Made by a program: the position numbers and the translations under genes
Source of the DNA: an uncultured Alphaproteobacteria bacterium
GTDB taxonomy: Bacteria > Pseudomonadota > Alphaproteobacteria > Rs-D84
Assembly (NCBI GenBank): GCA_944389515.1
Contig: CALXMQ010000005.1
Location: 19,742-83,741, forward strand
Reading direction: 5' to 3'
Length of the DNA stretch: 64,000 nt
Notes under the pieces: generated by a model
Databases searched by the model: none
What the model was told of the DNA's origin: nothing
The model's input: only the letters and a program-made list of their open reading frames with translations
Part shown: in pieces, positions 1 through 64,000 of the stretch
Numbering within the stretch: the first letter of the stretch is position 1
Layout of the letters: each line of letters begins with the position of its first letter

Positions 1-1146
1 GTTATAATACGCACTTTCTGTGTTTGTATCTGTCTGCCAGAACGACAAATCTTTACCATTTGCAGAATCCCATACCGCCATTTTACCGTACAGGTTTAAT
101 GCAAACCAATCATTTGGTTGCCACCCAATGGCAGCCTTCAAACTGGCCTGGTTATGCCAATCGTAATTTCCCAATACAGCTTCTAAATTCAATGTCCAAT
201 CTTCGTCCAGCACACTGAACACGCCGACGCCACCTTCTACAAAGAACGTATTATCGGCATCTGTATTATATGCCAAGAAAAATGTTGCATCGTCGCCTTC
301 GGCTGTTTTACCAGTTACACCATTTCCATATGAATTGCCGTCAAAATTCAAATACCAACCACGAACCAATCCATATATGGTCGAAGAACTGATTTTATAC
401 CCAGCCTTGACATCTAAGATAACATTATTAGAAATATCTTGCTGATATTGATAATACGCAGACGCTGTTGCAATCCATTTTGTCGTATCAACAAAACGCC
501 ATTGTAATCCCAACCCCAGCAAATTTAATCCGTTATCATCCATTGAATCATCTGGCGTCTGGGGCAAAGACCAATCAAATTCATAATTTGACATATCAAA
601 ACGCGCCATTGCCAAAACAGCCAATCTGTCAGTGATACCATAACTAAAATCTTCTTTGATTGAAAACTGCCCCATATTCCATGTTGCATTTGGATCAGAA
701 ATAGTAACACCGGTTGCTGGACTCAATGACAAATCATACGAATTCATATTATAAGACAAATCTGTCACCGAACCAAAGTTCCCCTTGATTGGTTGAAAGA
801 ACGGATGCGCCAAATAATATTTACGCTTTAATTCACTGCGATATGTTTCTGCACGTGTTGTGCGAACATTTGCACTGGATGTGCCACCACCATATTGTTT
901 GTACAAATCACTGCGATTTGCCGGTTGTGTATAATAAATATTTTTTGCATCCGCCGAATCATAGGTTTTTGTAGATGTGCGTGTTGTATATTTTTCATAA
1001 TTTACCTGGGTGCGTTCACGTACCGCCGGCGCCCCCGTTAAATCCGCGCTGGACGCAGCCCGTGTCCCAGAATTAGTCGCAGCAACCGCCGGTACCGCCA
1101 ACATAATCGCCGCCGCCAAACCAAACAAAGAAACATGCAATTTCAT
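1..1146 (-). CDS. Outer-membrane beta-barrel-like protein (3' end beyond window)
   Basis: The frame is open from the ATG at 1144-1146 to the window edge, giving at least 382 residues, so the C-terminus is missing. The N-terminus (MKLHVSLFGLAAAIMLAVPA...) is a clear Sec signal peptide, probably cut after AVAA. The rest alternates aromatic and polar residues (for example QWRFVDTTKWIATASAYYQYQ and GWYLNFDG), as expected of transmembrane beta strands, with Gly/Asn/Asp turns. A good Shine-Dalgarno AAGGAG lies upstream and a sigma70-like promoter precedes it. I do not recognise a named family; an outer-membrane protein is inferred from signal peptide and strand pattern. Confidence 0.7.
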   Translation of the reverse strand, partial: MKLHVSLFGLAAAIMLAVPAVAATNSGTRAASSADLTGAPAVRERTQVNYEKYTTRTSTKTYDSADAKNIYYTQPANRSDLYKQYGGGTSSANVRTTRAETYRSELKRKYYLAHPFFQPIKGNFGSVTDLSYNMNSYDLSLSPATGVTISDPNATWNMGQFSIKEDFSYGITDRLAVLAMARFDMSNYEFDWSLPQTPDDSMDDNGLNLLGLGLQWRFVDTTKWIATASAYYQYQQDISNNVILDVKAGYKISSSTIYGLVRGWYLNFDGNSYGNGVTGKTAEGDDATFFLAYNTDADNTFFVEGGVGVFSVLDEDWTLNLEAVLGNYDWHNQASLKAAIGWQPNDWFALNLYGKMAVWDSANGKDLSFWQTDTNTESAYYN

Positions 1147-1169
1147 TATCAAATCTCCTTTTGGTACAA

Positions 1170-1197
1170 ATTATATCATAAAATCAGTATATAACAA
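1170..1197 (-). promoter_or_regulatory. Promoter for the outer-membrane protein gene
   Basis: On the minus strand TTGTTA (1192-1197) and TATAAT (1170-1175) are separated by 16 bp, a near-consensus sigma70 promoter. It lies between the ftsK terminator and the Shine-Dalgarno of the gene ending at 1146, so that gene is transcribed on its own. Confidence 0.65.
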
Positions 1198-1213
1198 AGC
1201 CCTAAAAGCAAAA

Positions 1214-1231
1214 ATCCGCCCATTGGCGGAT
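1214..1231 (-). terminator. Rho-independent terminator of ftsK
   Basis: ATCCGCC and GGCGGAT form a 7-bp stem with a 4-nt loop. On the minus strand it is followed by TTTTT. It sits about 10 bp after the ftsK stop. Confidence 0.85.
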
Positions 1232-1241
1232 TGTTATTACA

Positions 1242-3491
1242 TTATAATATATGTCGTTTATTATTGGCATCTGGTGGACTGACGATGCCTTCGGCCTCCA
1301 TCCGTTCCATGAACCCAGCCGCCTTGTTATACCCAACCCCCAATCGACGTTGTATGTATGATATCGTTGGTTTTTTATCACGTAATACATATTCTTTGGC
1401 CTGGGTGTACAGGTCTGCATCCTTGTCCGCCTTGGTTGGCGCCGCCCCCGGGATACCAGGAATAACACCAACACCGTCCCCGGTATCACCATCTGTTACC
1501 CCTTCGGCATATTCAGGCGTTCCTTGTTCACGCAAGAAATCGCCCACCCTGTTCATTTCATCATCTGATATAAATGCCCCATGTATACGTACCGGCACAC
1601 GGCCAGCTTCGCTGAACAACATATCACCACAAGACAACAACTGTTCAGCGCCTTTTTCGCCCAACGTTGTCAAAGAATCAATCGCACTGCGTGCCTGGAA
1701 CGATACACGCGTTGGGAAATTCGCCTTGATAACGCCGGTAATCACCGTGGTATCTGGACGCTGGGTTGCCATCACTAAATGTATTCCAGCGGCACGTGCC
1801 TTTTGCGCAATGCGTTGAACACATGCTTCAACTTCTTTACGAGCCAAACTCATCAAATCTGCAACTTCGTCGATAATAATTACAATATATGACATATCAG
1901 ATAAATCAACTTCTTGGGTTTCAAATAACAATTCACCTGTTTCTTCATCTGTACCAACCGCCACCTGGCGCGTCAGTTTTTCACCACTTTCGCGCTTTTT
2001 TGTAACAATTTCGTTATAGCTTTCTATATTACGCGCATTGACCAACTGTAACTGCTTGTACCTTTCTTCCATTTCACGCACAGCCCACTTTAACGCATTT
2101 ACCGCCGCCGCCGCATCCAGTTTTACAATCGGTGTTATCAAATGTGGAATATCATCCCAGAAACCAAAATCAACCCCCTTTGGATCGATAATCATCAATT
2201 TACATTTATCAGGCGTAAAATGATACACAATCGACATTATAATTGATTGCACAAACACAGATTTCCCAGACCCCGTGCGCCCAGCAATCAACATATGCGG
2301 CATTTTGGCCAAATCAAAATACATTGGATTTCCACCAATATCAACACCCAACGCCAATGGTATTTTATATTTAGAATTTATAAATGTATCATTATCAACC
2401 AGTGATTGAAAACGCACCGTTTGTCGCGTTATATTTACCATTTCAACACCAATCAGTTGCGTATTTGGAATATGCGCAATACGAATATTTTCTGTTGCCA
2501 TTGCGCGCGTCATATCAGTCACAGTCTTTTTAATATCCACCATACGCACGCCACTTTCCGGCATAAATTCGTACAACGTCACAATCGGTCCCGGTCGAAT
2601 ACCAACAACCTTGCCATGCACACCGTATTCTGCGAAATGCACCTCCATCGCTGCGGCATTACGCTTTAATTCTGGGGTTACAACATTTTTACCAAAATTA
2701 GACCGTTCTAAAAATGCTGGATCTGGCAATTCATATTCATGATTATCACCCACCACCACAGATTTAGCCACTGTTCGCCCTGTACGCCGACGTGCGCGAC
2801 GCACTGGCCGGGATACAGGCTCTTCTTCTACCGCCTCTTCTTCTAATTCATCTTCATCATCAGATTCAACTTCTTCATCTGAATATTGCGCCCCAGGCAC
2901 CAAATGAAACACCGATAAAATCCACCGCACACCACGCCACATCATATGCGCGGCACTTTTTATATGTCCCCATTTAATATGCAATAACATTGCCGCAAAA
3001 ATAAAGAACACACCCAAACACAGTGCCCCAACCAGCATACCCCACACACCAATCCATCCACCCAAATCCGCAGCAGTAATATATCCGATTGCCCCACCAA
3101 ATGTTTCAGACGGCATCAACAAACCAAAACCAGCCGCCCCAACACATACTGCGACAAAACATTTTATAAAATTATATTCTGGTGACGCATTTTCATCCCA
3201 ATTTGCCAACCATGCCAATCCCCATCGCGCAACACATAAAATCAAGAACAATGCCGGGACAAATCCAACACCGTATCGAATAAAACCAACAACCTGCCCC
3301 ATTATTGATTGCGCGCCAAACGTACTGGCCACTGCAAACCCATCTAAATACGGATTAAAAAATACCAATGCATACATTGCCCACAAGGCCAATGCCAACA
3401 ACACCCCACCTGATATCCGCTTTACCAGGTTTTTCAATGCCACAGAAATACTATCCGGTAAAATTTTTGAATTCCTTGCCATGCCATGCAT
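1242..3491 (-). CDS. ftsK: DNA translocase FtsK
   Basis: FtsK pumps DNA at the septum, helps resolve chromosome dimers with XerCD and is part of the divisome. The 749 residues show an N-terminal membrane part with four hydrophobic helices (about 25-190), a short linker with an acidic run (about 205-225) and then an Arg-rich stretch, the FtsK motor with Walker A (AGRTGSGKS), Walker B (YIVIIIDEVADL) and the motif PDTTVITGVIKANFPTR, and a C-terminal winged-helix gamma domain (ISYIQRRLGVGYNKAAG) that reads KOPS sites. The linker is short compared with enterobacterial FtsK. Its partner XerD is encoded at 12171. A second in-frame ATG at 3482 is a possible start; neither has a strong Shine-Dalgarno. 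Confidence 0.96.
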   Translation of the reverse strand: MHGMARNSKILPDSISVALKNLVKRISGGVLLALALWAMYALVFFNPYLDGFAVASTFGAQSIMGQVVGFIRYGVGFVPALFLILCVARWGLAWLANWDENASPEYNFIKCFVAVCVGAAGFGLLMPSETFGGAIGYITAADLGGWIGVWGMLVGALCLGVFFIFAAMLLHIKWGHIKSAAHMMWRGVRWILSVFHLVPGAQYSDEEVESDDEDELEEEAVEEEPVSRPVRRARRRTGRTVAKSVVVGDNHEYELPDPAFLERSNFGKNVVTPELKRNAAAMEVHFAEYGVHGKVVGIRPGPIVTLYEFMPESGVRMVDIKKTVTDMTRAMATENIRIAHIPNTQLIGVEMVNITRQTVRFQSLVDNDTFINSKYKIPLALGVDIGGNPMYFDLAKMPHMLIAGRTGSGKSVFVQSIIMSIVYHFTPDKCKLMIIDPKGVDFGFWDDIPHLITPIVKLDAAAAVNALKWAVREMEERYKQLQLVNARNIESYNEIVTKKRESGEKLTRQVAVGTDEETGELLFETQEVDLSDMSYIVIIIDEVADLMSLARKEVEACVQRIAQKARAAGIHLVMATQRPDTTVITGVIKANFPTRVSFQARSAIDSLTTLGEKGAEQLLSCGDMLFSEAGRVPVRIHGAFISDDEMNRVGDFLREQGTPEYAEGVTDGDTGDGVGVIPGIPGAAPTKADKDADLYTQAKEYVLRDKKPTISYIQRRLGVGYNKAAGFMERMEAEGIVSPPDANNKRHIL

Positions 3492-3543
3492 TTTATCACA
3501 AAAAAGACAAAAATGTTAGTGGCACGCAAAAATAAAATATTGA

Positions 3544-4242
3544 TTACTTTACCAAATCTGGCCCATAACGTTTTAACCCAGATTTGATTAAATCCGCAGA
3601 TGCCATACCAATAAACGCCCCCAATATAACATCAGACGGCCAATGCGCCCCAAAACACACACGTGACACACCAATAATAATTGCCAATGTCCACGTAAAC
3701 CATTTAATTTTTGGTGCCAATAATCCCAGCATTACCAGTCCCGCAAACGACGCAAATGTATGTCCAGACGGCATAGAATTAAACGCCCAATCTGTTGAAA
3801 ATGGCACAAAGCCAGTTTTATCCAACGCTTCAAAGAATACCGGCCGCATACGTCCAATTACTATTTTCAACAACTTACCTACAACACTGGCGGCAACCAC
3901 AGAACACAAAACAAAGAACGCATAACTGTTACGTGTTTTATTTATAAAATCTTTGATAAAAACAACCAGACTAAATTTATTTTCACTGTTTTTGAATTGC
4001 GGCCGTGATTTTATAATCTTTTTAATATAAAACACCAACAACACGATTGCCGACACAATTATCCACATTTTTGCATCAAACAATACATTAAACACACGCC
4101 ACACGCCACAATCAAACTGACGCAAGAATAAATACAGTGGCTTATCAAACCATACAATCCCCATTAAAACAGCCAACACTGTGATGGCGGCACCCCATCC
4201 CATCCAATTCCACTTTATTTTATTATCATGTGTCAAAAACAT
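3544..4242 (-). CDS. PAP2-family membrane phosphatase
   Basis: This 232-residue integral membrane protein has the three-part PAP2 acid phosphatase signature: a K...RP motif at about 126-134 (KIVIGRMRP), PSGH at 158-161 and SR...H...D at 193-204 (SRVCFGAHWPSD). The two His and the Arg residues needed for phosphate transfer are all present. The hydrophobic profile suggests five to six membrane helices. Family members dephosphorylate lipid phosphates such as undecaprenyl pyrophosphate, phosphatidylglycerol phosphate or lipid A; the substrate cannot be told from sequence. It lies between ftsK and an S41-like gene on the same strand. Confidence 0.88.
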   Translation of the reverse strand: MFLTHDNKIKWNWMGWGAAITVLAVLMGIVWFDKPLYLFLRQFDCGVWRVFNVLFDAKMWIIVSAIVLLVFYIKKIIKSRPQFKNSENKFSLVVFIKDFINKTRNSYAFFVLCSVVAASVVGKLLKIVIGRMRPVFFEALDKTGFVPFSTDWAFNSMPSGHTFASFAGLVMLGLLAPKIKWFTWTLAIIIGVSRVCFGAHWPSDVILGAFIGMASADLIKSGLKRYGPDLVK

Positions 4243-4262
4243 ATTTTCCCCGTTTATAAATA

Positions 4263-5768
4263 TTATTCTGTAATCAATTTATTATATACTTTGCTGTCAG
4301 TCAAAATTTTAACCGCCACCGCCGCAGAAATCGCATCTTCGTCTGCGCCACTGGTAATTACCGGGCATCCACGCCGAATCGCATCTACATCTGCATCAGG
4401 GTCTTGGTTAAAATCTTTGGCATTAAAATTATTATTTATAACGTTCAAGAAAAATGCATTTTGCTGATTTGACGACCGTATATTCGACAAACAAACAATC
4501 GGGAAAATTCCACGTCCATCAATGGTACGCCCTGTACCTGTTTTAACAGATTTATTCAACAATTCTAATGCGCCACCATTTTCCAGATTTATCCGCGTAG
4601 CGATTCGTGCACTGCCTGCGGTTGGTGTTCCAACCAACACACCACGTCCATATTCATAAAAAGCCGCAACCACTGCTTCGGCAGTACCACGTGTCATATT
4701 TGACATCAACACAACAACAGGTGCATTTGTCACTGCATTTCCACCGGGTATAACTTCTACTTCATCTTTGGCTGTTTCTACGATTCGCATAACAGGTTTT
4801 TGGCCAATAAATAAACCTGCAAATTTTGCCGCCGCACGTTCATCATCACCAGTTGCCGCCCGTAAATCCAAAATAATTCCAGAAACATCAGTATATTTTG
4901 CCAACGCTTCGTTTACAATCGCCGCGGCATTATCAGAAATTCTGTGCACAACTATTTCCAATATACCGCCAGTATCCGGGTCAGAACGATGCACAACATC
5001 CGCATCCGCCAAAATAATTGTTGCGCGCCGTAATACAACATCATGTTCCCCAGTTGGCGTCAATAACTTTATTTTTGATGTCCCAGAATTAAATCCAGAC
5101 ATAACCGCCGACAAATCATCATCTGATAAATTCGCAACATTTTCACCATTTACCGCAACAATTAAATCACCTTCGCGTATCCCAGATATATCAGCCGGTG
5201 AATCTTTATACACACCATGAACACGCCAATTACCACGCGCATCACGTGCACCTTCTAATCCAACACTGGTTAAAATTCGTCCATCTTCGGTAATTTCTGC
5301 CACGCGTGAATAAATATACCGTCCGTTTTCATCAATTCCACGCATCAACGCATCAACCACCAACTGGTACATTTCGCTGGTTGTTGCATTATGCAATGCC
5401 GAATCATTTGCCCGTAACTTTAATACCAACGCGGTTGTAATTTCACCAAATCCGTTCCAATCCCCCGGCTTTGGTCGTGGATAATTTGCAATAATAGAAT
5501 CCCCCCACACCAAAACAACACGTTCATCAGTTGCAGCAATATGTGCATTTGAATTCAGTTTTTCTAAACTTTCAATCGCAACATTGATATTTTTACCAGC
5601 CCATTTAACATCATCTAATTTCTTGTATATATCTGCAAATGTTGCCGATACATCAAACACATTTAACCCGTCTTGGATTGGTTCATCTTCAAAAAACAAA
5701 CTGTCTGCATGGCACGGCATAACCCCCAGGGATAAAAACAGCAATAAAAATAATTTTGTTATTCTCAT
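4263..5768 (-). CDS. S41 (CtpA/Prc)-like periplasmic protein, catalytically degenerate
   Basis: The 501 residues begin with a signal peptide (about 1-21, ending MPCHA). A PDZ domain follows at about 168-250 (GVYKDSPADISGIREGDLIVAVNGE) and then an S41 peptidase core (GIILDLRAATGDDERAAAKFAGLF). In active CtpA/Prc proteins the Ser and Lys of the dyad lie 25 residues apart in SASE...GKT/TFGK blocks. Aligning by the shared E...YGR...VG framework puts Gly361 at the Ser position (MTRGTAEA) and Ser386 at the Lys position (TPTAGSA). The protein is therefore probably not a protease. It could be a PDZ scaffold or peptide binder in the envelope. It is followed by the PAP2 gene and preceded by secF; function unknown. 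Confidence 0.75.
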   Translation of the reverse strand: MRITKLFLLLFLSLGVMPCHADSLFFEDEPIQDGLNVFDVSATFADIYKKLDDVKWAGKNINVAIESLEKLNSNAHIAATDERVVLVWGDSIIANYPRPKPGDWNGFGEITTALVLKLRANDSALHNATTSEMYQLVVDALMRGIDENGRYIYSRVAEITEDGRILTSVGLEGARDARGNWRVHGVYKDSPADISGIREGDLIVAVNGENVANLSDDDLSAVMSGFNSGTSKIKLLTPTGEHDVVLRRATIILADADVVHRSDPDTGGILEIVVHRISDNAAAIVNEALAKYTDVSGIILDLRAATGDDERAAAKFAGLFIGQKPVMRIVETAKDEVEVIPGGNAVTNAPVVVLMSNMTRGTAEAVVAAFYEYGRGVLVGTPTAGSARIATRINLENGGALELLNKSVKTGTGRTIDGRGIFPIVCLSNIRSSNQQNAFFLNVINNNFNAKDFNQDPDADVDAIRRGCPVITSGADEDAISAAVAVKILTDSKVYNKLITE

Positions 5769-5811
5769 TTTACTATTCCCCCTCTCCCCCTAAGGTTTGC
5801 CAACACCAATC

Positions 5812-6678
5812 TTATTTTGTTTCATCACGCAAGTTAAAGTGATACAAAATAACGTTTGAAATATAAATACTGGTAAACGTTCCCATAACAACTGCGAACG
5901 TCATTGCGATTGAAAAATCACGCAACGCCGGTCCACCGAACAAGAACAACGCAACCATTGCCAATATCGTAGAAACCCCTGTCATAATGGTTCTGCGCAT
6001 CATTTCATTTACGGACAAATCGATTAAATCGTCCATTGGCATTTTGTGATATTTTTTAATATTTTCTTCGATTCGGTCATAATTTACCACTTTATCATTG
6101 ATAGAATATCCAACCCCCATCAATATAACCGCAATCGCAGTTTGATTGAATTCCAAACCTGTAATAGAAAAGAATCCGAACATAATCACAAAATCCAAAC
6201 ACAGTGATATAAAAGACCCGATTGCATATCCACCACGATAACGTACCCAAACATATACAGACATCAATATAAATGAAAACAATATTGCTAAAATACCCCC
6301 ACGTACCAATTCATCACCAATTTTTGGTCCAACGATTTGCACCTGGGAATATTCAACATTATTACCTAATATATCTTTGATTTCTGTCACGCGTGCATTT
6401 TGTTCTGCATCTGTTGCCCCTTTGGGTAATCCAACACGCACCAAAATTGCGCCATTATCACCCACAGATTGCAATTCCGGATTAAATTCTTCTAAATCTG
6501 CGCGCATTTTATCAATGGTATAATCTGCAACAACCGGGGTAACTTCCATAGAAATACCACCAGCAAAATCAATACCATAATTTAATCCACGAAACACCAA
6601 GGACAACACCGACAGCAAAATAAACGCCCCAGCAATCCAATACGATAATTTGCGATATTTCATAAATCTCAGTTTCAT
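5812..6678 (-). CDS. secF: Protein translocase subunit SecF
   Basis: SecF works with SecD and YajC at the SecYEG channel, using the proton gradient to pull proteins into the periplasm. The 288-residue protein has the short N-terminal helix, the periplasmic P1 head with the signature NYGIDFAGGISMEV, and five C-terminal membrane helices including the conserved MGVGYSINDKVVNYDRIEEN motif. It follows secD by 11 bp, the usual gene order. Confidence 0.96.
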   Translation of the reverse strand: MKLRFMKYRKLSYWIAGAFILLSVLSLVFRGLNYGIDFAGGISMEVTPVVADYTIDKMRADLEEFNPELQSVGDNGAILVRVGLPKGATDAEQNARVTEIKDILGNNVEYSQVQIVGPKIGDELVRGGILAILFSFILMSVYVWVRYRGGYAIGSFISLCLDFVIMFGFFSITGLEFNQTAIAVILMGVGYSINDKVVNYDRIEENIKKYHKMPMDDLIDLSVNEMMRRTIMTGVSTILAMVALFLFGGPALRDFSIAMTFAVVMGTFTSIYISNVILYHFNLRDETK

Positions 6679-6689
6679 CTGAACGCCCC

Positions 6690-8249
6690 TTACTTAGACT
6701 TTACATAACCAATTTTTTTATTTTTGCCGTTCATGTACCAATCAATAATCACTTTGGACAAAGACACACACGTAAACAGTGTTGTCAACACACCGACTGA
6801 TAACGTAACTGCAAACCCACGAATCGGCCCGGCACCAAATTGGAATAAAACCAAAGAACAAATCAAATTGGTTAAATTTCCATCCAAAACCGCCTTCATA
6901 GAACGATGAAATCCGGCCTCTACCGCGCGCAAAGACGTTGACCCAGCGCGAATTTCATCCCTTATTCGTTCAAATGGTAAAATATTCGCATCTACCGCCA
7001 TACCCAATGTCAACACGATACCAGCAATCCCAGGCAATGTCAGCACACCCCCCAATACCGCTGTAATACCGATAATCATTGCCAAATTCACAATCAAAAC
7101 CAAACTGGCAATAACACCGAATCCGCGATAACACACAATCATAAATATCATAATAAATATAACACCAACCACAGATGCGATTTTACCCGCAGCGATTGTA
7201 TCCGCCCCCAATCCGGCACCCACAGTGCGTTCTTCGATAACCTGTAACGGGGCCGGCAACGCACCACTGCGTAACAACACGGCTAAATCTTTGGCACCTT
7301 GCAACGTAAATCCACCAGAAATTTGGCCACGCCCCCCAGGTATTGGTTCACGAATTGTTGGTGCAGACAACACCATATCATCCAACACGATTGCGAATCG
7401 TTCATTTACATGTTCTGTTGTCAATCTGGCAAATTTTCGTGCCCCTGCGGCATCAAACACAGTCGTCACAACCGGCATGTTATTTTGGTCAAAATCAGCC
7501 TGAGAATCTTTTAATGATTCACCAGAAACTTCCACCCGGGTATACACAGGTATCTTTTGATTTGGATCATCCATATACGGTAAAAATTCCGTTCCTTTTG
7601 GTGCACGACCAGACGCCAACTGTTCCGCAGTAAGATTTTCATTTACCAAATGGAACGTCATTTTTGCGGTCTGTCCAATCAGTTCTTTGATACGTTCTGG
7701 ATTATCAACACCAGGCAACTGAACCAATATATATTTTCCACCCTGACTTTGAATAGAAGGTTCCTTGGTTCCCAATGCATCAATACGCCGACGAACAATT
7801 TCGATACTGCGCGACAGCGCATCATTTACCATTTCATCTTTGGCATTTTGTGAATAAGACAAAGATATCGTCCGTCCATCAGCAGTAATATCAACCGTGT
7901 CACCAAATTCACTGCGCAATCTGCCACGTGCCTTGGACACATCAGAATCTTCACGCACGACAAAAGACACCACACCATCAACATTTCGCATCCCAGAAAA
8001 TCGAATAACGCCACGATTGCGATCAATCAATGCACTGCGTGCATCTTCATACAACTGTTCTGCCTTGTCTTGGAACATTGTATTTGTATCAACTTCCAAC
8101 AACAACTGGGCACCGCCCTTCAAATCCAACCCTAATGAAATCGGCTGAATCCACGATGGAAAATACGGCGACAAATTTGGGAACATTGTCGGCACCGCCA
8201 TCAGAACACCAAACACTGCGACAAAAATTATTGCCAATTTTTTCAACAT
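6690..8249 (-). CDS. secD: Protein translocase subunit SecD
   Basis: SecD is the large RND-like partner of SecF. The 519 residues contain the N-terminal membrane helix, the motif LGLDLKGGAQLLLEVD, a large periplasmic domain (P1 head and base), and C-terminal helices with the characteristic GMAVDANILPFERIRDE sequence. It sits between yajC and secF, with 15 and 11 bp gaps, so the three are very likely one transcript. Confidence 0.97.
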   Translation of the reverse strand: MLKKLAIIFVAVFGVLMAVPTMFPNLSPYFPSWIQPISLGLDLKGGAQLLLEVDTNTMFQDKAEQLYEDARSALIDRNRGVIRFSGMRNVDGVVSFVVREDSDVSKARGRLRSEFGDTVDITADGRTISLSYSQNAKDEMVNDALSRSIEIVRRRIDALGTKEPSIQSQGGKYILVQLPGVDNPERIKELIGQTAKMTFHLVNENLTAEQLASGRAPKGTEFLPYMDDPNQKIPVYTRVEVSGESLKDSQADFDQNNMPVVTTVFDAAGARKFARLTTEHVNERFAIVLDDMVLSAPTIREPIPGGRGQISGGFTLQGAKDLAVLLRSGALPAPLQVIEERTVGAGLGADTIAAGKIASVVGVIFIMIFMIVCYRGFGVIASLVLIVNLAMIIGITAVLGGVLTLPGIAGIVLTLGMAVDANILPFERIRDEIRAGSTSLRAVEAGFHRSMKAVLDGNLTNLICSLVLFQFGAGPIRGFAVTLSVGVLTTLFTCVSLSKVIIDWYMNGKNKKIGYVKSK

Positions 8250-8264
8250 ACCATTTACCCTTTC

Positions 8265-8582
8265 TTATTCAACATTGGCAATGGCGCCCTTTGCCACTTC
8301 GACAACAACGCCATCTGCAATTTCCATTTCTATTGTTTTGTCATTTATTTTTTTGATTGTTCCATAAATCCCAGCGGCCAAAACACGGTTACCAACCTGC
8401 ATAGAATCCAGCATTTTTTGATATTCTGCCATGCGCTTTTTATTAGGCCGCACCATAAAGAAATAAATAATCGCAAAAATAATTACGCAATACAGCAATA
8501 ATCCCCACCAATCTGTGGTTTGCGCCGCCCCTGTTGTGACAACATCTGCGGTGGTATCTGCGACTGTGGTTGCTTGTTCCAT
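8265..8582 (-). CDS. yajC: SecDF accessory subunit YajC
   Basis: This is a 105-residue single-pass protein. After a short periplasmic N-terminus comes a membrane helix (WWGLLLYCVIIFAIIYFFMV) and the signature RPNKKRMAEYQKML, then a small cytosolic domain (VGNRVLAAGIYGTIKKIND). The start at 8582 is chosen because AAGGAG lies at ideal spacing before it; an upstream ATG in the same frame has no ribosome site. First gene of the yajC-secD-secF operon. Confidence 0.95.
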   Translation of the reverse strand: MEQATTVADTTADVVTTGAAQTTDWWGLLLYCVIIFAIIYFFMVRPNKKRMAEYQKMLDSMQVGNRVLAAGIYGTIKKINDKTIEMEIADGVVVEVAKGAIANVE

Positions 8583-8661
8583 AAATTTCTCCTTGCTTAT
8601 AATATACATTTTATGGGTTCAGAATAGTAAAAAAAGCCAGTTATGTAAAGGAAAATAGTTA

Positions 8662-10380
8662 TTATATACGTTCAAACCAACCATCAATTTCAGCCAACGG
8701 TATAAATTTATATACAGGCCGCCCATGATTGCATTCACCGCCCCTGGTTGTGTTTTCAATATCACGCAATAACGCATCCATTTGCGCCATATCCAGTTTT
8801 TGTCCGGCACGAACACTGTGATGACACGCATAATTGGCCAATTTCAAATGCAATCGTTCCCCCAACTGTGACGAATGACCACGGTCACGCACTTCATCTG
8901 CAATGGCATGAAATAAATCAGTCCAATTCAAATCCCAATCTGCCGGCTTTTCAAAAATTGCGATTGCATTATCCCCGAACGCATCAATATGCAACCCAGA
9001 TTGACGCATTTCATCAGCCACAGATAATACCGCCACAACATCTTCGTCACGCAAACTGACCACAATCGGTGTCAACAAAGGTTGCGATTTTATTGCATGC
9101 CGACGTAATCGTTCATACGTTATACGTTCGTGTGCCGCATGTTGGTCAACAATAACCAGGTTTTCACCACTTTGCGCCAATATGTATTTATTAGCAATTT
9201 GTCCTATGACCCGTCCCAATGGTAATTCAGATTCTGGCGCCGCGACACATGCATCTTTTGACACCATTTCTTGCACATCAGATTTTACATCATCACTATC
9301 AACCCCACGGTGCGGTGCACATACACGAAATTGTGGCATATTAAAATTCAGTTCACGCGGAACAAATGTTGTCACCTGGGGCGGCGGCGTAACATGTAAT
9401 TGATTTGTCAATGTCTTAGCCAACACATCACGCAAAGATTTAATAATAAATGCACGCACATGCGATGGTTCTAAAAAATGCACTTCGGTCTTAGCAGGCG
9501 ATACATTTACATCAACACTGCGCGAATCCAATGTTAAATATAATACACACAATGGGAATTCACGTGCATGCATAACATCCATATATGCAGCGCGCAATGC
9601 ACCAACCAAAACCTTATCTTTGACGGGACGCCCATTTACGAATAAGAATTGATCCACAGACGACGCACGTCGCAATGTTGGTTCTGATATAAATCCCCGT
9701 AATGATAATGACGAATTTGACAAAGACACAGAATCTATCGCCAACATACGTCCGCGCACATCATCCCCCATAACCGCCACGATACGTTCAGACAAATCCT
9801 GATTTTTTGGAAAACGCCATTTATTATTTAATGTAAAACCAACATCTGGGCGTGCCATTGCCAACCGTTTTACCACATCCAACACAGACATCATTTCCGC
9901 CCGGTCACCACGCAAAAACTTTAACCGCGCTGGCGTTTTTGCAAATAAATTTTTTGCACGAATTCGCGTACCACCATCCCAATCAGACGGCCGAATTTCC
10001 CCAGTTGCACAATCCATTTGCCAACCATTTATATCACCTGCCCGATATGTATCAATCGTCATATCTGATACAGACGCAATCGACGGCAACGCTTCGCCAC
10101 GAAAACCCATAAAATTTATATCTAATAAATCATCAGATGGCAATTTAGACGTTGCATGCCGCATTATGCAATGCGATAAATCTGTTCGCGTCATCCCACA
10201 TCCATTATCAATCACAGAAATCATGGTACGCCCACCATCTGTGACATCAATAACGATTTGATCCGCCCCAGCATCCAGCGCATTTTCCACTAATTCTTTG
10301 ACCACACTGGCAGGCCGTTCAACAACTTCGCCCGCAGCAATTTGATTTATCAAAAAATCAGGCAAAACACGAATTGACAT
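8662..10380 (-). CDS. mutL: DNA mismatch repair protein MutL
   Basis: MutL couples mismatch recognition by MutS to strand removal. The 572 residues show the GHKL ATPase motifs (ELVENALDAGAD, DNGCGM, GFRGEALPSIASVS) and a C-terminal dimerisation domain. The C-terminal part keeps the metal-dependent endonuclease motif DQHA(X)2E(X)4E (DQHAAHERITYE) and a CxHGRP-type motif (ECNHGRPV). This is therefore an incising MutL of the kind used by bacteria without MutH, not the E. coli type. It ends about 80 bp before yajC and starts 7 bp after greA on the same strand. Confidence 0.96.
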   Translation of the reverse strand: MSIRVLPDFLINQIAAGEVVERPASVVKELVENALDAGADQIVIDVTDGGRTMISVIDNGCGMTRTDLSHCIMRHATSKLPSDDLLDINFMGFRGEALPSIASVSDMTIDTYRAGDINGWQMDCATGEIRPSDWDGGTRIRAKNLFAKTPARLKFLRGDRAEMMSVLDVVKRLAMARPDVGFTLNNKWRFPKNQDLSERIVAVMGDDVRGRMLAIDSVSLSNSSLSLRGFISEPTLRRASSVDQFLFVNGRPVKDKVLVGALRAAYMDVMHAREFPLCVLYLTLDSRSVDVNVSPAKTEVHFLEPSHVRAFIIKSLRDVLAKTLTNQLHVTPPPQVTTFVPRELNFNMPQFRVCAPHRGVDSDDVKSDVQEMVSKDACVAAPESELPLGRVIGQIANKYILAQSGENLVIVDQHAAHERITYERLRRHAIKSQPLLTPIVVSLRDEDVVAVLSVADEMRQSGLHIDAFGDNAIAIFEKPADWDLNWTDLFHAIADEVRDRGHSSQLGERLHLKLANYACHHSVRAGQKLDMAQMDALLRDIENTTRGGECNHGRPVYKFIPLAEIDGWFERI

Positions 10381-10387
10381 GAAATAA

Positions 10388-10858
10388 TTATTCCTTGAAC
10401 TTTACTTCTAAAATTTCATATTCTTTTTCACCGTTTGGCAATTTTACAATACAAGTATCACCAACACACCGTCCAATCATTGCGCGTCCCACTGGGGATG
10501 TACATGAAATAACCTGTTTTCCATCCGATTCGATATCAGATAAAATTCTGCATTGCATACGATTACCGTCTTCATCTTCGGCAACGACACGCGCACCAAA
10601 CACCACCCGATTACCAGTCAAACTGTCAACATCGATAACATCTGCATTATTTATAAAATCTTCGATAAATTGAATACGTTTATCAATTTGGCGTTGTTTT
10701 TCTTTGGCCGCACTGTAATCAGCATTTTCAGATAAATCCCCCAAAGAACGCGCCCATTGAACTGTTTTTAATATTTCTGGCCGTTGTACTTCCTTTAAGT
10801 CTTTTAATTCTTTAATCAGGCTGTCAAACCCCGCCCGAGAAATCGGTTTCTTTTCCAT
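10388..10858 (-). CDS. greA: Transcription elongation factor GreA
   Basis: GreA rescues backtracked RNA polymerase by stimulating transcript cleavage. The 156 residues match the usual length. The N-terminal coiled coil carries GDLSENADYSAAKEKQ, with the acidic tip residues that reach the polymerase active site, and the C-terminal FKBP-like domain has SPVGRAMIGRCVGD. It is just upstream of mutL and divergent from the lptF/G gene. Confidence 0.96.
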   Translation of the reverse strand: MEKKPISRAGFDSLIKELKDLKEVQRPEILKTVQWARSLGDLSENADYSAAKEKQRQIDKRIQFIEDFINNADVIDVDSLTGNRVVFGARVVAEDEDGNRMQCRILSDIESDGKQVISCTSPVGRAMIGRCVGDTCIVKLPNGEKEYEILEVKFKE

Positions 10859-10906
10859 TTTTCAATCCTGTGTTTTTTGTTGAAATTATAAGCCTTCATT
10901 TTAATT

Positions 10907-10935
10907 TTGCAATTATCATTTGAACACGGTATACT
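10907..10935 (+). promoter_or_regulatory. Promoter of the lptF/G-xerD operon
   Basis: TTGCAA (10907-10912) and TATACT (10930-10935) are spaced by 17 bp. Transcription would begin near 10942, only about 15 nt before the ATG at 10958, and no Shine-Dalgarno is seen, so the first gene may have a very short 5' leader. Confidence 0.6.
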
Positions 10936-10957
10936 TTTTTGATTGACGAATAATAAT

Positions 10958-12019
10958 ATGCGATTCAGACCACGTATTTTAACACGTTTCTTGATGCGCC
11001 GCTTTTTTTCAGGCGTCGGCCTGGTATTATTGGTTGTATGCGGCATTATAATGGCGGTCACGTTCGTAGAACGTTTACCATCAAACCCAACGGCATGGGC
11101 GGCATTTATTGATGCATGGCGCAGATTGTTGGAATATGTCCCAATGTTTTTACCATTGGCTGTATTTATGGGAACATTACTGGCATCATATAACCTGACA
11201 AAATCCAGCGAAAGTATCATTGTGGCCAGTGCTGGGTTATCACCATATCAAATGGCACGACCTTTTTTAGCAGGCGCCATACTGATTGGTGTTTTGGCAA
11301 CAACAATTATAAATCCATATTCTGTGAACATGAATTCCCAGAATATAACCCCAGATCATTTGGTTTTAATTGATGATGAAATATGGTTACGCGAATCGTC
11401 TGAAAATGGATATATCACCATGAACGCAAAAAACATGCATAAATCTGGTGACATATTATTATTTGACGATGCAACTGTGTATGTCCAAGATACAAAATTC
11501 AAATTGACCCAACGGGTCCAGGCAAAAACCATGACACTGTCTGATGCTGGTTTGGCGGCCAGTGTTGCAACAACATGGGACGATTATGGTGTACCATCAA
11601 CACATGATTGGAACATGAAAACATTATTGACCCCACAAACTGTCTTAGACAGATATTTGCAACCTGATCAAATATCATTTTGGAATTTACCAGAATTTAT
11701 TCAAAAAATGCGCGCCGTTGGCGTCCCAGTGCGCGGTCATCTGGTTCAATTTTGGACATTACTGTTTTTACCATTGACAATGATTGCAATGGCAACATTG
11801 GGGGTCGCGTTTTCCCAAACGCGCCAACGCCGTAATTACAGTTTTGGTGTAAAATTCGGATTGGGTATTTTAACATGCTTTGCAGTTTATTTTCTGATAA
11901 ATATGTTTAATGCACTGGGGGCAACTGGTGTATTGCCACCATTATTGGCGATTGTTGCACCGCCATTGATAATTATTGCCGCAGCCGGAACATTTATTGC
12001 CAGCTTTGATACAATATAA
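10958..12019 (+). CDS. LPS export ABC transporter permease (LptF/LptG family)
   Basis: LptF and LptG are paralogous inner-membrane subunits that, with LptB and LptC, lift lipopolysaccharide from the inner membrane. This 353-residue protein has the family pattern: membrane helices at about 15-40, 60-85 and 100-125, the block LLASYNLTKSSESIIVASAGLSPYQMARP, a periplasmic beta domain, and three C-terminal helices. Only one of the pair is in the window, and I cannot safely say which. An upstream in-frame TTG at 10943 is ignored in favour of the ATG. First gene of a likely operon with the small membrane protein, xerD and the DnaJ-domain gene. Confidence 0.88.
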   Translation: MRFRPRILTRFLMRRFFSGVGLVLLVVCGIIMAVTFVERLPSNPTAWAAFIDAWRRLLEYVPMFLPLAVFMGTLLASYNLTKSSESIIVASAGLSPYQMARPFLAGAILIGVLATTIINPYSVNMNSQNITPDHLVLIDDEIWLRESSENGYITMNAKNMHKSGDILLFDDATVYVQDTKFKLTQRVQAKTMTLSDAGLAASVATTWDDYGVPSTHDWNMKTLLTPQTVLDRYLQPDQISFWNLPEFIQKMRAVGVPVRGHLVQFWTLLFLPLTMIAMATLGVAFSQTRQRRNYSFGVKFGLGILTCFAVYFLINMFNALGATGVLPPLLAIVAPPLIIIAAAGTFIASFDTI

Positions 12020-12042
12020 ATACAACAATAATGGGGAAATCT

Positions 12043-12174
12043 ATGCCACTGCGTAAAAAGAATACTAAACGTAATAAAATAATAATATGGACACTGATTG
12101 CGGTATTAGTGATATTGATGATAATATCATTTCCTGCATCGCAAAATGTAACTGAAATTGTTTTATATCCATGA
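12043..12174 (+). CDS. Small basic membrane protein (43 aa), translationally coupled to xerD
   Basis: A 43-codon frame between lptF/G and xerD encodes a Lys/Arg-rich N-terminus (MPLRKKNTKRNK), one hydrophobic helix (about 13-31) and a short tail. GGGGA lies about 8 nt before the ATG. The stop TGA (12172-12174) overlaps the xerD ATG (12171), the same ATGA coupling seen at the next junction, which supports real translation. The predicted topology is a single-pass inner-membrane protein with the basic end in the cytosol. I recognise no family. Confidence 0.6.
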   Translation: MPLRKKNTKRNKIIIWTLIAVLVILMIISFPASQNVTEIVLYP

Positions 12175-13037
12175 ATTATATAGATGTGTTTTTAGAAGCA
12201 CTGGCCGCAGAACGTGGCCGCAGTCAACGCACTTTGGCCAGTTATGCATGCGATTTACGCCATGCAGATGACAGTATTCCTGGTGGTTTGATGCACGCAA
12301 CATCATCAGATGTCCAGAATTACTTATCGCATCTGGGCGAACGCGCATCATCTGTTGCCCGACACGCCAGTGCCCTGCGTGGATTTTATAAATTTTTAAT
12401 GTTGGAAAAAATAATTTCTGAAAACCCAGCTGCGAATTTAGAATTACCGAAACGCACGCGCCCATTGCCTAAATTCTTATCTGTTGATGAAATTGAATTA
12501 TTGATATCATCGGCTGGCGATACACGCAATTCAATACGACTGCGCGCGATGCTGGAATTGGTGTACGCATCTGGTCTGCGCGTATCAGAATTATGTGAAT
12601 TGCCAATGACGGCAAACCTGGGGGATAAATTACTGATTCATGGCAAAGGTGCCAAAGAAAGAATCGTCCCCATGCACGCCCACGCCGTGGATGCATTAAA
12701 TAAATGGTTGGCGGTACGTGGCAATGACAAATCAAAATACGTATTTCCTGGCAATGGCAAAAGTGGCCACATAACCCGTGACGGATTTTTCAAGATATTA
12801 AAAAAATGCGCTGTATTGTCCGGTATCGACCCCAATCGTGTCAGTCCGCACGTACTGCGCCACTCGTTTGCATCGCACTTGTTGGCTGGTGGTGCAAATT
12901 TACGTGCGATACAAACAATGTTGGGACACGAAGATATATCTACAACACAAATTTATACACATGTTTTACCAGACAAACTGCGTGAAACAGTTGCCACACA
13001 CCATCCGTTGGCGCATATGGGGGAAAATAACCAATGA
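12171..13037 (+). CDS. xerD: Tyrosine recombinase XerD/XerC
   Basis: Xer recombinases resolve chromosome dimers at dif under FtsK control. The 288-residue protein has the N-terminal SAM-like core-binding domain and a full catalytic set: Arg in ASGLRVSELCEL, Lys in GKGAKERIVP, HxxR in HVLRHSFASHLL, His in MLGHEDISTT and the nucleophile Tyr in QIYTHV. The length and the YASGLRVSEL and LGHEDISTTQIYTHV blocks fit XerD better than phage integrases. XerC versus XerD cannot be settled without the partner. Coupled by ATGA overlaps to both neighbours. Confidence 0.9.
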   Translation: MNYIDVFLEALAAERGRSQRTLASYACDLRHADDSIPGGLMHATSSDVQNYLSHLGERASSVARHASALRGFYKFLMLEKIISENPAANLELPKRTRPLPKFLSVDEIELLISSAGDTRNSIRLRAMLELVYASGLRVSELCELPMTANLGDKLLIHGKGAKERIVPMHAHAVDALNKWLAVRGNDKSKYVFPGNGKSGHITRDGFFKILKKCAVLSGIDPNRVSPHVLRHSFASHLLAGGANLRAIQTMLGHEDISTTQIYTHVLPDKLRETVATHHPLAHMGENNQ

Positions 13038-13546
13038 TAAAAAAATGCGATCATCCGGGATGCACCAAAGCCGGCACATGTCGCGCGCCCAAAACACGCG
13101 ATTTGCGTGAATATTGGTGGTTTTGTCGTGAACACGCAGCAGAATATAATAAAAATTGGAACTATTACGCCGGTATGACACCCGATGAAATAGAAGAAGA
13201 TTGGGAACGTCAAACATTTGGCGCCCCATTAAAAGATAAAAAGCAAGCCGACCAAGATAATGCAGATTATATAAAATTCTTGAACGATTTTATCACCGGA
13301 CGCGCAACATTTGATAAAGTCCCACCACGCACGTCAAAAACAATTCCTGGGCGCGTTACATCTGCATTGGCTGTTCTAAATTTACCAATAACCGCAACAT
13401 GGCGTGAAATATCTGCACGATACCGCGCATTGGCAAAGCGTCACCATCCCGACACTGCCACTGGTGATAAAGATGCGGCCGCAAAACAATTTACCAAAAT
13501 CACAGATGCATATAATGTATTAAAAACGCATTTTGGAAAAAAATAA
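13034..13546 (+). CDS. DnaJ-domain protein with N-terminal Cys motif
   Basis: The 170 residues start with a Cys/His-rich segment (C6..C11..C16 and FCREHA near 44-49) that could bind zinc. A J-domain occupies the C-terminus (about 105-170: TWREISARYRALAKRHHPDTA) with the essential HPD. J-domains stimulate the ATPase of a DnaK partner. Proteins of this layout, with the J-domain last, occur in alphaproteobacteria. The start ATG overlaps the xerD stop (ATGA), so it is translated from the xerD message. Client or partner unknown. Confidence 0.85.
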   Translation: MIKKCDHPGCTKAGTCRAPKTRDLREYWWFCREHAAEYNKNWNYYAGMTPDEIEEDWERQTFGAPLKDKKQADQDNADYIKFLNDFITGRATFDKVPPRTSKTIPGRVTSALAVLNLPITATWREISARYRALAKRHHPDTATGDKDAAAKQFTKITDAYNVLKTHFGKK

Positions 13547-13553
13547 AATCAAA

Positions 13554-13659
13554 AAATCAATTATAACCGCGCAGATGCAAAGCGGTTGACGACGGGAACG
13601 TACAAAACGTTACGAGAGCATTAGTCAACCGCCAGCAGATGCGTGATTATAATTGATTT
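13554..13659. other. Nested palindromic element between convergent genes
   Basis: Three nested inverted repeats are visible: AAATCAATTATAA (13554-13566) with its perfect complement at 13647-13659, GCGGTTGAC (13582-13590) with GTCAACCGC (13624-13632), and AACGT/ACGTT (13597-13611). The two strands of the internal loop each carry GCAGATGC in the same orientation (13571-13578 and 13635-13642). The right outer arm includes the last codons of trxB. It may act as a two-way terminator or encode a structured RNA. No T-run of the classical kind follows on either side. Confidence 0.6.
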
Positions 13660-14552
13660 AGGTACGCAATGGCGTCCATGGCGGCACTGCACCCTGTCCC
13701 CACAGCCGTTGCAATCTGCATTTTTAATTCAGATTGAACATCGCCTGCGACAAACATACCTGTGGGTAATTCTGACGGAATTAAACGCCCCATATTATCA
13801 CGCGGAATATCTTCGGTTAAATAATCGGTGTTGGCTTCGTGTCCAATGGCAACAAACAAACCATCACAAATAATTTCTTGGTCATCGGTTGTGGTCAGAA
13901 CCAAACGTTCGTCATCACGTTTGGCAACTTTTTTCAAATCTGTATTGAACAGACATTCTATATTTTCGCGTTCTGACACACGGTTGCGCAAAACATCTTC
14001 GGCACGTGTAAATGCAGATTTGCGGTATACAATTTTTACATTTTTTGCCACATCTGCTAAATACAGCGCATCATTTAATGCAGAATTTCCGCCCCCCATT
14101 ACAACAACATCTTTGCCATAATAGAAAAATCCATCACATGTCGCGCAATAAGATACGCCTTTGCCGAACAATTCGCGCGCACCTTCGATTTCCAGTTTAC
14201 GTGGCGATGCCCCTGTTGCAATTATAACTGTTTTAGCAACATACCTGTTACCGTCATCACACAAAATATTAAATCCAGTTTCGGCATCACCTGCGATATT
14301 TTTTGCAGAAATAAATTTAATTTCCGCCCCAAATGTTTCAGCCTGTTTTTTCATAAATTCAGATAATTCTAAACCACTGCCGGCCCAACCAGGATAATTT
14401 TCCAAAACCGCAATCCCAGCAGTCTGGCCCCCCAGTGTTTCGCCGCCTAAAACCAATGTTTTTTTACCTGCACGTCCGCAATACAATGCCGCGGTCAACC
14501 CTGCTGGCCCGGATCCCAAAATAATTACGTCATGCATAACAATTTCGTTCAT
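13647..14552 (-). CDS. trxB: Thioredoxin reductase
   Basis: TrxB reduces thioredoxin with NADPH through FAD and a redox disulfide. The 301 residues show the FAD-binding GSGPAGLTAALYCGRAG, the active-site CATCDG with its two Cys, the NADPH motif GGGNSALNDALYLA and the C-terminal FAD contact FVAGDVQSEL. A GGAG ribosome site precedes the ATG. Its terminal codons form one arm of the palindromic element that separates it from the convergent DnaJ-domain gene. Confidence 0.95.
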   Translation of the reverse strand: MNEIVMHDVIILGSGPAGLTAALYCGRAGKKTLVLGGETLGGQTAGIAVLENYPGWAGSGLELSEFMKKQAETFGAEIKFISAKNIAGDAETGFNILCDDGNRYVAKTVIIATGASPRKLEIEGARELFGKGVSYCATCDGFFYYGKDVVVMGGGNSALNDALYLADVAKNVKIVYRKSAFTRAEDVLRNRVSERENIECLFNTDLKKVAKRDDERLVLTTTDDQEIICDGLFVAIGHEANTDYLTEDIPRDNMGRLIPSELPTGMFVAGDVQSELKMQIATAVGTGCSAAMDAIAYLNQL

Positions 14553-14801
14553 AATAAAAACTCCATCTATCTGTATATGGCACCCAGATTATCATATTCA
14601 TCGTAACTGCGCAAATAAATTAAAACACGCATAAAATCAGTTGATTTTTTTACATCTGCGCAATAATATTTATATATCATGAAATTTATATTTTTATCTT
14701 TTTACAATGTTTCATCCCCGTTTGGGGTGCGGATTTAATTATACATATATATTATAAACAATTTTATATAAACATCTAAAATATTGACCAAGGATAAAAT
14801 T

Positions 14802-16082
14802 ATGCTAGATATCAGATTTATTCGTGAAAACCCAGACATTGTAAAAAACGCATGTCGTGTCAAAGGCTTTGACGACCATGTTGATGAAATATTGACACTG
14901 GACGCACGTGTACGTGAATTAAAAACCGTTACCCAAAACATGACGGCTGAAAAAAACAAAATCACACGTGAAATCCCCACCGCCACAGATAAAGCACCAT
15001 TGATTGCAAAATCAAAACAAATTGGTGCAGAAATTGCGGCAGATTTGGCCGAATTGGCCGACAAAGAATCAATATTAAATGATTTGATGCATCGCGTACC
15101 ACAAATTCCAGACGCATCTGCACCAATCGGACCAGATGATTCGTATAATACCGAAGTTCGCCGCCACGGCACCCCACGTGAATTTGACTTTACACCACGT
15201 GCACAATGGGATTTACTGGATTTGAACGGATGGTGGGCGCCTGAAAAGATAGCACAAATATGCGGCACACGTACATATTGTTTAATTGGCGAAGCGGCTG
15301 AATTGCAACTGGCGATTGAAACATATGTTATTCAAAAATTGATATCCAAAGGATTCACATTTATTGAATGCCCATCTATTACAAAGCCACAAACAATATT
15401 TGACGCCGGACATTTTATGGGTGCTGATTTATCTGTTATGAATAACGACGTGTTTATGTTGACTGGCACAGACAGATGTCTGGCCGGTACGGCGGAAATT
15501 GTTTTGAATTCATTACACAGTGGCGAAATATTATCTGAAAACGAATTGCCAATCAAATACGCTGGTTTTTCACCATGTTTCCGCAAAGAAGCCGGTGCCG
15601 CCGGTCGTGATACACGTGGATTGGCACGTTTTCATCAATTTAACAAGGTTGAACAATATATATTCTGTACCCCGGAACAAAGTGACGAAATGCACGAACT
15701 GTTATTAAATAACCTGTGCGAAGTTATGGAAGATTTTGAATTACCGTATCGGGTAATTGCAAATTCAACCGGCGATATGGGATTTAATAAAGTAAAAATG
15801 AACGATGTCGAAGCATGGGTGCCATCAGAAAATGCATACAAAGAAGTTGGCAGTTGTTCGTCCATCGGCACTTTCCAGGCACGCCGCACAAACACACGTT
15901 ATCGTGAAAACGGTACAAACGATGTTAAATTCTGTGCAACATTAAATAACACTGGCATTGCGGTTCCGCGTGCATTGGTACCATTTTTAGAAAATAACCA
16001 AAACGCCGACGGCAGTGTAAATATCCCAACAAAATTGCAACCACTGATGGGTGGGCGCACAAAAATTGGTGGCAAACATTAA
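14802..16082 (+). CDS. serS: Seryl-tRNA synthetase
   Basis: SerS charges tRNA-Ser. The 426-residue protein has the N-terminal antiparallel coiled-coil arm that reads the long variable arm (about 25-100), then the class II core with motif 2 (FSPCFRKEAGAAGRDTRGLARFHQF) and motif 3 (NTGIAVPRALVPFLEN). AAGGA lies just before the ATG at 14802; an in-frame TTG further up has no ribosome site. Unlike aspS, its about 250-nt leader shows no T-box motif. Confidence 0.97.
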   Translation: MLDIRFIRENPDIVKNACRVKGFDDHVDEILTLDARVRELKTVTQNMTAEKNKITREIPTATDKAPLIAKSKQIGAEIAADLAELADKESILNDLMHRVPQIPDASAPIGPDDSYNTEVRRHGTPREFDFTPRAQWDLLDLNGWWAPEKIAQICGTRTYCLIGEAAELQLAIETYVIQKLISKGFTFIECPSITKPQTIFDAGHFMGADLSVMNNDVFMLTGTDRCLAGTAEIVLNSLHSGEILSENELPIKYAGFSPCFRKEAGAAGRDTRGLARFHQFNKVEQYIFCTPEQSDEMHELLLNNLCEVMEDFELPYRVIANSTGDMGFNKVKMNDVEAWVPSENAYKEVGSCSSIGTFQARRTNTRYRENGTNDVKFCATLNNTGIAVPRALVPFLENNQNADGSVNIPTKLQPLMGGRTKIGGKH

Positions 16083-16085
16083 AAG

Positions 16086-16108
16086 AACCGGCAAATTGCC
16101 GGTTTTTT
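16086..16108 (+). terminator. Rho-independent terminator of serS
   Basis: AACCGGC and GCCGGTT form a 7-bp stem with a 5-nt loop, followed by a T6 run. It begins three bases after the serS stop. Confidence 0.9.
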
Positions 16109-16129
16109 ATTATTTTTGATTTAATATAT

Positions 16130-16738
16130 TTAACGTCTATGTGACGATTTGCTGTGAATCAATTCAGCCAATTTGTTTTTTGCCCCAATCACAGGACGCA
16201 CAATCGGCGCGGCACAATTCATTTCCGCCCGTTTTACCAAACGGGCCGATTTTTCAATAATCATATCTTGGTATTTTTCAATCATCAAACCATATGTCAT
16301 CGGATATTTATAAAAAGATGGATTGGTGCGATTGTATTCCCATTGCTGTACAGAATCACAAAAATCATAAAAATCTTGTTCTAAATTTGGGTTTCCTGCA
16401 AATGCATCTTTGGCCTTGGCACATACGATGCCCTTGGGATCTGATACAATATAAAATGCATCAGCCTTGTGCAACAATCCTTTGGATTGGGCATATTCTG
16501 CGGCACGTGCATGCCACGCATTTTCTGTTTCAGCACGCGCAAAATACATCGCAGGCGTTTTAGCAATATTTTTTATATACGCAATGGCAAATACGGCGTT
16601 CAGACGTTCATCACCTGTTATTTTATTTTGTTTTGACAAACGTTTCATATTCGCATGCGCCAAATTACTAAACGCATTAAACCCAGCGCGAATCGCATCA
16701 TATACAACATTGGACATAACAATATTTGCTGTTTGCAT
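16130..16738 (-). CDS. Hypothetical protein (202 aa)
   Basis: The frame has GAGGGA a few bases before its ATG. The protein has no signal peptide or membrane segment, is mostly alpha-helical in composition, ends in a basic tail (SKSSHRR) and is rich in Ala and Lys. I do not recognise the family. It is convergent with serS and followed upstream by another unknown gene with its own terminator. Confidence 0.65.
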   Translation of the reverse strand: MQTANIVMSNVVYDAIRAGFNAFSNLAHANMKRLSKQNKITGDERLNAVFAIAYIKNIAKTPAMYFARAETENAWHARAAEYAQSKGLLHKADAFYIVSDPKGIVCAKAKDAFAGNPNLEQDFYDFCDSVQQWEYNRTNPSFYKYPMTYGLMIEKYQDMIIEKSARLVKRAEMNCAAPIVRPVIGAKNKLAELIHSKSSHRR

Positions 16739-16812
16739 TTTATCCCTCTGTATTTTTCTTCACACACATATTATAGACAAACTATAAAAATTGTCAACTA
16801 GTTACATAAAAA

Positions 16813-16840
16813 ATATTCCCACATAACTTTGTGGGAATAT
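16813..16840 (-). terminator. Terminator of the gene at 16865-17278
   Basis: ATATTCCCAC and GTGGGAATAT make a 10-bp perfect stem with an 8-nt loop. On the minus strand it runs into TTTTTT. Confidence 0.85.
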
Positions 16841-16864
16841 CTAAAATACATAATCACGCTAAAA

Positions 16865-17278
16865 TTATCTGGTACGAACAAATAACATACGTGGATTTTT
16901 CAATATTGTGGCAAATTTGCTGACTTTATTACCAGATACCACCGTATTCCAGCGCACTAATTTTTTATTTAATATTTCATTTTTATTTGGCAAATCAGAA
17001 TTATAAAACATATGTACCGCATTTAATACTTCTATAAATTCAGGATACACATCTGTTTTACCATGCATAAAGCCAGTTTTTGTCGGATTCAAATTTAACC
17101 GCCAGCGTGTTTGAAAATTTGTCATTAAATGTGGCACTTTGGCAATTTTGCGTACACGTTCAATATTGCCATTGATTTCCGCAGATTGTTTTTCATCGTT
17201 GCCAGATTTGGCATTATTATTCAGTATTGCAATCACAGAATCAAAAAATTCTGATATTTTTTGCTCATAATCAATCAT
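16865..17278 (-). CDS. Hypothetical protein (137 aa)
   Basis: The start at 17278 (MIDYEQKISEFFDS...) is set by AAGGAG directly upstream; the frame continues further but without a ribosome site. The protein looks soluble, helical at the N-terminus and basic at the C-terminus (KNPRMLFVRTR). I see no known motif. It has its own terminator and is divergent from typA. Confidence 0.65.
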   Translation of the reverse strand: MIDYEQKISEFFDSVIAILNNNAKSGNDEKQSAEINGNIERVRKIAKVPHLMTNFQTRWRLNLNPTKTGFMHGKTDVYPEFIEVLNAVHMFYNSDLPNKNEILNKKLVRWNTVVSGNKVSKFATILKNPRMLFVRTR

Positions 17279-17361
17279 AATATATAACTCCTTCAATTTT
17301 TTGTGTGCAACATAAAAAAATAACACAAAAAGACAAAACGTCAATATTTTTTAACATATAT

Positions 17362-17390
17362 TTGTTGAAAATGGCAAATTATAGTATAAT
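17362..17390 (+). promoter_or_regulatory. Promoter of typA
   Basis: TTGTTG (17362-17367) and a perfect TATAAT (17385-17390) are spaced by 17 bp, about 45 bp before the typA ATG. This is one of the best sigma70-type promoters in the window. Confidence 0.75.
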
Positions 17391-17433
17391 CTATTGGTTA
17401 CGAAAAATTTAAGCACTGCTAAGGCATACAATT

Positions 17434-19272
17434 ATGGTTATGAAAATAAGAAACATTGCAATTATCGCACACGTCGACCACGGAAAAACAACATTGGTTG
17501 ACAACATGTTAAAACAATCTGGTACTTTTCGTGCAAATGAAAAGGTTGCCGAACGCGTCATGGACAGTGGCGATATAGAACGCGAACGTGGCATTACAAT
17601 TTCTGCCAAACCAACATCTATTCAATGGAACGATTACAAGATAAATATCGTAGACACCCCAGGTCACGCAGATTTTGGTGGCGAAGTAGAACGTATTTTA
17701 TCCATGGTTGATGGTGTTGTTTTGTTGGTTGACGCCGCCGAAGGTCCACTGCCCCAAACAAAATTTGTGTTATCCAAGGCATTAAAACTGGGGCTGCGCC
17801 CGATTGTTTGCATAAACAAGGTTGATCGTGCTGATGCGCGCCCAGACGAAGTATTGACCGAAACATTTGATTTATTTGATAAATTGGGGGCGACCGATTC
17901 GCAACTGGATTTCCCATACCTGTATGCATGCGGTCGTGATGGATGGGCCGTGCGTGATTTGAACGATGCACACCAAGATTTAACCCCACTGTTTCAACTG
18001 ATTATTGACCATGTACCGGCACCTGATTGTAATGGCACCCGTTGCCAGATTGATGCGCCATTTTCTATGTTGGCCACAACATTAGAAGCGGACCCATACG
18101 TTGGTCGAATACTGACGGGCAAAATCGAATCGGGCACCGTACGTGTTGGCCAAACTGTCAAGGCGATAAACATGAACGGTGAATTGGTTGAAAATGCAAA
18201 AATTACAAAAATTATCGAACATCGCGGCATTGAAAAAGTATCTTTGGAATCTGCATCGGCCGGCGATATTGTTGTTGTTGCTGGTTTTTCACGTGCAACT
18301 GTTGCTGATACATTATGCGCCCCCGAAGTAACAGAACCAATTCCTGCGATGCCGATTGACCCACCGACATTGACCATGACATTTTTTGTGAACACGTCGC
18401 CATTGGCTGGGAAATCTGGTAAAAAATTGACATCGCGTATGATTGGCGAACGACTGTTCAAAGAAGCAGAAACAAACATTGCCCTGCGCGTCACGCAAAG
18501 TGCGAACAAAGAATCATTTGAAGTATCTGGTCGCGGTGAATTGCAACTGGGGATTTTGATTGAAACAATGCGCCGCGAAGGCTTTGAACTTAGTGTATCG
18601 CGCCCACGCGTTGTAATGCAAGATGGCGAAAACGGTGAAAAACTGGAACCAATCGAAGAAGTTGTTATCGATGTTGATGATGAATTTTCTGGCGTTGTTA
18701 TCGAAAAAATGACAAAACGCAAGGCAACAATCACAGAAATGAAATCATCTGGCAATGGTAAAACACGCATTGTGTTTTCTGCACCATCACGCGGACTGAT
18801 TGGATATTTATCAGAATTTCGCACTGACACGCGCGGCACCGGTGTAATGAATCGTGTATTTTCTGGATATGAACCATATCGTGGCCCTATTTCACAATAT
18901 CGCCCAGGTGTTTTGGTATCAATGGAAAACGGAATTACAACGACATATGCCCTGCATAATTTAGAACCACGCGGCGTATTATTTGTTGGTCCCCAGACCG
19001 AGGTTTATTCTGGTATGATTATCGGTGAACACAGCAAAGAAAATGATTTAGAGGTAAATCCAGTACGTGGCAAAGAACTGACCAATGTGCGTTCTGTCAC
19101 TGCGGACGAAAAATTATTCTTGGCGCCGCCACGTAAAATATCATTAGAAGAAGCACTGTCATACATCCAAGATGACGAGTTGGTCGAAGTAACCCCTGCA
19201 ACAATTCGTCTGCGCAAAAAAGAATTGGACAGTAACATCAGAAAGAAAACACGTAAAAACGTTGAAGCATAA
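17434..19272 (+). CDS. typA: Ribosome-associated GTPase TypA/BipA
   Basis: TypA is an EF-G-like GTPase that binds the 70S ribosome and helps 50S assembly, often under stress. The 612 residues include all G motifs: AHVDHGKTTL (G1), RGITI (G2), DTPGHADF (G3) and NKVD (G4). Domains II, III and V follow, then the BipA-specific C-terminal domain (GVLFVGPQTEVYSGMIIGEH, with the ribosome-contacting K/R-rich end). Its last codons overlap the start of the first glycan gene by 11 bases. Confidence 0.97.
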   Translation: MVMKIRNIAIIAHVDHGKTTLVDNMLKQSGTFRANEKVAERVMDSGDIERERGITISAKPTSIQWNDYKINIVDTPGHADFGGEVERILSMVDGVVLLVDAAEGPLPQTKFVLSKALKLGLRPIVCINKVDRADARPDEVLTETFDLFDKLGATDSQLDFPYLYACGRDGWAVRDLNDAHQDLTPLFQLIIDHVPAPDCNGTRCQIDAPFSMLATTLEADPYVGRILTGKIESGTVRVGQTVKAINMNGELVENAKITKIIEHRGIEKVSLESASAGDIVVVAGFSRATVADTLCAPEVTEPIPAMPIDPPTLTMTFFVNTSPLAGKSGKKLTSRMIGERLFKEAETNIALRVTQSANKESFEVSGRGELQLGILIETMRREGFELSVSRPRVVMQDGENGEKLEPIEEVVIDVDDEFSGVVIEKMTKRKATITEMKSSGNGKTRIVFSAPSRGLIGYLSEFRTDTRGTGVMNRVFSGYEPYRGPISQYRPGVLVSMENGITTTYALHNLEPRGVLFVGPQTEVYSGMIIGEHSKENDLEVNPVRGKELTNVRSVTADEKLFLAPPRKISLEEALSYIQDDELVEVTPATIRLRKKELDSNIRKKTRKNVEA

Positions 19273-20110
19273 ACGTCTGTTTTTAATCGCCGGATATAAT
19301 TCGCATAACAAAATTGATGCGGCTTTGGTTTTCATGCTGCAACAATTATCTGAATCCGGCGATATTATTTTTGTTATGGATAATGATACAGATAAAACAG
19401 AACTAGAAAAAATTTCACCGTATGTTTTATATGCTGATGCGCATCGTCATAACGAATATGATTTTGGTTCATATAAACGTGCATACATGTATGCACGCAA
19501 CGCGTGCATGTTGGAACATTATGAATTTGTGTATTTAATAAATGATTCTGTATATGGGCCATTGTATCCGATTGAAAAATATTTTGAACAAATGGAATCG
19601 TTTAATACACCTGCATTTGGATTGGTAAAAAATCCGCATAATTCACATCCGCATATTCAATCATGGTTTATTGGCATGCGCCCATCTGTATTTTTATCTG
19701 ATTGGTTTAATGAATTTATAACATCAATAAAACACCAACCAGACAAAGGCGCCATCACATATATGTATGAACAAGGATTTACACGTCTACTAAACCGCCA
19801 ACATATAAATTGGCAATGCATGTTTTCTGCATCTGGGCGCAGTATTTATAACAATGTAAAAAAATTATATAAATCTGGATTACCATTTTTGAAAAAGGTG
19901 GCCTTTACCCGACACAATGGTCGATTGGGGCGACAAATATTATATATACTAAATCATATCAATGCTGACGCACGTAATTCTATTCTGGCGTCCGCATCTG
20001 ATTTATATGGCGACCAATATATCAACTGGCTTTTAACAAAAAATCCAGTTAAAATAATATTCAGAAATATAAAATATTTTCTTCAAAAAATATGCAAGCA
20101 AAAACAATGA
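19262..20110 (+). CDS. Rhamnan-synthesis-F-like glycosyltransferase-type protein
   Basis: The 282-residue protein opens with KRLFLIAGYNSHNKIDAALVFML. It has VYLINDSVYGPL and QSWFIGMRP..F, blocks seen in the RgpF/rhamnan synthesis F family that acts in rhamnose-rich polysaccharide and O-antigen assembly. The only start that covers the conserved N-terminus is TTG at 19262, inside the end of typA, without a clear ribosome site; it may rely on coupled translation. It ends in an ATGA overlap with the next gene. Confidence 0.7.
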   Translation: MKHKRLFLIAGYNSHNKIDAALVFMLQQLSESGDIIFVMDNDTDKTELEKISPYVLYADAHRHNEYDFGSYKRAYMYARNACMLEHYEFVYLINDSVYGPLYPIEKYFEQMESFNTPAFGLVKNPHNSHPHIQSWFIGMRPSVFLSDWFNEFITSIKHQPDKGAITYMYEQGFTRLLNRQHINWQCMFSASGRSIYNNVKKLYKSGLPFLKKVAFTRHNGRLGRQILYILNHINADARNSILASASDLYGDQYINWLLTKNPVKIIFRNIKYFLQKICKQKQ

Positions 20111-20946
20111 AACCAAAATTGAAAAAAATTGCTGCCATTACAATGGCACGAAATGATGAATTTTTCTTGCGCCGTTGGATAAAATATTACGGTGACGAAA
20201 TTGGTTCAGAAAATCTGTACATATACCTGGATGGCACAGACCAAGTTATCCCAAAAAACGCAGGTGCCGCAAACATAAAAAAATTACATCATCGCGATAT
20301 GCCACGCGCAGTGGGCGACAAATACAGAATCGGATTGATGAACGATTTGGCACGCGAATTACTGAAAACATATGACATTGTGATTGGTTGTGACTGTGAT
20401 GAATTTTTAATTGTTGACCCAAAAACAAATAAATCATTGGCTGAATATTTATCTGAAATCAAGATAAAAAATACAGTATCTGGCTTGGGGCTGGATGTCG
20501 GACAAAATATGAAAACCGAATCAGTCTTAGACATGCGGGCACCAATTTTATCACAACGCCAATATGCATTACTGTCCACCCGTTATACAAAACCAGTTGT
20601 AAAAAACACCCCCCTGGATTGGGGCAGCGGATTCCACAGCATATCCGGTCACAATTTTCATATTGATAAAAATTTATACCTGTTGCATTTTGGCGCAGTT
20701 GACATGCAAATGCTGGAACACAAGGCTGCATCACGTGGCGCCGATTGGTTGGCACACCTGCGCAGACGTGGCAACGGCACGATTGATGCGGTAACAAAAC
20801 ATCGCGCACATGGGGAACGATGGATGAAATACGCCCGTATCATGCAAACATTTGCACGCCCAATATACGCATTGGATAAACCTGGGATGTTTGGATTAAA
20901 ACGTGTTGTAAAAATTCCCACACGTTTCAAAAAATCAAACGTGTGA
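20107..20946 (+). CDS. Glycosyltransferase, family 2-like (PF13704 type)
   Basis: The protein begins AAITMARNDEFFLRRWIKYY, the hallmark of the Glyco_tranf_2_4 group, and carries a DxD-like nucleotide-sugar site in IVIGCDCDEFLIV. A conserved His-rich core follows (SGFHSISGHNFHI). It probably adds a sugar to a surface polysaccharide; donor and acceptor are unknown. The ATG at 20107 overlaps the stop of the previous gene (ATGA); an in-frame ATG at 20092 is an alternative. Its 3' end overlaps the convergent glycosyltransferase gene by 12 bp. Confidence 0.78.
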   Translation: MKPKLKKIAAITMARNDEFFLRRWIKYYGDEIGSENLYIYLDGTDQVIPKNAGAANIKKLHHRDMPRAVGDKYRIGLMNDLARELLKTYDIVIGCDCDEFLIVDPKTNKSLAEYLSEIKIKNTVSGLGLDVGQNMKTESVLDMRAPILSQRQYALLSTRYTKPVVKNTPLDWGSGFHSISGHNFHIDKNLYLLHFGAVDMQMLEHKAASRGADWLAHLRRRGNGTIDAVTKHRAHGERWMKYARIMQTFARPIYALDKPGMFGLKRVVKIPTRFKKSNV

Positions 20947-22077
20947 TTTTAACAATTCAACAATTTGTTCAGAAATTAAATCCGCATCAAAACGATGTAA
21001 TCCATTACGCGCAATTTTTTTCATCTTTTTTATATCGATATTGCCATTAAACACATCAGACATACATTTGGCCAATTCATCAATATCCCCAGGCTTGAAT
21101 AACAATCCACCTGCCCCATCATACAAAATTTCACGTGGCCCGTTTTTACAATCCGAAGAAATATTCAACGTTCCCACCGCCGCAGATTCTGTCAAAACGA
21201 TTGCAAAACCTTCGCTGTAACTGGATAAAATATTTGCCATTGCGCCACGCATATATCCAAAAGGATTTGATAACGCGCCAGTAAACACAATATTTTTTGC
21301 GGCACTCAACGAATTTGCTAAATCTTCATACCGATTACGGAAACTGCCATCACCAACAATAAACAATCGTACATCTGGTCTGTTGTTTTTATTCCAAAAC
21401 ACATCAAACGCACGCAGCAGCGTTGAAATATCTTTATCTGCATACAATCGTGACACACATACAAAATATTTTCCACGCGGCCGCACCGCCACCGCGGATT
21501 GCGCAGTCACACGTTTCAAATCAATCGGATTATATACCCGAATAATTTTATCAGCATATTTTGGATACAACCGCTTAAATTCATCAACGAATCCGTCCGT
21601 CAATGCAACCAACGTATTATAATCATCCATATACCGGATATAATTCCCAGATATAAAACTGTTGATAGAAGAATGCCACCAAACAATTTTTGGCTGTGAT
21701 ATTTTTTTGAATTCTGAATGAAATTCAAAATTATAATAATCTACGAAAATATCTATATCACCGGCACCACGCACCCGATTACATTTACGCAGCCACCACC
21801 GATATACGTCGCGACACGCATGCTGAATTATACGCAACAAAAAGAAATGCGACAAATCAGTTCCCAACCACCGCGATGGATATAATGCGAATACTTTTAC
21901 CGCCGGATGTTCATCAAACCACTTTTTATATAACGGTTCTTTGATAACAGCATACGTTATAACAAATATTTCAAATAAATTTGTTTTTAACAACGCATCC
22001 ATTGTGCGAATCATCACAGATTCCACACCACCGATTCGCATATCACGAACACAAAATGCAATTTTAATTTTTTTCAT
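20935..22077 (-). CDS. Glycosyltransferase, GT4 type
   Basis: This 380-residue protein has the GT-B fold pattern of family 4: an N-terminal GG motif (RDMRIGGVESVMIRTMDAL), and in the C-terminal half YFVCVSRLYADKDISTLLRAF, FIVGDGSFR and the retaining-enzyme motif EGFAIVLTESAAVG with the paired Glu residues. The substrate is unknown. Its start overlaps the stop of the upstream GT2 gene by 14 bp, so the three minus-strand glycosyltransferase genes form an operon. Confidence 0.88.
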   Translation of the reverse strand: MKKIKIAFCVRDMRIGGVESVMIRTMDALLKTNLFEIFVITYAVIKEPLYKKWFDEHPAVKVFALYPSRWLGTDLSHFFLLRIIQHACRDVYRWWLRKCNRVRGAGDIDIFVDYYNFEFHSEFKKISQPKIVWWHSSINSFISGNYIRYMDDYNTLVALTDGFVDEFKRLYPKYADKIIRVYNPIDLKRVTAQSAVAVRPRGKYFVCVSRLYADKDISTLLRAFDVFWNKNNRPDVRLFIVGDGSFRNRYEDLANSLSAAKNIVFTGALSNPFGYMRGAMANILSSYSEGFAIVLTESAAVGTLNISSDCKNGPREILYDGAGGLLFKPGDIDELAKCMSDVFNGNIDIKKMKKIARNGLHRFDADLISEQIVELLKSHV

Positions 22078-23098
22078 TTTTGCATGTTTTTATAAACTGA
22101 CAGATTTTGCAACGCAACCGCCGCGCCCAACGTGTTGGCGGTGTATCCAGCGCACCAATTTTTTCTAAATCAATAAATCGTGCACGTGCCGCATCCATAT
22201 CCGCCCGATTATCCATATATTTTATTTTACGGAAAGCCCACTTGATAAAATACCACTTAAAGTTTCGTTCCCACATACGCATTTGATAATCATTTGCATC
22301 TTTTTTATATCGATTATACGCATCTGTTATTCCGTCACACAAACTGTGCAATATGCGCAACTGCTTTGCCGACAACACAATTCCACCAAAATTCGGTATA
22401 TAGAAATACAACGGCAACGGTGCAATCGTCACCCGTGGATTTTTCAGCATTATTGCCGACCACCATGGAAAATCTTCAAATAAAATCCCCTTGATAAAAG
22501 GCGTATCCGCAATCAGTTCACGCCGATACAGATTTTTCCAGACCTGGCAATGTTTAATCAACCATTTACGTTTTGGGTTAAATGCATTATGTGCCCGTTC
22601 TGTTGCATATGCATAAACATCATCTGTCACCAATGTTTTTATTGCCGCTGGTTGATAACGCTTGTGCAATCGCCCAGGTATAACATTATCAGTATCCATC
22701 CCCAATTTATATCGCACCATCAGTTGCGGTCTGTAAATTCTGTCATAAGTAAAAGATACAATATCAGACCCATCGCGCATTGCCAAAAAATGTGTAATTT
22801 CCATTGTTTGCGGATGAATAAAATCATCACTGTCCAAGAACAAAATAAAATCGCCGCATGCGACCTGCATACCGGCGTTACGTGCATCAGACAATCCGCC
22901 ATTTTTTTTGGTAACAATTTTGAATCGCGAATCACGCGCCGCATATTCTTCTAAAATTGCGGCCGAATTATCAGGACTGCCATCATTTACACATATTGCT
23001 TCCCAATCAGTAAAAGTTTGATTCAACACACTGTCCAAACAGCGCCGCAAATATTTTTCAACATTGTATATTGGAATAATAACAGAAATTGCCGGCAT
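22064..23098 (-). CDS. Glycosyltransferase, GT2 type
   Basis: The first 120 residues are a textbook GT2 domain: ISVIIPIYNVEKYLRRCLDSVLNQTFTDWE, then VNDGSPDNS, GLSDARNAGM and LFLDSDDF, the last holding the DxD metal site. The C-terminal third is helical and basic. The start is placed at 23098 because GGAGG sits properly before this ATG; the ATG four codons upstream would put the Shine-Dalgarno inside the gene. Confidence 0.9.
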   Translation of the reverse strand: MPAISVIIPIYNVEKYLRRCLDSVLNQTFTDWEAICVNDGSPDNSAAILEEYAARDSRFKIVTKKNGGLSDARNAGMQVACGDFILFLDSDDFIHPQTMEITHFLAMRDGSDIVSFTYDRIYRPQLMVRYKLGMDTDNVIPGRLHKRYQPAAIKTLVTDDVYAYATERAHNAFNPKRKWLIKHCQVWKNLYRRELIADTPFIKGILFEDFPWWSAIMLKNPRVTIAPLPLYFYIPNFGGIVLSAKQLRILHSLCDGITDAYNRYKKDANDYQMRMWERNFKWYFIKWAFRKIKYMDNRADMDAARARFIDLEKIGALDTPPTRWARRLRCKICQFIKTCKNEKN

Positions 23099-23114
23099 AC
23101 ACACCTCCATATAC

Positions 23115-24023
23115 TTACTTTTTATACATTTTATTTATCATAACATCTGCAAAACTGCCTGGGATTGGATTTTTTGCATGGGCATATGTTGTCTTTTGGA
23201 AAAAAGCGCCCGATGTTACAGCATCAAAAGTTTTCTGGTCAAATGGTTTATTTGCATAATTCCACCATAACGCATGCGTCGGATCTTGATCAATATGCGG
23301 CATTTCTGCAAAATATTTTTTAGCACGCGCATCGTTCAAAACCAAAGTCTTGAATAATAATTGATGCATAAAGTAATCAAAGCTGTGGTTTTCATGAATC
23401 CAGTAATCCAAAATCATTGCACGCCATGCATCTAATAAATACGCGCCGCGCCGCGCCCGGATAAAGCAATTTTGCATAAAACTGTATGGACTGCCTACTT
23501 TTTGTCCGGCCATATAAACAAAGAAATCTTGTTCAATAATCCAATCTGGGATTGGTGCTGTGGCAAATCCGGTTGAATCCAACCAAATTCCACCATGTTC
23601 ATATAATAATTCCACCCGACAAATATCTGCAAAATGTGCATTTTTTATTTTTCCTGCTGCACGCTTTTTCCAAATAATATCAGGCAAAGTTATGTATTCA
23701 CGCAAAGAATTTTCGTCCAATACAACTAATTCTTGTTTACAGTTCTTTCGCACACTGCGAAAACATGCCTGAACCAGCGGCGGCGCGTTATCTTCGCCTT
23801 GCAACCAAATTGTCCAGATTTTTTCATGCTTGTCATCACGCACCACCGGGCGTTCCACCACCGCCGCTGCGGCCGGCAAATACCGTTGAAAATACCATGG
23901 AATTGCATCCGACAACACGTCACTGCGTACTGCACGCCGTGTTTCCCTGTCACGCCAAAACCAGTTCAGTATATGCCCACGAATTATTATATCTGATAAA
24001 GCACAAAATCTGGCCAATCCCAT
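23115..24023 (-). CDS. Capsular polysaccharide synthesis-type glycosyltransferase
   Basis: About residues 65-190 match the capsular polysaccharide/GT32-like group: KIWTIWLQGEDNAPPLVQACFRSV, HFADICRVELLYEHGGIWLDSTGF, with the metal-binding DxD-like element in the last part, and PYSFMQNCFIRARRG. It likely transfers a sugar in the cytosol to a lipid-linked glycan. Starting at 24023 is preferred: GGGG precedes it and it avoids a 50-bp overlap with recA. It is the first gene of the minus-strand glycan operon. Confidence 0.8.
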   Translation of the reverse strand: MGLARFCALSDIIIRGHILNWFWRDRETRRAVRSDVLSDAIPWYFQRYLPAAAAVVERPVVRDDKHEKIWTIWLQGEDNAPPLVQACFRSVRKNCKQELVVLDENSLREYITLPDIIWKKRAAGKIKNAHFADICRVELLYEHGGIWLDSTGFATAPIPDWIIEQDFFVYMAGQKVGSPYSFMQNCFIRARRGAYLLDAWRAMILDYWIHENHSFDYFMHQLLFKTLVLNDARAKKYFAEMPHIDQDPTHALWWNYANKPFDQKTFDAVTSGAFFQKTTYAHAKNPIPGSFADVMINKMYKK

Positions 24024-24033
24024 ATTTATCCCC

Positions 24034-25128
24034 CTATTCCATATCAACTGGCGCCGCATCTGGGATACCAACATCATCGTCATCAGACGGCCCAGTCGTC
24101 ATTTCTTCGGCAATACCATTTGCACGCGCCATAATTTTATCTTGCAATTCTTGTTGAACATCTGGATGTTCACGCAACCATTGACGTGCGTTGTTTTCAC
24201 CCTGGCCCATACGTTCATTATTATAAGAATAGAAACTGCCAGCTTTTTCAATCAAATCGTATTTTACCCCCATATCCAAAATTTCACTGATACGGGAAAT
24301 ACCTTCGCCATACATAATTTTGAAATCAACAGTGCGGAACGGTGGTGCCACCTTGTTTTTTACAACTTTGACCCTGGTTTCGTTTCCAATAATATTTTCT
24401 TTGTCTTTGATTTGCCCAGTCCGACGAATATCCAACCGCACAGACGCATAGAATTTCAACGCGTTTCCACCAGATGTAGTTTCCGGATTTCCAAACATCA
24501 CGCCAATTTTCATACGAATTTGATTGATAAATATCAACAACGTATTACTGCGTGATACAGACCCAGCCAACTTTTTCAAACTTTGTGACATCAAACGCGC
24601 TGTTGTTCCAACAAAAGAATCACCAATATTTCCTTCTAATTCAGCCTTGGGTACCAATGCCGCGACAGAATCGATAACAACAACATCAACCGCCCCAGAT
24701 TTAATCAGCGTATCTGCAATTTCCAACGCTTGTTCCCCAGAATCAGGCTGCGATATAATAAGATTTGCAACATCAACCCCTAACTTTTTTGCATAACTGG
24801 GATCCAATGCATTTTCTGCATCAATATACGCACACGTGCCACCTTTTTTTTGTGCTTCGGCCACCGCATGTAACGCCAATGTGGTTTTACCACTGCTTTC
24901 TGGGCCATAAATTTCAACGATACGCCCACGCGGATATCCACCAATCCCCAGCGCAATATCCAACCCCAATGATCCAGACGAAATCGCTTCTATATTTTGT
25001 TGCGACCCATCACCCATTTTCATAATTGCTTCTTTGCCGAATTGCTTTTGAATTTGTGCCAACGCAGATTCCAACGCCGGATTTTTTGCCGGTGCTGATA
25101 CTTCTTTTGCTACTTCTTTTTTTGCCAT
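24034..25128 (-). CDS. recA: Recombinase RecA
   Basis: RecA forms filaments on single-stranded DNA for strand exchange and SOS signalling. The 364-residue protein has Walker A (GPESSGKTT), Walker B ([14 protein letters not shown]), the L1/L2 loops with [27 protein letters not shown], and an acidic C-terminal tail ([10 protein letters not shown]). The start MAKKEVAKE at 25128 has GGGGAAG upstream. It lies 10 bp before the glycan operon on the same strand, so the glycan genes may be co-transcribed with recA. Confidence 0.98.
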
Positions 25129-25215
25129 AAAACTTCCCCTTTTCTTATCAGGCAAATGATACAAATTATTTATGCCATACGCAATGAAAATAAGCCCCAT
25201 CTGCGCACGACAAAA

Positions 25216-26409
25216 TTACTTTTTGGCAACCACCAACATTGCCGAAATTGCACCGATTACCGCCGTAACAACCCATACCGCAGACGTACCACCAAACATG
25301 GTAATACACGCCGCCCCTAAAATAGGTGCAATAACATTTGGTAAATTTACACTGGTACGAAACACACCATAAAATTTAGTTTGCTCTGTCCGCGTTGCAC
25401 GGTCAAAAAACATTAAATCATGCACAGATTCCATCAACGCCCCAGACACTTGCCATGCAACAAATATCGCCAACAACGGAAAACCTGTTACAAACGTCGC
25501 CAGCCCAGACAATATTGCAAACGAAGAAAAACCAATCAGCAACCATTTCTCTTTGCCGTATTTACGTACTAACTTTGCCATCATATCAGACAATATTAAA
25601 TAAGGCACAATACCCAACGTCAAAACCCATCCTAACGCATCTTTGGAAAAACCATTTTCAATAACAACAATCGGTACATATAAATATCGCATCGCACGCA
25701 ACGAATAATATCCAAAATTCACTGCATACGCACGTGGCATACCCGGCCGCCGGAAAAAAGCAACTGCATTTTTGAACAATGCCCGAAACGTTTTACGTGG
25801 GTTCACAGGTTTTATTTTTTTATCTTCTTGAACAATACGGAAAAACTTGAACGCCATCCAACCTGCAAAATATATCAATGCAGACGCAAAGAACGCCGCC
25901 CTGTTATTAAATTGATTGGCGATTGCAACCGCAATCGTTGGTGCAAACAACGCCCCCACGTTCATCCACAAATGATATCGCGAATTTAATTTCGCCATAC
26001 CAATTTTGCCAGAAAAATCAGACATAAATAATGGTATCAACACCCCAACCAATGTAATCGCAATACCAGTGGTATAATCCAAAATAACAAACGTACTGGG
26101 GCGTATAGAAAAACTCATCATCGCATAACACGCCGCCAACATCAGCATTGCGAAATAAAACACGCGCACTTTGGAAAACCGGCGAAATATTTCATTTGCA
26201 AATAATCCAACAACCATACAGAACGCGGCATAAATCGCGACATAAATACCAACCACTGCGGAATTTGCAAAAATTTCCATTAAAACCAGTGAATAAACCG
26301 CATTATAAATACCGTCTGCAAACCCAGTAAATAATCCCAGATTTGCAAACGAAAAACCACTGACCCCACTTTTAACAGAAATATATTTATCCTGCGCCAT
26401 ATCGACCAT
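25216..26409 (-). CDS. Major facilitator superfamily transporter
   Basis: The 397 residues form about twelve hydrophobic helices in two halves split by a basic cytosolic loop (about 195-220: VQEDKKIKPVNPRKTFRALF). This is typical of an MFS carrier. The loop between helices 2 and 3 (NEIFRRFSKVRV) fits the degenerate MFS motif A. The substrate cannot be inferred. A second ATG nine bases downstream (MAQDKY) is an equally good start. Confidence 0.82.
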   Translation of the reverse strand: MVDMAQDKYISVKSGVSGFSFANLGLFTGFADGIYNAVYSLVLMEIFANSAVVGIYVAIYAAFCMVVGLFANEIFRRFSKVRVFYFAMLMLAACYAMMSFSIRPSTFVILDYTTGIAITLVGVLIPLFMSDFSGKIGMAKLNSRYHLWMNVGALFAPTIAVAIANQFNNRAAFFASALIYFAGWMAFKFFRIVQEDKKIKPVNPRKTFRALFKNAVAFFRRPGMPRAYAVNFGYYSLRAMRYLYVPIVVIENGFSKDALGWVLTLGIVPYLILSDMMAKLVRKYGKEKWLLIGFSSFAILSGLATFVTGFPLLAIFVAWQVSGALMESVHDLMFFDRATRTEQTKFYGVFRTSVNLPNVIAPILGAACITMFGGTSAVWVVTAVIGAISAMLVVAKK

Positions 26410-26461
26410 ATTATATCATAAAAAATTTCCCACTGCCAGTTACCAGCGAACACATTTGCTG

Positions 26462-26489
26462 TTGATTTAATTGTCACCTGTGATAATAT
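26462..26489 (+). promoter_or_regulatory. Promoter of the structured RNA leader
   Basis: An extended -10 element (TG at 26479-26480, GATAAT at 26482-26487) is visible. TTGATT at 26462-26467 could be the -35; with TAATAT (26484-26489) as -10 the spacer is 16 bp. Initiation would be near 26494. Confidence 0.5.
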
Positions 26490-26493
26490 AAAA

Positions 26494-26666
26494 AACGTTG
26501 ATGGGCGTTCCATCAATGGGGTGTAGTAACCTCTCGTGATTGTCAGCGATGACACAAAATATCGCCTCCACTTTCGGGTTGGAGGGTTGTGAATATATTG
26601 AATCAACAACACTATTATCACGATAGTTACTAACCTCCAACCACCTATATTTTCGGTGGTTTTTTC
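26494..26666 (+). ncRNA. Structured RNA / candidate riboregulator upstream of secreted-protein genes
   Basis: The segment folds on paper into a hairpin (TTGATGG/CCATCAA, 26498-26516) and a closing stem from TAGTAAC (26524-26530) with GTTACTA (26626-26632) and TCGTGAT (26534-26540) with ATCACGA (26617-26623). That stem encloses three hairpins: TGTC/GACA (26541-26554), CCTCCA/TGGAGG (26565-26585) and GTTGT/ACAAC (26586-26610). GGTTGGAGG (26577-26585) can instead pair perfectly with CCTCCAACC (26634-26642). That pairing would break one hairpin and take bases from the terminator stem. AACCTCC (26632-26638) is also complementary to the downstream ribosome site. I match no known riboswitch class; a free sRNA is the alternative. 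Confidence 0.6.
26640..26666 (+). terminator. Terminator or attenuator before the gene at 26694
   Basis: ACCACC and GGTGGT form a 6-bp stem with a 9-nt loop, followed by a T6 run. It ends 28 bp before the ATG of the first secreted-protein gene. Full termination here would require read-through or regulation for that gene to be expressed. Confidence 0.75.
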
Positions 26667-26693
26667 ATTCGCAATGAAAAAAGGAGGTTTAGA

Positions 26694-27131
26694 ATGAAAA
26701 AACATTTATTATTTGTCGGCATAATGTGCGCTGTGACCATCACACCGGCCATGGCCGTTACAAAATGCGTCAATCTATCTTCTACTTCAACCACTTGTGC
26801 GGGGAATTTGTCATCATCCACAGGTGCAGATTGGTCGGCAACATGTACCACTAATGGTCAAAGTGTCGATATCAAAGGCGTCGCCGCATGCACTGCGGCA
26901 ACCACTGGCCGCCCACCCGTAACAGGGACAGCAAAAACGACACTCAGTGCTAACTTGGCATCCGGAACTGTTGATTGCTATTGCAAAATGGTCAGTCCTG
27001 CCGTATCCAGATGGATTTTTGCTATTCGTCAAGAAAATTGTGGCAGCACCTGTGCAAAAATGTGTGCAAATGTATTGAGTTATTCTGACCGGGCAATGGC
27101 AAAAACAATGTTCAGCAGCCTTAGTGATTAA
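26694..27131 (+). CDS. Cys-rich small secreted protein
   Basis: A canonical AAGGAGGT precedes this 145-codon gene. The first 21 residues are a signal peptide ending TPAMA. The mature part has many Cys residues, including VDCYCK near 104-107 and NCGSTCAKMCANVLS near 120-130, and is rich in Ser and Thr before that. The spacing suggests disulfide bonds in the periplasm or outside. No known domain recognised. It follows the RNA element above and a second Cys-rich secreted gene 20 bp downstream. Confidence 0.72.
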   Translation: MKKHLLFVGIMCAVTITPAMAVTKCVNLSSTSTTCAGNLSSSTGADWSATCTTNGQSVDIKGVAACTAATTGRPPVTGTAKTTLSANLASGTVDCYCKMVSPAVSRWIFAIRQENCGSTCAKMCANVLSYSDRAMAKTMFSSLSD

Positions 27132-27151
27132 ATAATATAAAAGGATAACCA

Positions 27152-27439
27152 ATGTCGAAATTTCATTTTTTTATAATCAGTTGTTTATGCATAATATCAA
27201 CACCTGGTATGGCGATTACACCGTCCACATCGTGCCCATCGGGTTATGTCACAGTAACAGAAGAATATTTAGATATAGCCAGCAATTTCTGTACATCTGG
27301 ATATACATCCGCCGGTACAGCAACCAGTTGCCTGGAATCATCACCAACTGGTTCATGTATTATGTATGCGCCGGCCGGCGTCAGTTACACAGATTCATCC
27401 GGCACATATGAATTTGAACAGGCATGTCCATTGGAATAA
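27152..27439 (+). CDS. Cys-containing small secreted protein
   Basis: This 95-residue protein has a signal peptide (MSKFHFFIISCLCIISTPGMA). The mature region has five Cys with repeated short aromatic/Gly blocks (CPSGYVTVTEEY, CTSGYTSAGT, SCLESSPTGSC, SGTYEFEQACP). An AAGGA ribosome site lies before the ATG. It forms a two-gene operon with the preceding gene and ends before a strong two-way terminator. Function unknown; probably lineage-specific. Confidence 0.68.
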   Translation: MSKFHFFIISCLCIISTPGMAITPSTSCPSGYVTVTEEYLDIASNFCTSGYTSAGTATSCLESSPTGSCIMYAPAGVSYTDSSGTYEFEQACPLE

Positions 27440-27531
27440 ACATCTGTTATTGTGACCTTTCATCCATTGGCACAAATACCGCATATGCGCGTGGACAATA
27501 TTTGCAATTTGCAACTTTGCCTTTGCACTAA

Positions 27532-27555
27532 AAAACGGGGCAAATGCCCCGTTTT
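27532..27555. terminator. Bidirectional terminator
   Basis: AAAACGGGGC and GCCCCGTTTT form a 10-bp perfect stem with a 4-nt loop. The A/T ends let it work for both the secreted-protein genes on the left and secB on the right. Confidence 0.88.
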
Positions 27556-27561
27556 GAAATA

Positions 27562-28017
27562 CTATTTATTATTTGCCGGTGCGGCGGCCTGTGATTGCTT
27601 TTTTTTATCTTCATACAATTTTTCAAAATCAACAGGCTGCATAACAAATGCTGGGAACCCAGATTCTGCCGTCATACGTGTAATCAGCGCACGAACAGAT
27701 GGGAACAACAATGTCGGCACTTCAATCAGCAACGCACGTCTTTTTGCTTCTTCATCTTTTTCTTCTTCCATTTGAACCAGCCCAGAATACGTTGATTCAA
27801 TCAAGAATATAGATTTTTCATCTTTTTCCAATTTTGAATGTACCTTTACAATCAAATCAACCATGAACAAATTGTTTTCTGCGCCCTTGATTTGAATATC
27901 AATATTTATTTCCAATTTTGCCTGGCCATTATCCTGCTTAAAGAACAATTCTGGCACATTTGGGCTTTCAAAAGAAAAGTCTTTCAAGAATTGGGTAATA
28001 ATGTTAAATTTTGCCAT
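27562..28017 (-). CDS. secB: Protein-export chaperone SecB
   Basis: SecB keeps preproteins unfolded and hands them to SecA. The 151 residues show the SecB fold signature: DFSFESPNVPELF at the N-terminus, a central strand block (LFMVDLIVKVHSKLE), and FPSVRALITRMTAESGFPAFVMQPVDFEKLYEDK near the end, with the tail residues that contact SecA. AAAGGAG precedes the ATG. SecB is typical of alpha-, beta- and gammaproteobacteria, which supports the taxonomic reading. Confidence 0.94.
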   Translation of the reverse strand: MAKFNIITQFLKDFSFESPNVPELFFKQDNGQAKLEINIDIQIKGAENNLFMVDLIVKVHSKLEKDEKSIFLIESTYSGLVQMEEEKDEEAKRRALLIEVPTLLFPSVRALITRMTAESGFPAFVMQPVDFEKLYEDKKKQSQAAAPANNK

Positions 28018-28100
28018 TGCGTTTACTCCTTTTTTTACGCATCATTTTATGGTAATATAACATTATATATGATGATTTACAAGTGGGGGGACTAAGAAAA

Positions 28101-29201
28101 ATGGCAGATTTGTTAAAACGGATTATATTCCGTGCATTTGCATTGGTGTTATGTACAGTATCTTTGACATCATGCGACCTGTCTACCCCAACCCACCATG
28201 GCGACAATTCTGTAATACCATCTAATTTACGGCGCGTTTCATACGATGCGTTACCCGGATGGCGCAACGACGATGTGCGATATGCATTACAGGCATTTCG
28301 TAATTCATGCCGGGCAAAAATTCAATATACTGGGCGCGTAATCCCAGATCGCGCATTATTCGAAGAAAAATGCCGTATGTTACCATCTGCATCGGCCGAC
28401 GTTGCAACAATTCGCGCATGGTTTGAATCAAACTTTCAACCGTACCAGGTTGTTGACAATTCTGGCAATACACGTGGACTGTATACCGGATATTATTCAC
28501 CAATAATTCCTGGATGTCGCACCCGTACGGCGCAATGCAACGAACCATTGATGGCGGTTCCGACCGACGGCCGTAATTACAAAGGTGTTCCCAAAAAACA
28601 AATTGTCGAACAGCAAATCGGCCGTCCACTGTATTGGGCAAATATTGTTGATGTACAAAATATTCAAATCCAAGGCAGTGGTATGTTACAACTGGACGAC
28701 GGCACAATGGTCAAATTAAACTTTGCCGCGGTAAATGATATGCCGTTCAAATCGATTGGCGAACAACTGCGCGCACGTGGAATCCGCCCACCAAATGGAT
28801 ATTCTGCGGATGCGGTTTGGCAATATTTGAAACAAAACCCGTCATTGGCACGCGAAGTCATATATAATAATCCACGATATGTATATTTCTATGAATCTGT
28901 CCCCCCAGATGTAATTGGCAAACTGGGTACACCATTATCCAAAATACGTTCAATCGCCATGGACGACGATATTTACACATTGGGATTACCTGTATACATT
29001 GACACAAACCTGTCTGACGGCCGCCGGTTCAGTCGCCTGATGATTGCCCAAGATACTGGCAGTGCAATACGCGGTTGGATTCGTGCAGATATCTTTTTCG
29101 GCAAAGGTGACGAAGCATATCAATTCGCCCACGGCCAACATGCCCAGGGTCAAATGTTTATTCTGATGCCCAAAGAATACAGTTATGTCAAACCAGAATA
29201 A
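28101..29201 (+). CDS. mltA: Membrane-bound lytic murein transglycosylase A (lipoprotein)
   Basis: MltA cleaves peptidoglycan to anhydro-muropeptides. The 366-residue protein has a lipoprotein signal with lipobox LTSC near residue 25, the MltA domain (FQPYQVVDNSGNTRGLYTGYYSPI, IQIQGSGMLQLDDG) and the C-terminal 3D domain (MIAQDTGSAIRGWIRADIFFG) with the Asp cluster of the active site. The residue after the lipid Cys is Asp, the inner-membrane retention signal in enterobacteria, though the rule is uncertain here. GGGGGA precedes the ATG at 28101. The next gene starts inside its last codons. Confidence 0.93.
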   Translation: MADLLKRIIFRAFALVLCTVSLTSCDLSTPTHHGDNSVIPSNLRRVSYDALPGWRNDDVRYALQAFRNSCRAKIQYTGRVIPDRALFEEKCRMLPSASADVATIRAWFESNFQPYQVVDNSGNTRGLYTGYYSPIIPGCRTRTAQCNEPLMAVPTDGRNYKGVPKKQIVEQQIGRPLYWANIVDVQNIQIQGSGMLQLDDGTMVKLNFAAVNDMPFKSIGEQLRARGIRPPNGYSADAVWQYLKQNPSLAREVIYNNPRYVYFYESVPPDVIGKLGTPLSKIRSIAMDDDIYTLGLPVYIDTNLSDGRRFSRLMIAQDTGSAIRGWIRADIFFGKGDEAYQFAHGQHAQGQMFILMPKEYSYVKPE

Positions 29202-29514
29202 TAAATTTCTTAAACGCACCGCACGCCCCAGCACGATTGCCAGTGCAATGGGCGAATTGATGCAAATATTTGGTGTACGTGCATCTGATTCTGATTTGAT
29301 ACAACGTTGGGATAAAATTATGGGTCCAGAAATCGCCAACATTGCCAAATTGGCGGCAATAAAAAAAATGCGTGATGGCCGATTTAATATAACACTGCGC
29401 CCCACAAATCCGGCATTTACATTACAACTGTCATACATGACGGACGAAATCACAAAAAAAATCAACAAATACTTTGGTCGTGATGCCGTCGCCAAAATCA
29501 GTTTCCGGAAATAG
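29185..29514 (+). CDS. dciA: DciA-type (DUF721) replication protein
   Basis: The 109-residue protein has the DUF721 core (LIQRWDKIMGPEIANIAKLAAI, then a KH-like alpha-beta region ending in KINKYFGRDAVAKI). DUF721 members such as DciA load the replicative helicase DnaB in bacteria without DnaC. Translation begins 17 bases before the mltA stop, so the two are coupled. Confidence 0.82.
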   Translation: MSNQNNKFLKRTARPSTIASAMGELMQIFGVRASDSDLIQRWDKIMGPEIANIAKLAAIKKMRDGRFNITLRPTNPAFTLQLSYMTDEITKKINKYFGRDAVAKISFRK

Positions 29515-29532
29515 TTATCACAATAAAAAATA

Positions 29533-29551
29533 TCCGCGCATAACGCACGGA
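29533..29551 (-). terminator. Terminator of the gene at 29578-29856
   Basis: On the minus strand TCCGTGC and GCGCGGA pair over 7 bp with one G-T pair and are followed by a T-rich run (TATTTTTT). Confidence 0.6.
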
Positions 29552-29577
29552 CATAAAATATCAAGTAATAAAAAGAA

Positions 29578-29856
29578 TTATCTTACCATTTTTCTTTCCC
29601 ACCAAACTGCAATCGCAGGAACCAAGAATAACACCACGCCGGCCAGTCCCCATACCGCCAACGTACCAATCGCATAAACATAAAACATTGGCGCAGAAAC
29701 CCCAGTCACCAACACCCCCAGATAAATGAACGCCGGGATAAACGTCATCAGCCATATAAACAAAACCAACAAAGTATTCACCACAAACGCGCGAAACCAA
29801 ACCCGTTGTTTTGACAATAATTGCGCATCACGCATTTCAATAAATTCCTTTTTCAT
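29578..29856 (-). CDS. Two-helix membrane protein (2TM-domain-like)
   Basis: The 92-residue protein has a basic N-terminus and two membrane helices (about 25-50 and 57-82), then ends WWERKMVR. The layout resembles 2TM-domain proteins of unknown function. AAAGGA lies before the ATG. Located between the dciA terminator and ruvC; no role can be assigned. Confidence 0.65.
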   Translation of the reverse strand: MKKEFIEMRDAQLLSKQRVWFRAFVVNTLLVLFIWLMTFIPAFIYLGVLVTGVSAPMFYVYAIGTLAVWGLAGVVLFLVPAIAVWWERKMVR

Positions 29857-29904
29857 AATCTATCCTTTTGGCTGTGACATAATTATACCAAAAATTGCGA
29901 AAAA

Positions 29905-30381
29905 TTAAAACTTGAATCTGCTCATATTCGCGTGGGTCAACGCGATTGCAATCGCATCACTTTCATCTGGCGTCTTGGGATTTGCCGCCGGCATCAACAT
30001 ACGCACCATTTTATAAATTTGCTCTTTGCCGGCATGCCCTGCTGATGTCAAAGCCTTTTTAATTTTATTTGGTTCATATTCAAAAATCGGTATATCACGA
30101 CCAGCCACCGCCACAATCGCCGCAGCACGCGCATGTCCCAAAATCAGTGTCGTTTTTGGATTTTGATTTACAAATGTAATTTCAATACTACATACATCTG
30201 GTGAAAATTGTTCACACAAATCATCCACCCCACGAAAAATAGTTGCCAATCGTGCTGGCATTGCCAATGTCGTTTTAGGCAAAATAACCCCACTGGCAAC
30301 ATAATGATACGCCGGCCCATTGACATCAATAATGGCCCACCCAGTATGCAATAATCCCGGATCAATTCCCAAAATCCGCAT
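29905..30381 (-). CDS. ruvC: Holliday junction resolvase RuvC
   Basis: RuvC cuts Holliday junctions. The 158 residues contain the four acidic catalytic residues in context: D7 in LGIDPGLLHTGW, the Glu in CSIEITFVNQNPKT, and the C-terminal DESDAIAIALTH pair. ruvA is at 33076 on the other strand, with yebC and two envelope-protein genes in between. ruvB is not in the window. Confidence 0.95.
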   Translation of the reverse strand: MRILGIDPGLLHTGWAIIDVNGPAYHYVASGVILPKTTLAMPARLATIFRGVDDLCEQFSPDVCSIEITFVNQNPKTTLILGHARAAAIVAVAGRDIPIFEYEPNKIKKALTSAGHAGKEQIYKMVRMLMPAANPKTPDESDAIAIALTHANMSRFKF

Positions 30382-30398
30382 TTTATACCTTTACTATG

Positions 30399-31220
30399 TT
30401 ATTTACGTTTCAATCGTAATTCATACAGTCCATCGCCTATTACATAATATTGCCAATTACTGTTATTACACATAAAATCCAAATCGCGCTGCAAATATGT
30501 GGTGTTTGGCAACAAATCACAATTCAATGTTGGCGTTGGCACACAGCTAAATTCCGCAGTCCCGTTTGCACAATACCTGTCTACTACATACATTTGAATA
30601 TAGTGAAACATTTGCGTCCTTGCATAAGGAATATCCATCCCAGTAAATTGAACAGTAATATTATAAATATCATCTGGGTTGCCGTTCATATTGGCATCAA
30701 TGCGTCTTGACCGGTCATCAGATTCTGCTGATGTTTGTCGGTTATCCGCCGTCTTGGTCAATAATTGACCTTGCTGCATATTCGCGGCATCAAAAAAAGT
30801 ATCAAAAACAAAATCAGAACTTACTTGTGCGACGGAATCTGGATTATTTTTTAACATTTCACGCAATACCGGACACGAAACATCCGCATCAACCTTGGTT
30901 ATCACATCTGGAATATTACCAACCGACACATTTTCAAAAATATACTTGGCTATACCAAACAACTGTGGCATAGACATACGAAATCCGTTTTTTTCTTCGT
31001 CATAAAAATCATAGTACAAATAATCCAAATATCTCAGATAATACATAAAACATAACAAAGCATTTTCATCAGACGAAAACAATTCAGTATTTGCAAAATT
31101 ATCATAACTTAAAACTATTGGTGTATCTAATATAAAATCAATTTTATCATCGGCGCATACCGTAATCGTGGGCACAACAAACAGAAAAAACGCCAAAGAC
31201 ATTATAAATAATTTTCTCAT
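30399..31220 (-). CDS. Hypothetical secreted protein (273 aa)
   Basis: The start at 31220 overlaps the stop of the upstream gene (ATGA). The protein begins with a signal peptide (MRKLFIMSLAFFLFVVPTITVCA). The mature part is rich in Asp, Asn, Tyr and Phe, with a tyrosine-dense stretch near 65-85 and six scattered Cys towards the C-terminus (CANGTAEFSC, CDLLP, CNNSN). No known family recognised. Coupled to the Gly-rich envelope protein upstream, so they probably work together. Confidence 0.68.
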   Translation of the reverse strand: MRKLFIMSLAFFLFVVPTITVCADDKIDFILDTPIVLSYDNFANTELFSSDENALLCFMYYLRYLDYLYYDFYDEEKNGFRMSMPQLFGIAKYIFENVSVGNIPDVITKVDADVSCPVLREMLKNNPDSVAQVSSDFVFDTFFDAANMQQGQLLTKTADNRQTSAESDDRSRRIDANMNGNPDDIYNITVQFTGMDIPYARTQMFHYIQMYVVDRYCANGTAEFSCVPTPTLNCDLLPNTTYLQRDLDFMCNNSNWQYYVIGDGLYELRLKRK

Positions 31221-32212
31221 TTTAACGCATCCTCGCACTGGTCTGCCACTTGCACCAAATCTTTAACCGCATTTATCTGGGTCGCATTAAATATAGTTGC
31301 CGTCAACGATGCCGCTGTTGTCGCACCACTTAAAACATTAGATGCAGTATTCAGATTTTTTTCGCGCGACGCATCCCCACTGCGTGTTTTATTTGAATTT
31401 GCAACCCCAGATGTAATTGTCCCAACCAATCCGGTTGCGGCACCAATTCCACTGGAAATTGTTGCCCCCTTGGCGCGAGTGTCCACAACCGATAAATCCA
31501 CTGTTTTATACCCACCACACGCGGCGATAATTTTATCCGCCAATGCAACATCATCGTCCGTGGCAGTGCCAGCCACATGCGCATGCATCTTGGCATTTTC
31601 CAACGCACGCACGGCATCAACACAATCGGCAATCATTTCAGCCAGCCCACCCTGGGTACGATTCTTACCAGCGATTACCGCACCTGCAATATTTGAAACA
31701 GTACCAGTCGCCAATAATCCCGTACGCACATTACCCAAAGTTTTTGATTGCTGGGTTTTCTGATTCAACTCTTCTTGTTTAGCGGCAATTTCAGATTTCC
31801 CCCCACCACCAACCGCAACCATCACAGGTTCCGAACTTGAAATCATATCCATCAACGTATCTTTATCTATGCCCGTTAAATCAATTTTTGGATTATCCGA
31901 TGTATCAGTTGGCTGGTTCATAAATCTTTCCAACCACTTCTCTATTTCTTCCGCCTGGGCATCAACATTTGATTTTACGATACCCACAACTGTTGCACCA
32001 CCACTGGCCAACGTTCCAACCCCGGTCACAGCAGTGTTTATCCCAGCCATACGTTTTAATTCAACCATTTGATTCGACAGACCATCACACGCGGCACGTA
32101 CATTTTGAATTGACACATCCAGCGCAGAAATATCCGCGGCATTTGCGCCACCACACGCAACCATCCCCACAATCAAACCAACAAAAACAGATTTCAATTT
32201 TTCCCTATGCAT
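31217..32212 (-). CDS. Secreted Gly/Ala-rich repeat protein (331 aa)
   Basis: The chosen start (MHREKLKSVFVGLIVG) gives a clean signal peptide ending GGANA. The mature protein has four similar Gly/Ala/Thr-rich hydrophobic segments (around TGVGTLASGGATVVG, TGLLATGTVSNIAGAVIAG, SGIGAATGLVGTITSG and NVLSGATTAASLTATIF) separated by charged helices. The GxxxG-like spacing suggests packed or membrane-inserted helices. I do not recognise a family. It is coupled to the secreted gene that follows. Confidence 0.66.
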   Translation of the reverse strand: MHREKLKSVFVGLIVGMVACGGANAADISALDVSIQNVRAACDGLSNQMVELKRMAGINTAVTGVGTLASGGATVVGIVKSNVDAQAEEIEKWLERFMNQPTDTSDNPKIDLTGIDKDTLMDMISSSEPVMVAVGGGGKSEIAAKQEELNQKTQQSKTLGNVRTGLLATGTVSNIAGAVIAGKNRTQGGLAEMIADCVDAVRALENAKMHAHVAGTATDDDVALADKIIAACGGYKTVDLSVVDTRAKGATISSGIGAATGLVGTITSGVANSNKTRSGDASREKNLNTASNVLSGATTAASLTATIFNATQINAVKDLVQVADQCEDALK

Positions 32213-32260
32213 ACTTGAACAAATTGTATCATAAACAACAGCATAAAAAAATAAAAAATA

Positions 32261-32281
32261 CCGTGGGTAAAACACCCACGG
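32261..32281 (-). terminator. Terminator of yebC
   Basis: CCGTGGGT and ACCCACGG form an 8-bp perfect stem with a 5-nt loop, followed on the minus strand by a long T-rich run. Confidence 0.88.
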
Positions 32282-32306
32282 ACATAATATACACATACTT
32301 TCTGAC

Positions 32307-33023
32307 TTACGCTGCGGCGGTAAAGACCTTTTGCACATCATCATTATCGTCCAACGCATCAACTAACTTTTCCAATTTTGCATATGCCTCATCATCTAAA
32401 TCCATCGGCATATTTGGAATCCAAGTCAATTCGGCTTTTTCTGGTTCGCCTAATTTATCAGCCAATGCCTTTTGCACAGTAATAAAGTCATCTGGCTTGG
32501 TTGTAATAATAAAACCTTCTTCGTCAGATTCTAAATTATCTGCATTTGCATCCATAATGATTTCCATCATTTCATCTTCACTTTTGCCGATTGATGCCGG
32601 ATAGAAAATTTGCCCAGCACGCGTGAACATGAAAACAACACTACCTTCTTCACCCATATTTCCGCCGTTTTTAGCAAAAATATTACGAATTTCCGGCACC
32701 GTACGACGTGGGTTATCTGTCAACGCTTCGACAATCACTGGGACTGCACCCGGGCCATATCCTTCGTACCGCACGGCAACATAGTTTTCTGTATTTGCAC
32801 CAGACGCTTTATCAATCGCGCGTTTAATATTATCGTTCGGCATAGAATTTTTACGTGCGTTCAAAATTGCCAAACGCAAACGCGGATTATTATCTGGGTT
32901 TTTATCGCCCAATTTTGCCGCCATTGTTATTTCTCGCGCCAATTTAGTAAACAAACCACTGCGCGCTGCATCAACCGCACCTTTTTTGTGCTGAATATTG
33001 TGCCATTTGCTGTGTCCACTCAT
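32307..33023 (-). CDS. yebC: YebC/TACO1 family protein
   Basis: The 238 residues match the family from the start (MSGHSKWHNIQHKKGAVDAARS) through NIKRAIDKASGAN, YEGYGPGAVPVIVEALTDN and VFMFTRAGQI. YebC proteins have been linked to transcription control and, more recently, to translation of proline-rich stretches. Often found beside ruvC, as broadly here, although two unrelated genes intervene. Has its own terminator and is divergent from ruvA. Confidence 0.95.
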   Translation of the reverse strand: MSGHSKWHNIQHKKGAVDAARSGLFTKLAREITMAAKLGDKNPDNNPRLRLAILNARKNSMPNDNIKRAIDKASGANTENYVAVRYEGYGPGAVPVIVEALTDNPRRTVPEIRNIFAKNGGNMGEEGSVVFMFTRAGQIFYPASIGKSEDEMMEIIMDANADNLESDEEGFIITTKPDDFITVQKALADKLGEPEKAELTWIPNMPMDLDDEAYAKLEKLVDALDDNDDVQKVFTAAA

Positions 33024-33075
33024 AATTTGACCTTTTATATATATTGAATTAAAATTACTGGCAAAAGGATACCAA

Positions 33076-33654
33076 ATGATTGGAAAATTGCAAGGAATTG
33101 TTGATTATACTGGTGATGGATTTATTATATTGATGACACACGATGTTGGATACAAAGTCTTTACCCCAGAATACCTGACCCCGAAATCAACTGTTTCTTT
33201 ATGGATTGAAACTGTTGTCCGCGAAGATTCAATTCGCCTGTTTGGTTTTTCAACCTTGGCCGCACAAAATTTATTCAATCAACTGACCGCGGTTTCTGGG
33301 GTTGGACCAAAATTAGCAATGGCAATTATGGGCGCAATTAAAACAGATACTTTATTATCCGCAATCGCCACGGGGGACGCAAAAACAATTACATCCGCAC
33401 CTGGGGTTGGTAAAAAAGTGGCTGAAAAAATCATCGTTGAATTAAAGACACGCATCGGCGGTACATCTTTAAATCTGGGCGATACAACTGGCACATCTGG
33501 TGCATTACCCGATTTATTGGCCGCATTGGAATCTTTGGGATACAGACGTTTAGATATTGTTGATATGGCACAAAAATTGGTTGCCGCCAACCCAGATGCC
33601 GACGTATCAAAACTGGTGCCAATGGCATTAAAACAAATCAGTGGGAATAAATAA
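33076..33654 (+). CDS. ruvA: Holliday junction DNA helicase subunit RuvA
   Basis: RuvA is the tetrameric junction-binding platform for the RuvB motor. The 192 residues show the N-terminal OB domain (MIGKLQGIVDYTGDGFIILM), two helix-hairpin-helix motifs (LTAVSGVGPKLAMAIMG and ITSAPGVGKKVAEKIIVELK) and domain III for RuvB contact (LLAALESLGYRRLDI). AAAAGGA lies before the ATG. Unusually, the next gene is mnmE, not ruvB. Confidence 0.96.
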   Translation: MIGKLQGIVDYTGDGFIILMTHDVGYKVFTPEYLTPKSTVSLWIETVVREDSIRLFGFSTLAAQNLFNQLTAVSGVGPKLAMAIMGAIKTDTLLSAIATGDAKTITSAPGVGKKVAEKIIVELKTRIGGTSLNLGDTTGTSGALPDLLAALESLGYRRLDIVDMAQKLVAANPDADVSKLVPMALKQISGNK

Positions 33655-33656
33655 AT

Positions 33657-34970
33657 ATGAACAATAACGATACTATTTTTGCCCTGTCGTCGGGACATGG
33701 AAAATCCGGTGTGGCGGTCATACGTGTATCGGGCGACGATTTATATAATTTATTTTTGCAAATAACAAATCGCAAATCTGCGGATACGCGCCATGCATAT
33801 TTTGCAAACTTTCGCGATACATCTGGTGATTTAATTGACCAAGTTATCGCGGTATATTTTGCGGCGCCCCACTCTTTTACTGGCACAGACATCATTGAAA
33901 TTTATTCCCACGGCGCACCGGCTGTGGTGAATAAGATATTTGAATATTTTCGTGATATGGGCGGCCGCATGGCCACACCTGGCGAATTTTCACGTCGCGC
34001 ATTTTATAATAACAAAATGGATTTAACAGATGTTGACGGACTGGCGGCACTGTTAGACGCACAAACCGATGCCCAAAGAAAATCAGCACTGGCATCCATG
34101 TTGGGCGGCGACAGTGAAATATATAACGCGTGGCGCCATCAAATGATTGAAATTTCCGCGTATGCCGCGGCCATCTTGGATTATGCAGACGATGAATTAC
34201 CCACAAACATCGGTGATACCATCCGCAAAAAAACAAAAAAATTATACGATGAAATCAGCACCGCTATTTCGCATCATGCAGCGGTTCGCGCCATCCGCAG
34301 CGGTTTTAACATCGCACTGGTTGGACGTACAAATGTTGGTAAATCATCATTGTTTAACGCAATTTTGGGTGCCAATCGCGCAATCGTATCAGATATACCT
34401 GGGACAACACGTGACGTCGTATCTGCCACCCTGGATATTGGTGGATACATGGTAAATTTATCAGATACGGCCGGAATTCGCCGTGCCACAGACACAATCG
34501 AAAAAATTGGAATTGCGCGTACAAAATCAGAAATTGAAAACGCCGATATAATTATCAATGTACAAAGCGCTAAGAACAAAATCCAAATTCCATCACACGC
34601 CGCACCCAATACTATTTATGTTATAAATAAATCTGACGCTGCCCACACCACCCCAAACATACGCGGCATAATATATACATCTGCTAAAACAGGCACTGGG
34701 ATAAAAAAACTGATTACCGCAATAAATAAAAAAATATCAGCCATCGCAAACACCGCAGAATCCAGTGTCGCGGTCAACGCACGCACACGCGGATTATTAT
34801 CAGATGCCGCCACAGAATTAAACAGCGCACTGAATGCCCCTGTTGAAAATTATGATATATTCGCAGAACACACACGTCGTGCCGCAGACGCGATTGGCAA
34901 AATATTGGGCACAATTACCGCCAACGATGTACTGGACGCTACGTTTTCACAATTATGTTTAGGCAAATAA
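33657..34970 (+). CDS. mnmE: tRNA modification GTPase MnmE
   Basis: MnmE with MnmG installs the carboxymethylaminomethyl group on U34 of tRNAs. The 437-residue protein has the N-terminal folate-binding domain (SGHGKSGVAVIRVSG...APHSFTGTDIIEI), the inserted G-domain with GRTNVGKSS, DIPGTTRD, DTAGIR and NKSD, and the C-terminal catalytic CLGK with the essential Cys. It follows ruvA by 2 bp. Confidence 0.96.
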   Translation: MNNNDTIFALSSGHGKSGVAVIRVSGDDLYNLFLQITNRKSADTRHAYFANFRDTSGDLIDQVIAVYFAAPHSFTGTDIIEIYSHGAPAVVNKIFEYFRDMGGRMATPGEFSRRAFYNNKMDLTDVDGLAALLDAQTDAQRKSALASMLGGDSEIYNAWRHQMIEISAYAAAILDYADDELPTNIGDTIRKKTKKLYDEISTAISHHAAVRAIRSGFNIALVGRTNVGKSSLFNAILGANRAIVSDIPGTTRDVVSATLDIGGYMVNLSDTAGIRRATDTIEKIGIARTKSEIENADIIINVQSAKNKIQIPSHAAPNTIYVINKSDAAHTTPNIRGIIYTSAKTGTGIKKLITAINKKISAIANTAESSVAVNARTRGLLSDAATELNSALNAPVENYDIFAEHTRRAADAIGKILGTITANDVLDATFSQLCLGK

Positions 34971-35060
34971 AATAACGATTTGAATTTAGACAAATTTTTA
35001 CAAAGTTACAAAAATACTTTAACTTTATATTATGACTATGAACAGCATATAAAAACAATA

Positions 35061-35081
35061 CCGACAGACATCATCTGTCGG
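35061..35081 (-). terminator. Terminator of the acyl-CoA-ligase-like gene
   Basis: CCGACAG and CTGTCGG form a 7-bp stem with a 7-nt loop; on the minus strand a T-rich run (TATTGTTTTT) follows. Confidence 0.75.
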
Positions 35082-35109
35082 CATTATATCAGGTAAAAAA
35101 CACCAAATC

Positions 35110-36690
35110 TTATTCTTTACGAATTGGATATTTACCCTCTATCAAATTTTGACGTACAACGTGATGTTTAACCTTTTGCGTACTGGTCACAGGCAAATCA
35201 TCTGTCGTCATTGCAAAGTGCGTCACCCATTTATACGACGCAACTTTTTTATTCGCCTGGGCAATGGCCGCAGACAATTTTTCCAACGTCATATCTGGTT
35301 CTACACTGAACACACCATACGTCACAGTTTTACCTTTGACCTTGTGTTCAAACACAGCAACATTTTTAACCCCCGGGATTTCGATAAACATGCCTTCCAA
35401 TTCATCTGGATACACATTTTTACCAGAATCCAAAACAATGACCTGCTTTTTACGACCTGCAAAATGCAATTCACCATTTTTATCCATGGTTACCATATCA
35501 CCGGTATTAAAGAATCCACGATCATCAAACACTTCGGCATTGACCCCAGGATTATTCATATATCCACCAAACACCTGGTGACCGCGTACCCACAAAACCC
35601 CAACGCCATCTTCGTTTTTATCACGAATTTCGCATTCGTTGTTTGTGGTTGGCCCACCAAAGGCAAACGGCAAACGTTTTTTAGTTGGCTTTGAAATACA
35701 AATAGGCCCAACTGTTTCAGTCAAACCGTATCCCTGAATAAACGTCAATCCCAAACGTTCATAAAACGTTTCAACCTCTGGCTTGGTTGCGGCACCACCG
35801 GCAATCAGCAACTTTGCACGACCACCGAACACCGCCAACACAGGTTCTTGAACCTTTTTAACCAATTTACCCAGGCCGATTTTTTGCAATGTTTTGCCAT
35901 ATTTCAACACAAACGATACCAACCACCATTTATGTTGCGCCTTGATATTTTCAATGATGCGATTACGCAAAACTTCCCATAAACGCGGCACAGCCGGAAT
36001 TACATGCGGACGATATTCTTTGAAATCCGCCATAATTTCTTTTGGATTGATGCTGGGTTGCAACAACATACCGGCGCCATAATGCAACGTTGCCAATATT
36101 TCCACCGCAAACCCAAAGATATGATACATGGGTAAAAATCCATACAACACGAACCCAGGACTTATCCATTTATGCATATCTTCCAATGAATTAGAACATT
36201 CAACCAAATTAAAGTGCGTCAATGGAACAACCTTTGGCGTACCCGTTGACCCAGATGTAAACGATAACGTTGCCACATCTGTTGATTCCAATGCCACAGG
36301 TTTCAAACGCGCATCAATTTTTTCATCTTTCTTGGTAATATCATAAAATTCAAATTTTTTGGTTTTAAAGAAAAATGACGGTTCTGCACATACAAATTTG
36401 CATCCTGCGATTTGGGTCATATTATCATATTCGAACGGCGTCAAATTTGTATCTAATAACAATACAGTTCCACCCAAATACCAAACCGCAAACAATGTGA
36501 TTGGGAATTCAGGAATATTGTGTGCCAAGATACCAACGACATCGCCCTGCTTTACGCCTGCTGCATGCAGTGACGTTGCGCGCGCCCGAACCAAATCTAT
36601 AAATTCTGAAAACGTAACTTTTTCGCGTACCAGAAACAAGTTGTCTGGCCATTTGGCAGTTGTACGTTCCAGTAACTGATACATATTCAT
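35110..36690 (-). CDS. AMP-forming acyl-CoA synthetase-like ligase
   Basis: The 526 residues carry the adenylate-forming enzyme motifs: P-loop-like TSGSTGTPKVVPLTH (about 145-160), the A4/A5 motifs (YGLTETVGP), FFNTGDMV and the hinge GRKKQVIVLDSGKNVYPDELE, and near the end the catalytic Lys region (TSTQKVKHHVV). The closest fit is long-chain fatty-acid CoA ligase. The acid substrate cannot be read from sequence. AAGGAA precedes the ATG; divergent from xth. Confidence 0.86.
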   Translation of the reverse strand: MNMYQLLERTTAKWPDNLFLVREKVTFSEFIDLVRARATSLHAAGVKQGDVVGILAHNIPEFPITLFAVWYLGGTVLLLDTNLTPFEYDNMTQIAGCKFVCAEPSFFFKTKKFEFYDITKKDEKIDARLKPVALESTDVATLSFTSGSTGTPKVVPLTHFNLVECSNSLEDMHKWISPGFVLYGFLPMYHIFGFAVEILATLHYGAGMLLQPSINPKEIMADFKEYRPHVIPAVPRLWEVLRNRIIENIKAQHKWWLVSFVLKYGKTLQKIGLGKLVKKVQEPVLAVFGGRAKLLIAGGAATKPEVETFYERLGLTFIQGYGLTETVGPICISKPTKKRLPFAFGGPTTNNECEIRDKNEDGVGVLWVRGHQVFGGYMNNPGVNAEVFDDRGFFNTGDMVTMDKNGELHFAGRKKQVIVLDSGKNVYPDELEGMFIEIPGVKNVAVFEHKVKGKTVTYGVFSVEPDMTLEKLSAAIAQANKKVASYKWVTHFAMTTDDLPVTSTQKVKHHVVRQNLIEGKYPIRKE

Positions 36691-36759
36691 AATAAAAATT
36701 CCTTGTTGTTTTTATATTGGACAAACACTATTATATCCACCAAGGAAAAGATTGCAATT

Positions 36760-37530
36760 ATGAAAATACTGACATTAAATATCAATTCTATACGTGCCCA
36801 CGCAGAAAGTTTTATTGATATTCTGCGTAATGGTGAATATGACGTCATTTTGGTCCAAGAATTAAAGGTTGATAACGCCAACTTTCCACATAACCTGTTT
36901 GATGATTTTGGTTATAATATCAAGGTTTTTGGCCAAAAATCATGGAACGGCGTCGCCGTATTTTCCAAATATTCTATCGAAGACGTCACATGCGGCATGC
37001 CAAATTTCCCAGATATAAACGCACGATTTATCGAATGTGTTATTGACGGACATATACGTATAATAAACGTATATATGCCAAACGGTGACACCATTGATTC
37101 ACCTAAATTTCCATATAAACTGGACTGGATGCGCGCATTTACAAACTATATTGCCCAATACGCCAATTCCCCAGAACAGGTTATTATCGGTGGCGATTTC
37201 AATGTTGCATTGACAGATGCGGATGTATGGAAACCTGCAAATTACGTTGGTATTGCGATTGCGGCACCGGCGGCACGCGAAATTATGCAAACATGGTTAA
37301 ATAACGGTTGGTATGATGTATGGCGCACAATGCACCCAGACGATATCGGATACACATGGTATGGATATCGTGGGCGCGATACGGTCGGAAATAAACAAGG
37401 TCTGCGCCTGGATTATTTCTTGGCAAATGCGTCTGCAATGAAACAAATAAAAAACTGTGAAATTGATATGAATCCACGTTTGGCGGATAAACCCACTGAC
37501 CATTGCGGATTGATGTTAAAAATGGGCTAA
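36760..37530 (+). CDS. xthA: Exodeoxyribonuclease III
   Basis: This is an AP endonuclease and 3' exonuclease of base-excision repair. The 256 residues show the EEP-fold catalytic set: LNINSIRA (Asn), LVQELKV (Glu, metal), IGGDFNVA (Asp/Asn) and the C-terminal TDHCG (catalytic Asp-His). The start MKILTLNINS at 36760 is typical of the family and has AAGGA upstream. Its last codons overlap the end of the convergent addB gene by 4 bp. Confidence 0.94.
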   Translation: MKILTLNINSIRAHAESFIDILRNGEYDVILVQELKVDNANFPHNLFDDFGYNIKVFGQKSWNGVAVFSKYSIEDVTCGMPNFPDINARFIECVIDGHIRIINVYMPNGDTIDSPKFPYKLDWMRAFTNYIAQYANSPEQVIIGGDFNVALTDADVWKPANYVGIAIAAPAAREIMQTWLNNGWYDVWRTMHPDDIGYTWYGYRGRDTVGNKQGLRLDYFLANASAMKQIKNCEIDMNPRLADKPTDHCGLMLKMG

Positions 37531-40034
37531 TCATTTACACGCGCAAAATCATCATACGCTTGGTATTTGGCATCGCCTGTTTGACGATATTCATATGGTG
37601 CACGACCAACTAAAAACACATCTATCATTTGCTTTGCCTTGGCAACCGCTGCATCCATCATTTTTTGCGTATCGTCTGGTTCATACGTAATAATACGTAC
37701 ATCACGATTTTTCAGTTGTAAAAATTTCATCACAGGTGTTTGTGATTTCACCGTCGTACGCAATGGAAATCCCCCAGATTGTAACATATACGCTTCTAAT
37801 GGCAACTGGGGCATATTACCGTCTGCCAGTTGTTTTTTTGATGGCGCCGCACCTGTTTTGATATCCAATACCCCACCATCCCAAACGCGATCTGCACGTG
37901 CACGTATCGTATGCCCATCAACCGACATTTTACCGCCAATTTCTGGCACAGATTCCACCAATTCAGTCATCAGATTTGAAATAACCGGCGCAATTTCTAA
38001 AAAACGCCGATGCCAAAAGTGAAACAATACACTGTCCGCACCCAATTTTTCCAGCGCACGCGCATCCATTTGTCGCACTAAATTATCTGGATTAAAATCG
38101 CGTGACACTTCTATCACCTGATGTACCAGATTGCCAAAATCGCGTGCATCTGGTGCCATCCAATAATCATTTAATACACGCAACCGCAACATATGCCGCA
38201 CATAGAACGCATACGGATTATGTATCAAATATTCCAAATCAGTTACATAAATATCACCCCAGTCATCTGTAACAACCGGCGGCGAATAATCTAATACCCG
38301 GCTTGGGACAACATCACGCCCACGCACCACCGCCAAAATATCATCAGCAGCCTTGGCATCATATTGACCGCCACGTACCGCCACACGTGATAAAAAGCGT
38401 GATTGCGTTGTCTGAACACCCCCGGCATTTCCACTGCGTATCCAATAAACATCACCCCCACATGACAAATTCATAAAATCCAATGCTTGTAAAGATACTT
38501 TTCTGTCTGGTGACGGTAACCCGATTTTTTCCGCCACCGCACGTGGCAACCACGAATTTTCATATCCACGTGCCGGGAACATACCATCATTTAATCCGGT
38601 CAGAATCACAACATCTGCCGTCTGCATACGTGATTCTATGGTTCCCAATACAACAACATCTGCATCATCAGACATTTGACTGCGCACTTGAACACCACCA
38701 ATTACATCTGATAAAAACGCACGTGCATCAGATAAGTTCAGCTGTATATGCATAAAATCCAGGCAATTTGACAATTCATCTATGGCGCGCCACACAGATA
38801 TCGATGCCGCATCATCTACATTAAAAGACGGCGCAAAATTAAATTCACAATCGTCAACAATGCGAACCAATGTGCCAATTAAATTATACCCAGAATCCGC
38901 ATATATTCGATTAAATACAGACGCATCACCACGTTCAATCCAATCATCAAATAAATTTAATATTGCGCGCCCAACCGCCGTCATCGTACCTGGTATACCA
39001 CCAGAAAAATCCGCATTTATATTACGCCGCGCTAATTCAGACGCAATACGCTGATTTCCGGCGGCATCTGGCGTTATAACCAAAACGCTTTTATGCGCAT
39101 CCACTGCACGCCCAGCAATTTCCGCAACAACCGCGGCTTCTTCGCTTTCACGTGCACACTCAATCAAATGACAATGTTGTACATCTGCGCCATTATCTGG
39201 TCGCGCTGGATTATTACCAAACGCATGATTAAAAAAACACATCGCCGACGTTCCAACATCAATCGGCACTAATTCAGATACCTCCACCCCAATCCGCGAT
39301 AAAAATTTATATTCAGAATTATACGGATTTGTATTTAATTCAAAATCAGACGCATCGCCAGATATATGCCCTGATAATATAATACGTCCATGTGGCAACG
39401 CCGCAACCGCCGCCATTAAATCCGCCGTTGCTGGCACACTGGCGGTTGATCCACACACAACAACCAACTTGTACTTATCCAATACTTTTATCCATGCACG
39501 AATATCAGAATTGCGCGCCTGGGTCTGTGTTGGACTCGAATCTGCGATTTCTGATTCAACACGGGATAATATGTTTAACAATTCTGCCTTGCGTTGAAAG
39601 TGGGTGGCATATTTATCATCAACTAAATCCATCCAGTTTATTTTTGTGGCATCAATTCCTTCGTTTTCCAGATAATCTTGCATACGCAACAAATCATGCG
39701 CCACCGGCAACGCAGTTGCAATATTACCAATACATGCATCTGCCGCCAATAATTTTGCCATTGCAACCAATCGCATTGTATTTGATATTGCATCCAATGA
39801 TTCATCTTCTGCATCTTCATCTGCAGCTTCACCCAATGCGACCAATCGTGGCAAAATTATACTATGCCCTGCACAATGCACCAAGTAACGTTCCACACTG
39901 CGCACAGCACGCCGACTGGGTAAAAAAATCAACATATCTGATAAATCTACCCCAGACGCGTTTAATACACACCCCAACGCATCCAACATGCGCCCAGGAT
40001 TTGTCGCATAAAAAATATTTTTATTTGATGCCAA
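37527..40034 (-). CDS. addB: Double-strand break repair protein AddB
   Basis: AddB is the second helicase-like and nuclease subunit of the AddAB end-resection complex, the alphaproteobacterial counterpart of RecBCD. The 835 residues have an inactivated helicase-type N-terminus, LTGLNDGMFPARGYENSWLP in the middle, and a C-terminal RecB-like nuclease (DFGNLVHQVIE, LDIKTGAAPSKKQ, MPQLPLEAYML). addA normally lies directly downstream but is not here: xth is convergent at that point. The start overlaps the 3' end of engB by 14 bp. Confidence 0.88.
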   Translation of the reverse strand: MASNKNIFYATNPGRMLDALGCVLNASGVDLSDMLIFLPSRRAVRSVERYLVHCAGHSIILPRLVALGEAADEDAEDESLDAISNTMRLVAMAKLLAADACIGNIATALPVAHDLLRMQDYLENEGIDATKINWMDLVDDKYATHFQRKAELLNILSRVESEIADSSPTQTQARNSDIRAWIKVLDKYKLVVVCGSTASVPATADLMAAVAALPHGRIILSGHISGDASDFELNTNPYNSEYKFLSRIGVEVSELVPIDVGTSAMCFFNHAFGNNPARPDNGADVQHCHLIECARESEEAAVVAEIAGRAVDAHKSVLVITPDAAGNQRIASELARRNINADFSGGIPGTMTAVGRAILNLFDDWIERGDASVFNRIYADSGYNLIGTLVRIVDDCEFNFAPSFNVDDAASISVWRAIDELSNCLDFMHIQLNLSDARAFLSDVIGGVQVRSQMSDDADVVVLGTIESRMQTADVVILTGLNDGMFPARGYENSWLPRAVAEKIGLPSPDRKVSLQALDFMNLSCGGDVYWIRSGNAGGVQTTQSRFLSRVAVRGGQYDAKAADDILAVVRGRDVVPSRVLDYSPPVVTDDWGDIYVTDLEYLIHNPYAFYVRHMLRLRVLNDYWMAPDARDFGNLVHQVIEVSRDFNPDNLVRQMDARALEKLGADSVLFHFWHRRFLEIAPVISNLMTELVESVPEIGGKMSVDGHTIRARADRVWDGGVLDIKTGAAPSKKQLADGNMPQLPLEAYMLQSGGFPLRTTVKSQTPVMKFLQLKNRDVRIITYEPDDTQKMMDAAVAKAKQMIDVFLVGRAPYEYRQTGDAKYQAYDDFARVND

Positions 40035-40578
40035 TTATTGCCCTTATCGGTTCAATCCCAGTCTTTTTTTCAGCCGACGTTTCCAATATTTCCGTTATCA
40101 TTGCCGGATGATTTTCATGATTGATTTCCACCTGGTTATGTTCACGTATCCGTTTGTCTTTTTTAGTATACACAACCTGGTACGATATTCCGTGCGCATC
40201 ACAAAAATCCATTAAATCCAAATCTGCATCACGTGGCCCAATTCGTGAATCAACCAGTAAAAACAATCGTCGCATCTGTCGCCGATTTAACAAATATTCT
40301 TCTAATCTATTCAGCCACCGCATTGCATCCGCCCGTGACACACGCGCATACCCATATCCAGGCAAATCTGCAATCATTATTCGGTCGTCAACATTGAACA
40401 AATTCAATGTCTGGGTACGCCCAGGCGTATTTGATGTACGTGCCACATTTTGCCCAACAACCGCATTTATCAATGATGATTTACCAACATTACTGCGCCC
40501 AACAAAAGCATATTCTGGGAATACAGTATTTGGCAACCCAGACACCGTATCAAACGCACCAACAAATTTAATCATCAT
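40021..40578 (-). CDS. engB: Ribosome biogenesis GTPase EngB (YsxC/YihA)
   Basis: The 185-residue GTPase has G1 GRSNVGKSS, G2 TPGRTQ, G3 DLPGYGYA and G4 TKKDK. EngB acts in assembly of the 50S ribosomal subunit. It overlaps rsmI upstream and addB downstream by a few codons, so the three are one translational block. Confidence 0.95.
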   Translation of the reverse strand: MMIKFVGAFDTVSGLPNTVFPEYAFVGRSNVGKSSLINAVVGQNVARTSNTPGRTQTLNLFNVDDRIMIADLPGYGYARVSRADAMRWLNRLEEYLLNRRQMRRLFLLVDSRIGPRDADLDLMDFCDAHGISYQVVYTKKDKRIREHNQVEINHENHPAMITEILETSAEKKTGIEPIRAIIGIK

Positions 40579-41368
40579 TGCCCCCTTTGCCCAGCATACG
40601 GCGATACGCTTCTTTCTTAGAAATCCCCGTACGACGTGCTAAATCTGCCGCAGCCCCTTTGGTTGATGTGGCCGATATATCATTTACAATTTCTGTAATT
40701 TCTGCATCTGACATTTTATGTTCTGGGGCTGGTGCAATTACGATTACAATTTCACCACGTGGTGGTTCTATGTGCATCAAATCCGCCGGAAATCCGATAA
40801 TAGCCTGTTCATGAATTTTAGTAATTTCGCGTACAATCGCGATTTGGCGTTCTGGCATAACACGCGCCAATGCCGCAACAGTATCCATTATACGATTTGG
40901 ACTTTCATAATAAATAATTGTATGCCGAATTTTATTATCATCACGCAATTTCTTTTCATCAAAAAAACCACAGAACGTAAATCTATCCGTTGGGAATCCA
41001 GACAACACCAACCCAGAAATTGCCGCCACCGGCCCCGGCACAACGTACACAGGAATATTCGCCGCACGCGCCGCACGCACCAATCTGAACCCTGGGTCAC
41101 TGATACCCGGCATCCCTGCATCAGACACAGCCGCAACCGACATCCCTGATTGCAATTTTTCAATCAATTCTGGTACAACATCGCGTTCATTATGTTCATG
41201 ACACGACACCCGTGGTGTTTTTATATCAAAATGCGTGGCCAATTTTGAAAATACCCGTGTATCTTCGGCGGCAATTAAATCAACGTTTCGCAAAACATCA
41301 ACCGCCCGTGGCGACATATCAGATAAATTTCCAATCGGTGTTCCAACAATATAAAGCCCAGATTGCAT
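40568..41368 (-). CDS. rsmI: 16S rRNA (cytidine-1402 2'-O) methyltransferase RsmI
   Basis: RsmI methylates the ribose of C1402 in the decoding centre. The 266-residue protein has the tetrapyrrole-methylase fold motifs LYIVGTPIGNLSDMSPRA, AAEDTRV, SDAGMPGISDPG and PGPVAAISGLVLSGFPTD. AAAGGA lies before the ATG at 41368. Divergent from an LpoA/LppC-type lipoprotein gene, a gene pair conserved in many proteobacteria. Confidence 0.95.
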   Translation of the reverse strand: MQSGLYIVGTPIGNLSDMSPRAVDVLRNVDLIAAEDTRVFSKLATHFDIKTPRVSCHEHNERDVVPELIEKLQSGMSVAAVSDAGMPGISDPGFRLVRAARAANIPVYVVPGPVAAISGLVLSGFPTDRFTFCGFFDEKKLRDDNKIRHTIIYYESPNRIMDTVAALARVMPERQIAIVREITKIHEQAIIGFPADLMHIEPPRGEIVIVIAPAPEHKMSDAEITEIVNDISATSTKGAAADLARRTGISKKEAYRRMLGKGGNDD

Positions 41369-41416
41369 TACAAATCCTTTTATAGTAGAATAATACAAAA
41401 ATAAACGGACATTTCA

Positions 41417-43042
41417 ATGCATATGAATAAAACAAACAGAATTTTTGATATTTTGGCTATACTAACCATTGCTGGATGCGCAGAAACCACCCAAACCACA
41501 GATTGGTACAGTGAATATGGAACACTGGAAACCGGCACACCTGTGGTTATGCAATATGTTTCCCCGGATTTACAGCCCGGAACCCCATCTGACAATTTGC
41601 TGGGCGCACCGGTACACCGCATGGCGGTAATGTTACCATTGACTGGTGATGCGGCATTATCTGGTCGTGCAATTCGCACATCTATCGAAGCGGCCGTTTT
41701 ACAATCTGCCCCCCAGAATTTGTCTGTTGCGTTTTATGATACAGCAGAAAATTTAACTGCAACAATCACAGATGTTTTATCCACAGAACCATCTGTAATT
41801 GTCGGGCCATTATTTGCAGACGATGCCCGTGCATTACGCAATGCAAAATCGCCAGATATACCAGTACTGTCATTTACATCTGACGCCACCGCATTGGGCG
41901 ACGGTGTTATGACAATGGCATTGATGCCCACCAACAGTACCGAAGCAATCGTCCAAGAAATGTATTCTGATGGAATCCAAGGATTTATTATCGTGGCCCC
42001 AGATACACAGTCAGGAAAATTGATGGCTGGCACTGCAACAACTGCGGCCGACATGTATAATATTCCTGTTACTGGCGTATTTTATTATACAGAAAACAAT
42101 ACAGAATCTATCAAAAACACGGCACGCGACGCATCAATGAACGCGGCACGCAGTGCTGCCAACACACGCGCCCGTGAAATTTTATCCGATATATTGACCA
42201 CAGAACGTTTAACAGCGATTGAAAAATCATCGCTGACCATACAACTGGAACGCATGTCAAAACGTGATACCTTAGGGAAATTACCATATAACGCCGTTCT
42301 GTTTTTAGGTAACGGTAACGACACCGAAAGCATGGCATCATTTTTACGTTACTATGGCGTTGCCGCATCAGACGCCCGGTTTTATGGTACCGCATTATGG
42401 GACGGATCTGATATAGTAAACGATATAACAATGATTGGTGCAAAATATGCAACATTACCAGATATGGCACCATCTTTTGTAAATTTATACGAACGTATAT
42501 CTGGTACATCGCCAAACCGTTTAACCGGATTCGGATATGATGCCGCCAACATGGCAATGGGCATGATATATTCAACAAAATCAAACGCTGCATATTTATT
42601 AGACCCCAGTGGATACGCCGGTGTATCTGGACTGTATCGTTTGGAACCCACGGGCGAAAATGAACGTGCATTACAAATTGTTCAACTGACAGGTGACGGA
42701 ACAACAAAAATTGTACGCAATGCGGCGCAAAATTTCTTGACCCCAATATATAACTTGGAACAAAACAAAATAAGACCTGCTGACGCAATGGATTTAGAAA
42801 CCCCAGGCGTCAATCCAGATGATTATATAAATATCCCCACGCGTCTGCGTGAAAAATATGAATCAGAAACATACGGCACGCATATAACCACGCAACCAGT
42901 AATCCCCCCCCATGATGTTGAAACAATTACTATTTTACCCGAAGATGACCGTGATGTTGTAATAACATCGCCTGATTTTCAACCTGTAAACCTGGAATCA
43001 ATCAACCGCACATATATTGACAGCGTGGAAATAGAGGAATAA
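41417..43042 (+). CDS. LppC/LpoA-type penicillin-binding-protein activator (lipoprotein)
   Basis: The 541-residue protein has a lipobox near residue 21 (LTIAGC). Its core is a periplasmic-binding type I fold: APVHRMAVMLPLTGDAALSGRAIRTSIEAAVL, VGPLFADDARALRN, VLSFTSDA and LTGFGYDAANMAMGM. LpoA of E. coli activates PBP1A with this domain; here the N-terminal TPR part of LpoA is absent, as in alphaproteobacterial forms. Binding partner is inferred. The rsmI neighbour supports the call. It is followed by a methyltransferase gene 2 bp away. Confidence 0.82.
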   Translation: MHMNKTNRIFDILAILTIAGCAETTQTTDWYSEYGTLETGTPVVMQYVSPDLQPGTPSDNLLGAPVHRMAVMLPLTGDAALSGRAIRTSIEAAVLQSAPQNLSVAFYDTAENLTATITDVLSTEPSVIVGPLFADDARALRNAKSPDIPVLSFTSDATALGDGVMTMALMPTNSTEAIVQEMYSDGIQGFIIVAPDTQSGKLMAGTATTAADMYNIPVTGVFYYTENNTESIKNTARDASMNAARSAANTRAREILSDILTTERLTAIEKSSLTIQLERMSKRDTLGKLPYNAVLFLGNGNDTESMASFLRYYGVAASDARFYGTALWDGSDIVNDITMIGAKYATLPDMAPSFVNLYERISGTSPNRLTGFGYDAANMAMGMIYSTKSNAAYLLDPSGYAGVSGLYRLEPTGENERALQIVQLTGDGTTKIVRNAAQNFLTPIYNLEQNKIRPADAMDLETPGVNPDDYINIPTRLREKYESETYGTHITTQPVIPPHDVETITILPEDDRDVVITSPDFQPVNLESINRTYIDSVEIEE

Positions 43043-43044
43043 AA

Positions 43045-43659
43045 ATGTCCGCATCCGACCCAACCAGAACATCTTTGCGCCGCAAGGCTGACCATGCAAA
43101 AACCGGCCGATGCAAAAATTTGATTGTGGTATTGGAATCACCACGCAATTTGGAAAACATCGGTACTGTAATTCGCAATGTGAACGCATTGGGTGCTGAA
43201 AAATTATACATTGTTGACCGTTTTGACGTATTACCAATCGATTGGTCCACCATGCGTAATAAAAAGAAATTATTGGATATTTCTGCATCGGCCGTAAAAT
43301 GGACATTTGTAAAGAAATTCAAAACAACCGATGAATGTATGAACCATCTGGAAAAAAATGGTTTTACATCCATCGTTACATCGCCACATATACGTGGCAA
43401 AACAAATGTTTTATTACAAGACGGCGATTTTACCCAGGGAAAGCTGGCCGTATGGTTTGGAAACGAGGCTTGCGGTATCAGCGATTTGGCCATATCACGC
43501 AGTGCAGCATGCGTACAAATAGAAATGTACGGAATCATAGAAAGCCTGAATTTGGCCACATCAACTGGTATTGTATTATACGAAATAACAAAACAACGCC
43601 GCCAATATCAAAAAACACATAAATATGCGCGCAGAAAAAATCCACCTATTGCTGGATAA
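43045..43659 (+). CDS. TrmH-family RNA methyltransferase
   Basis: The 204-residue SPOUT protein has the three knot motifs: LESPRNLENIGTVIRNVNALGAEKLYIVD (motif 1), LAVWFGNEACGISDLAI (motif 2) and CVQIEMYGIIESLNLATSTGIVLYEI (motif 3, which forms the SAM knot). These enzymes methylate 2'-OH groups on tRNA or rRNA; the exact target is unclear. The C-terminus is basic (RRKNPPIAG). A short GAGG ribosome site lies before the start. Confidence 0.88.
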   Translation: MSASDPTRTSLRRKADHAKTGRCKNLIVVLESPRNLENIGTVIRNVNALGAEKLYIVDRFDVLPIDWSTMRNKKKLLDISASAVKWTFVKKFKTTDECMNHLEKNGFTSIVTSPHIRGKTNVLLQDGDFTQGKLAVWFGNEACGISDLAISRSAACVQIEMYGIIESLNLATSTGIVLYEITKQRRQYQKTHKYARRKNPPIAG

Positions 43660-43662
43660 AAA

Positions 43663-44196
43663 CTAATACGCCTGTGTTCGTACAGTCCACCCCACACATG
43701 CAGTTGGCCAATTAGTCATTTTCCGCAAAGATTGTAATCTGTTTTTTACTAGCACCATCATAAAATCATCAACCCGATTTTCTGGTATTGAATTGATTAC
43801 CCCGATTGTTTGTTTTCCTAAATATCCCGTCACAGGCAACATTTCCCCAAAAACTTCATTTAATGTTTGTTGCAGGGTCTTTGTGGAAATCACAGGCCCA
43901 CTCATCACACCCATATCAAAGACAGCATTTCTGATTCTGTCATTATTTATTTTTCCGATATTGGTATTATCCCAATATTGATTTTTATATATTTCTTTGA
44001 CCTGTGACGCCGTTAAATCCCTGACATCTGATGGAAAATGTTTTGTTGGATTATTGCGTAAATATTTTTCCAGCGTACTTTGTTTTATACCCATATTTGT
44101 TGGCTCGTCATCAACCTGATCTTTACCATTGGTATACCCACCTTCGACCCTGACTAATTTATCATAAGCCATATTAAATTTTTCATCCGTTTCCAT
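43663..44196 (-). CDS. GH108-type N-acetylmuramidase (endolysin-like)
   Basis: The 177-residue protein starts with the GH108 block LVRVEGGYTNGKDQVDDEPTNMGI; the Glu in EGGY is the predicted catalytic residue. It also has QVKEIYKNQYWDN and AVFDMGVMSG, typical of the phage lysozyme family that includes ZliS/PlyC-like enzymes. It has no signal peptide, so release would need a holin or another route. No phage structural genes lie nearby; it may be a domesticated or remnant lysin. GGGGG precedes the ATG. Confidence 0.78.
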   Translation of the reverse strand: METDEKFNMAYDKLVRVEGGYTNGKDQVDDEPTNMGIKQSTLEKYLRNNPTKHFPSDVRDLTASQVKEIYKNQYWDNTNIGKINNDRIRNAVFDMGVMSGPVISTKTLQQTLNEVFGEMLPVTGYLGKQTIGVINSIPENRVDDFMMVLVKNRLQSLRKMTNWPTACVGWTVRTQAY

Positions 44197-44241
44197 TAAA
44201 TCCCCCTAAATATATAAATCCCCATACGGGGCAATAAAAAA

Positions 44242-44260
44242 AGACGGTATTTCACCGTCT
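44242..44260 (-). terminator. Terminator of the gene at 44298-44828
   Basis: AGACGGT and ACCGTCT form a 7-bp stem with a 5-nt loop; the minus strand then runs into TTTTTTT. Confidence 0.87.
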
Positions 44261-44297
44261 GTTGTGCTACATATTATATCATAAAATACAAAAAAAA

Positions 44298-44828
44298 TCA
44301 ATTTACAACATCTGAATCAGAATCAAAACTTTCCACAAAATGCCATCTGTCATCATCCAATACAAAATGAAAACATTGACAGTTTTTAATCGCATCAACA
44401 CGCATCCCAGCCGCCCAACATAACGCACGCGTCACCCCACCATGTGATGCCACTGCAACATCCATGTATTCATTTTGCGCAATAATTCGCCCCAGCGCAT
44501 CACGAATTCGATTAAAATTATCATCTATGCGTTGTTGCATATCTGCGTTATCAGAATAACAAAATCCGAATGCTGCATCTGATAATCCATCGTCTATGAT
44601 AATCGGCACCCCACCATGATGTTCTGAAACAATTTGTGCTGTATGCACCGCCCGTGGCATTGGTGACGAATAAATCGCATCTATGTTTTTATCTTGCAAA
44701 ATTTCCGCCAAATGTACAGCCTGATTTATCCCAACATCTGTCAACACTGCACTTATTCCACCACCACCTGGGATACCTGCAACATTTGCGTTTGTTTGCC
44801 CATGCCGAAAGAAATAAAAATTCCGCAT
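44298..44828 (-). CDS. Histidine phosphatase / phosphoglycerate mutase family
   Basis: The 176 residues contain the phosphohistidine RHG motif (FFRHGQTNAN), a second conserved block SSPMPRAVHTAQIV, and the C-terminal SHGG with the second active-site His. The length and a mid-protein Glu region differ from true glycolytic GpmA, so a phosphatase such as a CobC- or PhoE-like enzyme is possible. The start at 44828 has GGAG at good spacing. Confidence 0.85.
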   Translation of the reverse strand: MRNFYFFRHGQTNANVAGIPGGGGISAVLTDVGINQAVHLAEILQDKNIDAIYSSPMPRAVHTAQIVSEHHGGVPIIIDDGLSDAAFGFCYSDNADMQQRIDDNFNRIRDALGRIIAQNEYMDVAVASHGGVTRALCWAAGMRVDAIKNCQCFHFVLDDDRWHFVESFDSDSDVVN

Positions 44829-44933
44829 CAATAAAATCTCCATTTAATCCACATATACCACAAAATCATTCACATAGATAAATTATACAATAAAAATATA
44901 AACCGACAAAACAGTCAATTTATGTTTCGACAC

Positions 44934-44996
44934 CCCCTTTCACTGCGCGTTGGCGCGTTTGCCCAGAACTAAACAATCTGACGATTGTATGGCCTA
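44934..44996. repeat. 63-bp repeat, copy A
   Basis: This 63-bp unit starts CCCCTTTCACTGCGCG and ends GATTGTATGGCCTA, with about ten base differences from the copy at 45250-45312. Each copy holds two small inverted repeats (GCGCG...CGCG and ACAATC...GATTGT). It lies in a gene-free stretch of about 850 bp. Confidence 0.75.
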
Positions 44997-45010
44997 CAAC
45001 TCAAAATAAC

Positions 45011-45087
45011 AATGCCCCATCAGCGATATTTTTTGATGGGACCCTGGATTCCCTCGCACGGCGTTTTCACGACAGCTGTGGGGCATT
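45011..45087. repeat. Large imperfect palindrome
   Basis: AATGCCCC (45011-45018) pairs with GGGGCATT (45080-45087), and CCATCA with TGATGG (45017-45039) forms an alternative hairpin. The inside includes CCTGGATTCCCTCGCA, which resembles palindromic intergenic repeats found in other alphaproteobacteria. No coding potential is evident. Confidence 0.5.
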
Positions 45088-45172
45088 CCTGACGATTTGA
45101 CCGCGCGTTGCTTGTCAAATCTACTCATTGTCGAACCAGTGGTTCTCATCTCGCCACTCTATCACAAAACAA

Positions 45173-45194
45173 AAACCGACCATCCGGTCGGTTT
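45173..45194 (-). terminator. Terminator-like hairpin
   Basis: AAACCGAC and GTCGGTTT form an 8-bp stem; on the minus strand TTTTTGTTTT follows. It stands next to a copy of the tRNA-Tyr 3' end, as the true tRNA terminator does at 45331-45370, suggesting a duplicated unit. Confidence 0.6.
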
Positions 45195-45200
45195 ATGTTT

Positions 45201-45219
45201 TGGTGGGAGTGGGTGGATT
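45201..45219 (-). pseudogene. 3' fragment of tRNA-Tyr (duplicated end)
   Basis: These 19 bases are identical to the last 19 bases of the tRNA-Tyr gene, including CCA, and identity (one mismatch) continues nine bases beyond the tRNA end. The remaining tRNA body is missing. It may be a left-over attachment site of an element that integrated into the tRNA, or a partial duplication. Confidence 0.7.
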
Positions 45220-45249
45220 GTAATTCCCACCGCAATAAATTGCGGCGTG

Positions 45250-45312
45250 CCCCTTTCACTGCGCGCTGACGCGCTTGTTCCGAACCAAACAATCTAGCGA
45301 TTGTATGGCCTA
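45250..45312. repeat. 63-bp repeat, copy B
   Basis: Second copy of the unit at 44934-44996, in the same orientation and of equal length, with about ten substitutions. It lies between the tRNA-Tyr fragment and the tRNA-Tyr gene. Confidence 0.75.
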
Positions 45313-45330
45313 ATCCATATACCACAACCC

Positions 45331-45370
45331 AAAATATAAATACCCACCATTTGGCGGGTATTTATATTTT
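45331..45370 (-). terminator. Terminator of the tRNA-Gly/tRNA-Tyr transcript
   Basis: AAAATATAAATACCC and its perfect 15-base complement at 45356-45370 make a long stem with a 10-nt loop directly after the 3' end of tRNA-Tyr on the minus strand. Confidence 0.8.
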
Positions 45371-45456
45371 GGTGGGAGTGGGTGGATTCGAACCACCTCA
45401 GGCTTAAGCCAACAGATTTACAGTCTGCCCCGGCTCTCCAACTCCGGCGCACGCCC
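45370..45456 (-). tRNA. tRNA-Tyr (GTA)
   Basis: An 87-nt tRNA with encoded CCA. D stem (CCGG/CCGG), anticodon arm (CAGA-CTGTAAA-TCTG, anticodon GTA), a long type II variable arm and a perfect T arm (GGTGG-TTCGAAT-CCACC) are clear. The acceptor stem GGGCGTG/CACTCCC has a C-T mismatch at pair 4-69, and position 8 reads C in place of the near-universal T. These oddities, with the nearby duplicate of the 3' end, suggest the 3' portion was exchanged by recombination. Confidence 0.88.
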
Positions 45457-45537
45457 AATCTCTATTCCGCCCGCCTGCGCCAAAGGCTTCGGTGGGCAAT
45501 GGATTTTCAGCCCTTGCTGCGCTGCGGTGAAAATCCT

Positions 45538-45612
45538 TGGTGCGGGCAGCGGGAATCGAACCCGCATTTCAAGCTTGGAAGGCTTGCATACTAGCCTTTG
45601 TACTATGCCCGC
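45538..45612 (-). tRNA. tRNA-Gly (TCC)
   Basis: A 75-nt tRNA with encoded CCA. The acceptor stem GCGGGCA/TGCCCGC is perfect, the anticodon arm is CAAGC-CTTCCAA-GCTTG with anticodon TCC, and the T arm is GCGGG-TTCGATT-CCCGC. It lies upstream of tRNA-Tyr on the same strand; the 81-bp spacer has a 9-bp inverted repeat (GGATTTTCA/TGAAAATCC). Confidence 0.95.
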
Positions 45613-45678
45613 AACAAATTCAAAGCCAAATGATTATATACTAAATTTACCCAAACGCAAGTATTTAATTCATCTGCT

Positions 45679-46512
45679 TTAACGCATACCATGTATGATA
45701 TCTTCCATACTCAACAGAAAATCCATATCATACCCACGGGCCTTTAATCTTTGTAACACCAAATGCGCCAAATTCGCCACCCCCAGACGTTTATACACCT
45801 CGACAACCGTGGTGATTTCATCTGTTGTCATATGTTCTGCTGGTTGTAAAGCCATGGCGATGGCCAATTCACGAACTGCCGCGCGCGAATATGCCGCCTT
45901 GTTACCGCGACAACCATATTGATACAGCACCGAATAAGTATTCGCATTATCCAAGAATTCTTCATAACGATATGCATCAGTATCAATATTTTGCAACACA
46001 CGTTTTTCTAATGTTTTGCAAACCCGTTCATCTGAATACAGATATTCCACAGAACGCATCGCGTTATTTTCTGGTTCATATACCGCACGCAATCCATCTG
46101 CAATCGCCTGCTTGCGCACAGACATATCTGCAAACAGTTGGGAATTTTCTGGGCAACCACGCTGGGCCAACACAGAATAAATATGCGCACTGGCTTCTTG
46201 GGCTGCATAATTGACATCATCATCATCAACAATTTGCTTTAATAAAGTGTCTTCAACAACCGCACATGCTGGGCGAATTGATGGTTCCGCCGTATCTGAC
46301 GCCCCAGCCGCATCACCGATTTTTGGTTCAACCACTGTTTCTGCGACAAATCCGCCATCTGGAACATAACGATTACCAATTATCCCACCATCATACAACA
46401 CCCATGTGGCCGCACCACATACCAATAAAATAACAATTATCAGCCATAACCATACCCGACCACGGCGATGCTTTTTTATGCCTGCATTTACGTTTTTTGT
46501 TTTCTCTCTCAT
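45679..46512 (-). CDS. Membrane-anchored protein, paralogue of the gene at 47445
   Basis: The 277-residue protein has a basic cytosolic N-terminus (KKHRRGR), one membrane helix (about 20-42) and a large periplasmic part. The C-terminal 110 residues align with those of the 47445-48155 product: ANTYSVLYQYGCRGNKAAYSRAAVRELAIAMALQP here and ADTYSTLADKGCAEN...ALRELEIATALQP there. An internal weaker copy of the same block lies near 110-150 (ASAHIYSVLAQRGCPEN), so the module is repeated. Last gene of the four-gene cluster; no known family. Confidence 0.72.
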   Translation of the reverse strand: MREKTKNVNAGIKKHRRGRVWLWLIIVILLVCGAATWVLYDGGIIGNRYVPDGGFVAETVVEPKIGDAAGASDTAEPSIRPACAVVEDTLLKQIVDDDDVNYAAQEASAHIYSVLAQRGCPENSQLFADMSVRKQAIADGLRAVYEPENNAMRSVEYLYSDERVCKTLEKRVLQNIDTDAYRYEEFLDNANTYSVLYQYGCRGNKAAYSRAAVRELAIAMALQPAEHMTTDEITTVVEVYKRLGVANLAHLVLQRLKARGYDMDFLLSMEDIIHGMR

Positions 46513-46529
46513 TTTATACCCCTTTTATT

Positions 46530-46778
46530 TTATCTTATTGGTGGAAAGCAATCGCCGCCATTATCAGGACAGCAATTAAAACCCAAATCCCCCATATCTG
46601 TATACGTTTCGCCCGTGCAACATCCATTTTTATCTGGCGCTGTTCCATCATCACATACTAAATCCGCGCTATATGCATTATTCCCAGCACATACAGCGAT
46701 TATATACCCAACACCAACGCCTATTATAAAACACAACACACATGCGCACACGCGCCAAAATCTTGCACCTATTTTCAT
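46530..46778 (-). CDS. Small membrane protein with Cys-rich CCTGE module
   Basis: The 82-residue protein has a membrane helix (about 9-32) and then the module VCDDGTAPDKNGCCTGE followed by a TDMG-x-L-x-F-x-CCP...CFPPI ending. The same module ends the upstream protein. Six or more Cys in pairs suggest disulfides in the periplasm. The ATG overlaps the upstream stop (ATGA). Confidence 0.7.
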   Translation of the reverse strand: MKIGARFWRVCACVLCFIIGVGVGYIIAVCAGNNAYSADLVCDDGTAPDKNGCCTGETYTDMGDLGFNCCPDNGGDCFPPIR

Positions 46779-47452
46779 AATGCATTTCCACTGTTTATCG
46801 GCGGATAACACGTGCCACCATCATCTGGGCAACATGCAAACACCAGATTTCCCATATCTGTAAACGTTTCCCCCGTGCAGCATCCAAATTGGTTTGGCTT
46901 GCTGCCGTCTTCGCATAACCCAGACGAAACATTACGTGCCGCGGTTTCAGCATCAACAACAACAGATTCAGATTTATCAATTTCTGTGCAATCTGCATCA
47001 TATTGATTTTGCAACGGCGCTATTTCTGCATCAGACGCATCATTATTTAACATCATATCTATGTCAGATTTCAATTCAGCACACAAATCTTGACGTTTGC
47101 CCAGATATTCATTTAATACAGATTTTACAGTAACCACAACTGTTTCAACTGTCGATGTGGTTTCCACCGCCGCCGGCGTCGGCGTTGCAATCACAGACGC
47201 CGCAGACACACGACTGGCAGTTGTTGTGCGCCGCCCAGCCGCAGATTTAGAACAATCGGCACGATATTTTGCCTGTAACTGAGCCAATTCTGCACTTTGT
47301 GATTCATCAGTTGATTCCAACGCTGTCAATTCACTGATGCGCGACCGCAATGTTGTGCAATCAGTTCTGTCACTGACATCTGCTGCAACCACTGGGGCGC
47401 ATATGATACACATTACCAATACAGAAAATATTTTTTTCATTTTTTTATTCAT
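46775..47452 (-). CDS. Secreted protein with Cys-bounded helical repeats and CCTGE module
   Basis: After a signal peptide (MCIICAPVVAA) the 225-residue protein has two copies of a Cys-x~33-YxxDC helical unit (DCTTLRSRISELTAL...YRADC and LCAELKSDIDMML...YDADC). They are joined by a Thr/Ala/Val-rich linker. The C-terminal module is LCEDGSKPNQFGCCTGE with TDMG and CCP...CYPPI. The linked upstream protein has a third copy of the Cys-bounded unit. Its start overlaps the upstream stop. Confidence 0.7.
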   Translation of the reverse strand: MNKKMKKIFSVLVMCIICAPVVAADVSDRTDCTTLRSRISELTALESTDESQSAELAQLQAKYRADCSKSAAGRRTTTASRVSAASVIATPTPAAVETTSTVETVVVTVKSVLNEYLGKRQDLCAELKSDIDMMLNNDASDAEIAPLQNQYDADCTEIDKSESVVVDAETAARNVSSGLCEDGSKPNQFGCCTGETFTDMGNLVFACCPDDGGTCYPPINSGNAL

Positions 47453-48155
47453 TTATTATTTGTTCCATTTGCAGGATAAAATCCGTTGCCGGATCTATCA
47501 GTTTTTCAATTTTGTTCAAGAAAGCCTGGGCTTCACGCTGCATATCCAGTTTTTTGAACGTATCAATTACAATTTCTGTATCACTTTGCCTGAAACTTTC
47601 TTCGGGTTGCAGCGCCGTTGCAATTTCCAATTCACGTAACGCCAATGTTTTATACATATCCGTATTTTCTGCACATCCCTTATCCGCCAATGTGCTGTAT
47701 GTATCTGCATTTGCCAAATGATCTAAATAATAAGTACTGTCTTCTGGATTCAAACGATGTTTTAACAACTGTTCAATACGTGCACACGTAGATATTATTT
47801 CTGGATGATTTGTCACAGCTGGTTTAACCGCACGTTCAATTATAACCAACCGCCCAGCACACCCATCAGAATACGCCGCATTTAATTCATCCAAAGTCTG
47901 GGCATCTTCGGCTGTTGCGCCACGTTGGGTAATAGATACAATTTCATTTGCAATCGCATCACATTGTGCCACATCCAACGATTGCCGCATATCATCTGTT
48001 GGCCGATATGTCAGTCCTAAAATCAAACCACACGCAAACAACCCAGCCAACGCAACCGCGCCCCAGATTTTATGCCCCAAACTGCAACAATTTACTGGGC
48101 ATTCTGCCGTTTTTTTTGCCTTGGCGTTTTTTGTTACCTTGGTTGCTTTTTTCAT
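47445..48155 (-). CDS. Membrane-anchored protein with NCC motif and repeat modules
   Basis: The 236 residues begin with a Lys-rich tail and a CPVNCCSLG cluster just before one membrane helix (about 28-48). The periplasmic part has one Cys-bounded unit (QCDAIANEIVSITQR...YSDGC) and the C-terminal module shared with the 45679 gene (ADTYSTLADKGCAEN...LRELEIATALQPEES). GGGGGG precedes the ATG. First gene of the cluster, 26 bp after lolD. Confidence 0.7.
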   Translation of the reverse strand: MKKATKVTKNAKAKKTAECPVNCCSLGHKIWGAVALAGLFACGLILGLTYRPTDDMRQSLDVAQCDAIANEIVSITQRGATAEDAQTLDELNAAYSDGCAGRLVIIERAVKPAVTNHPEIISTCARIEQLLKHRLNPEDSTYYLDHLANADTYSTLADKGCAENTDMYKTLALRELEIATALQPEESFRQSDTEIVIDTFKKLDMQREAQAFLNKIEKLIDPATDFILQMEQIINE

Positions 48156-48180
48156 AACTTTCCCCCCTGCTTTATATATA

Positions 48181-48891
48181 TTATTGCACAATTCCGTCAT
48201 GAATTGTAATATTTTTATCAGCACGCGATGCTAAATTCATATCATGCGTTACGAACAGCATCGCCATTTTTTGCTTGCGCGCCAAATCCAGCAACAAATC
48301 AAACACTGTTGCTGCATGCGCCGGATCCAAACTGCCGGTTGGTTCATCTGCCAACAAAATTTCTGGATTATTTGCCAATGCACGCGCCACCGCTGTGCGC
48401 TGTTGTTCACCCCCAGACATTTCACCTGGCAAATGCGATGCACGATGTGCAACATTTGCCGCACGCAGTAATTTCATCGCACGCGCATTTGCCGCCCGTT
48501 CATCAACACCATTTGCCAACATTGGCAAAACAACATTTTCCAGCGCAGTAAAATCCGCCAATAAATTATGCCGCTGATACACAAATCCAATTTTGCGCCG
48601 ACGCATATACGTGCGCATTTCATCATCCATTTTTTGTACCGGTGTACCATCCAGCAAAATACTGCCACTGGTGGGCTTGTCCAATAATCCAACACATTGC
48701 AATAACGTTGATTTACCACTGCCCGACGGCCCAACCAGTGCGATAATTTCCCCCCGATGCAAATCAAATCCACCACCGCGCAGAATATGTAACGGTTGAC
48801 CACCTTCGATAAAAGTTTTTTTAATATCGCGCACCGACAAAACAACATCGCCCTGCTTTACCTTGGACAAAGAATTTAATATATTTGCCAT
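48181..48891 (-). CDS. lolD: Lipoprotein-releasing ABC transporter ATP-binding protein LolD
   Basis: LolD powers release of outer-membrane lipoproteins from the inner membrane to LolA. The 236 residues have Walker A GPSGSGKST, Q-loop VYQRHNLLADFTALENV, signature MSGGEQQRTAVARAL, Walker B ILLADEPTGSLD and the His switch FVTHDMN. AAGGA sits 9 nt before the second ATG, so that one is preferred. Directly after the permease gene. Confidence 0.95.
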   Translation of the reverse strand: MANILNSLSKVKQGDVVLSVRDIKKTFIEGGQPLHILRGGGFDLHRGEIIALVGPSGSGKSTLLQCVGLLDKPTSGSILLDGTPVQKMDDEMRTYMRRRKIGFVYQRHNLLADFTALENVVLPMLANGVDERAANARAMKLLRAANVAHRASHLPGEMSGGEQQRTAVARALANNPEILLADEPTGSLDPAHAATVFDLLLDLARKQKMAMLFVTHDMNLASRADKNITIHDGIVQ

Positions 48892-48905
48892 TTGCATATT
48901 TCCTT

Positions 48906-50159
48906 TTATTCGTTACGCAATACATCCACAGGATCCGTACTGGCGGCCTTCCACGCAGGATACAAAGTCGCTAAAAACGCCAACAGCACTGCAATCAATG
49001 CGATACCAACAACATCAGTCACCACCAATTTTGACGGCAATTCTGACAAATAATATAATTCTGCTGGGAACAAATCACGTCCTGTGGCCCATTGAAAGAA
49101 TTGACGTATCGGTTCAATATATATTGCAATTAAAACCCCAAATATCGTACCAAACGCCGCCCCCAGCACACCAATACTGGTACCAGACAAAATAAATATT
49201 TTCATCATAGAACGCCGTGACACACCAAATGTTCGCAACACCGCAATATCTTTGGATTTATCTTTGACCAACATCACCAAACTGGACACGATATTAAATG
49301 CCGCCACAATCACAATCAGCATCAATATTAAAAACATAACATTTGATTCAACCTGCAACGCGCCAACAAAACCACGATTCAAATCACGCCAATCACGCAC
49401 AACAAAACCATCCGGCAACAGATTTGCCAACGCATCACGCACCGCGGTTGTTTCTTCGGGATCGTGCAAGAATAAATCTATATGTGTAACAGCCCCCGGT
49501 ATATTCAAATACTTTTGCGCAGTTTCCAACGGCATAAATATATACCCAGAATCATATTCATACATCCCCATAAAAAACGAAGACATAACTGGATACGACA
49601 TAATCCGCGGCATAGACCCAAATGGTGTCGGCGTTGCATTATTTGCAGACACCAAAGAAATATTGTCCCCCATACCAACACTCAGCGCACGGGTCAGCGA
49701 CGCCCCAGCAACCAATTCGCCATCTGCAATTTTATCTAATGGTTTGCCATAAATCCGTGTCCCAGTTGTTGTTTTGGCCGCCAAATCAGACATACGAATT
49801 CCACGTATCATTGCGCCCGTATTGCGTCCATTTGCAGACGCCATAACCTGGCCTTCGGCAATGGGAACAATACCAACAGTATTTGTGGCCACAACTTTGT
49901 TCTGGCGCATTTTATCAATCAAGAAATCATAATCTGTTATCGCACCATCTTGGTGATAAACAACCACATGACCGTTCATACCAACAATGCGTGATAACAA
50001 CGTATCATGAAATCCCCCCATCACAGACATAACGACAATCAGCGTCGCCACACCCAACATAATACCAATCAACGACACCCATGATATAACAGACCCAAAC
50101 CCACGTCGCCGCGCGCCCAGATATCTAAATGCAATTTTTGCTTCTAATTTCGAAAACAT
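48906..50159 (-). CDS. lolE: Lipoprotein-releasing ABC transporter permease LolC/LolE
   Basis: The 417-residue protein has the LolC/E layout: helix 1 (ISWVSLIGIMLGVATLIVVMSVMGGF), a large periplasmic domain, and three C-terminal helices around residues 270, 320 and 380. The family signature LRTFGVSRRSMMKIFILSG is present. Only one permease gene is seen, which fits a homodimeric LolF-like arrangement found in many alphaproteobacteria. Confidence 0.92.
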   Translation of the reverse strand: MFSKLEAKIAFRYLGARRRGFGSVISWVSLIGIMLGVATLIVVMSVMGGFHDTLLSRIVGMNGHVVVYHQDGAITDYDFLIDKMRQNKVVATNTVGIVPIAEGQVMASANGRNTGAMIRGIRMSDLAAKTTTGTRIYGKPLDKIADGELVAGASLTRALSVGMGDNISLVSANNATPTPFGSMPRIMSYPVMSSFFMGMYEYDSGYIFMPLETAQKYLNIPGAVTHIDLFLHDPEETTAVRDALANLLPDGFVVRDWRDLNRGFVGALQVESNVMFLILMLIVIVAAFNIVSSLVMLVKDKSKDIAVLRTFGVSRRSMMKIFILSGTSIGVLGAAFGTIFGVLIAIYIEPIRQFFQWATGRDLFPAELYYLSELPSKLVVTDVVGIALIAVLLAFLATLYPAWKAASTDPVDVLRNE

Positions 50160-51515
50160 TTATAACCCCTGTGTATCCGCGCCCAAGAAATCACGTAACG
50201 CGTCACCAACCAATGGTATATCAGACCCCATGGGCATTTTAGCCGCATCCACAATCGAAATTATACGTGGCGACATAAACACAACCAGTTCTGCAAACGG
50301 ACTGATAAGTGTTTCTGGTGTTGTCACGAACGAATGTGTTGGAATACCAATTATCACATAATTATCACCAACATCAGACGGAATATTAAAAGAAGACAAT
50401 TCACCGTTACTGGTACGCAGAACAATTTTTGCATCTATTTTATTTTTACCACCATAATCACCATATGTCCCAGTTGCACCAATTACTAAATCTGTTTCCA
50501 ATCTGTCTTCTTTGCTGCATTGCCCGATATCAAACCGCGATTGCCACCCATTTGGAATAACAAAGGTTCCCTGTGAAATCAAAACCACATTAGACTGCTG
50601 TGATAAAAATTCTTGCAACGTTTTTGTATTGATTTCCGGACTGACCACCAGCGCACGTCCCACAACACCCGGAATAGACATTTTAATATTCTTGTCCCCA
50701 AATGCCGGCAATAAATTCATCCAAATAATTGGATTATCCGTCCGTGGATACACACGATAAACATCAATATCCCACGCAATCATATATTTTTTTGATGCAA
50801 TATCAGAAATTATTTTTGAAACTTCGCGTTCTGTTTGATAATTACCTTCGAACACCATTGTTTTATCTTGCCAATCAACCAACAGATTACGAACATCCGC
50901 GCCATGCATTGCATCCAACAGCGCCATTATAATACTTTCGTTTTTCGGCATTTTTATCATCCACTTTGCGCGATGATCCAAATGAATTTCTGCATTTACC
51001 GCATCATACGAATAATACGCACGCCCCATTTTTGCCATCAATTCCACACTGTCTGACAAATTCCCAGCCGTAATAGACCCAGATATCGTTTCCGTCAATT
51101 CACCATCTTCGATAACAGAAATATCCGTACCTTCTAATAACTTGTCCAACGCTTCTTTGACAGTCAACTGTTCAAATTCATAATCTGTCACTTGCAAATC
51201 AGGCAACGCATCACCAACCCCCAATCGCACAATTTCAATCGGTTCTTCGGGCACAACAGAAACGACCGTCTGATTATCCCAATCAACCGTGCAACGTTTT
51301 GGTAATTCGATTGAAAAACGTTGGGCTGTATCAGTGGTCAATGCCGCCTTTTTCGGAAATATAGGCACTGAATTTTCATCAATAACAAAGTTTTCAACAA
51401 CATTGATTGTATCATATTGCGGAATATTTTCTTGCTGACGTTGTGCGCATCCAGCAACCACGACCACGCATGACAACGCAACAATAAATCCACATAACTT
51501 TTTGATTATTTTCAT
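50160..51515 (-). CDS. Secretin-like lipoprotein
   Basis: The 451-residue protein has a lipobox (VVAGC near residue 23). N-domains follow (VKEALDKLLEGTDISVIEDG), then a region like the N1/N3 rings and a C-terminal beta-rich part ending ELVVFMSPRIISI, similar to the end of secretins such as PilN/PulD. Secretins form outer-membrane channels for pili or secretion. It is adjacent to lolE, and no other pilus or type II genes are in the window, so it may belong to a system elsewhere or have another role. Confidence 0.62.
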   Translation of the reverse strand: MKIIKKLCGFIVALSCVVVVAGCAQRQQENIPQYDTINVVENFVIDENSVPIFPKKAALTTDTAQRFSIELPKRCTVDWDNQTVVSVVPEEPIEIVRLGVGDALPDLQVTDYEFEQLTVKEALDKLLEGTDISVIEDGELTETISGSITAGNLSDSVELMAKMGRAYYSYDAVNAEIHLDHRAKWMIKMPKNESIIMALLDAMHGADVRNLLVDWQDKTMVFEGNYQTEREVSKIISDIASKKYMIAWDIDVYRVYPRTDNPIIWMNLLPAFGDKNIKMSIPGVVGRALVVSPEINTKTLQEFLSQQSNVVLISQGTFVIPNGWQSRFDIGQCSKEDRLETDLVIGATGTYGDYGGKNKIDAKIVLRTSNGELSSFNIPSDVGDNYVIIGIPTHSFVTTPETLISPFAELVVFMSPRIISIVDAAKMPMGSDIPLVGDALRDFLGADTQGL

Positions 51516-51527
51516 GTTGTCCCCTTT

Positions 51528-51854
51528 TCAGATATTCATAACCCGTTCAAATTCTTCTAGTGTCATTTCATATATTGGCTTTTGCGATGGCGTTACCAAA
51601 TCTTTGACACGTGCATATTGTTCACCAAATTTTTTTATTACATTGGCAACATCAGCCGGCACAGCATTTTTATTTGCATCCATCAAACGCCGCCCATATT
51701 CATAAACATATTCTAACACATCAGCCAAACAAAATCGTCCGACATAATTTTCCATTGCAATTCCGCCCTTTTGCACGCATATTGCGGACATAACCATCGT
51801 CATCTGGTTATAAAAATTTGCCAGTTTAATAAAGTTTTGAACTGTTATCGCCAT
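51528..51854 (-). CDS. Hypothetical protein (108 aa)
   Basis: The protein looks helical and soluble, with two Cys near the middle (AICVQKGG and FCLADV) and no signal peptide. The two genes on this strand (this and the secretin-like one) are 12 bp apart, suggesting co-transcription. No family recognised. Confidence 0.6.
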   Translation of the reverse strand: MAITVQNFIKLANFYNQMTMVMSAICVQKGGIAMENYVGRFCLADVLEYVYEYGRRLMDANKNAVPADVANVIKKFGEQYARVKDLVTPSQKPIYEMTLEEFERVMNI

Positions 51855-51931
51855 ATGTGTTTCCTATATTCTCTTTTCCCCTATTATAAAAACTATTGCC
51901 CCACCAAGGCAATTAAATTATAATATAAAAC

Positions 51932-52312
51932 ATGAGATTTCGGTACATTGTTTTTGCACTTGTTTTATCCGCATGTGCGTCGGCAAATCGTGGCAGTATT
52001 GATGACGCCACAATTTTGAATTGGGAAAATGAATCCGTCACTATGGAACAATTTGTCCGTGACCATAAATCATGCCTAGGGATAAACGAACCATCATATA
52101 TGCCACGTTCACGCATTGCAAAACTGTTGTCCCCGAACCAAAGCAGTATTATGCCTGATTGGGACGGATTATGGGTAACATTTCAATCAAACGAATATCG
52201 TGATATTGGTCAACGTGCATTATTGTCTGTACCACGTAATACAACATCAAAATCTGTGGGGGCATACCGTAAATGCATGTTCCGACGCGGATATTTATTA
52301 CGCGCAATGTAA
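51932..52312 (+). CDS. Small lipoprotein (126 aa)
   Basis: The N-terminus is a lipoprotein signal with lipobox LSAC at about residues 12-15. The mature part contains three Cys in total including the lipidated one, and ends YRKCMFRRGYLL, a C-terminal style seen in several alphaproteobacterial lipoproteins of unknown role. It is the first gene of the rightward block that leads to ftsQ. Confidence 0.68.
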   Translation: MRFRYIVFALVLSACASANRGSIDDATILNWENESVTMEQFVRDHKSCLGINEPSYMPRSRIAKLLSPNQSSIMPDWDGLWVTFQSNEYRDIGQRALLSVPRNTTSKSVGAYRKCMFRRGYLLRAM

Positions 52313-52374
52313 TTTTGATGTATTTTTGCGCCCTGGTCTTTTCAATTACATGATTTTGTGATATAATTAAACGC

Positions 52375-53055
52375 ATGAAACGTTCAATATGGTTTTGGCT
52401 ATATTTTATCATAGCAATTATACTGGCGGTATATTTTGCTACGCGCATTGTCATGATTTCAACAGGACGCAGTGAATTATCATATGTACGCCGCATATCA
52501 TTATCCACAGACACCCCGAACAAGGATTTAAGTCAAATTGTAACTGCGGCCGCGGTTGCACCTGGCACACGTGCATCTGGCCAAACATTGACCAATATAA
52601 ATTCACGCATTATGGCAACACCTGGGGTAAAAAATTCCGCCACACGCAGATTACCAGACGGAAATTTATCCATCCATGTTGAACTATACCAGGCGGTCGC
52701 CCAATGGACAGATGGTCAACAATATTATCCTTTGGCCGCAGATGGAACAATCGTAAATCGTCCAACCACAACACGCAGTCCGAATACAATCGTATTTCGT
52801 GGCGATGTTCCAGACGACATATCTGAAATAACACATACTGCACAAAGTATTTCCAATAATTTAGATTATTTGGAATTCATTGAAAACAGGCGTTGGAATT
52901 TACATACAACTGATGGAATTACCGTTATGTTACCTGAACAAAATCCATCATCCGCCATCGCCAGTTTAATTGTATTAAATAAAAATCATCAAATTTTATC
53001 CAAAGATATTGATGTAATAGATATGCGCGATGATGCACGAATATTGGTAAAATAA
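52375..53055 (+). CDS. ftsQ: Cell division protein FtsQ
   Basis: FtsQ is a bitopic divisome protein that recruits FtsB and FtsL. The 226 residues have one N-terminal membrane helix (about 5-28) and a POTRA-type periplasmic domain: ITATPGVKN-like RIMATPGVKNSATRRLPDGNLSIHVELYQAVAQW, then PLAADGTIV and the beta domain ending DIDVIDMRDDARILVK. The sequence is divergent but the order of blocks fits, and ftsA follows 9 bp downstream as in the dcw cluster. Other dcw genes are missing here. Confidence 0.8.
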   Translation: MKRSIWFWLYFIIAIILAVYFATRIVMISTGRSELSYVRRISLSTDTPNKDLSQIVTAAAVAPGTRASGQTLTNINSRIMATPGVKNSATRRLPDGNLSIHVELYQAVAQWTDGQQYYPLAADGTIVNRPTTTRSPNTIVFRGDVPDDISEITHTAQSISNNLDYLEFIENRRWNLHTTDGITVMLPEQNPSSAIASLIVLNKNHQILSKDIDVIDMRDDARILVK

Positions 53056-53064
53056 AAAAACAAA

Positions 53065-54840
53065 ATGAACCTGGCGGATTCATCTTTTTTATGCCTTGAT
53101 ATTGGAACCAGTGGCGTACGTGGTATTGCCCATCGTGTTCGTAACGGAAAAATTGCAAAATCTGCTACATATTCTGTGGACAGTTTTGATACCGTTTTCG
53201 CATTAAAATCTGTAATTGATGAATTAGAACACCAAATTGGCGATCATTTTGACAATGCGTATATAACTGGAAATCTGGGGCCTGCGTTATTCAAAATCAG
53301 CCCTAAAATAAAAAAATGGCGTGGCGAACATAAAATAACCCAATCCGACATTGGATCTATGATTGGGCAAATAACACCACCTGATGGTTTTTATCCGATA
53401 CATATAATACCGTTACGATACGAAACACCAAACATACCAAAATTATATACCCCGATTGGATACACAGATGTTGGATTGACGGCAATATTTGGTGCAATAT
53501 TTTATTCATACGAACAACTGGAAAAATTGACATCAATACTACACGACGCCCACATCCAACCGAATTCTTTTTATGATGCGCAATTCCTGCAAAACATAAA
53601 ATATCATCAGCAAAAAAATGCCGAATTATATATTGATTTTGGTGCTGAATTTACCAGTATTTCAATATGGCTTGATAACGGTCCAATATTCTTTCAAAAG
53701 ATTCCATTTGGTGGCACAGACATTTCACGCGACATATCAGAAAAATTAAATATCAGTTTTGATGATGCCGAACGAATAAAACGCAATGTGGCCAGTTTAA
53801 TGCCCAAAGATATGGACAGATTTACACCTGCGGATACCGCATACGATTTTTCACGCGCAGATATAAATAATATCTTGGTTCCAAACATGATTGATTTATG
53901 CGGCCGAATCAAAGATGCATGCACCACCCCGTTCAAACATCGCACACCAAACAAAATTATTATTTCTGGTGGTGGCGCAGAAATTAATTTTATTGGCGAC
54001 TTTATTGAAAACATGTTTGGAATACCTGTGGAAAACGTTCATGCAAATGCATCTGTGGATGCATTATCTGAACACATATGGAACGCAGAACTGCCACACC
54101 GTAATGCATATGTTGCCCGTCATCAACGTATAACAAATATATTTTCACATATAACGTCTGTATTAAAGCCGCGACAAAAAAAACAACAAATTAAATTTAT
54201 ACCAATTATGCCCAGCACATTGTGCTTTGACATGAAAAACGCATCAACATATTCAATGTTTCGCGCAGGCGGCATATCAATGATTCATGTGGACATAATG
54301 GACGGTTTGTATGTCGAAAATATTCGCGGCAGCATACCTGAATTAAAATATATCCGTGGCCATACAACGGCCCATCTGCACGTGCATTTAATGACAGAAA
54401 GTCCTGATGTATGGGCGTCTGACGCCATTGCTGCTGGGGCAAATACAATAATTGTATCAACAAACACATCTGGGGTTCGGGCGGCATTACGCATGATACG
54501 CGCCGCCGGCCGACGTGCAGGTATTGCATTAAACCCTGATTCATCCATTGAAATATTAAAACCAATATTACGTGAAATTGACGAAGTTATGATTATGGCG
54601 GTTACCCCGGGTGCATCTGGCCAAGAATTTAATGACGCGTGCCTGCATAAAATTTCTGTATTGGCGGCAACACGTAAAAAATATGGATTAAAATATTTAA
54701 TATCTGTGGATGGTGGAATAAACGAACAAACCGCCCAAAAATGTTGGGCCGCCGGCGCAGATTTATTAGTCAGCGGATCATATCTGGCACACAGTGCTGA
54801 TTTCCCATTGGCAGTTCAAAGTTTATTACGCAAAAAATAA
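53065..54840 (+). CDS. FtsA-ribulose-phosphate 3-epimerase fusion protein
   Basis: One 591-codon frame joins two known proteins. Residues 1 to about 350 are FtsA, the actin-like membrane tether of FtsZ: LDIGTSGVRGIAHR, a 1C domain (about 85-170), the phosphate loop IDFGAEFTSISIW, FGGTDISRDIS...AERIK and ISGGGAEINFIGDF. Residues 354-377 (RITNIFSHITSVLKP...) look like the FtsA amphipathic helix. Residues 378-591 are Rpe, which interconverts ribulose- and xylulose-5-phosphate. The metal and acid/base residues are kept: His408 and Asp410 (HVDIMDG), His441 (HVHLM) and Asp549 (VDGGIN), with VTPGASGQ. There is no internal stop or visible frameshift. Confidence 0.85.
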   Translation: MNLADSSFLCLDIGTSGVRGIAHRVRNGKIAKSATYSVDSFDTVFALKSVIDELEHQIGDHFDNAYITGNLGPALFKISPKIKKWRGEHKITQSDIGSMIGQITPPDGFYPIHIIPLRYETPNIPKLYTPIGYTDVGLTAIFGAIFYSYEQLEKLTSILHDAHIQPNSFYDAQFLQNIKYHQQKNAELYIDFGAEFTSISIWLDNGPIFFQKIPFGGTDISRDISEKLNISFDDAERIKRNVASLMPKDMDRFTPADTAYDFSRADINNILVPNMIDLCGRIKDACTTPFKHRTPNKIIISGGGAEINFIGDFIENMFGIPVENVHANASVDALSEHIWNAELPHRNAYVARHQRITNIFSHITSVLKPRQKKQQIKFIPIMPSTLCFDMKNASTYSMFRAGGISMIHVDIMDGLYVENIRGSIPELKYIRGHTTAHLHVHLMTESPDVWASDAIAAGANTIIVSTNTSGVRAALRMIRAAGRRAGIALNPDSSIEILKPILREIDEVMIMAVTPGASGQEFNDACLHKISVLAATRKKYGLKYLISVDGGINEQTAQKCWAAGADLLVSGSYLAHSADFPLAVQSLLRKK

Positions 54841-54866
54841 ATCCTGGTTATCCCCCAGGATTTATT
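54841..54866 (+). terminator. Terminator of the ftsQ-ftsA/rpe operon
   Basis: ATCCTGG and CCAGGAT form a 7-bp stem with a 7-nt loop, followed by TTTATTTT. From here to 55027 I see no gene on either strand. Confidence 0.82.
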
Positions 54867-55027
54867 TTACAAACAGTGCATTTATGGAAATTTGTATCCA
54901 TAGGGATGTGGGTTCGGGGTCTTTTTGTTATCAAAAACCTCGGCTATGCAATGCTTGTGTGCAGACATTGTTATATTCCACACGATTGCATCTGGCAATC
55001 AATTTTATCATACATGACACCCAATTA

Positions 55028-55450
55028 TTACGCAACAGGCACGTTTTCCTGGCCAACAACCAAATGTCGTATATCACCACTGCCAGATAAATATATATGT
55101 ATTGTGTTATCCGGCAACATATCAGATGCGATTTCTGGCCACTCAATCAACGTTATATCATTTTGTAATGCATACGGTAAACCGATTTCAACCAATTCAG
55201 ATTTATCTTCGACACGATACAAATCAAAATGTGATATACCATCATAATTTTGTACGATTGTAAATGTCGGACTGGGGACAACAGTATCTGACCCACGTAA
55301 AGTCTGAATTATTGCACGCGCAATTTCAGATTTTCCCATCCCTAAATCACCATGCAATGCCACACATACTGGTGCATGTAATGTCTTGGCAAATTCACGC
55401 GCAAATTCACGCGTTTCATCAATATTTTTTAATTCATATGTTTTATTCAT
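55028..55450 (-). CDS. tsaE: tRNA threonylcarbamoyladenosine biosynthesis ATPase TsaE
   Basis: TsaE is the ATPase partner of TsaB/TsaD in t6A37 synthesis. The 140 residues have Walker A LHGDLGMGKSE, the switch region SPTFTIVQNYDG, the conserved HFDLYR and EWPE motif. Its start is only 3 bp after the uvrB stop, so it belongs to a uvrB-tsaE transcript. Confidence 0.94.
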   Translation of the reverse strand: MNKTYELKNIDETREFAREFAKTLHAPVCVALHGDLGMGKSEIARAIIQTLRGSDTVVPSPTFTIVQNYDGISHFDLYRVEDKSELVEIGLPYALQNDITLIEWPEIASDMLPDNTIHIYLSGSGDIRHLVVGQENVPVA

Positions 55451-55453
55451 CTG

Positions 55454-57442
55454 TTACTCCAACAACAATAAATCATCTTCCATTTTATGAATCACATCAC
55501 GCAGTTCTGCCGCATGTTCAAATTCTAAATTTTCTGCTGCATCACGCATTTGCTTGTTCAACTTTTTAATTTCACGACGCAATGTTTCTGCATCCATAAC
55601 ACCATCAGACGTATAAACAAATCTGCGTTTTTTATCAGTTTTTTCTTGTTTATCGCCAACTTCTGCGAATACAGCCTTGGTAACAGTTTTTGGTATAATA
55701 TTATGTTCTGTATTATACGCCATTTGTTTTTCACGACGGCGCGCCGTTTCCCCCAATGCCGCACGCATAGAATCTGTTATTGTGTCAGCATATAATATCA
55801 CACGTCCATTTGCATTACGTGCCGCCCGCCCGATTGTTTGAATCAACGATCGCGTTGAACGCAGAAATCCTTCTTTGTCCGCATCCATAATCGCAACCAA
55901 TTCGCATTCAGGCACATCCAACCCTTCGCGCAGCAAATTGATTCCAACCAAAACATCAAATTTACCCAATCGTAAATCACGCAACAATTCAATACGTTCC
56001 AGCGTTTCAATATCACTGTGCAGATATTTTGCACGTACACCATTTTCCACAAAATAATCTGTCAGTTGTTCTGCCATTTTCTTGGTCAACGTTGTAACCA
56101 AAACACGCCCATTGACTTTTTTAACTTCATCCAACAAATCATCAACCTGATGCGCAGTTGGACGTACTTCGCATTCAGGATCCAATAACCCAGTTGGTCT
56201 GATAACCTGTTCTGATACAATACCACCAGATTGATTTAATTCCCAATCCGCTGGTGTCGCAGAAACAAATATAGTTTGCGGCCGTAATGCATCCCACTCT
56301 TCAAACGTCAATGGTCGATTATCAATACACGCCGGCAACCGAAATCCATATTGTGACAAAGTTTCCTTGCGTGCACGATCACCACGCGACATGGCCGCAA
56401 TTTGTGGCACAGTAACATGACTTTCATCAATAAATAAAATCGCATCTTTTGGCAAATATTCAAACAGCGTCGGTGGCGGTTGCCCCGGTGCACGCCCAGA
56501 TAAATATCGCGAATAATTTTCAATTCCACGACACGTACCGGTTGATTCCATCATTTCAATATCAAAATTGACACGTTCGCGCAGCCGTTGTTCTTCGATA
56601 TATTTCATATTATCATGAAAATATTTTAATCGTTCTTCTAAATCCTGTTTGATTTGCCCAATCGCCTGTAATATAGATGGCATTGGTGTCGCATAATGTG
56701 TATTTGGATAAACTGCAATTCTGTCCAACTTACGCAACTTGGCCCCAGTCAAAGTATCAAATTCCCATATTTCTTCGATTTCATCGCCCCAAAAAGACAA
56801 CTTCCACCCCCGGTCTTGGGAATGCGAAGGAAATATATCCAACGTGTCACCACGCACACGAAAATTTCCACGTTCAAATGCAGTATCATTACGCTTATAT
56901 TGAATATCAACCAAACAATGCATAACATCGTTCATGCCTGTTTTATCACCAGCATGCAAAACCACCTTCATCCCAGAATATTGTTCTGGCGATCCCATAC
57001 CATAAATCGATGACACAGACGACACAACGACAACATCACGTTCTTCTAACATTGCACGCGTTGCACTGTGCCGCATACGATCCAACTGTTCATTTATCGC
57101 AGCATCTTTATCAATATATGTATCCGTTGTTGGTAAATAGGCTTCTGGCTGATAATAATCATAATAAGACACAAAATATTCGACATGATTATTTGGGAAA
57201 AAAGATTTCATTTCTGTATACAACTGGGCCGCTAAAATTTTATTAGGCGCCATAATCATTGCCGGTCGCCCCAATTCTGCAATAACATTTGCCATGGTAA
57301 AAGTTTTCCCAGACCCAGTTACCCCCAATAACACCTGGCTGCGACGATTATCACGCACCCCAGCAACCAATTCAGAAATTGCCTGGGGTTGATCACCCAT
57401 GGGTTTATAATCACTTTGAAGATCGAATATTTTTTTATTCAC
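55454..57442 (-). CDS. uvrB: UvrABC excinuclease subunit B
   Basis: UvrB verifies damage and nicks with UvrC in nucleotide excision repair. The 662 residues show Walker [10 protein letters not shown], the beta-hairpin region [21 protein letters not shown], helicase motifs ([26 protein letters not shown]) and the C-terminal UVR coiled coil ([29 protein letters not shown]). Divergent from asmA. Confidence 0.97.
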
Positions 57443-57489
57443 AAGCCATAATATAATTCATTATAATCAAAATACAAGGGAATAGAGAA

Positions 57490-59964
57490 ATGGCACTGAA
57501 ACCCAGATACAAGCGTCGTATCTTATGGACGATTATAACAATCGTTGGATTGTTTATTATGGCAATTATAATTGTGCCACCAATGATAACCCTGAATAAT
57601 CTGAAACCCAAAATAGAACAAACAATCGTTGAACAAACCGGCGTAAACGCAACAATAAATGGCGATATACATTTCAGTTTGTTAGGACGTGCGACAATCG
57701 TTGCCCACGATGTACAAATTCCAAATGGTAAAATTGGCGCAATGATGTTTTCTGTGCCATTGACACATATATTTAATATTGAAAACGCACCATTATCAGG
57801 TGACATAACTGTGTATAACGCAGATATCAGTATAAATAATTTAATTCCAAAAAATTTTAATTATCCGGTTGAAATACACAATTCAATTATAAACTTCAAA
57901 AACCGCGAACTGGAAATAATTGATGCTGTTCTGCAAAATGGACATTTAATTGGTGTTGTTCGTACCCAAAAGCATAAATATGATATTGATTTTTCTGGTG
58001 ATGAATTTTTTATTCATAATCAAAATAATAAACTGGAAATATCTGGAAATATTTTCACAGACGGTTCTGTACGTGGCCGCATACAAATGGAAACAGATGA
58101 AATAAATCGTTGGTTTGGTTTTTCAGAACCCAAGATTGATAAAACCATTGCACTGACAATGCTGTTTGATTGGGATGGTGGACGTGGCTGGAAATTCCAA
58201 GATATCCAAATGGAAAAAATTTCTGGTGATATAATCATTATGCCAAACGGCGAAAAATCTGTAAAATTACGTGGTCATGACATAACATACGATTTATCTT
58301 TTTTAACCAAACCATCACGTATATTTTATCAAACAAAATTTGATTTAGATTTCACTGGTGAATTAAAATTTGGTCGCCGCACATTTAATCATTTGGCCGT
58401 TGATGCAACAGGTACACGTGACGCATTACAAATAACCAACATTGTCGCAGATGATATTGCCATTGCCGGTGGAACGATTGATGAAAATGGCGCCCACAAT
58501 TTATTGATAACAATGCCATATAACGGCGCACCTGCAACATGCCTGTTTTTTGGCACCCCAGATAATTGGCAATGCGAACGATTTTCATACGATGATTATG
58601 TTGGTGCAATATCTGTATCGCCAGACTATTTTGATTTGTTGGTATTTTCTGAACGTAAATCACCAAATCGTGCAAACGCAATCAAAGATTTATTGAAATT
58701 TGCACCGCGTGGAAAAATAGATTTCGAATTTGCAGATATTGCCGGGACATATGAAATCGACGGCAATAAAATAATTCCACAATATCGATTTGCACATGGA
58801 AAAACATTACGCTGGTTGGACCCAAACATAAAACAAATACCCCAGTTCATGCAAACCGCGATTGGTAATTTCAGTTGGGACAACGATATCATGCTCTTTG
58901 TACCTGATTCAAAACGTTGGGAATTAAAACTGACTGATAAAAATTTTTATATTGCCGGCAAAAACGCCAAAGATTGGTTTCCTGGCATTGATATGCAGGC
59001 ATTTAACAATCTGGAATATGTTGTATCTGGGTCATACCGGGGCGAAACTGTATCAAACCTGGAAATCAAAATTGCTGACCACACATTTTATGGCACCATC
59101 AGTGGCAACACTATAACCTTGCACACAGATATTTTTGACATAGATTCTTTTATCAACCAAAATTATTTAGATAATTACGAAGAATTAGGATATCTGACTG
59201 CATCACCAATAACAATACCATTTAATTTACCTGTAAATATTTCATTATCTGCGGATGTAATGATATACAATGGCAATGTATATAAAAACTTTGTATATGC
59301 ACTAAAACCTGATTCCCAGACATTTTCTATTACAGACCACGACCGTGGAAATTTATTGGCAACATTTACACGCAACGGCAATAAATATGACATATTTGCA
59401 CAATTAAATAAGTTTTTAATAGACGGCACATTATTAAATTCGCAAATGCCAATAAATGTACGTGACACATCTATTACTGGTGAATTATACATGCGTACAT
59501 TTGGAAATATCGCACATGATTTAGAATATAATATGCACGGTGATATGGATTTAACATTTACTGGCGGATATTTAATTGGATTGGGTGTTGACGACTTTTT
59601 TGCATCTGCAAATCAAATCACCACATTTAATGCCGAATATGCATTATCATATGCACTGGACGGTGGTGAATCCGCAATAAAAACAATGCGAATTATTGGT
59701 GGATATAATAATGGTAACTTTATAACATCAGAACCAATACAACTGCGGCTGCGTCACACAGACGCAATCGGTGAACTGGAAATATCAGACGGTGCAATGT
59801 CTGCATCATTTAACTTGGTTTTACGTGGTACATCACCAACGCCCCAACCAATCGAATTACAAATAAATCCAGATGGCACACGCAGATATTCTTTATCTGA
59901 AATAATGATGAATTTTGATCCAACGTATATGCGCGATTTTGTTCGCACACATGATAAATTTTAA
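57490..59964 (+). CDS. AsmA-family inner-membrane protein
   Basis: The 824-residue protein has an N-terminal membrane helix (about 12-34) and a long periplasmic region made of beta strands, typical of AsmA/TamB-like proteins that bridge the envelope and help move phospholipids. The N-terminal AsmA block (IEQTIVEQTGVNATINGDIHFSLLGRATIVAHDVQIPN) and the C-terminal AsmA_2 region (GVDDFFASANQIT, LRLRHTDAIGELEISDGAMS) are clear. Divergent from uvrB. Confidence 0.86.
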   Translation: MALKPRYKRRILWTIITIVGLFIMAIIIVPPMITLNNLKPKIEQTIVEQTGVNATINGDIHFSLLGRATIVAHDVQIPNGKIGAMMFSVPLTHIFNIENAPLSGDITVYNADISINNLIPKNFNYPVEIHNSIINFKNRELEIIDAVLQNGHLIGVVRTQKHKYDIDFSGDEFFIHNQNNKLEISGNIFTDGSVRGRIQMETDEINRWFGFSEPKIDKTIALTMLFDWDGGRGWKFQDIQMEKISGDIIIMPNGEKSVKLRGHDITYDLSFLTKPSRIFYQTKFDLDFTGELKFGRRTFNHLAVDATGTRDALQITNIVADDIAIAGGTIDENGAHNLLITMPYNGAPATCLFFGTPDNWQCERFSYDDYVGAISVSPDYFDLLVFSERKSPNRANAIKDLLKFAPRGKIDFEFADIAGTYEIDGNKIIPQYRFAHGKTLRWLDPNIKQIPQFMQTAIGNFSWDNDIMLFVPDSKRWELKLTDKNFYIAGKNAKDWFPGIDMQAFNNLEYVVSGSYRGETVSNLEIKIADHTFYGTISGNTITLHTDIFDIDSFINQNYLDNYEELGYLTASPITIPFNLPVNISLSADVMIYNGNVYKNFVYALKPDSQTFSITDHDRGNLLATFTRNGNKYDIFAQLNKFLIDGTLLNSQMPINVRDTSITGELYMRTFGNIAHDLEYNMHGDMDLTFTGGYLIGLGVDDFFASANQITTFNAEYALSYALDGGESAIKTMRIIGGYNNGNFITSEPIQLRLRHTDAIGELEISDGAMSASFNLVLRGTSPTPQPIELQINPDGTRRYSLSEIMMNFDPTYMRDFVRTHDKF

Positions 59965-59968
59965 TAAA

Positions 59969-60313
59969 TTATTTATGTGACACTTTATCACGCGTTACGA
60001 TATTGCCATTATCATCTGCATAATATCTGTATTTTCCGATTGGTGCACTGTAAAATCCATCTGCAAAAAATTCTATGCCACGTGTATTTTGTACCAACAT
60101 TTTATCCCCACCAATCAAATCAGCACGTCGCCCTAAAAAAATACATCCCAATATATCTAAAAAACTAAACGACGATACACGCGGCGCATATAATGCATGA
60201 CCACGCTTTACCAATCCAGACAACTTGTACACATCTGGCCTGGATTTCAAAACGTTTGCCTGATAATCTGTCAGATTTAACATATGCGCCAAAGTATCAA
60301 TATTACACTTCAT
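59969..60313 (-). CDS. Hypothetical protein (114 aa)
   Basis: The frame runs from the ATG at 60313; the in-frame TTG further upstream lacks support. The protein has a helical N-terminus (DTLAHMLNLTDYQANVLKSRPDVYKLSGLV), then short beta-like stretches with several Tyr and Asp, and no signal peptide or Cys cluster. I recognise no family. It is convergent with asmA, 5 bp apart. Confidence 0.6.
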   Translation of the reverse strand: MKCNIDTLAHMLNLTDYQANVLKSRPDVYKLSGLVKRGHALYAPRVSSFSFLDILGCIFLGRRADLIGGDKMLVQNTRGIEFFADGFYSAPIGKYRYYADDNGNIVTRDKVSHK

Positions 60314-60386
60314 TTCATTTACCACTGTTATCCGCAAATAATATCTGTATCAGATATATTTTTTAACAGGTTTGATTTCCCATAAA

Positions 60387-60414
60387 AAAATACAGGCATA
60401 TGTGCCTGTATTTT
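60387..60414. terminator. Terminator between aspS and the gene at 59969
   Basis: TACAGGCA and TGCCTGTA form an 8-bp stem extended by AAAA/TTTT flanks, so it can work on both strands; it lies just after the aspS stop. Confidence 0.82.
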
Positions 60415-60433
60415 ATAACATCTAAACCTGTGA

Positions 60434-62203
60434 TTATCCTTTTTTACGAACTTGGATATGATCTTCACGTAACTGTTGTTCTGTAACCGGCCCTGGTGAC
60501 CCCATCATCAAATCTTGGCCACGCTGGTTGGTTGGGAACAAAACCACAGAACGCAGATTTGGTTCTGCCAACATAATTTGAACCAATCTGTCCAAACCAA
60601 ATGCACACCCACCGTGCGGCGGTGCACCATATTGGAACGCATTATACATCCCACCAAATTTTTGTTTAACTGTTTCTTCGTCATAACCCGTAATTTCGAA
60701 ACAGCGCAACATAACTTCTGGATTAAAGTTACGCAAACCGCCACTGCAAATTTCCGCACCATTTAATACCATATCAAATTGTGCTGCCTTGATAGACAAA
60801 GGATTATTATTTTTCAATTCATCCAATGTCGCCATTGGGTATGAAAAAGGATTATGTGTAAATGCAATTCCTGTGGGTGATTCTGGGTCTTCTTCAAAGA
60901 ACGGGAATTCTTCTATCCAACACAAACGGAATTCTTTTTCATCAATCAAACCTAAATCTTCACCTAATTTAGTACGCAATTTACCGGCGGCCTTGGCTGC
61001 GGTATCTGGTACGTCACAGATAAAGAACAAAGATGCATTATCACCTGCAATTTCATGCAATTTTGCCACACGTTCTGAATCCAGTTTTTTTGCAACAGGC
61101 CCCTTGGCTTCATCAGCAAATACAATATATCCCAATCCGCCCAGTCCTAATTCTTTGACGGCATAATCACCCAATTTATCAAACCAAGAACGTGGTTTAT
61201 CCGCACTGTTTGGTGCCGGTATTGCACGCACAACACTGCCCTGTTCTATGGCATTGGCAAAGATACCAAAATCAGACCCACGGAAAATTTCTGTTACATC
61301 AGAAATTATAATCGGATTCCGCAAATCAGGTTTATCTGTACCATATTTTAACATTGCATCCGTAAACGGTATATGCGGAATATCCGGACAAATTTTTGCA
61401 TCTGGAACAAATTCCCGAATAATTTTTGGCATCAGTTCATTACCAACCGCCTGGATATCAGGCAAATCAACAAACGACATTTCTAAATCTAACTGATAAA
61501 ATTCTAACAGTCTGTCTGCGCGCAAATCTTCATCGCGAAAACACGGTGCAATCTGAAAATACCGGTCAAACCCAGAAATTTGTATCAACTGCTTAAATTG
61601 CTGTGGCGCCTGGGGCAACGCATAAAACATACCATGATGATTACGTGATGGCACGATAAAGTCACGTGCACCTTCGGGACTGGACGCAGTTAAAATAGGT
61701 GTCTGGAATTCAGAAAATCCCATTTCCCACATCTGGTCACGAATAAATTTAATCATGCGATTACGCATTAAAATATTGTTATGCAAAGATTCACGACGCA
61801 AATCAATATAACGATATTTTAACCGTAAATCTTCGGCAACTGTATCATCATCACCAAACACTTGGAACGGCAATACTTCTGCATTGGTTAAAACATGCCA
61901 ATTTGTGACCTGAACCTCGATTTCCCCAGTTGGGATTTTATCATTTACAGCCGCATCATCACGCGCGACCACTGTACCTGTAATTTGAATCACAGATTCC
62001 GGGCGCACACGTTCCATTTCTGCATTACCGCCATCAAACACACATTGCGTAATTCCGTAATTATCACGCAAATCGACAAACAGTAACGCACCATGGTCAC
62101 GCTTGCGATGTACCCATCCTGCCAGTGTTACAGTATCCCCAACGTTTGACTTGTTTAATTCACCACACGTATTGGTTCTGTATTTAGATTTCAAAGATAA
62201 CAT
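60434..62203 (-). CDS. aspS: Aspartyl-tRNA synthetase
   Basis: AspS charges tRNA-Asp (and tRNA-Asn if non-discriminating). The 589-residue bacterial-type enzyme has the OB anticodon domain (VTLAGWVHRKRDHGALLFVDLRDNYG), class II motif 2 (FQIAPCFRDEDLRADR), the GAD insertion (about 285-420) and motif 3 (GGCAFGLDRLVQIM). The frame stays open 39 codons upstream to 62320, but the family-typical start MLSLKSKYRT at 62203 with AGGGA just before it is preferred; the upstream part is the T-box leader. Confidence 0.95.
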   Translation of the reverse strand: MLSLKSKYRTNTCGELNKSNVGDTVTLAGWVHRKRDHGALLFVDLRDNYGITQCVFDGGNAEMERVRPESVIQITGTVVARDDAAVNDKIPTGEIEVQVTNWHVLTNAEVLPFQVFGDDDTVAEDLRLKYRYIDLRRESLHNNILMRNRMIKFIRDQMWEMGFSEFQTPILTASSPEGARDFIVPSRNHHGMFYALPQAPQQFKQLIQISGFDRYFQIAPCFRDEDLRADRLLEFYQLDLEMSFVDLPDIQAVGNELMPKIIREFVPDAKICPDIPHIPFTDAMLKYGTDKPDLRNPIIISDVTEIFRGSDFGIFANAIEQGSVVRAIPAPNSADKPRSWFDKLGDYAVKELGLGGLGYIVFADEAKGPVAKKLDSERVAKLHEIAGDNASLFFICDVPDTAAKAAGKLRTKLGEDLGLIDEKEFRLCWIEEFPFFEEDPESPTGIAFTHNPFSYPMATLDELKNNNPLSIKAAQFDMVLNGAEICSGGLRNFNPEVMLRCFEITGYDEETVKQKFGGMYNAFQYGAPPHGGCAFGLDRLVQIMLAEPNLRSVVLFPTNQRGQDLMMGSPGPVTEQQLREDHIQVRKKG

Positions 62204-62424
62204 TTTGGTCCCTTTTTTTCTGTGGGCACCATTATCAAATACCGGATAGGAAACGGCACCCATATTCTGAATTTTCAGGGGCGCAAATTTGTTTTGCGCG
62301 GTGCCACCCTGATTTATCACTTAGATTGGGATTTGCGGACTCCGTGGTTGTCAGTCACATCATTGCCCTCACCCCCGAAAAACCTGGTGCCCCAGAACAT
62401 AAAATCATGGGACATCTGGCAAAG
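62204..62424 (-). promoter_or_regulatory. T-box leader of aspS (probable translational control)
   Basis: The leader holds the 14-nt T-box consensus AGGGTGGCACCGCG (62297-62310, minus strand). It folds exactly as a T-box antiterminator: AGGG pairs with CCCT (62277-62280), a 7-nt bulge TGGCACC follows, then GCGC pairs with GCGC (62281-62284). The bulge TGGC is complementary to a tRNA ending GCCA, which matches the G73 discriminator of tRNA-Asp. No U-run terminator stem lies between this and the start codon. The freed CCCT could instead cover the ribosome site AGGGA (62209-62213), so control is probably on translation. Stem I is not resolved; GAC triplets at 62350-62352 and 62354-62356 are specifier candidates. 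Confidence 0.82.
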
Positions 62425-62453
62425 ATTCTATAATGAGATTATCCGAATTGCAA
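62425..62453 (-). promoter_or_regulatory. Promoter of the aspS leader
   Basis: On the minus strand TTGCAA (62448-62453) and TAGAAT (62425-62430) have a 17-bp spacer. Transcription would begin near 62418, giving a leader of about 215 nt. Confidence 0.65.
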
Positions 62454-62491
62454 GTATTATTAAAAAGAATAACTTATGTAATACATCACCC

Positions 62492-62680
62492 TTATAACAA
62501 TCTATCCAGTACTTTTTTAATAAAATTCTCGTTCTGAATATCAAAATCAGGGTCAGACCATTGTACTTCTGGCTCTGAAATATGAGATTCAACAAAGCCT
62601 TTGGCCTTTAAATACTTAATTATTATAAATTCAGGGAAAACTAAAATCATATCCAAACACCCTATACCTAAATTGGACAT
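62492..62680 (-). CDS. Short hypothetical ORF (62 aa)
   Basis: A 62-codon frame with a weak AGG site before its ATG. The predicted peptide mixes a hydrophobic first half with an acidic second half (EPEVQWSDPDFDIQNENF). It lies in the accessory stretch next to the recombinase and could be a gene remnant. No family recognised; it may not be translated. Confidence 0.35.
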   Translation of the reverse strand: MSNLGIGCLDMILVFPEFIIIKYLKAKGFVESHISEPEVQWSDPDFDIQNENFIKKVLDRLL

Positions 62681-62689
62681 TGGAATACC

Positions 62690-62728
62690 TGTCTAAATAA
62701 ACCCCTTAATAAGCTTGACTTTTAGACA
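62690..62728. other. Candidate recombinase binding dyad
   Basis: TGTCTAAA (62690-62697) and TTTAGACA (62721-62728) are a perfect 8-bp inverted repeat over 39 bp, about 70 bp before the recombinase start. Small serine recombinases usually bind such spaced dyads near their own gene, both as crossover or accessory sites and for self-regulation. No second copy was noted in the window. Confidence 0.45.
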
Positions 62729-62795
62729 CTTTCGAGCCAGGTTACAGCTGAACTTAAATACTCTATTTGGATTTATTAAACAAAAGGGGAATGTT

Positions 62796-63356
62796 ATGGC
62801 AATCGTATTGTATGCTCGTGTCAGTTCAATCGGTCAAAATCTGGATCGCCAATTACAGGATTCTGATAAATACGATCGTATCTTTGAAGATAAATGTTCT
62901 GGTAAAAATACCGACAGACCTGCTTTACAAGAAATGTTAAACTATATCCGCGAAGGTGATGAAGTATATGCCCACGAACTGTCGCGGTTGGCCAGAAACA
63001 CTTTTGATTTAATAGATTTAGTAAATAAAATTCTGGCCAAGGGTGTTTCAATTCATTTTATCAAAGAAAACCTGCATTTTTCGCCAGACAAAGATGATGC
63101 CACCAGCCAGTTGATATTGACTATATTGGCATCTATTGCACAATTTGAAAGGACTTTGATACGAACCCGCCAGCGGGAAGGCATAGCAATCGCCAAAGCC
63201 AATGGAAAATTTAAGGGGACTAAGAAGCGATTGACCGCGGCCCAGATTCAGGAATTAAAAGAACTGGCACAGAACAGGATTGTTTGGCCAATATCAGAAC
63301 TGATGAAACGATATTCCATCAGCCGTGCATCTGTGTATAATTATTTGAATGGGTAA
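62796..63356 (+). CDS. Small serine recombinase (resolvase/invertase family)
   Basis: The 186-residue protein has the catalytic Ser in YARVSSIGQNLDRQL near residue 10, the helix and catalytic Arg region YAHELSRLARNTFDL, the long dimer helix (ILASIAQFERTLIRTRQREGI) and a C-terminal helix-turn-helix (AAQIQELKELAQNR..PISELMKRYSISRASVYNYL). This is the resolvase/DNA-invertase layout, without the large C-terminal part of phage serine integrases. AAGGGG lies before the ATG. Not near a transposase; it adjoins a truncated outer-membrane gene. Confidence 0.9.
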   Translation: MAIVLYARVSSIGQNLDRQLQDSDKYDRIFEDKCSGKNTDRPALQEMLNYIREGDEVYAHELSRLARNTFDLIDLVNKILAKGVSIHFIKENLHFSPDKDDATSQLILTILASIAQFERTLIRTRQREGIAIAKANGKFKGTKKRLTAAQIQELKELAQNRIVWPISELMKRYSISRASVYNYLNG

Positions 63357-63362
63357 AGGCCG

Positions 63363-63929
63363 CTAAAACCTTTGTTGCATTGAAAAAGATACCGAAAACT
63401 TATTAAATTCCTGTTGCCAAATATTTGAATCCCGTTGAGTATAACTGAATGTCAGTGTTGGCACAAATCCCCATATATCTAGTTTGTTATTATATACAGA
63501 TAAAGAATATCTGTGTGTAAAATCTTTTTCTGTTACATTGGTAAAATCATTATCCTTTACGACCCATTTTTCTTCGTCATATAAATTCCAATATACTGAT
63601 GGTTCCAGATACAGATGGAATCCCCAGGGCAATTCCGCACCGATTCCAACAGAAACACTGGGTTGCCAATATGAATAAATTGGATTTACTGTGCTTTCGC
63701 GATATACCCCAGACCATAATGACATATAAACACTGGCATTAAATGAATAAAACAACCGAAAATTAGCAGAATAAGATTGCCCGTTCAAAAAATCCCCATA
63801 TTCATCATAGGTATTATTCATAAACCGCATATACAGTCCGCCGGTCAATCTGTTTGTGAAATCATAATTAGTATCTAAACGAACACCACAAGACCAATTA
63901 TATTTATCCCGACCATTTGGCCAGATGAT
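63363..63929 (-). pseudogene. C-terminal part of a Slam-like (DUF560) outer-membrane barrel
   Basis: The frame ends in a typical barrel terminus (SFSMQQRF, last residue Phe). It contains repeated amphipathic strands and the block GFVPTLTFSYTQRDSNIWQQEF, like the C-terminal barrel of surface lipoprotein assembly modifiers. Upstream the same frame continues to a stop at 63930-63932 without a good start (only TTG at 63848) and without a signal peptide. The 5' part therefore appears lost or moved. The break lies about 570 bp from the serine recombinase. Confidence 0.65.
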
Positions 63930-63931
63930 TT

Positions 63932-64000
63932 ATGAAAACAGTTTATACAACCACTATGATGGAATATTTTGTCTTTGTTCCTAGACTTTATGATGATTTC
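63932..64000 (+). CDS. Possible 5' end of a gene cut by the window edge
   Basis: An ATG at 63932 opens a frame of 23 codons to the window end (MKTVYTTTMMEYFVFVPRLY...). No Shine-Dalgarno is visible. It starts right at the break of the truncated barrel gene. Too short to assign. Confidence 0.2.
   Translation, partial: MKTVYTTTMMEYFVFVPRLYDDF

Follow-up and report, generated by a model that had tools for sequence, protein, structure and literature searches.

We found that, in a 64,000-nucleotide stretch of alphaproteobacterial DNA (the window), one uninterrupted gene encodes an FtsA-type domain followed by a ribulose-phosphate 3-epimerase (Rpe), and that no FtsZ is detectable in the bacterial family that carries it, whose members live in the gut and have small genomes. 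Comparison with relatives confirmed that the fusion is real. FtsA is known as the actin-like membrane tether of FtsZ; on balance, we lean towards the view that the fusion protein is an FtsZ-independent, membrane-attached division scaffold that would keep the epimerase of the cell tied to its inner membrane. The features on which this view is built are the following (window coordinates).

1242..3491, minus strand: FtsK-type DNA translocase (best NCBIfam match FtsK, 385.2 bits, the cut-off of 1566 not being reached)
52375..53055, plus strand: ftsQ, 9 nt upstream of the fusion (PF03799, 44.2 bits, cut-off 21)
53065..54840, plus strand: FtsA-Rpe fusion gene, 591 aa, a single open frame
53065..54084, plus strand: FtsA-type actin-fold domain, residues 1-340
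53803..53868, plus strand: residues 247-268 in the 2B region, a stretch specific to the family and the peak of conservation within the FtsA half
54124..54165, plus strand: predicted amphipathic basic helix, membrane-targeting-like and internal, residues 354-367
54166..54195, plus strand: flexible linker, residues 368-377 (pLDDT <50 at 368-375)
54196..54837, plus strand: Rpe barrel, residues 378-591

The fusion is present throughout the Rs-D84 family

The window genome belongs to the genus Candidatus Enterousia, in the family and order Rs-D84 (PMC12306168). A search of 59 genomes around it returned a full-length, stop-free fusion in 33 of the 34 from the same genus, the single miss being a genome that is 70% complete. 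The first-pass annotation had read ftsA and rpe as one frame without a stop and had named a hidden stop or frameshift near the junction as what would refute that reading; no such interruption was seen in the relatives, and the single frame stands. The same domain order, which it had proposed to look for in related genomes, recurs widely: within a 152-genome draw of the order, 129 of 134 family genomes have a frame of 569-617 aa that contains an Rpe match. Four of the other five lack an Rpe match (in one of them, G163, the FtsA half is cut by a contig end), and the match of the fifth (G145) was not listed. The fusion was also present in every one of 18 loci taken from nine further genera of the family, and a protein search, which gives no taxonomy, found both Pfam domains in all of the best 120 of 776 matches. 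In 129 of 131 fusion loci, only some of which were scanned for ftsQ, the fusion is immediately preceded by a frame of 180-300 aa on the same strand.

Residue conservation was read from an alignment of 106 rows, made up of 105 fusions and the window protein, itself one of the 105. Median dN/dS over 11 close pairs was 0.064 for the FtsA half, 0.13 for the linker and 0.042 for the Rpe half, ratios that are rough because dS is near 1 in these pairs; they indicate that purifying selection is acting on both halves of the fusion. A promoter scan gave nothing above chance (12 found against 15.0 expected), and a terminator scan gave no usable terminator at the ftsA/rpe junction.

The first half is a divergent FtsA-type domain

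The window protein passes the Pfam FtsA model (52.5 bits, gathering cut-off 31.8); of five divergent members of the family that were also scanned, three stay under this cut-off (28.9, 21.7 and 25.4 bits). On the NCBIfam ftsA equivalog the window protein scores 68.1 bits, within a range of 68-70 for the FtsA half, well under the cut-off of 175.85; five true MreB proteins score barely less (59.4-65 bits), so that 68.1 bits alone is no proof of FtsA. When the single sequence was searched against solved structures, the best actin-type match of this half was PilM, with FtsA behind. With a family profile FtsA came out on top (E 6.4e-16), ahead of PilM (4.5e-9) and MreB (2.8e-8), and a profile-profile comparison with FtsA of the order aligned 312 columns at a probability of 99.9%. 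Fold comparison shows an FtsA-type actin fold and prefers FtsA for the first half. The gene starts 9 nt after ftsQ, and ftsA likewise follows ftsQ in relatives. Judged by profiles and gene order, the first half is a divergent FtsA-type domain, orthologous by position, and not a confirmed FtsA equivalog.

Among the nucleotide-site residues, D12 and D191 are each found in 102 of 106 rows and G302 in all 106. One genus, g20 (L138, L143, L146, L150), has lost both aspartates (D12 to Y; D191 to N or H) and kept the Rpe ligands; its FtsA half is possibly a non-ATPase FtsA.

Residues 247-268 have a mean top-residue frequency of 0.79, higher than in the other parts of the FtsA half (0.45-0.69) and higher than the Rpe average (0.76). 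They adjoin a 10-residue gap in the 2B region relative to FtsA of the order. In E. coli FtsA, the 2B region is described as the binding site of the FtsZ tail (PMC9098913, available in part). As a sign of lost FtsZ binding the gap is suggestive only, and residues 247-268 may serve a new partner.

A predicted amphipathic helix lies inside the protein

The first-pass annotation had also predicted that the membrane-targeting helix of FtsA would be internal, which the structure model bears out. The model places a helix at residues 343-367, and an amphipathic basic segment sits after the FtsA fold, as in FtsA, yet inside the protein and not at its C-terminus. The hydrophobic moment of residues 355-368 (the window of the script) is 0.63, compared with 0.58-0.77 at the FtsA C-termini of the order. 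Across the alignment, the linker is at least 14 aa long in 104 of 106 rows, with a mean best hydrophobic moment of 0.64, a net charge of about +3 and a mean z of 1.95 for the moment against shuffles of the same letters. It is the least conserved region of the fusion (0.44), though its amphipathicity is kept. One genus (L152, L153) is without an amphipathic linker. Taken with the aspartate loss in g20, this implies that neither ATP use nor membrane binding is required family-wide.

The second half is a complete epimerase barrel

The Rpe half forms a complete barrel with 36% identity to 2fli and lies above the NF004076 cut-off; on the TIGR01163 equivalog it reaches 159.6 bits, below the cut-off of 212.6. 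All 106 rows have H408, H441 and D549, and 105 have D410; we take H408, D410, H441 and D549 to be the metal-ligand His/Asp/His/Asp set of Rpe. Sequence and model thus agree with the earlier description of FtsA followed by a whole Rpe barrel with its key residues. No other Rpe was found in the window genome, where a separate rpe had been proposed as something to look for, so the fusion is its sole Rpe. We also considered an internal start that would yield a separate Rpe. This idea is unsupported: the candidate M382 is Met in 58 of 106 rows, and the window sequence has no clear ribosome site ahead of it.

A second, stand-alone Rpe is carried by 7 of the 129 fused genomes. We rejected these copies as remnants of the original rpe, since four of them form a separate tree branch. 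Two in Enterousia (L155 2864-3517 and L156 2977-3654) lie among nucleotidyltransferase, phosphomannose-isomerase-like and transferase-like genes. In these two loci, which were read with their neighbours, the neighbourhood is of polysaccharide type, and the second Rpe perhaps serves cell-surface sugar. A candidate second, independent rpe fusion, an apparent ABC-Rpe protein in G048 (L154, 874-aa frame), was rejected as a chance open frame: its first 660 residues match nothing and overlie, out of phase, the real frame of an ABC-type gene.

Searches of the family found no FtsZ

TIGR00065 found FtsZ in none of 35 genus genomes, the window genome included, and in every one of the 18 searched genomes that belong to the order and not to the Rs-D84 family (two of them below the cut-off). 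PF00091 found it in none of 113 family genomes, of which 98 are at least 90% complete and one is a single contig. A profile built from nine FtsZ proteins of the order gave no credible match in the same 113 genomes. It returned two chance-level matches (E 0.05 and 0.08, 10-12 bits), the best of which has 11.5 bits over 37 positions and spans two stop codons. In a sample of the class at least 90% complete, TIGR00065 found FtsZ in 281 of 289 genomes, and the eight negatives comprise three members of the Rs-D84 family and five others. With no FtsZ detectable, the family appears to have lost FtsZ while retaining FtsA. The first-pass annotation had tethered the epimerase at the Z-ring; this detail is not borne out, because the absence of FtsZ from the window genome, from 35 of 35 genus genomes and from 113 of 113 family genomes leaves no canonical Z-ring for the fusion protein to sit on.

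The five other negatives (G186, G348, G351, G357, G423) have MreB and no FtsA match; the single PF14450 match in each is MreB, above the MreB cut-offs. Two of them are single-contig genomes, and three are in 100-450 contigs, where absence may reflect assembly gaps. The alphaproteobacterial single contigs G348 and G423, each of about 1.5 Mb, have MreB and neither an FtsZ nor an FtsA match, which may reflect true loss or a stretch missing from the sequence. In another family of the order, genome G038 has a 408-aa frame (L134 919-2145, minus strand) that scores 31.2 bits on TIGR00065 and is recognised by no tubulin Pfam model. Its single PF14450 match is MreB-sized (353 aa), it has no Rpe match, and it may be a second case of FtsZ decay.

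The fusion probably arose once from neighbouring genes

Elsewhere in the order, four genomes belonging to three further families have ftsA and rpe as separate, adjacent genes. Three of the four pairs overlap, by TAATG in L117 and L118 and by ATGA in L119, and in L116 a short gap separates the genes. Six loci of another family have an extra gene between ftsA and rpe; in the two that were scanned (L120, L122; the same family as G048) it is an ABC transporter. At the 3' ends of ftsA (L117 1709-1731, L118 and L119) the codons of the C-terminal helix contain AAGGAG or AGGAG beside the rpe start. These motifs may be a ribosome site, so that the stretch would double as helix code.

In a tree of Rpe domains, those of 26 fusions group on a single branch, apart from 12 Rpes of the order and the 4 extra Rpes (support 100/99). 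The simplest path, as far as sequence comparison can tell, is a single fusion in the family ancestor: where ftsA and rpe overlapped, their stop and start would have been lost, leaving one frame. After fusion, the start and ribosome site of rpe itself are gone. The first-pass annotation had left a choice between a tie of division to sugar-phosphate metabolism, to which we return below, and mere co-expression. As a full explanation, co-expression by itself seems weak: in other families, where the genes are unfused, overlapping stop and start codons already couple rpe to ftsA.

Other division and metabolic genes remain

Two or three SEDS matches were found in 30 of 35 genus genomes and one in the other five; all 35 have at least two transpeptidase matches. 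In the window genome, a penicillin-binding transpeptidase adjoins a SEDS gene, an arrangement that suggests PBP2-RodA. The other transpeptidase/SEDS pair is taken as FtsI and FtsW, by elimination and not by classification. Of the 35 genus genomes, 32 have a transketolase; G012 and G013 (97% and 91% complete) have no transketolase match and do have the fusion. Enterousia has been described as having reduced genomes with MreB, RodA and MrdA and a largely complete non-oxidative pentose phosphate pathway; neither FtsZ nor the fusion is mentioned there (PMC12306168). Elsewhere in the window (12171-13037, plus strand) lies a tyrosine recombinase in which both integrase domains are present, and after it comes a DnaJ-domain protein.

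Proposed role and alternatives

In the scaffold model that we prefer, the internal amphipathic helix is predicted to lie on the inner membrane, so that both domains would be on the cytoplasmic side. Without FtsZ, the FtsA domain would assemble into a filament or cluster on the membrane, or become part of one, contact FtsQ, SEDS synthases, transpeptidases and FtsK, and so gather the septal synthases. The Rpe barrel would be the sole Rpe activity of the window genome and would feed the non-oxidative pentose phosphate pathway. Rpe enzymes are usually oligomeric, and Rpe oligomers may help to cluster the scaffold. The fusion may have been fixed by chance, by protein stabilisation or by this clustering of FtsA through Rpe oligomers. 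Counting against the scaffold are the low NCBIfam ftsA score, the lead of PilM in the single-sequence search, and the genera without the nucleotide-site aspartates or without the amphipathic linker. In addition, FtsZ loss and fusion share one branch as a single event, so that the link between them may be chance. We put forward only tentatively a stronger version, in which FtsA-Rpe is the central cytoskeletal scaffold, FtsA self-polymerises on the membrane, the family-specific 2B stretch turns the former FtsZ-docking face over to a new partner and Rpe acts as an oligomerising, possibly flux-sensing module.

It is conceivable, if rather doubtful, that the FtsA half has left division and is kept to help an essential Rpe to fold or to anchor it to the membrane. 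The loss of FtsZ, the main known partner of FtsA, would fit this, as would the low score on the ftsA model and the fact that one genus has lost the nucleotide-site aspartates and a second genus the helix. However, an FtsA half serving as a mere anchor is hard to square with a dN/dS close to that of Rpe, with nucleotide-site residues retained in 102 of 106 rows, with a 2B stretch more conserved than the average Rpe residue, and with a gene that has remained beside ftsQ.

The metabolic tie suggested in the first-pass annotation, whereby the state of Rpe or pentose-phosphate flux would control division through the attached FtsA, strikes us as unlikely. It draws on the covalent link and on the retained catalytic residues of both halves, but we found no regulatory site or conserved interdomain contact in the fusion, the relative placement of the halves in the structure model is unreliable (pTM 0.61), and no region is less conserved than the linker. 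We give still less credence to an FtsZ too divergent for our searches, with the fusion as an ordinary Z-ring tether plus an extra domain. The weak match in G038 illustrates that FtsZ can decay beyond easy sight, but three models fail in the family (TIGR00065 in 35 of 35 genomes, PF00091 in 113 of 113 and the nine-FtsZ profile in 113), and TIGR00065 missed three of three family members in the class sample in which it found 281 of 289. A misassembly or missed frameshift joining two genes can be dismissed: although all sequences are metagenome assemblies, going by their record titles, 105 distinct fusions come from many studies and hosts and dN/dS is low through the junction.

Comparison with known systems

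The Rs-D84 family thus retains FtsA and a septal-type gene set though no FtsZ was found, and its FtsA is joined to a central-carbon enzyme. If the family divides with the fusion, it offers a natural test of FtsA function without FtsZ and of the idea that the division machine can take in a metabolic enzyme. On a more modest reading, a fixed fusion replaces the ordinary rpe family-wide and shows overlapping genes fusing in reduced genomes. The full-text literature that we searched, with few subscription journals and preprints covered, contained no report of an FtsA/ribulose-phosphate 3-epimerase fusion, of FtsZ loss in Rs-D84 or of Enterousia cell division.

Bacteria without FtsZ include Chlamydia, Planctomycetes, some Wolbachia and endosymbionts, in which, as here, MreB, SEDS synthases and FtsK-like proteins can persist (PMC10591338, PMC4164004, PMC12283558, each available in part). 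According to the accessible portions of these sources, ftsA is usually lost with ftsZ: both counts are 0 in Chlamydia and in Wolbachia supergroup J (PMC10591338), and the PVC group has few exceptions for ftsA (PMC12283558). FtsA without FtsZ is, on the latter account, rare and not unheard of. In contrast to those bacteria, the Rs-D84 family keeps FtsA and has it fused to an enzyme, and the same portions mention no enzyme fusion.

The fusion differs from FtsA in that its helix is internal with an enzyme after it, its family has no detectable FtsZ partner, its score is far under the NCBIfam ftsA cut-off and 10 residues are missing from its 2B region. Like Rpe, it has the whole barrel, the key residues and a score above the NF004076 cut-off; unlike Rpe, the barrel is not free-standing, being tied to a predicted membrane helix, and it falls below the TIGR01163 cut-off. 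The fusion is made of known domains in a new architecture and in an FtsZ-less setting.
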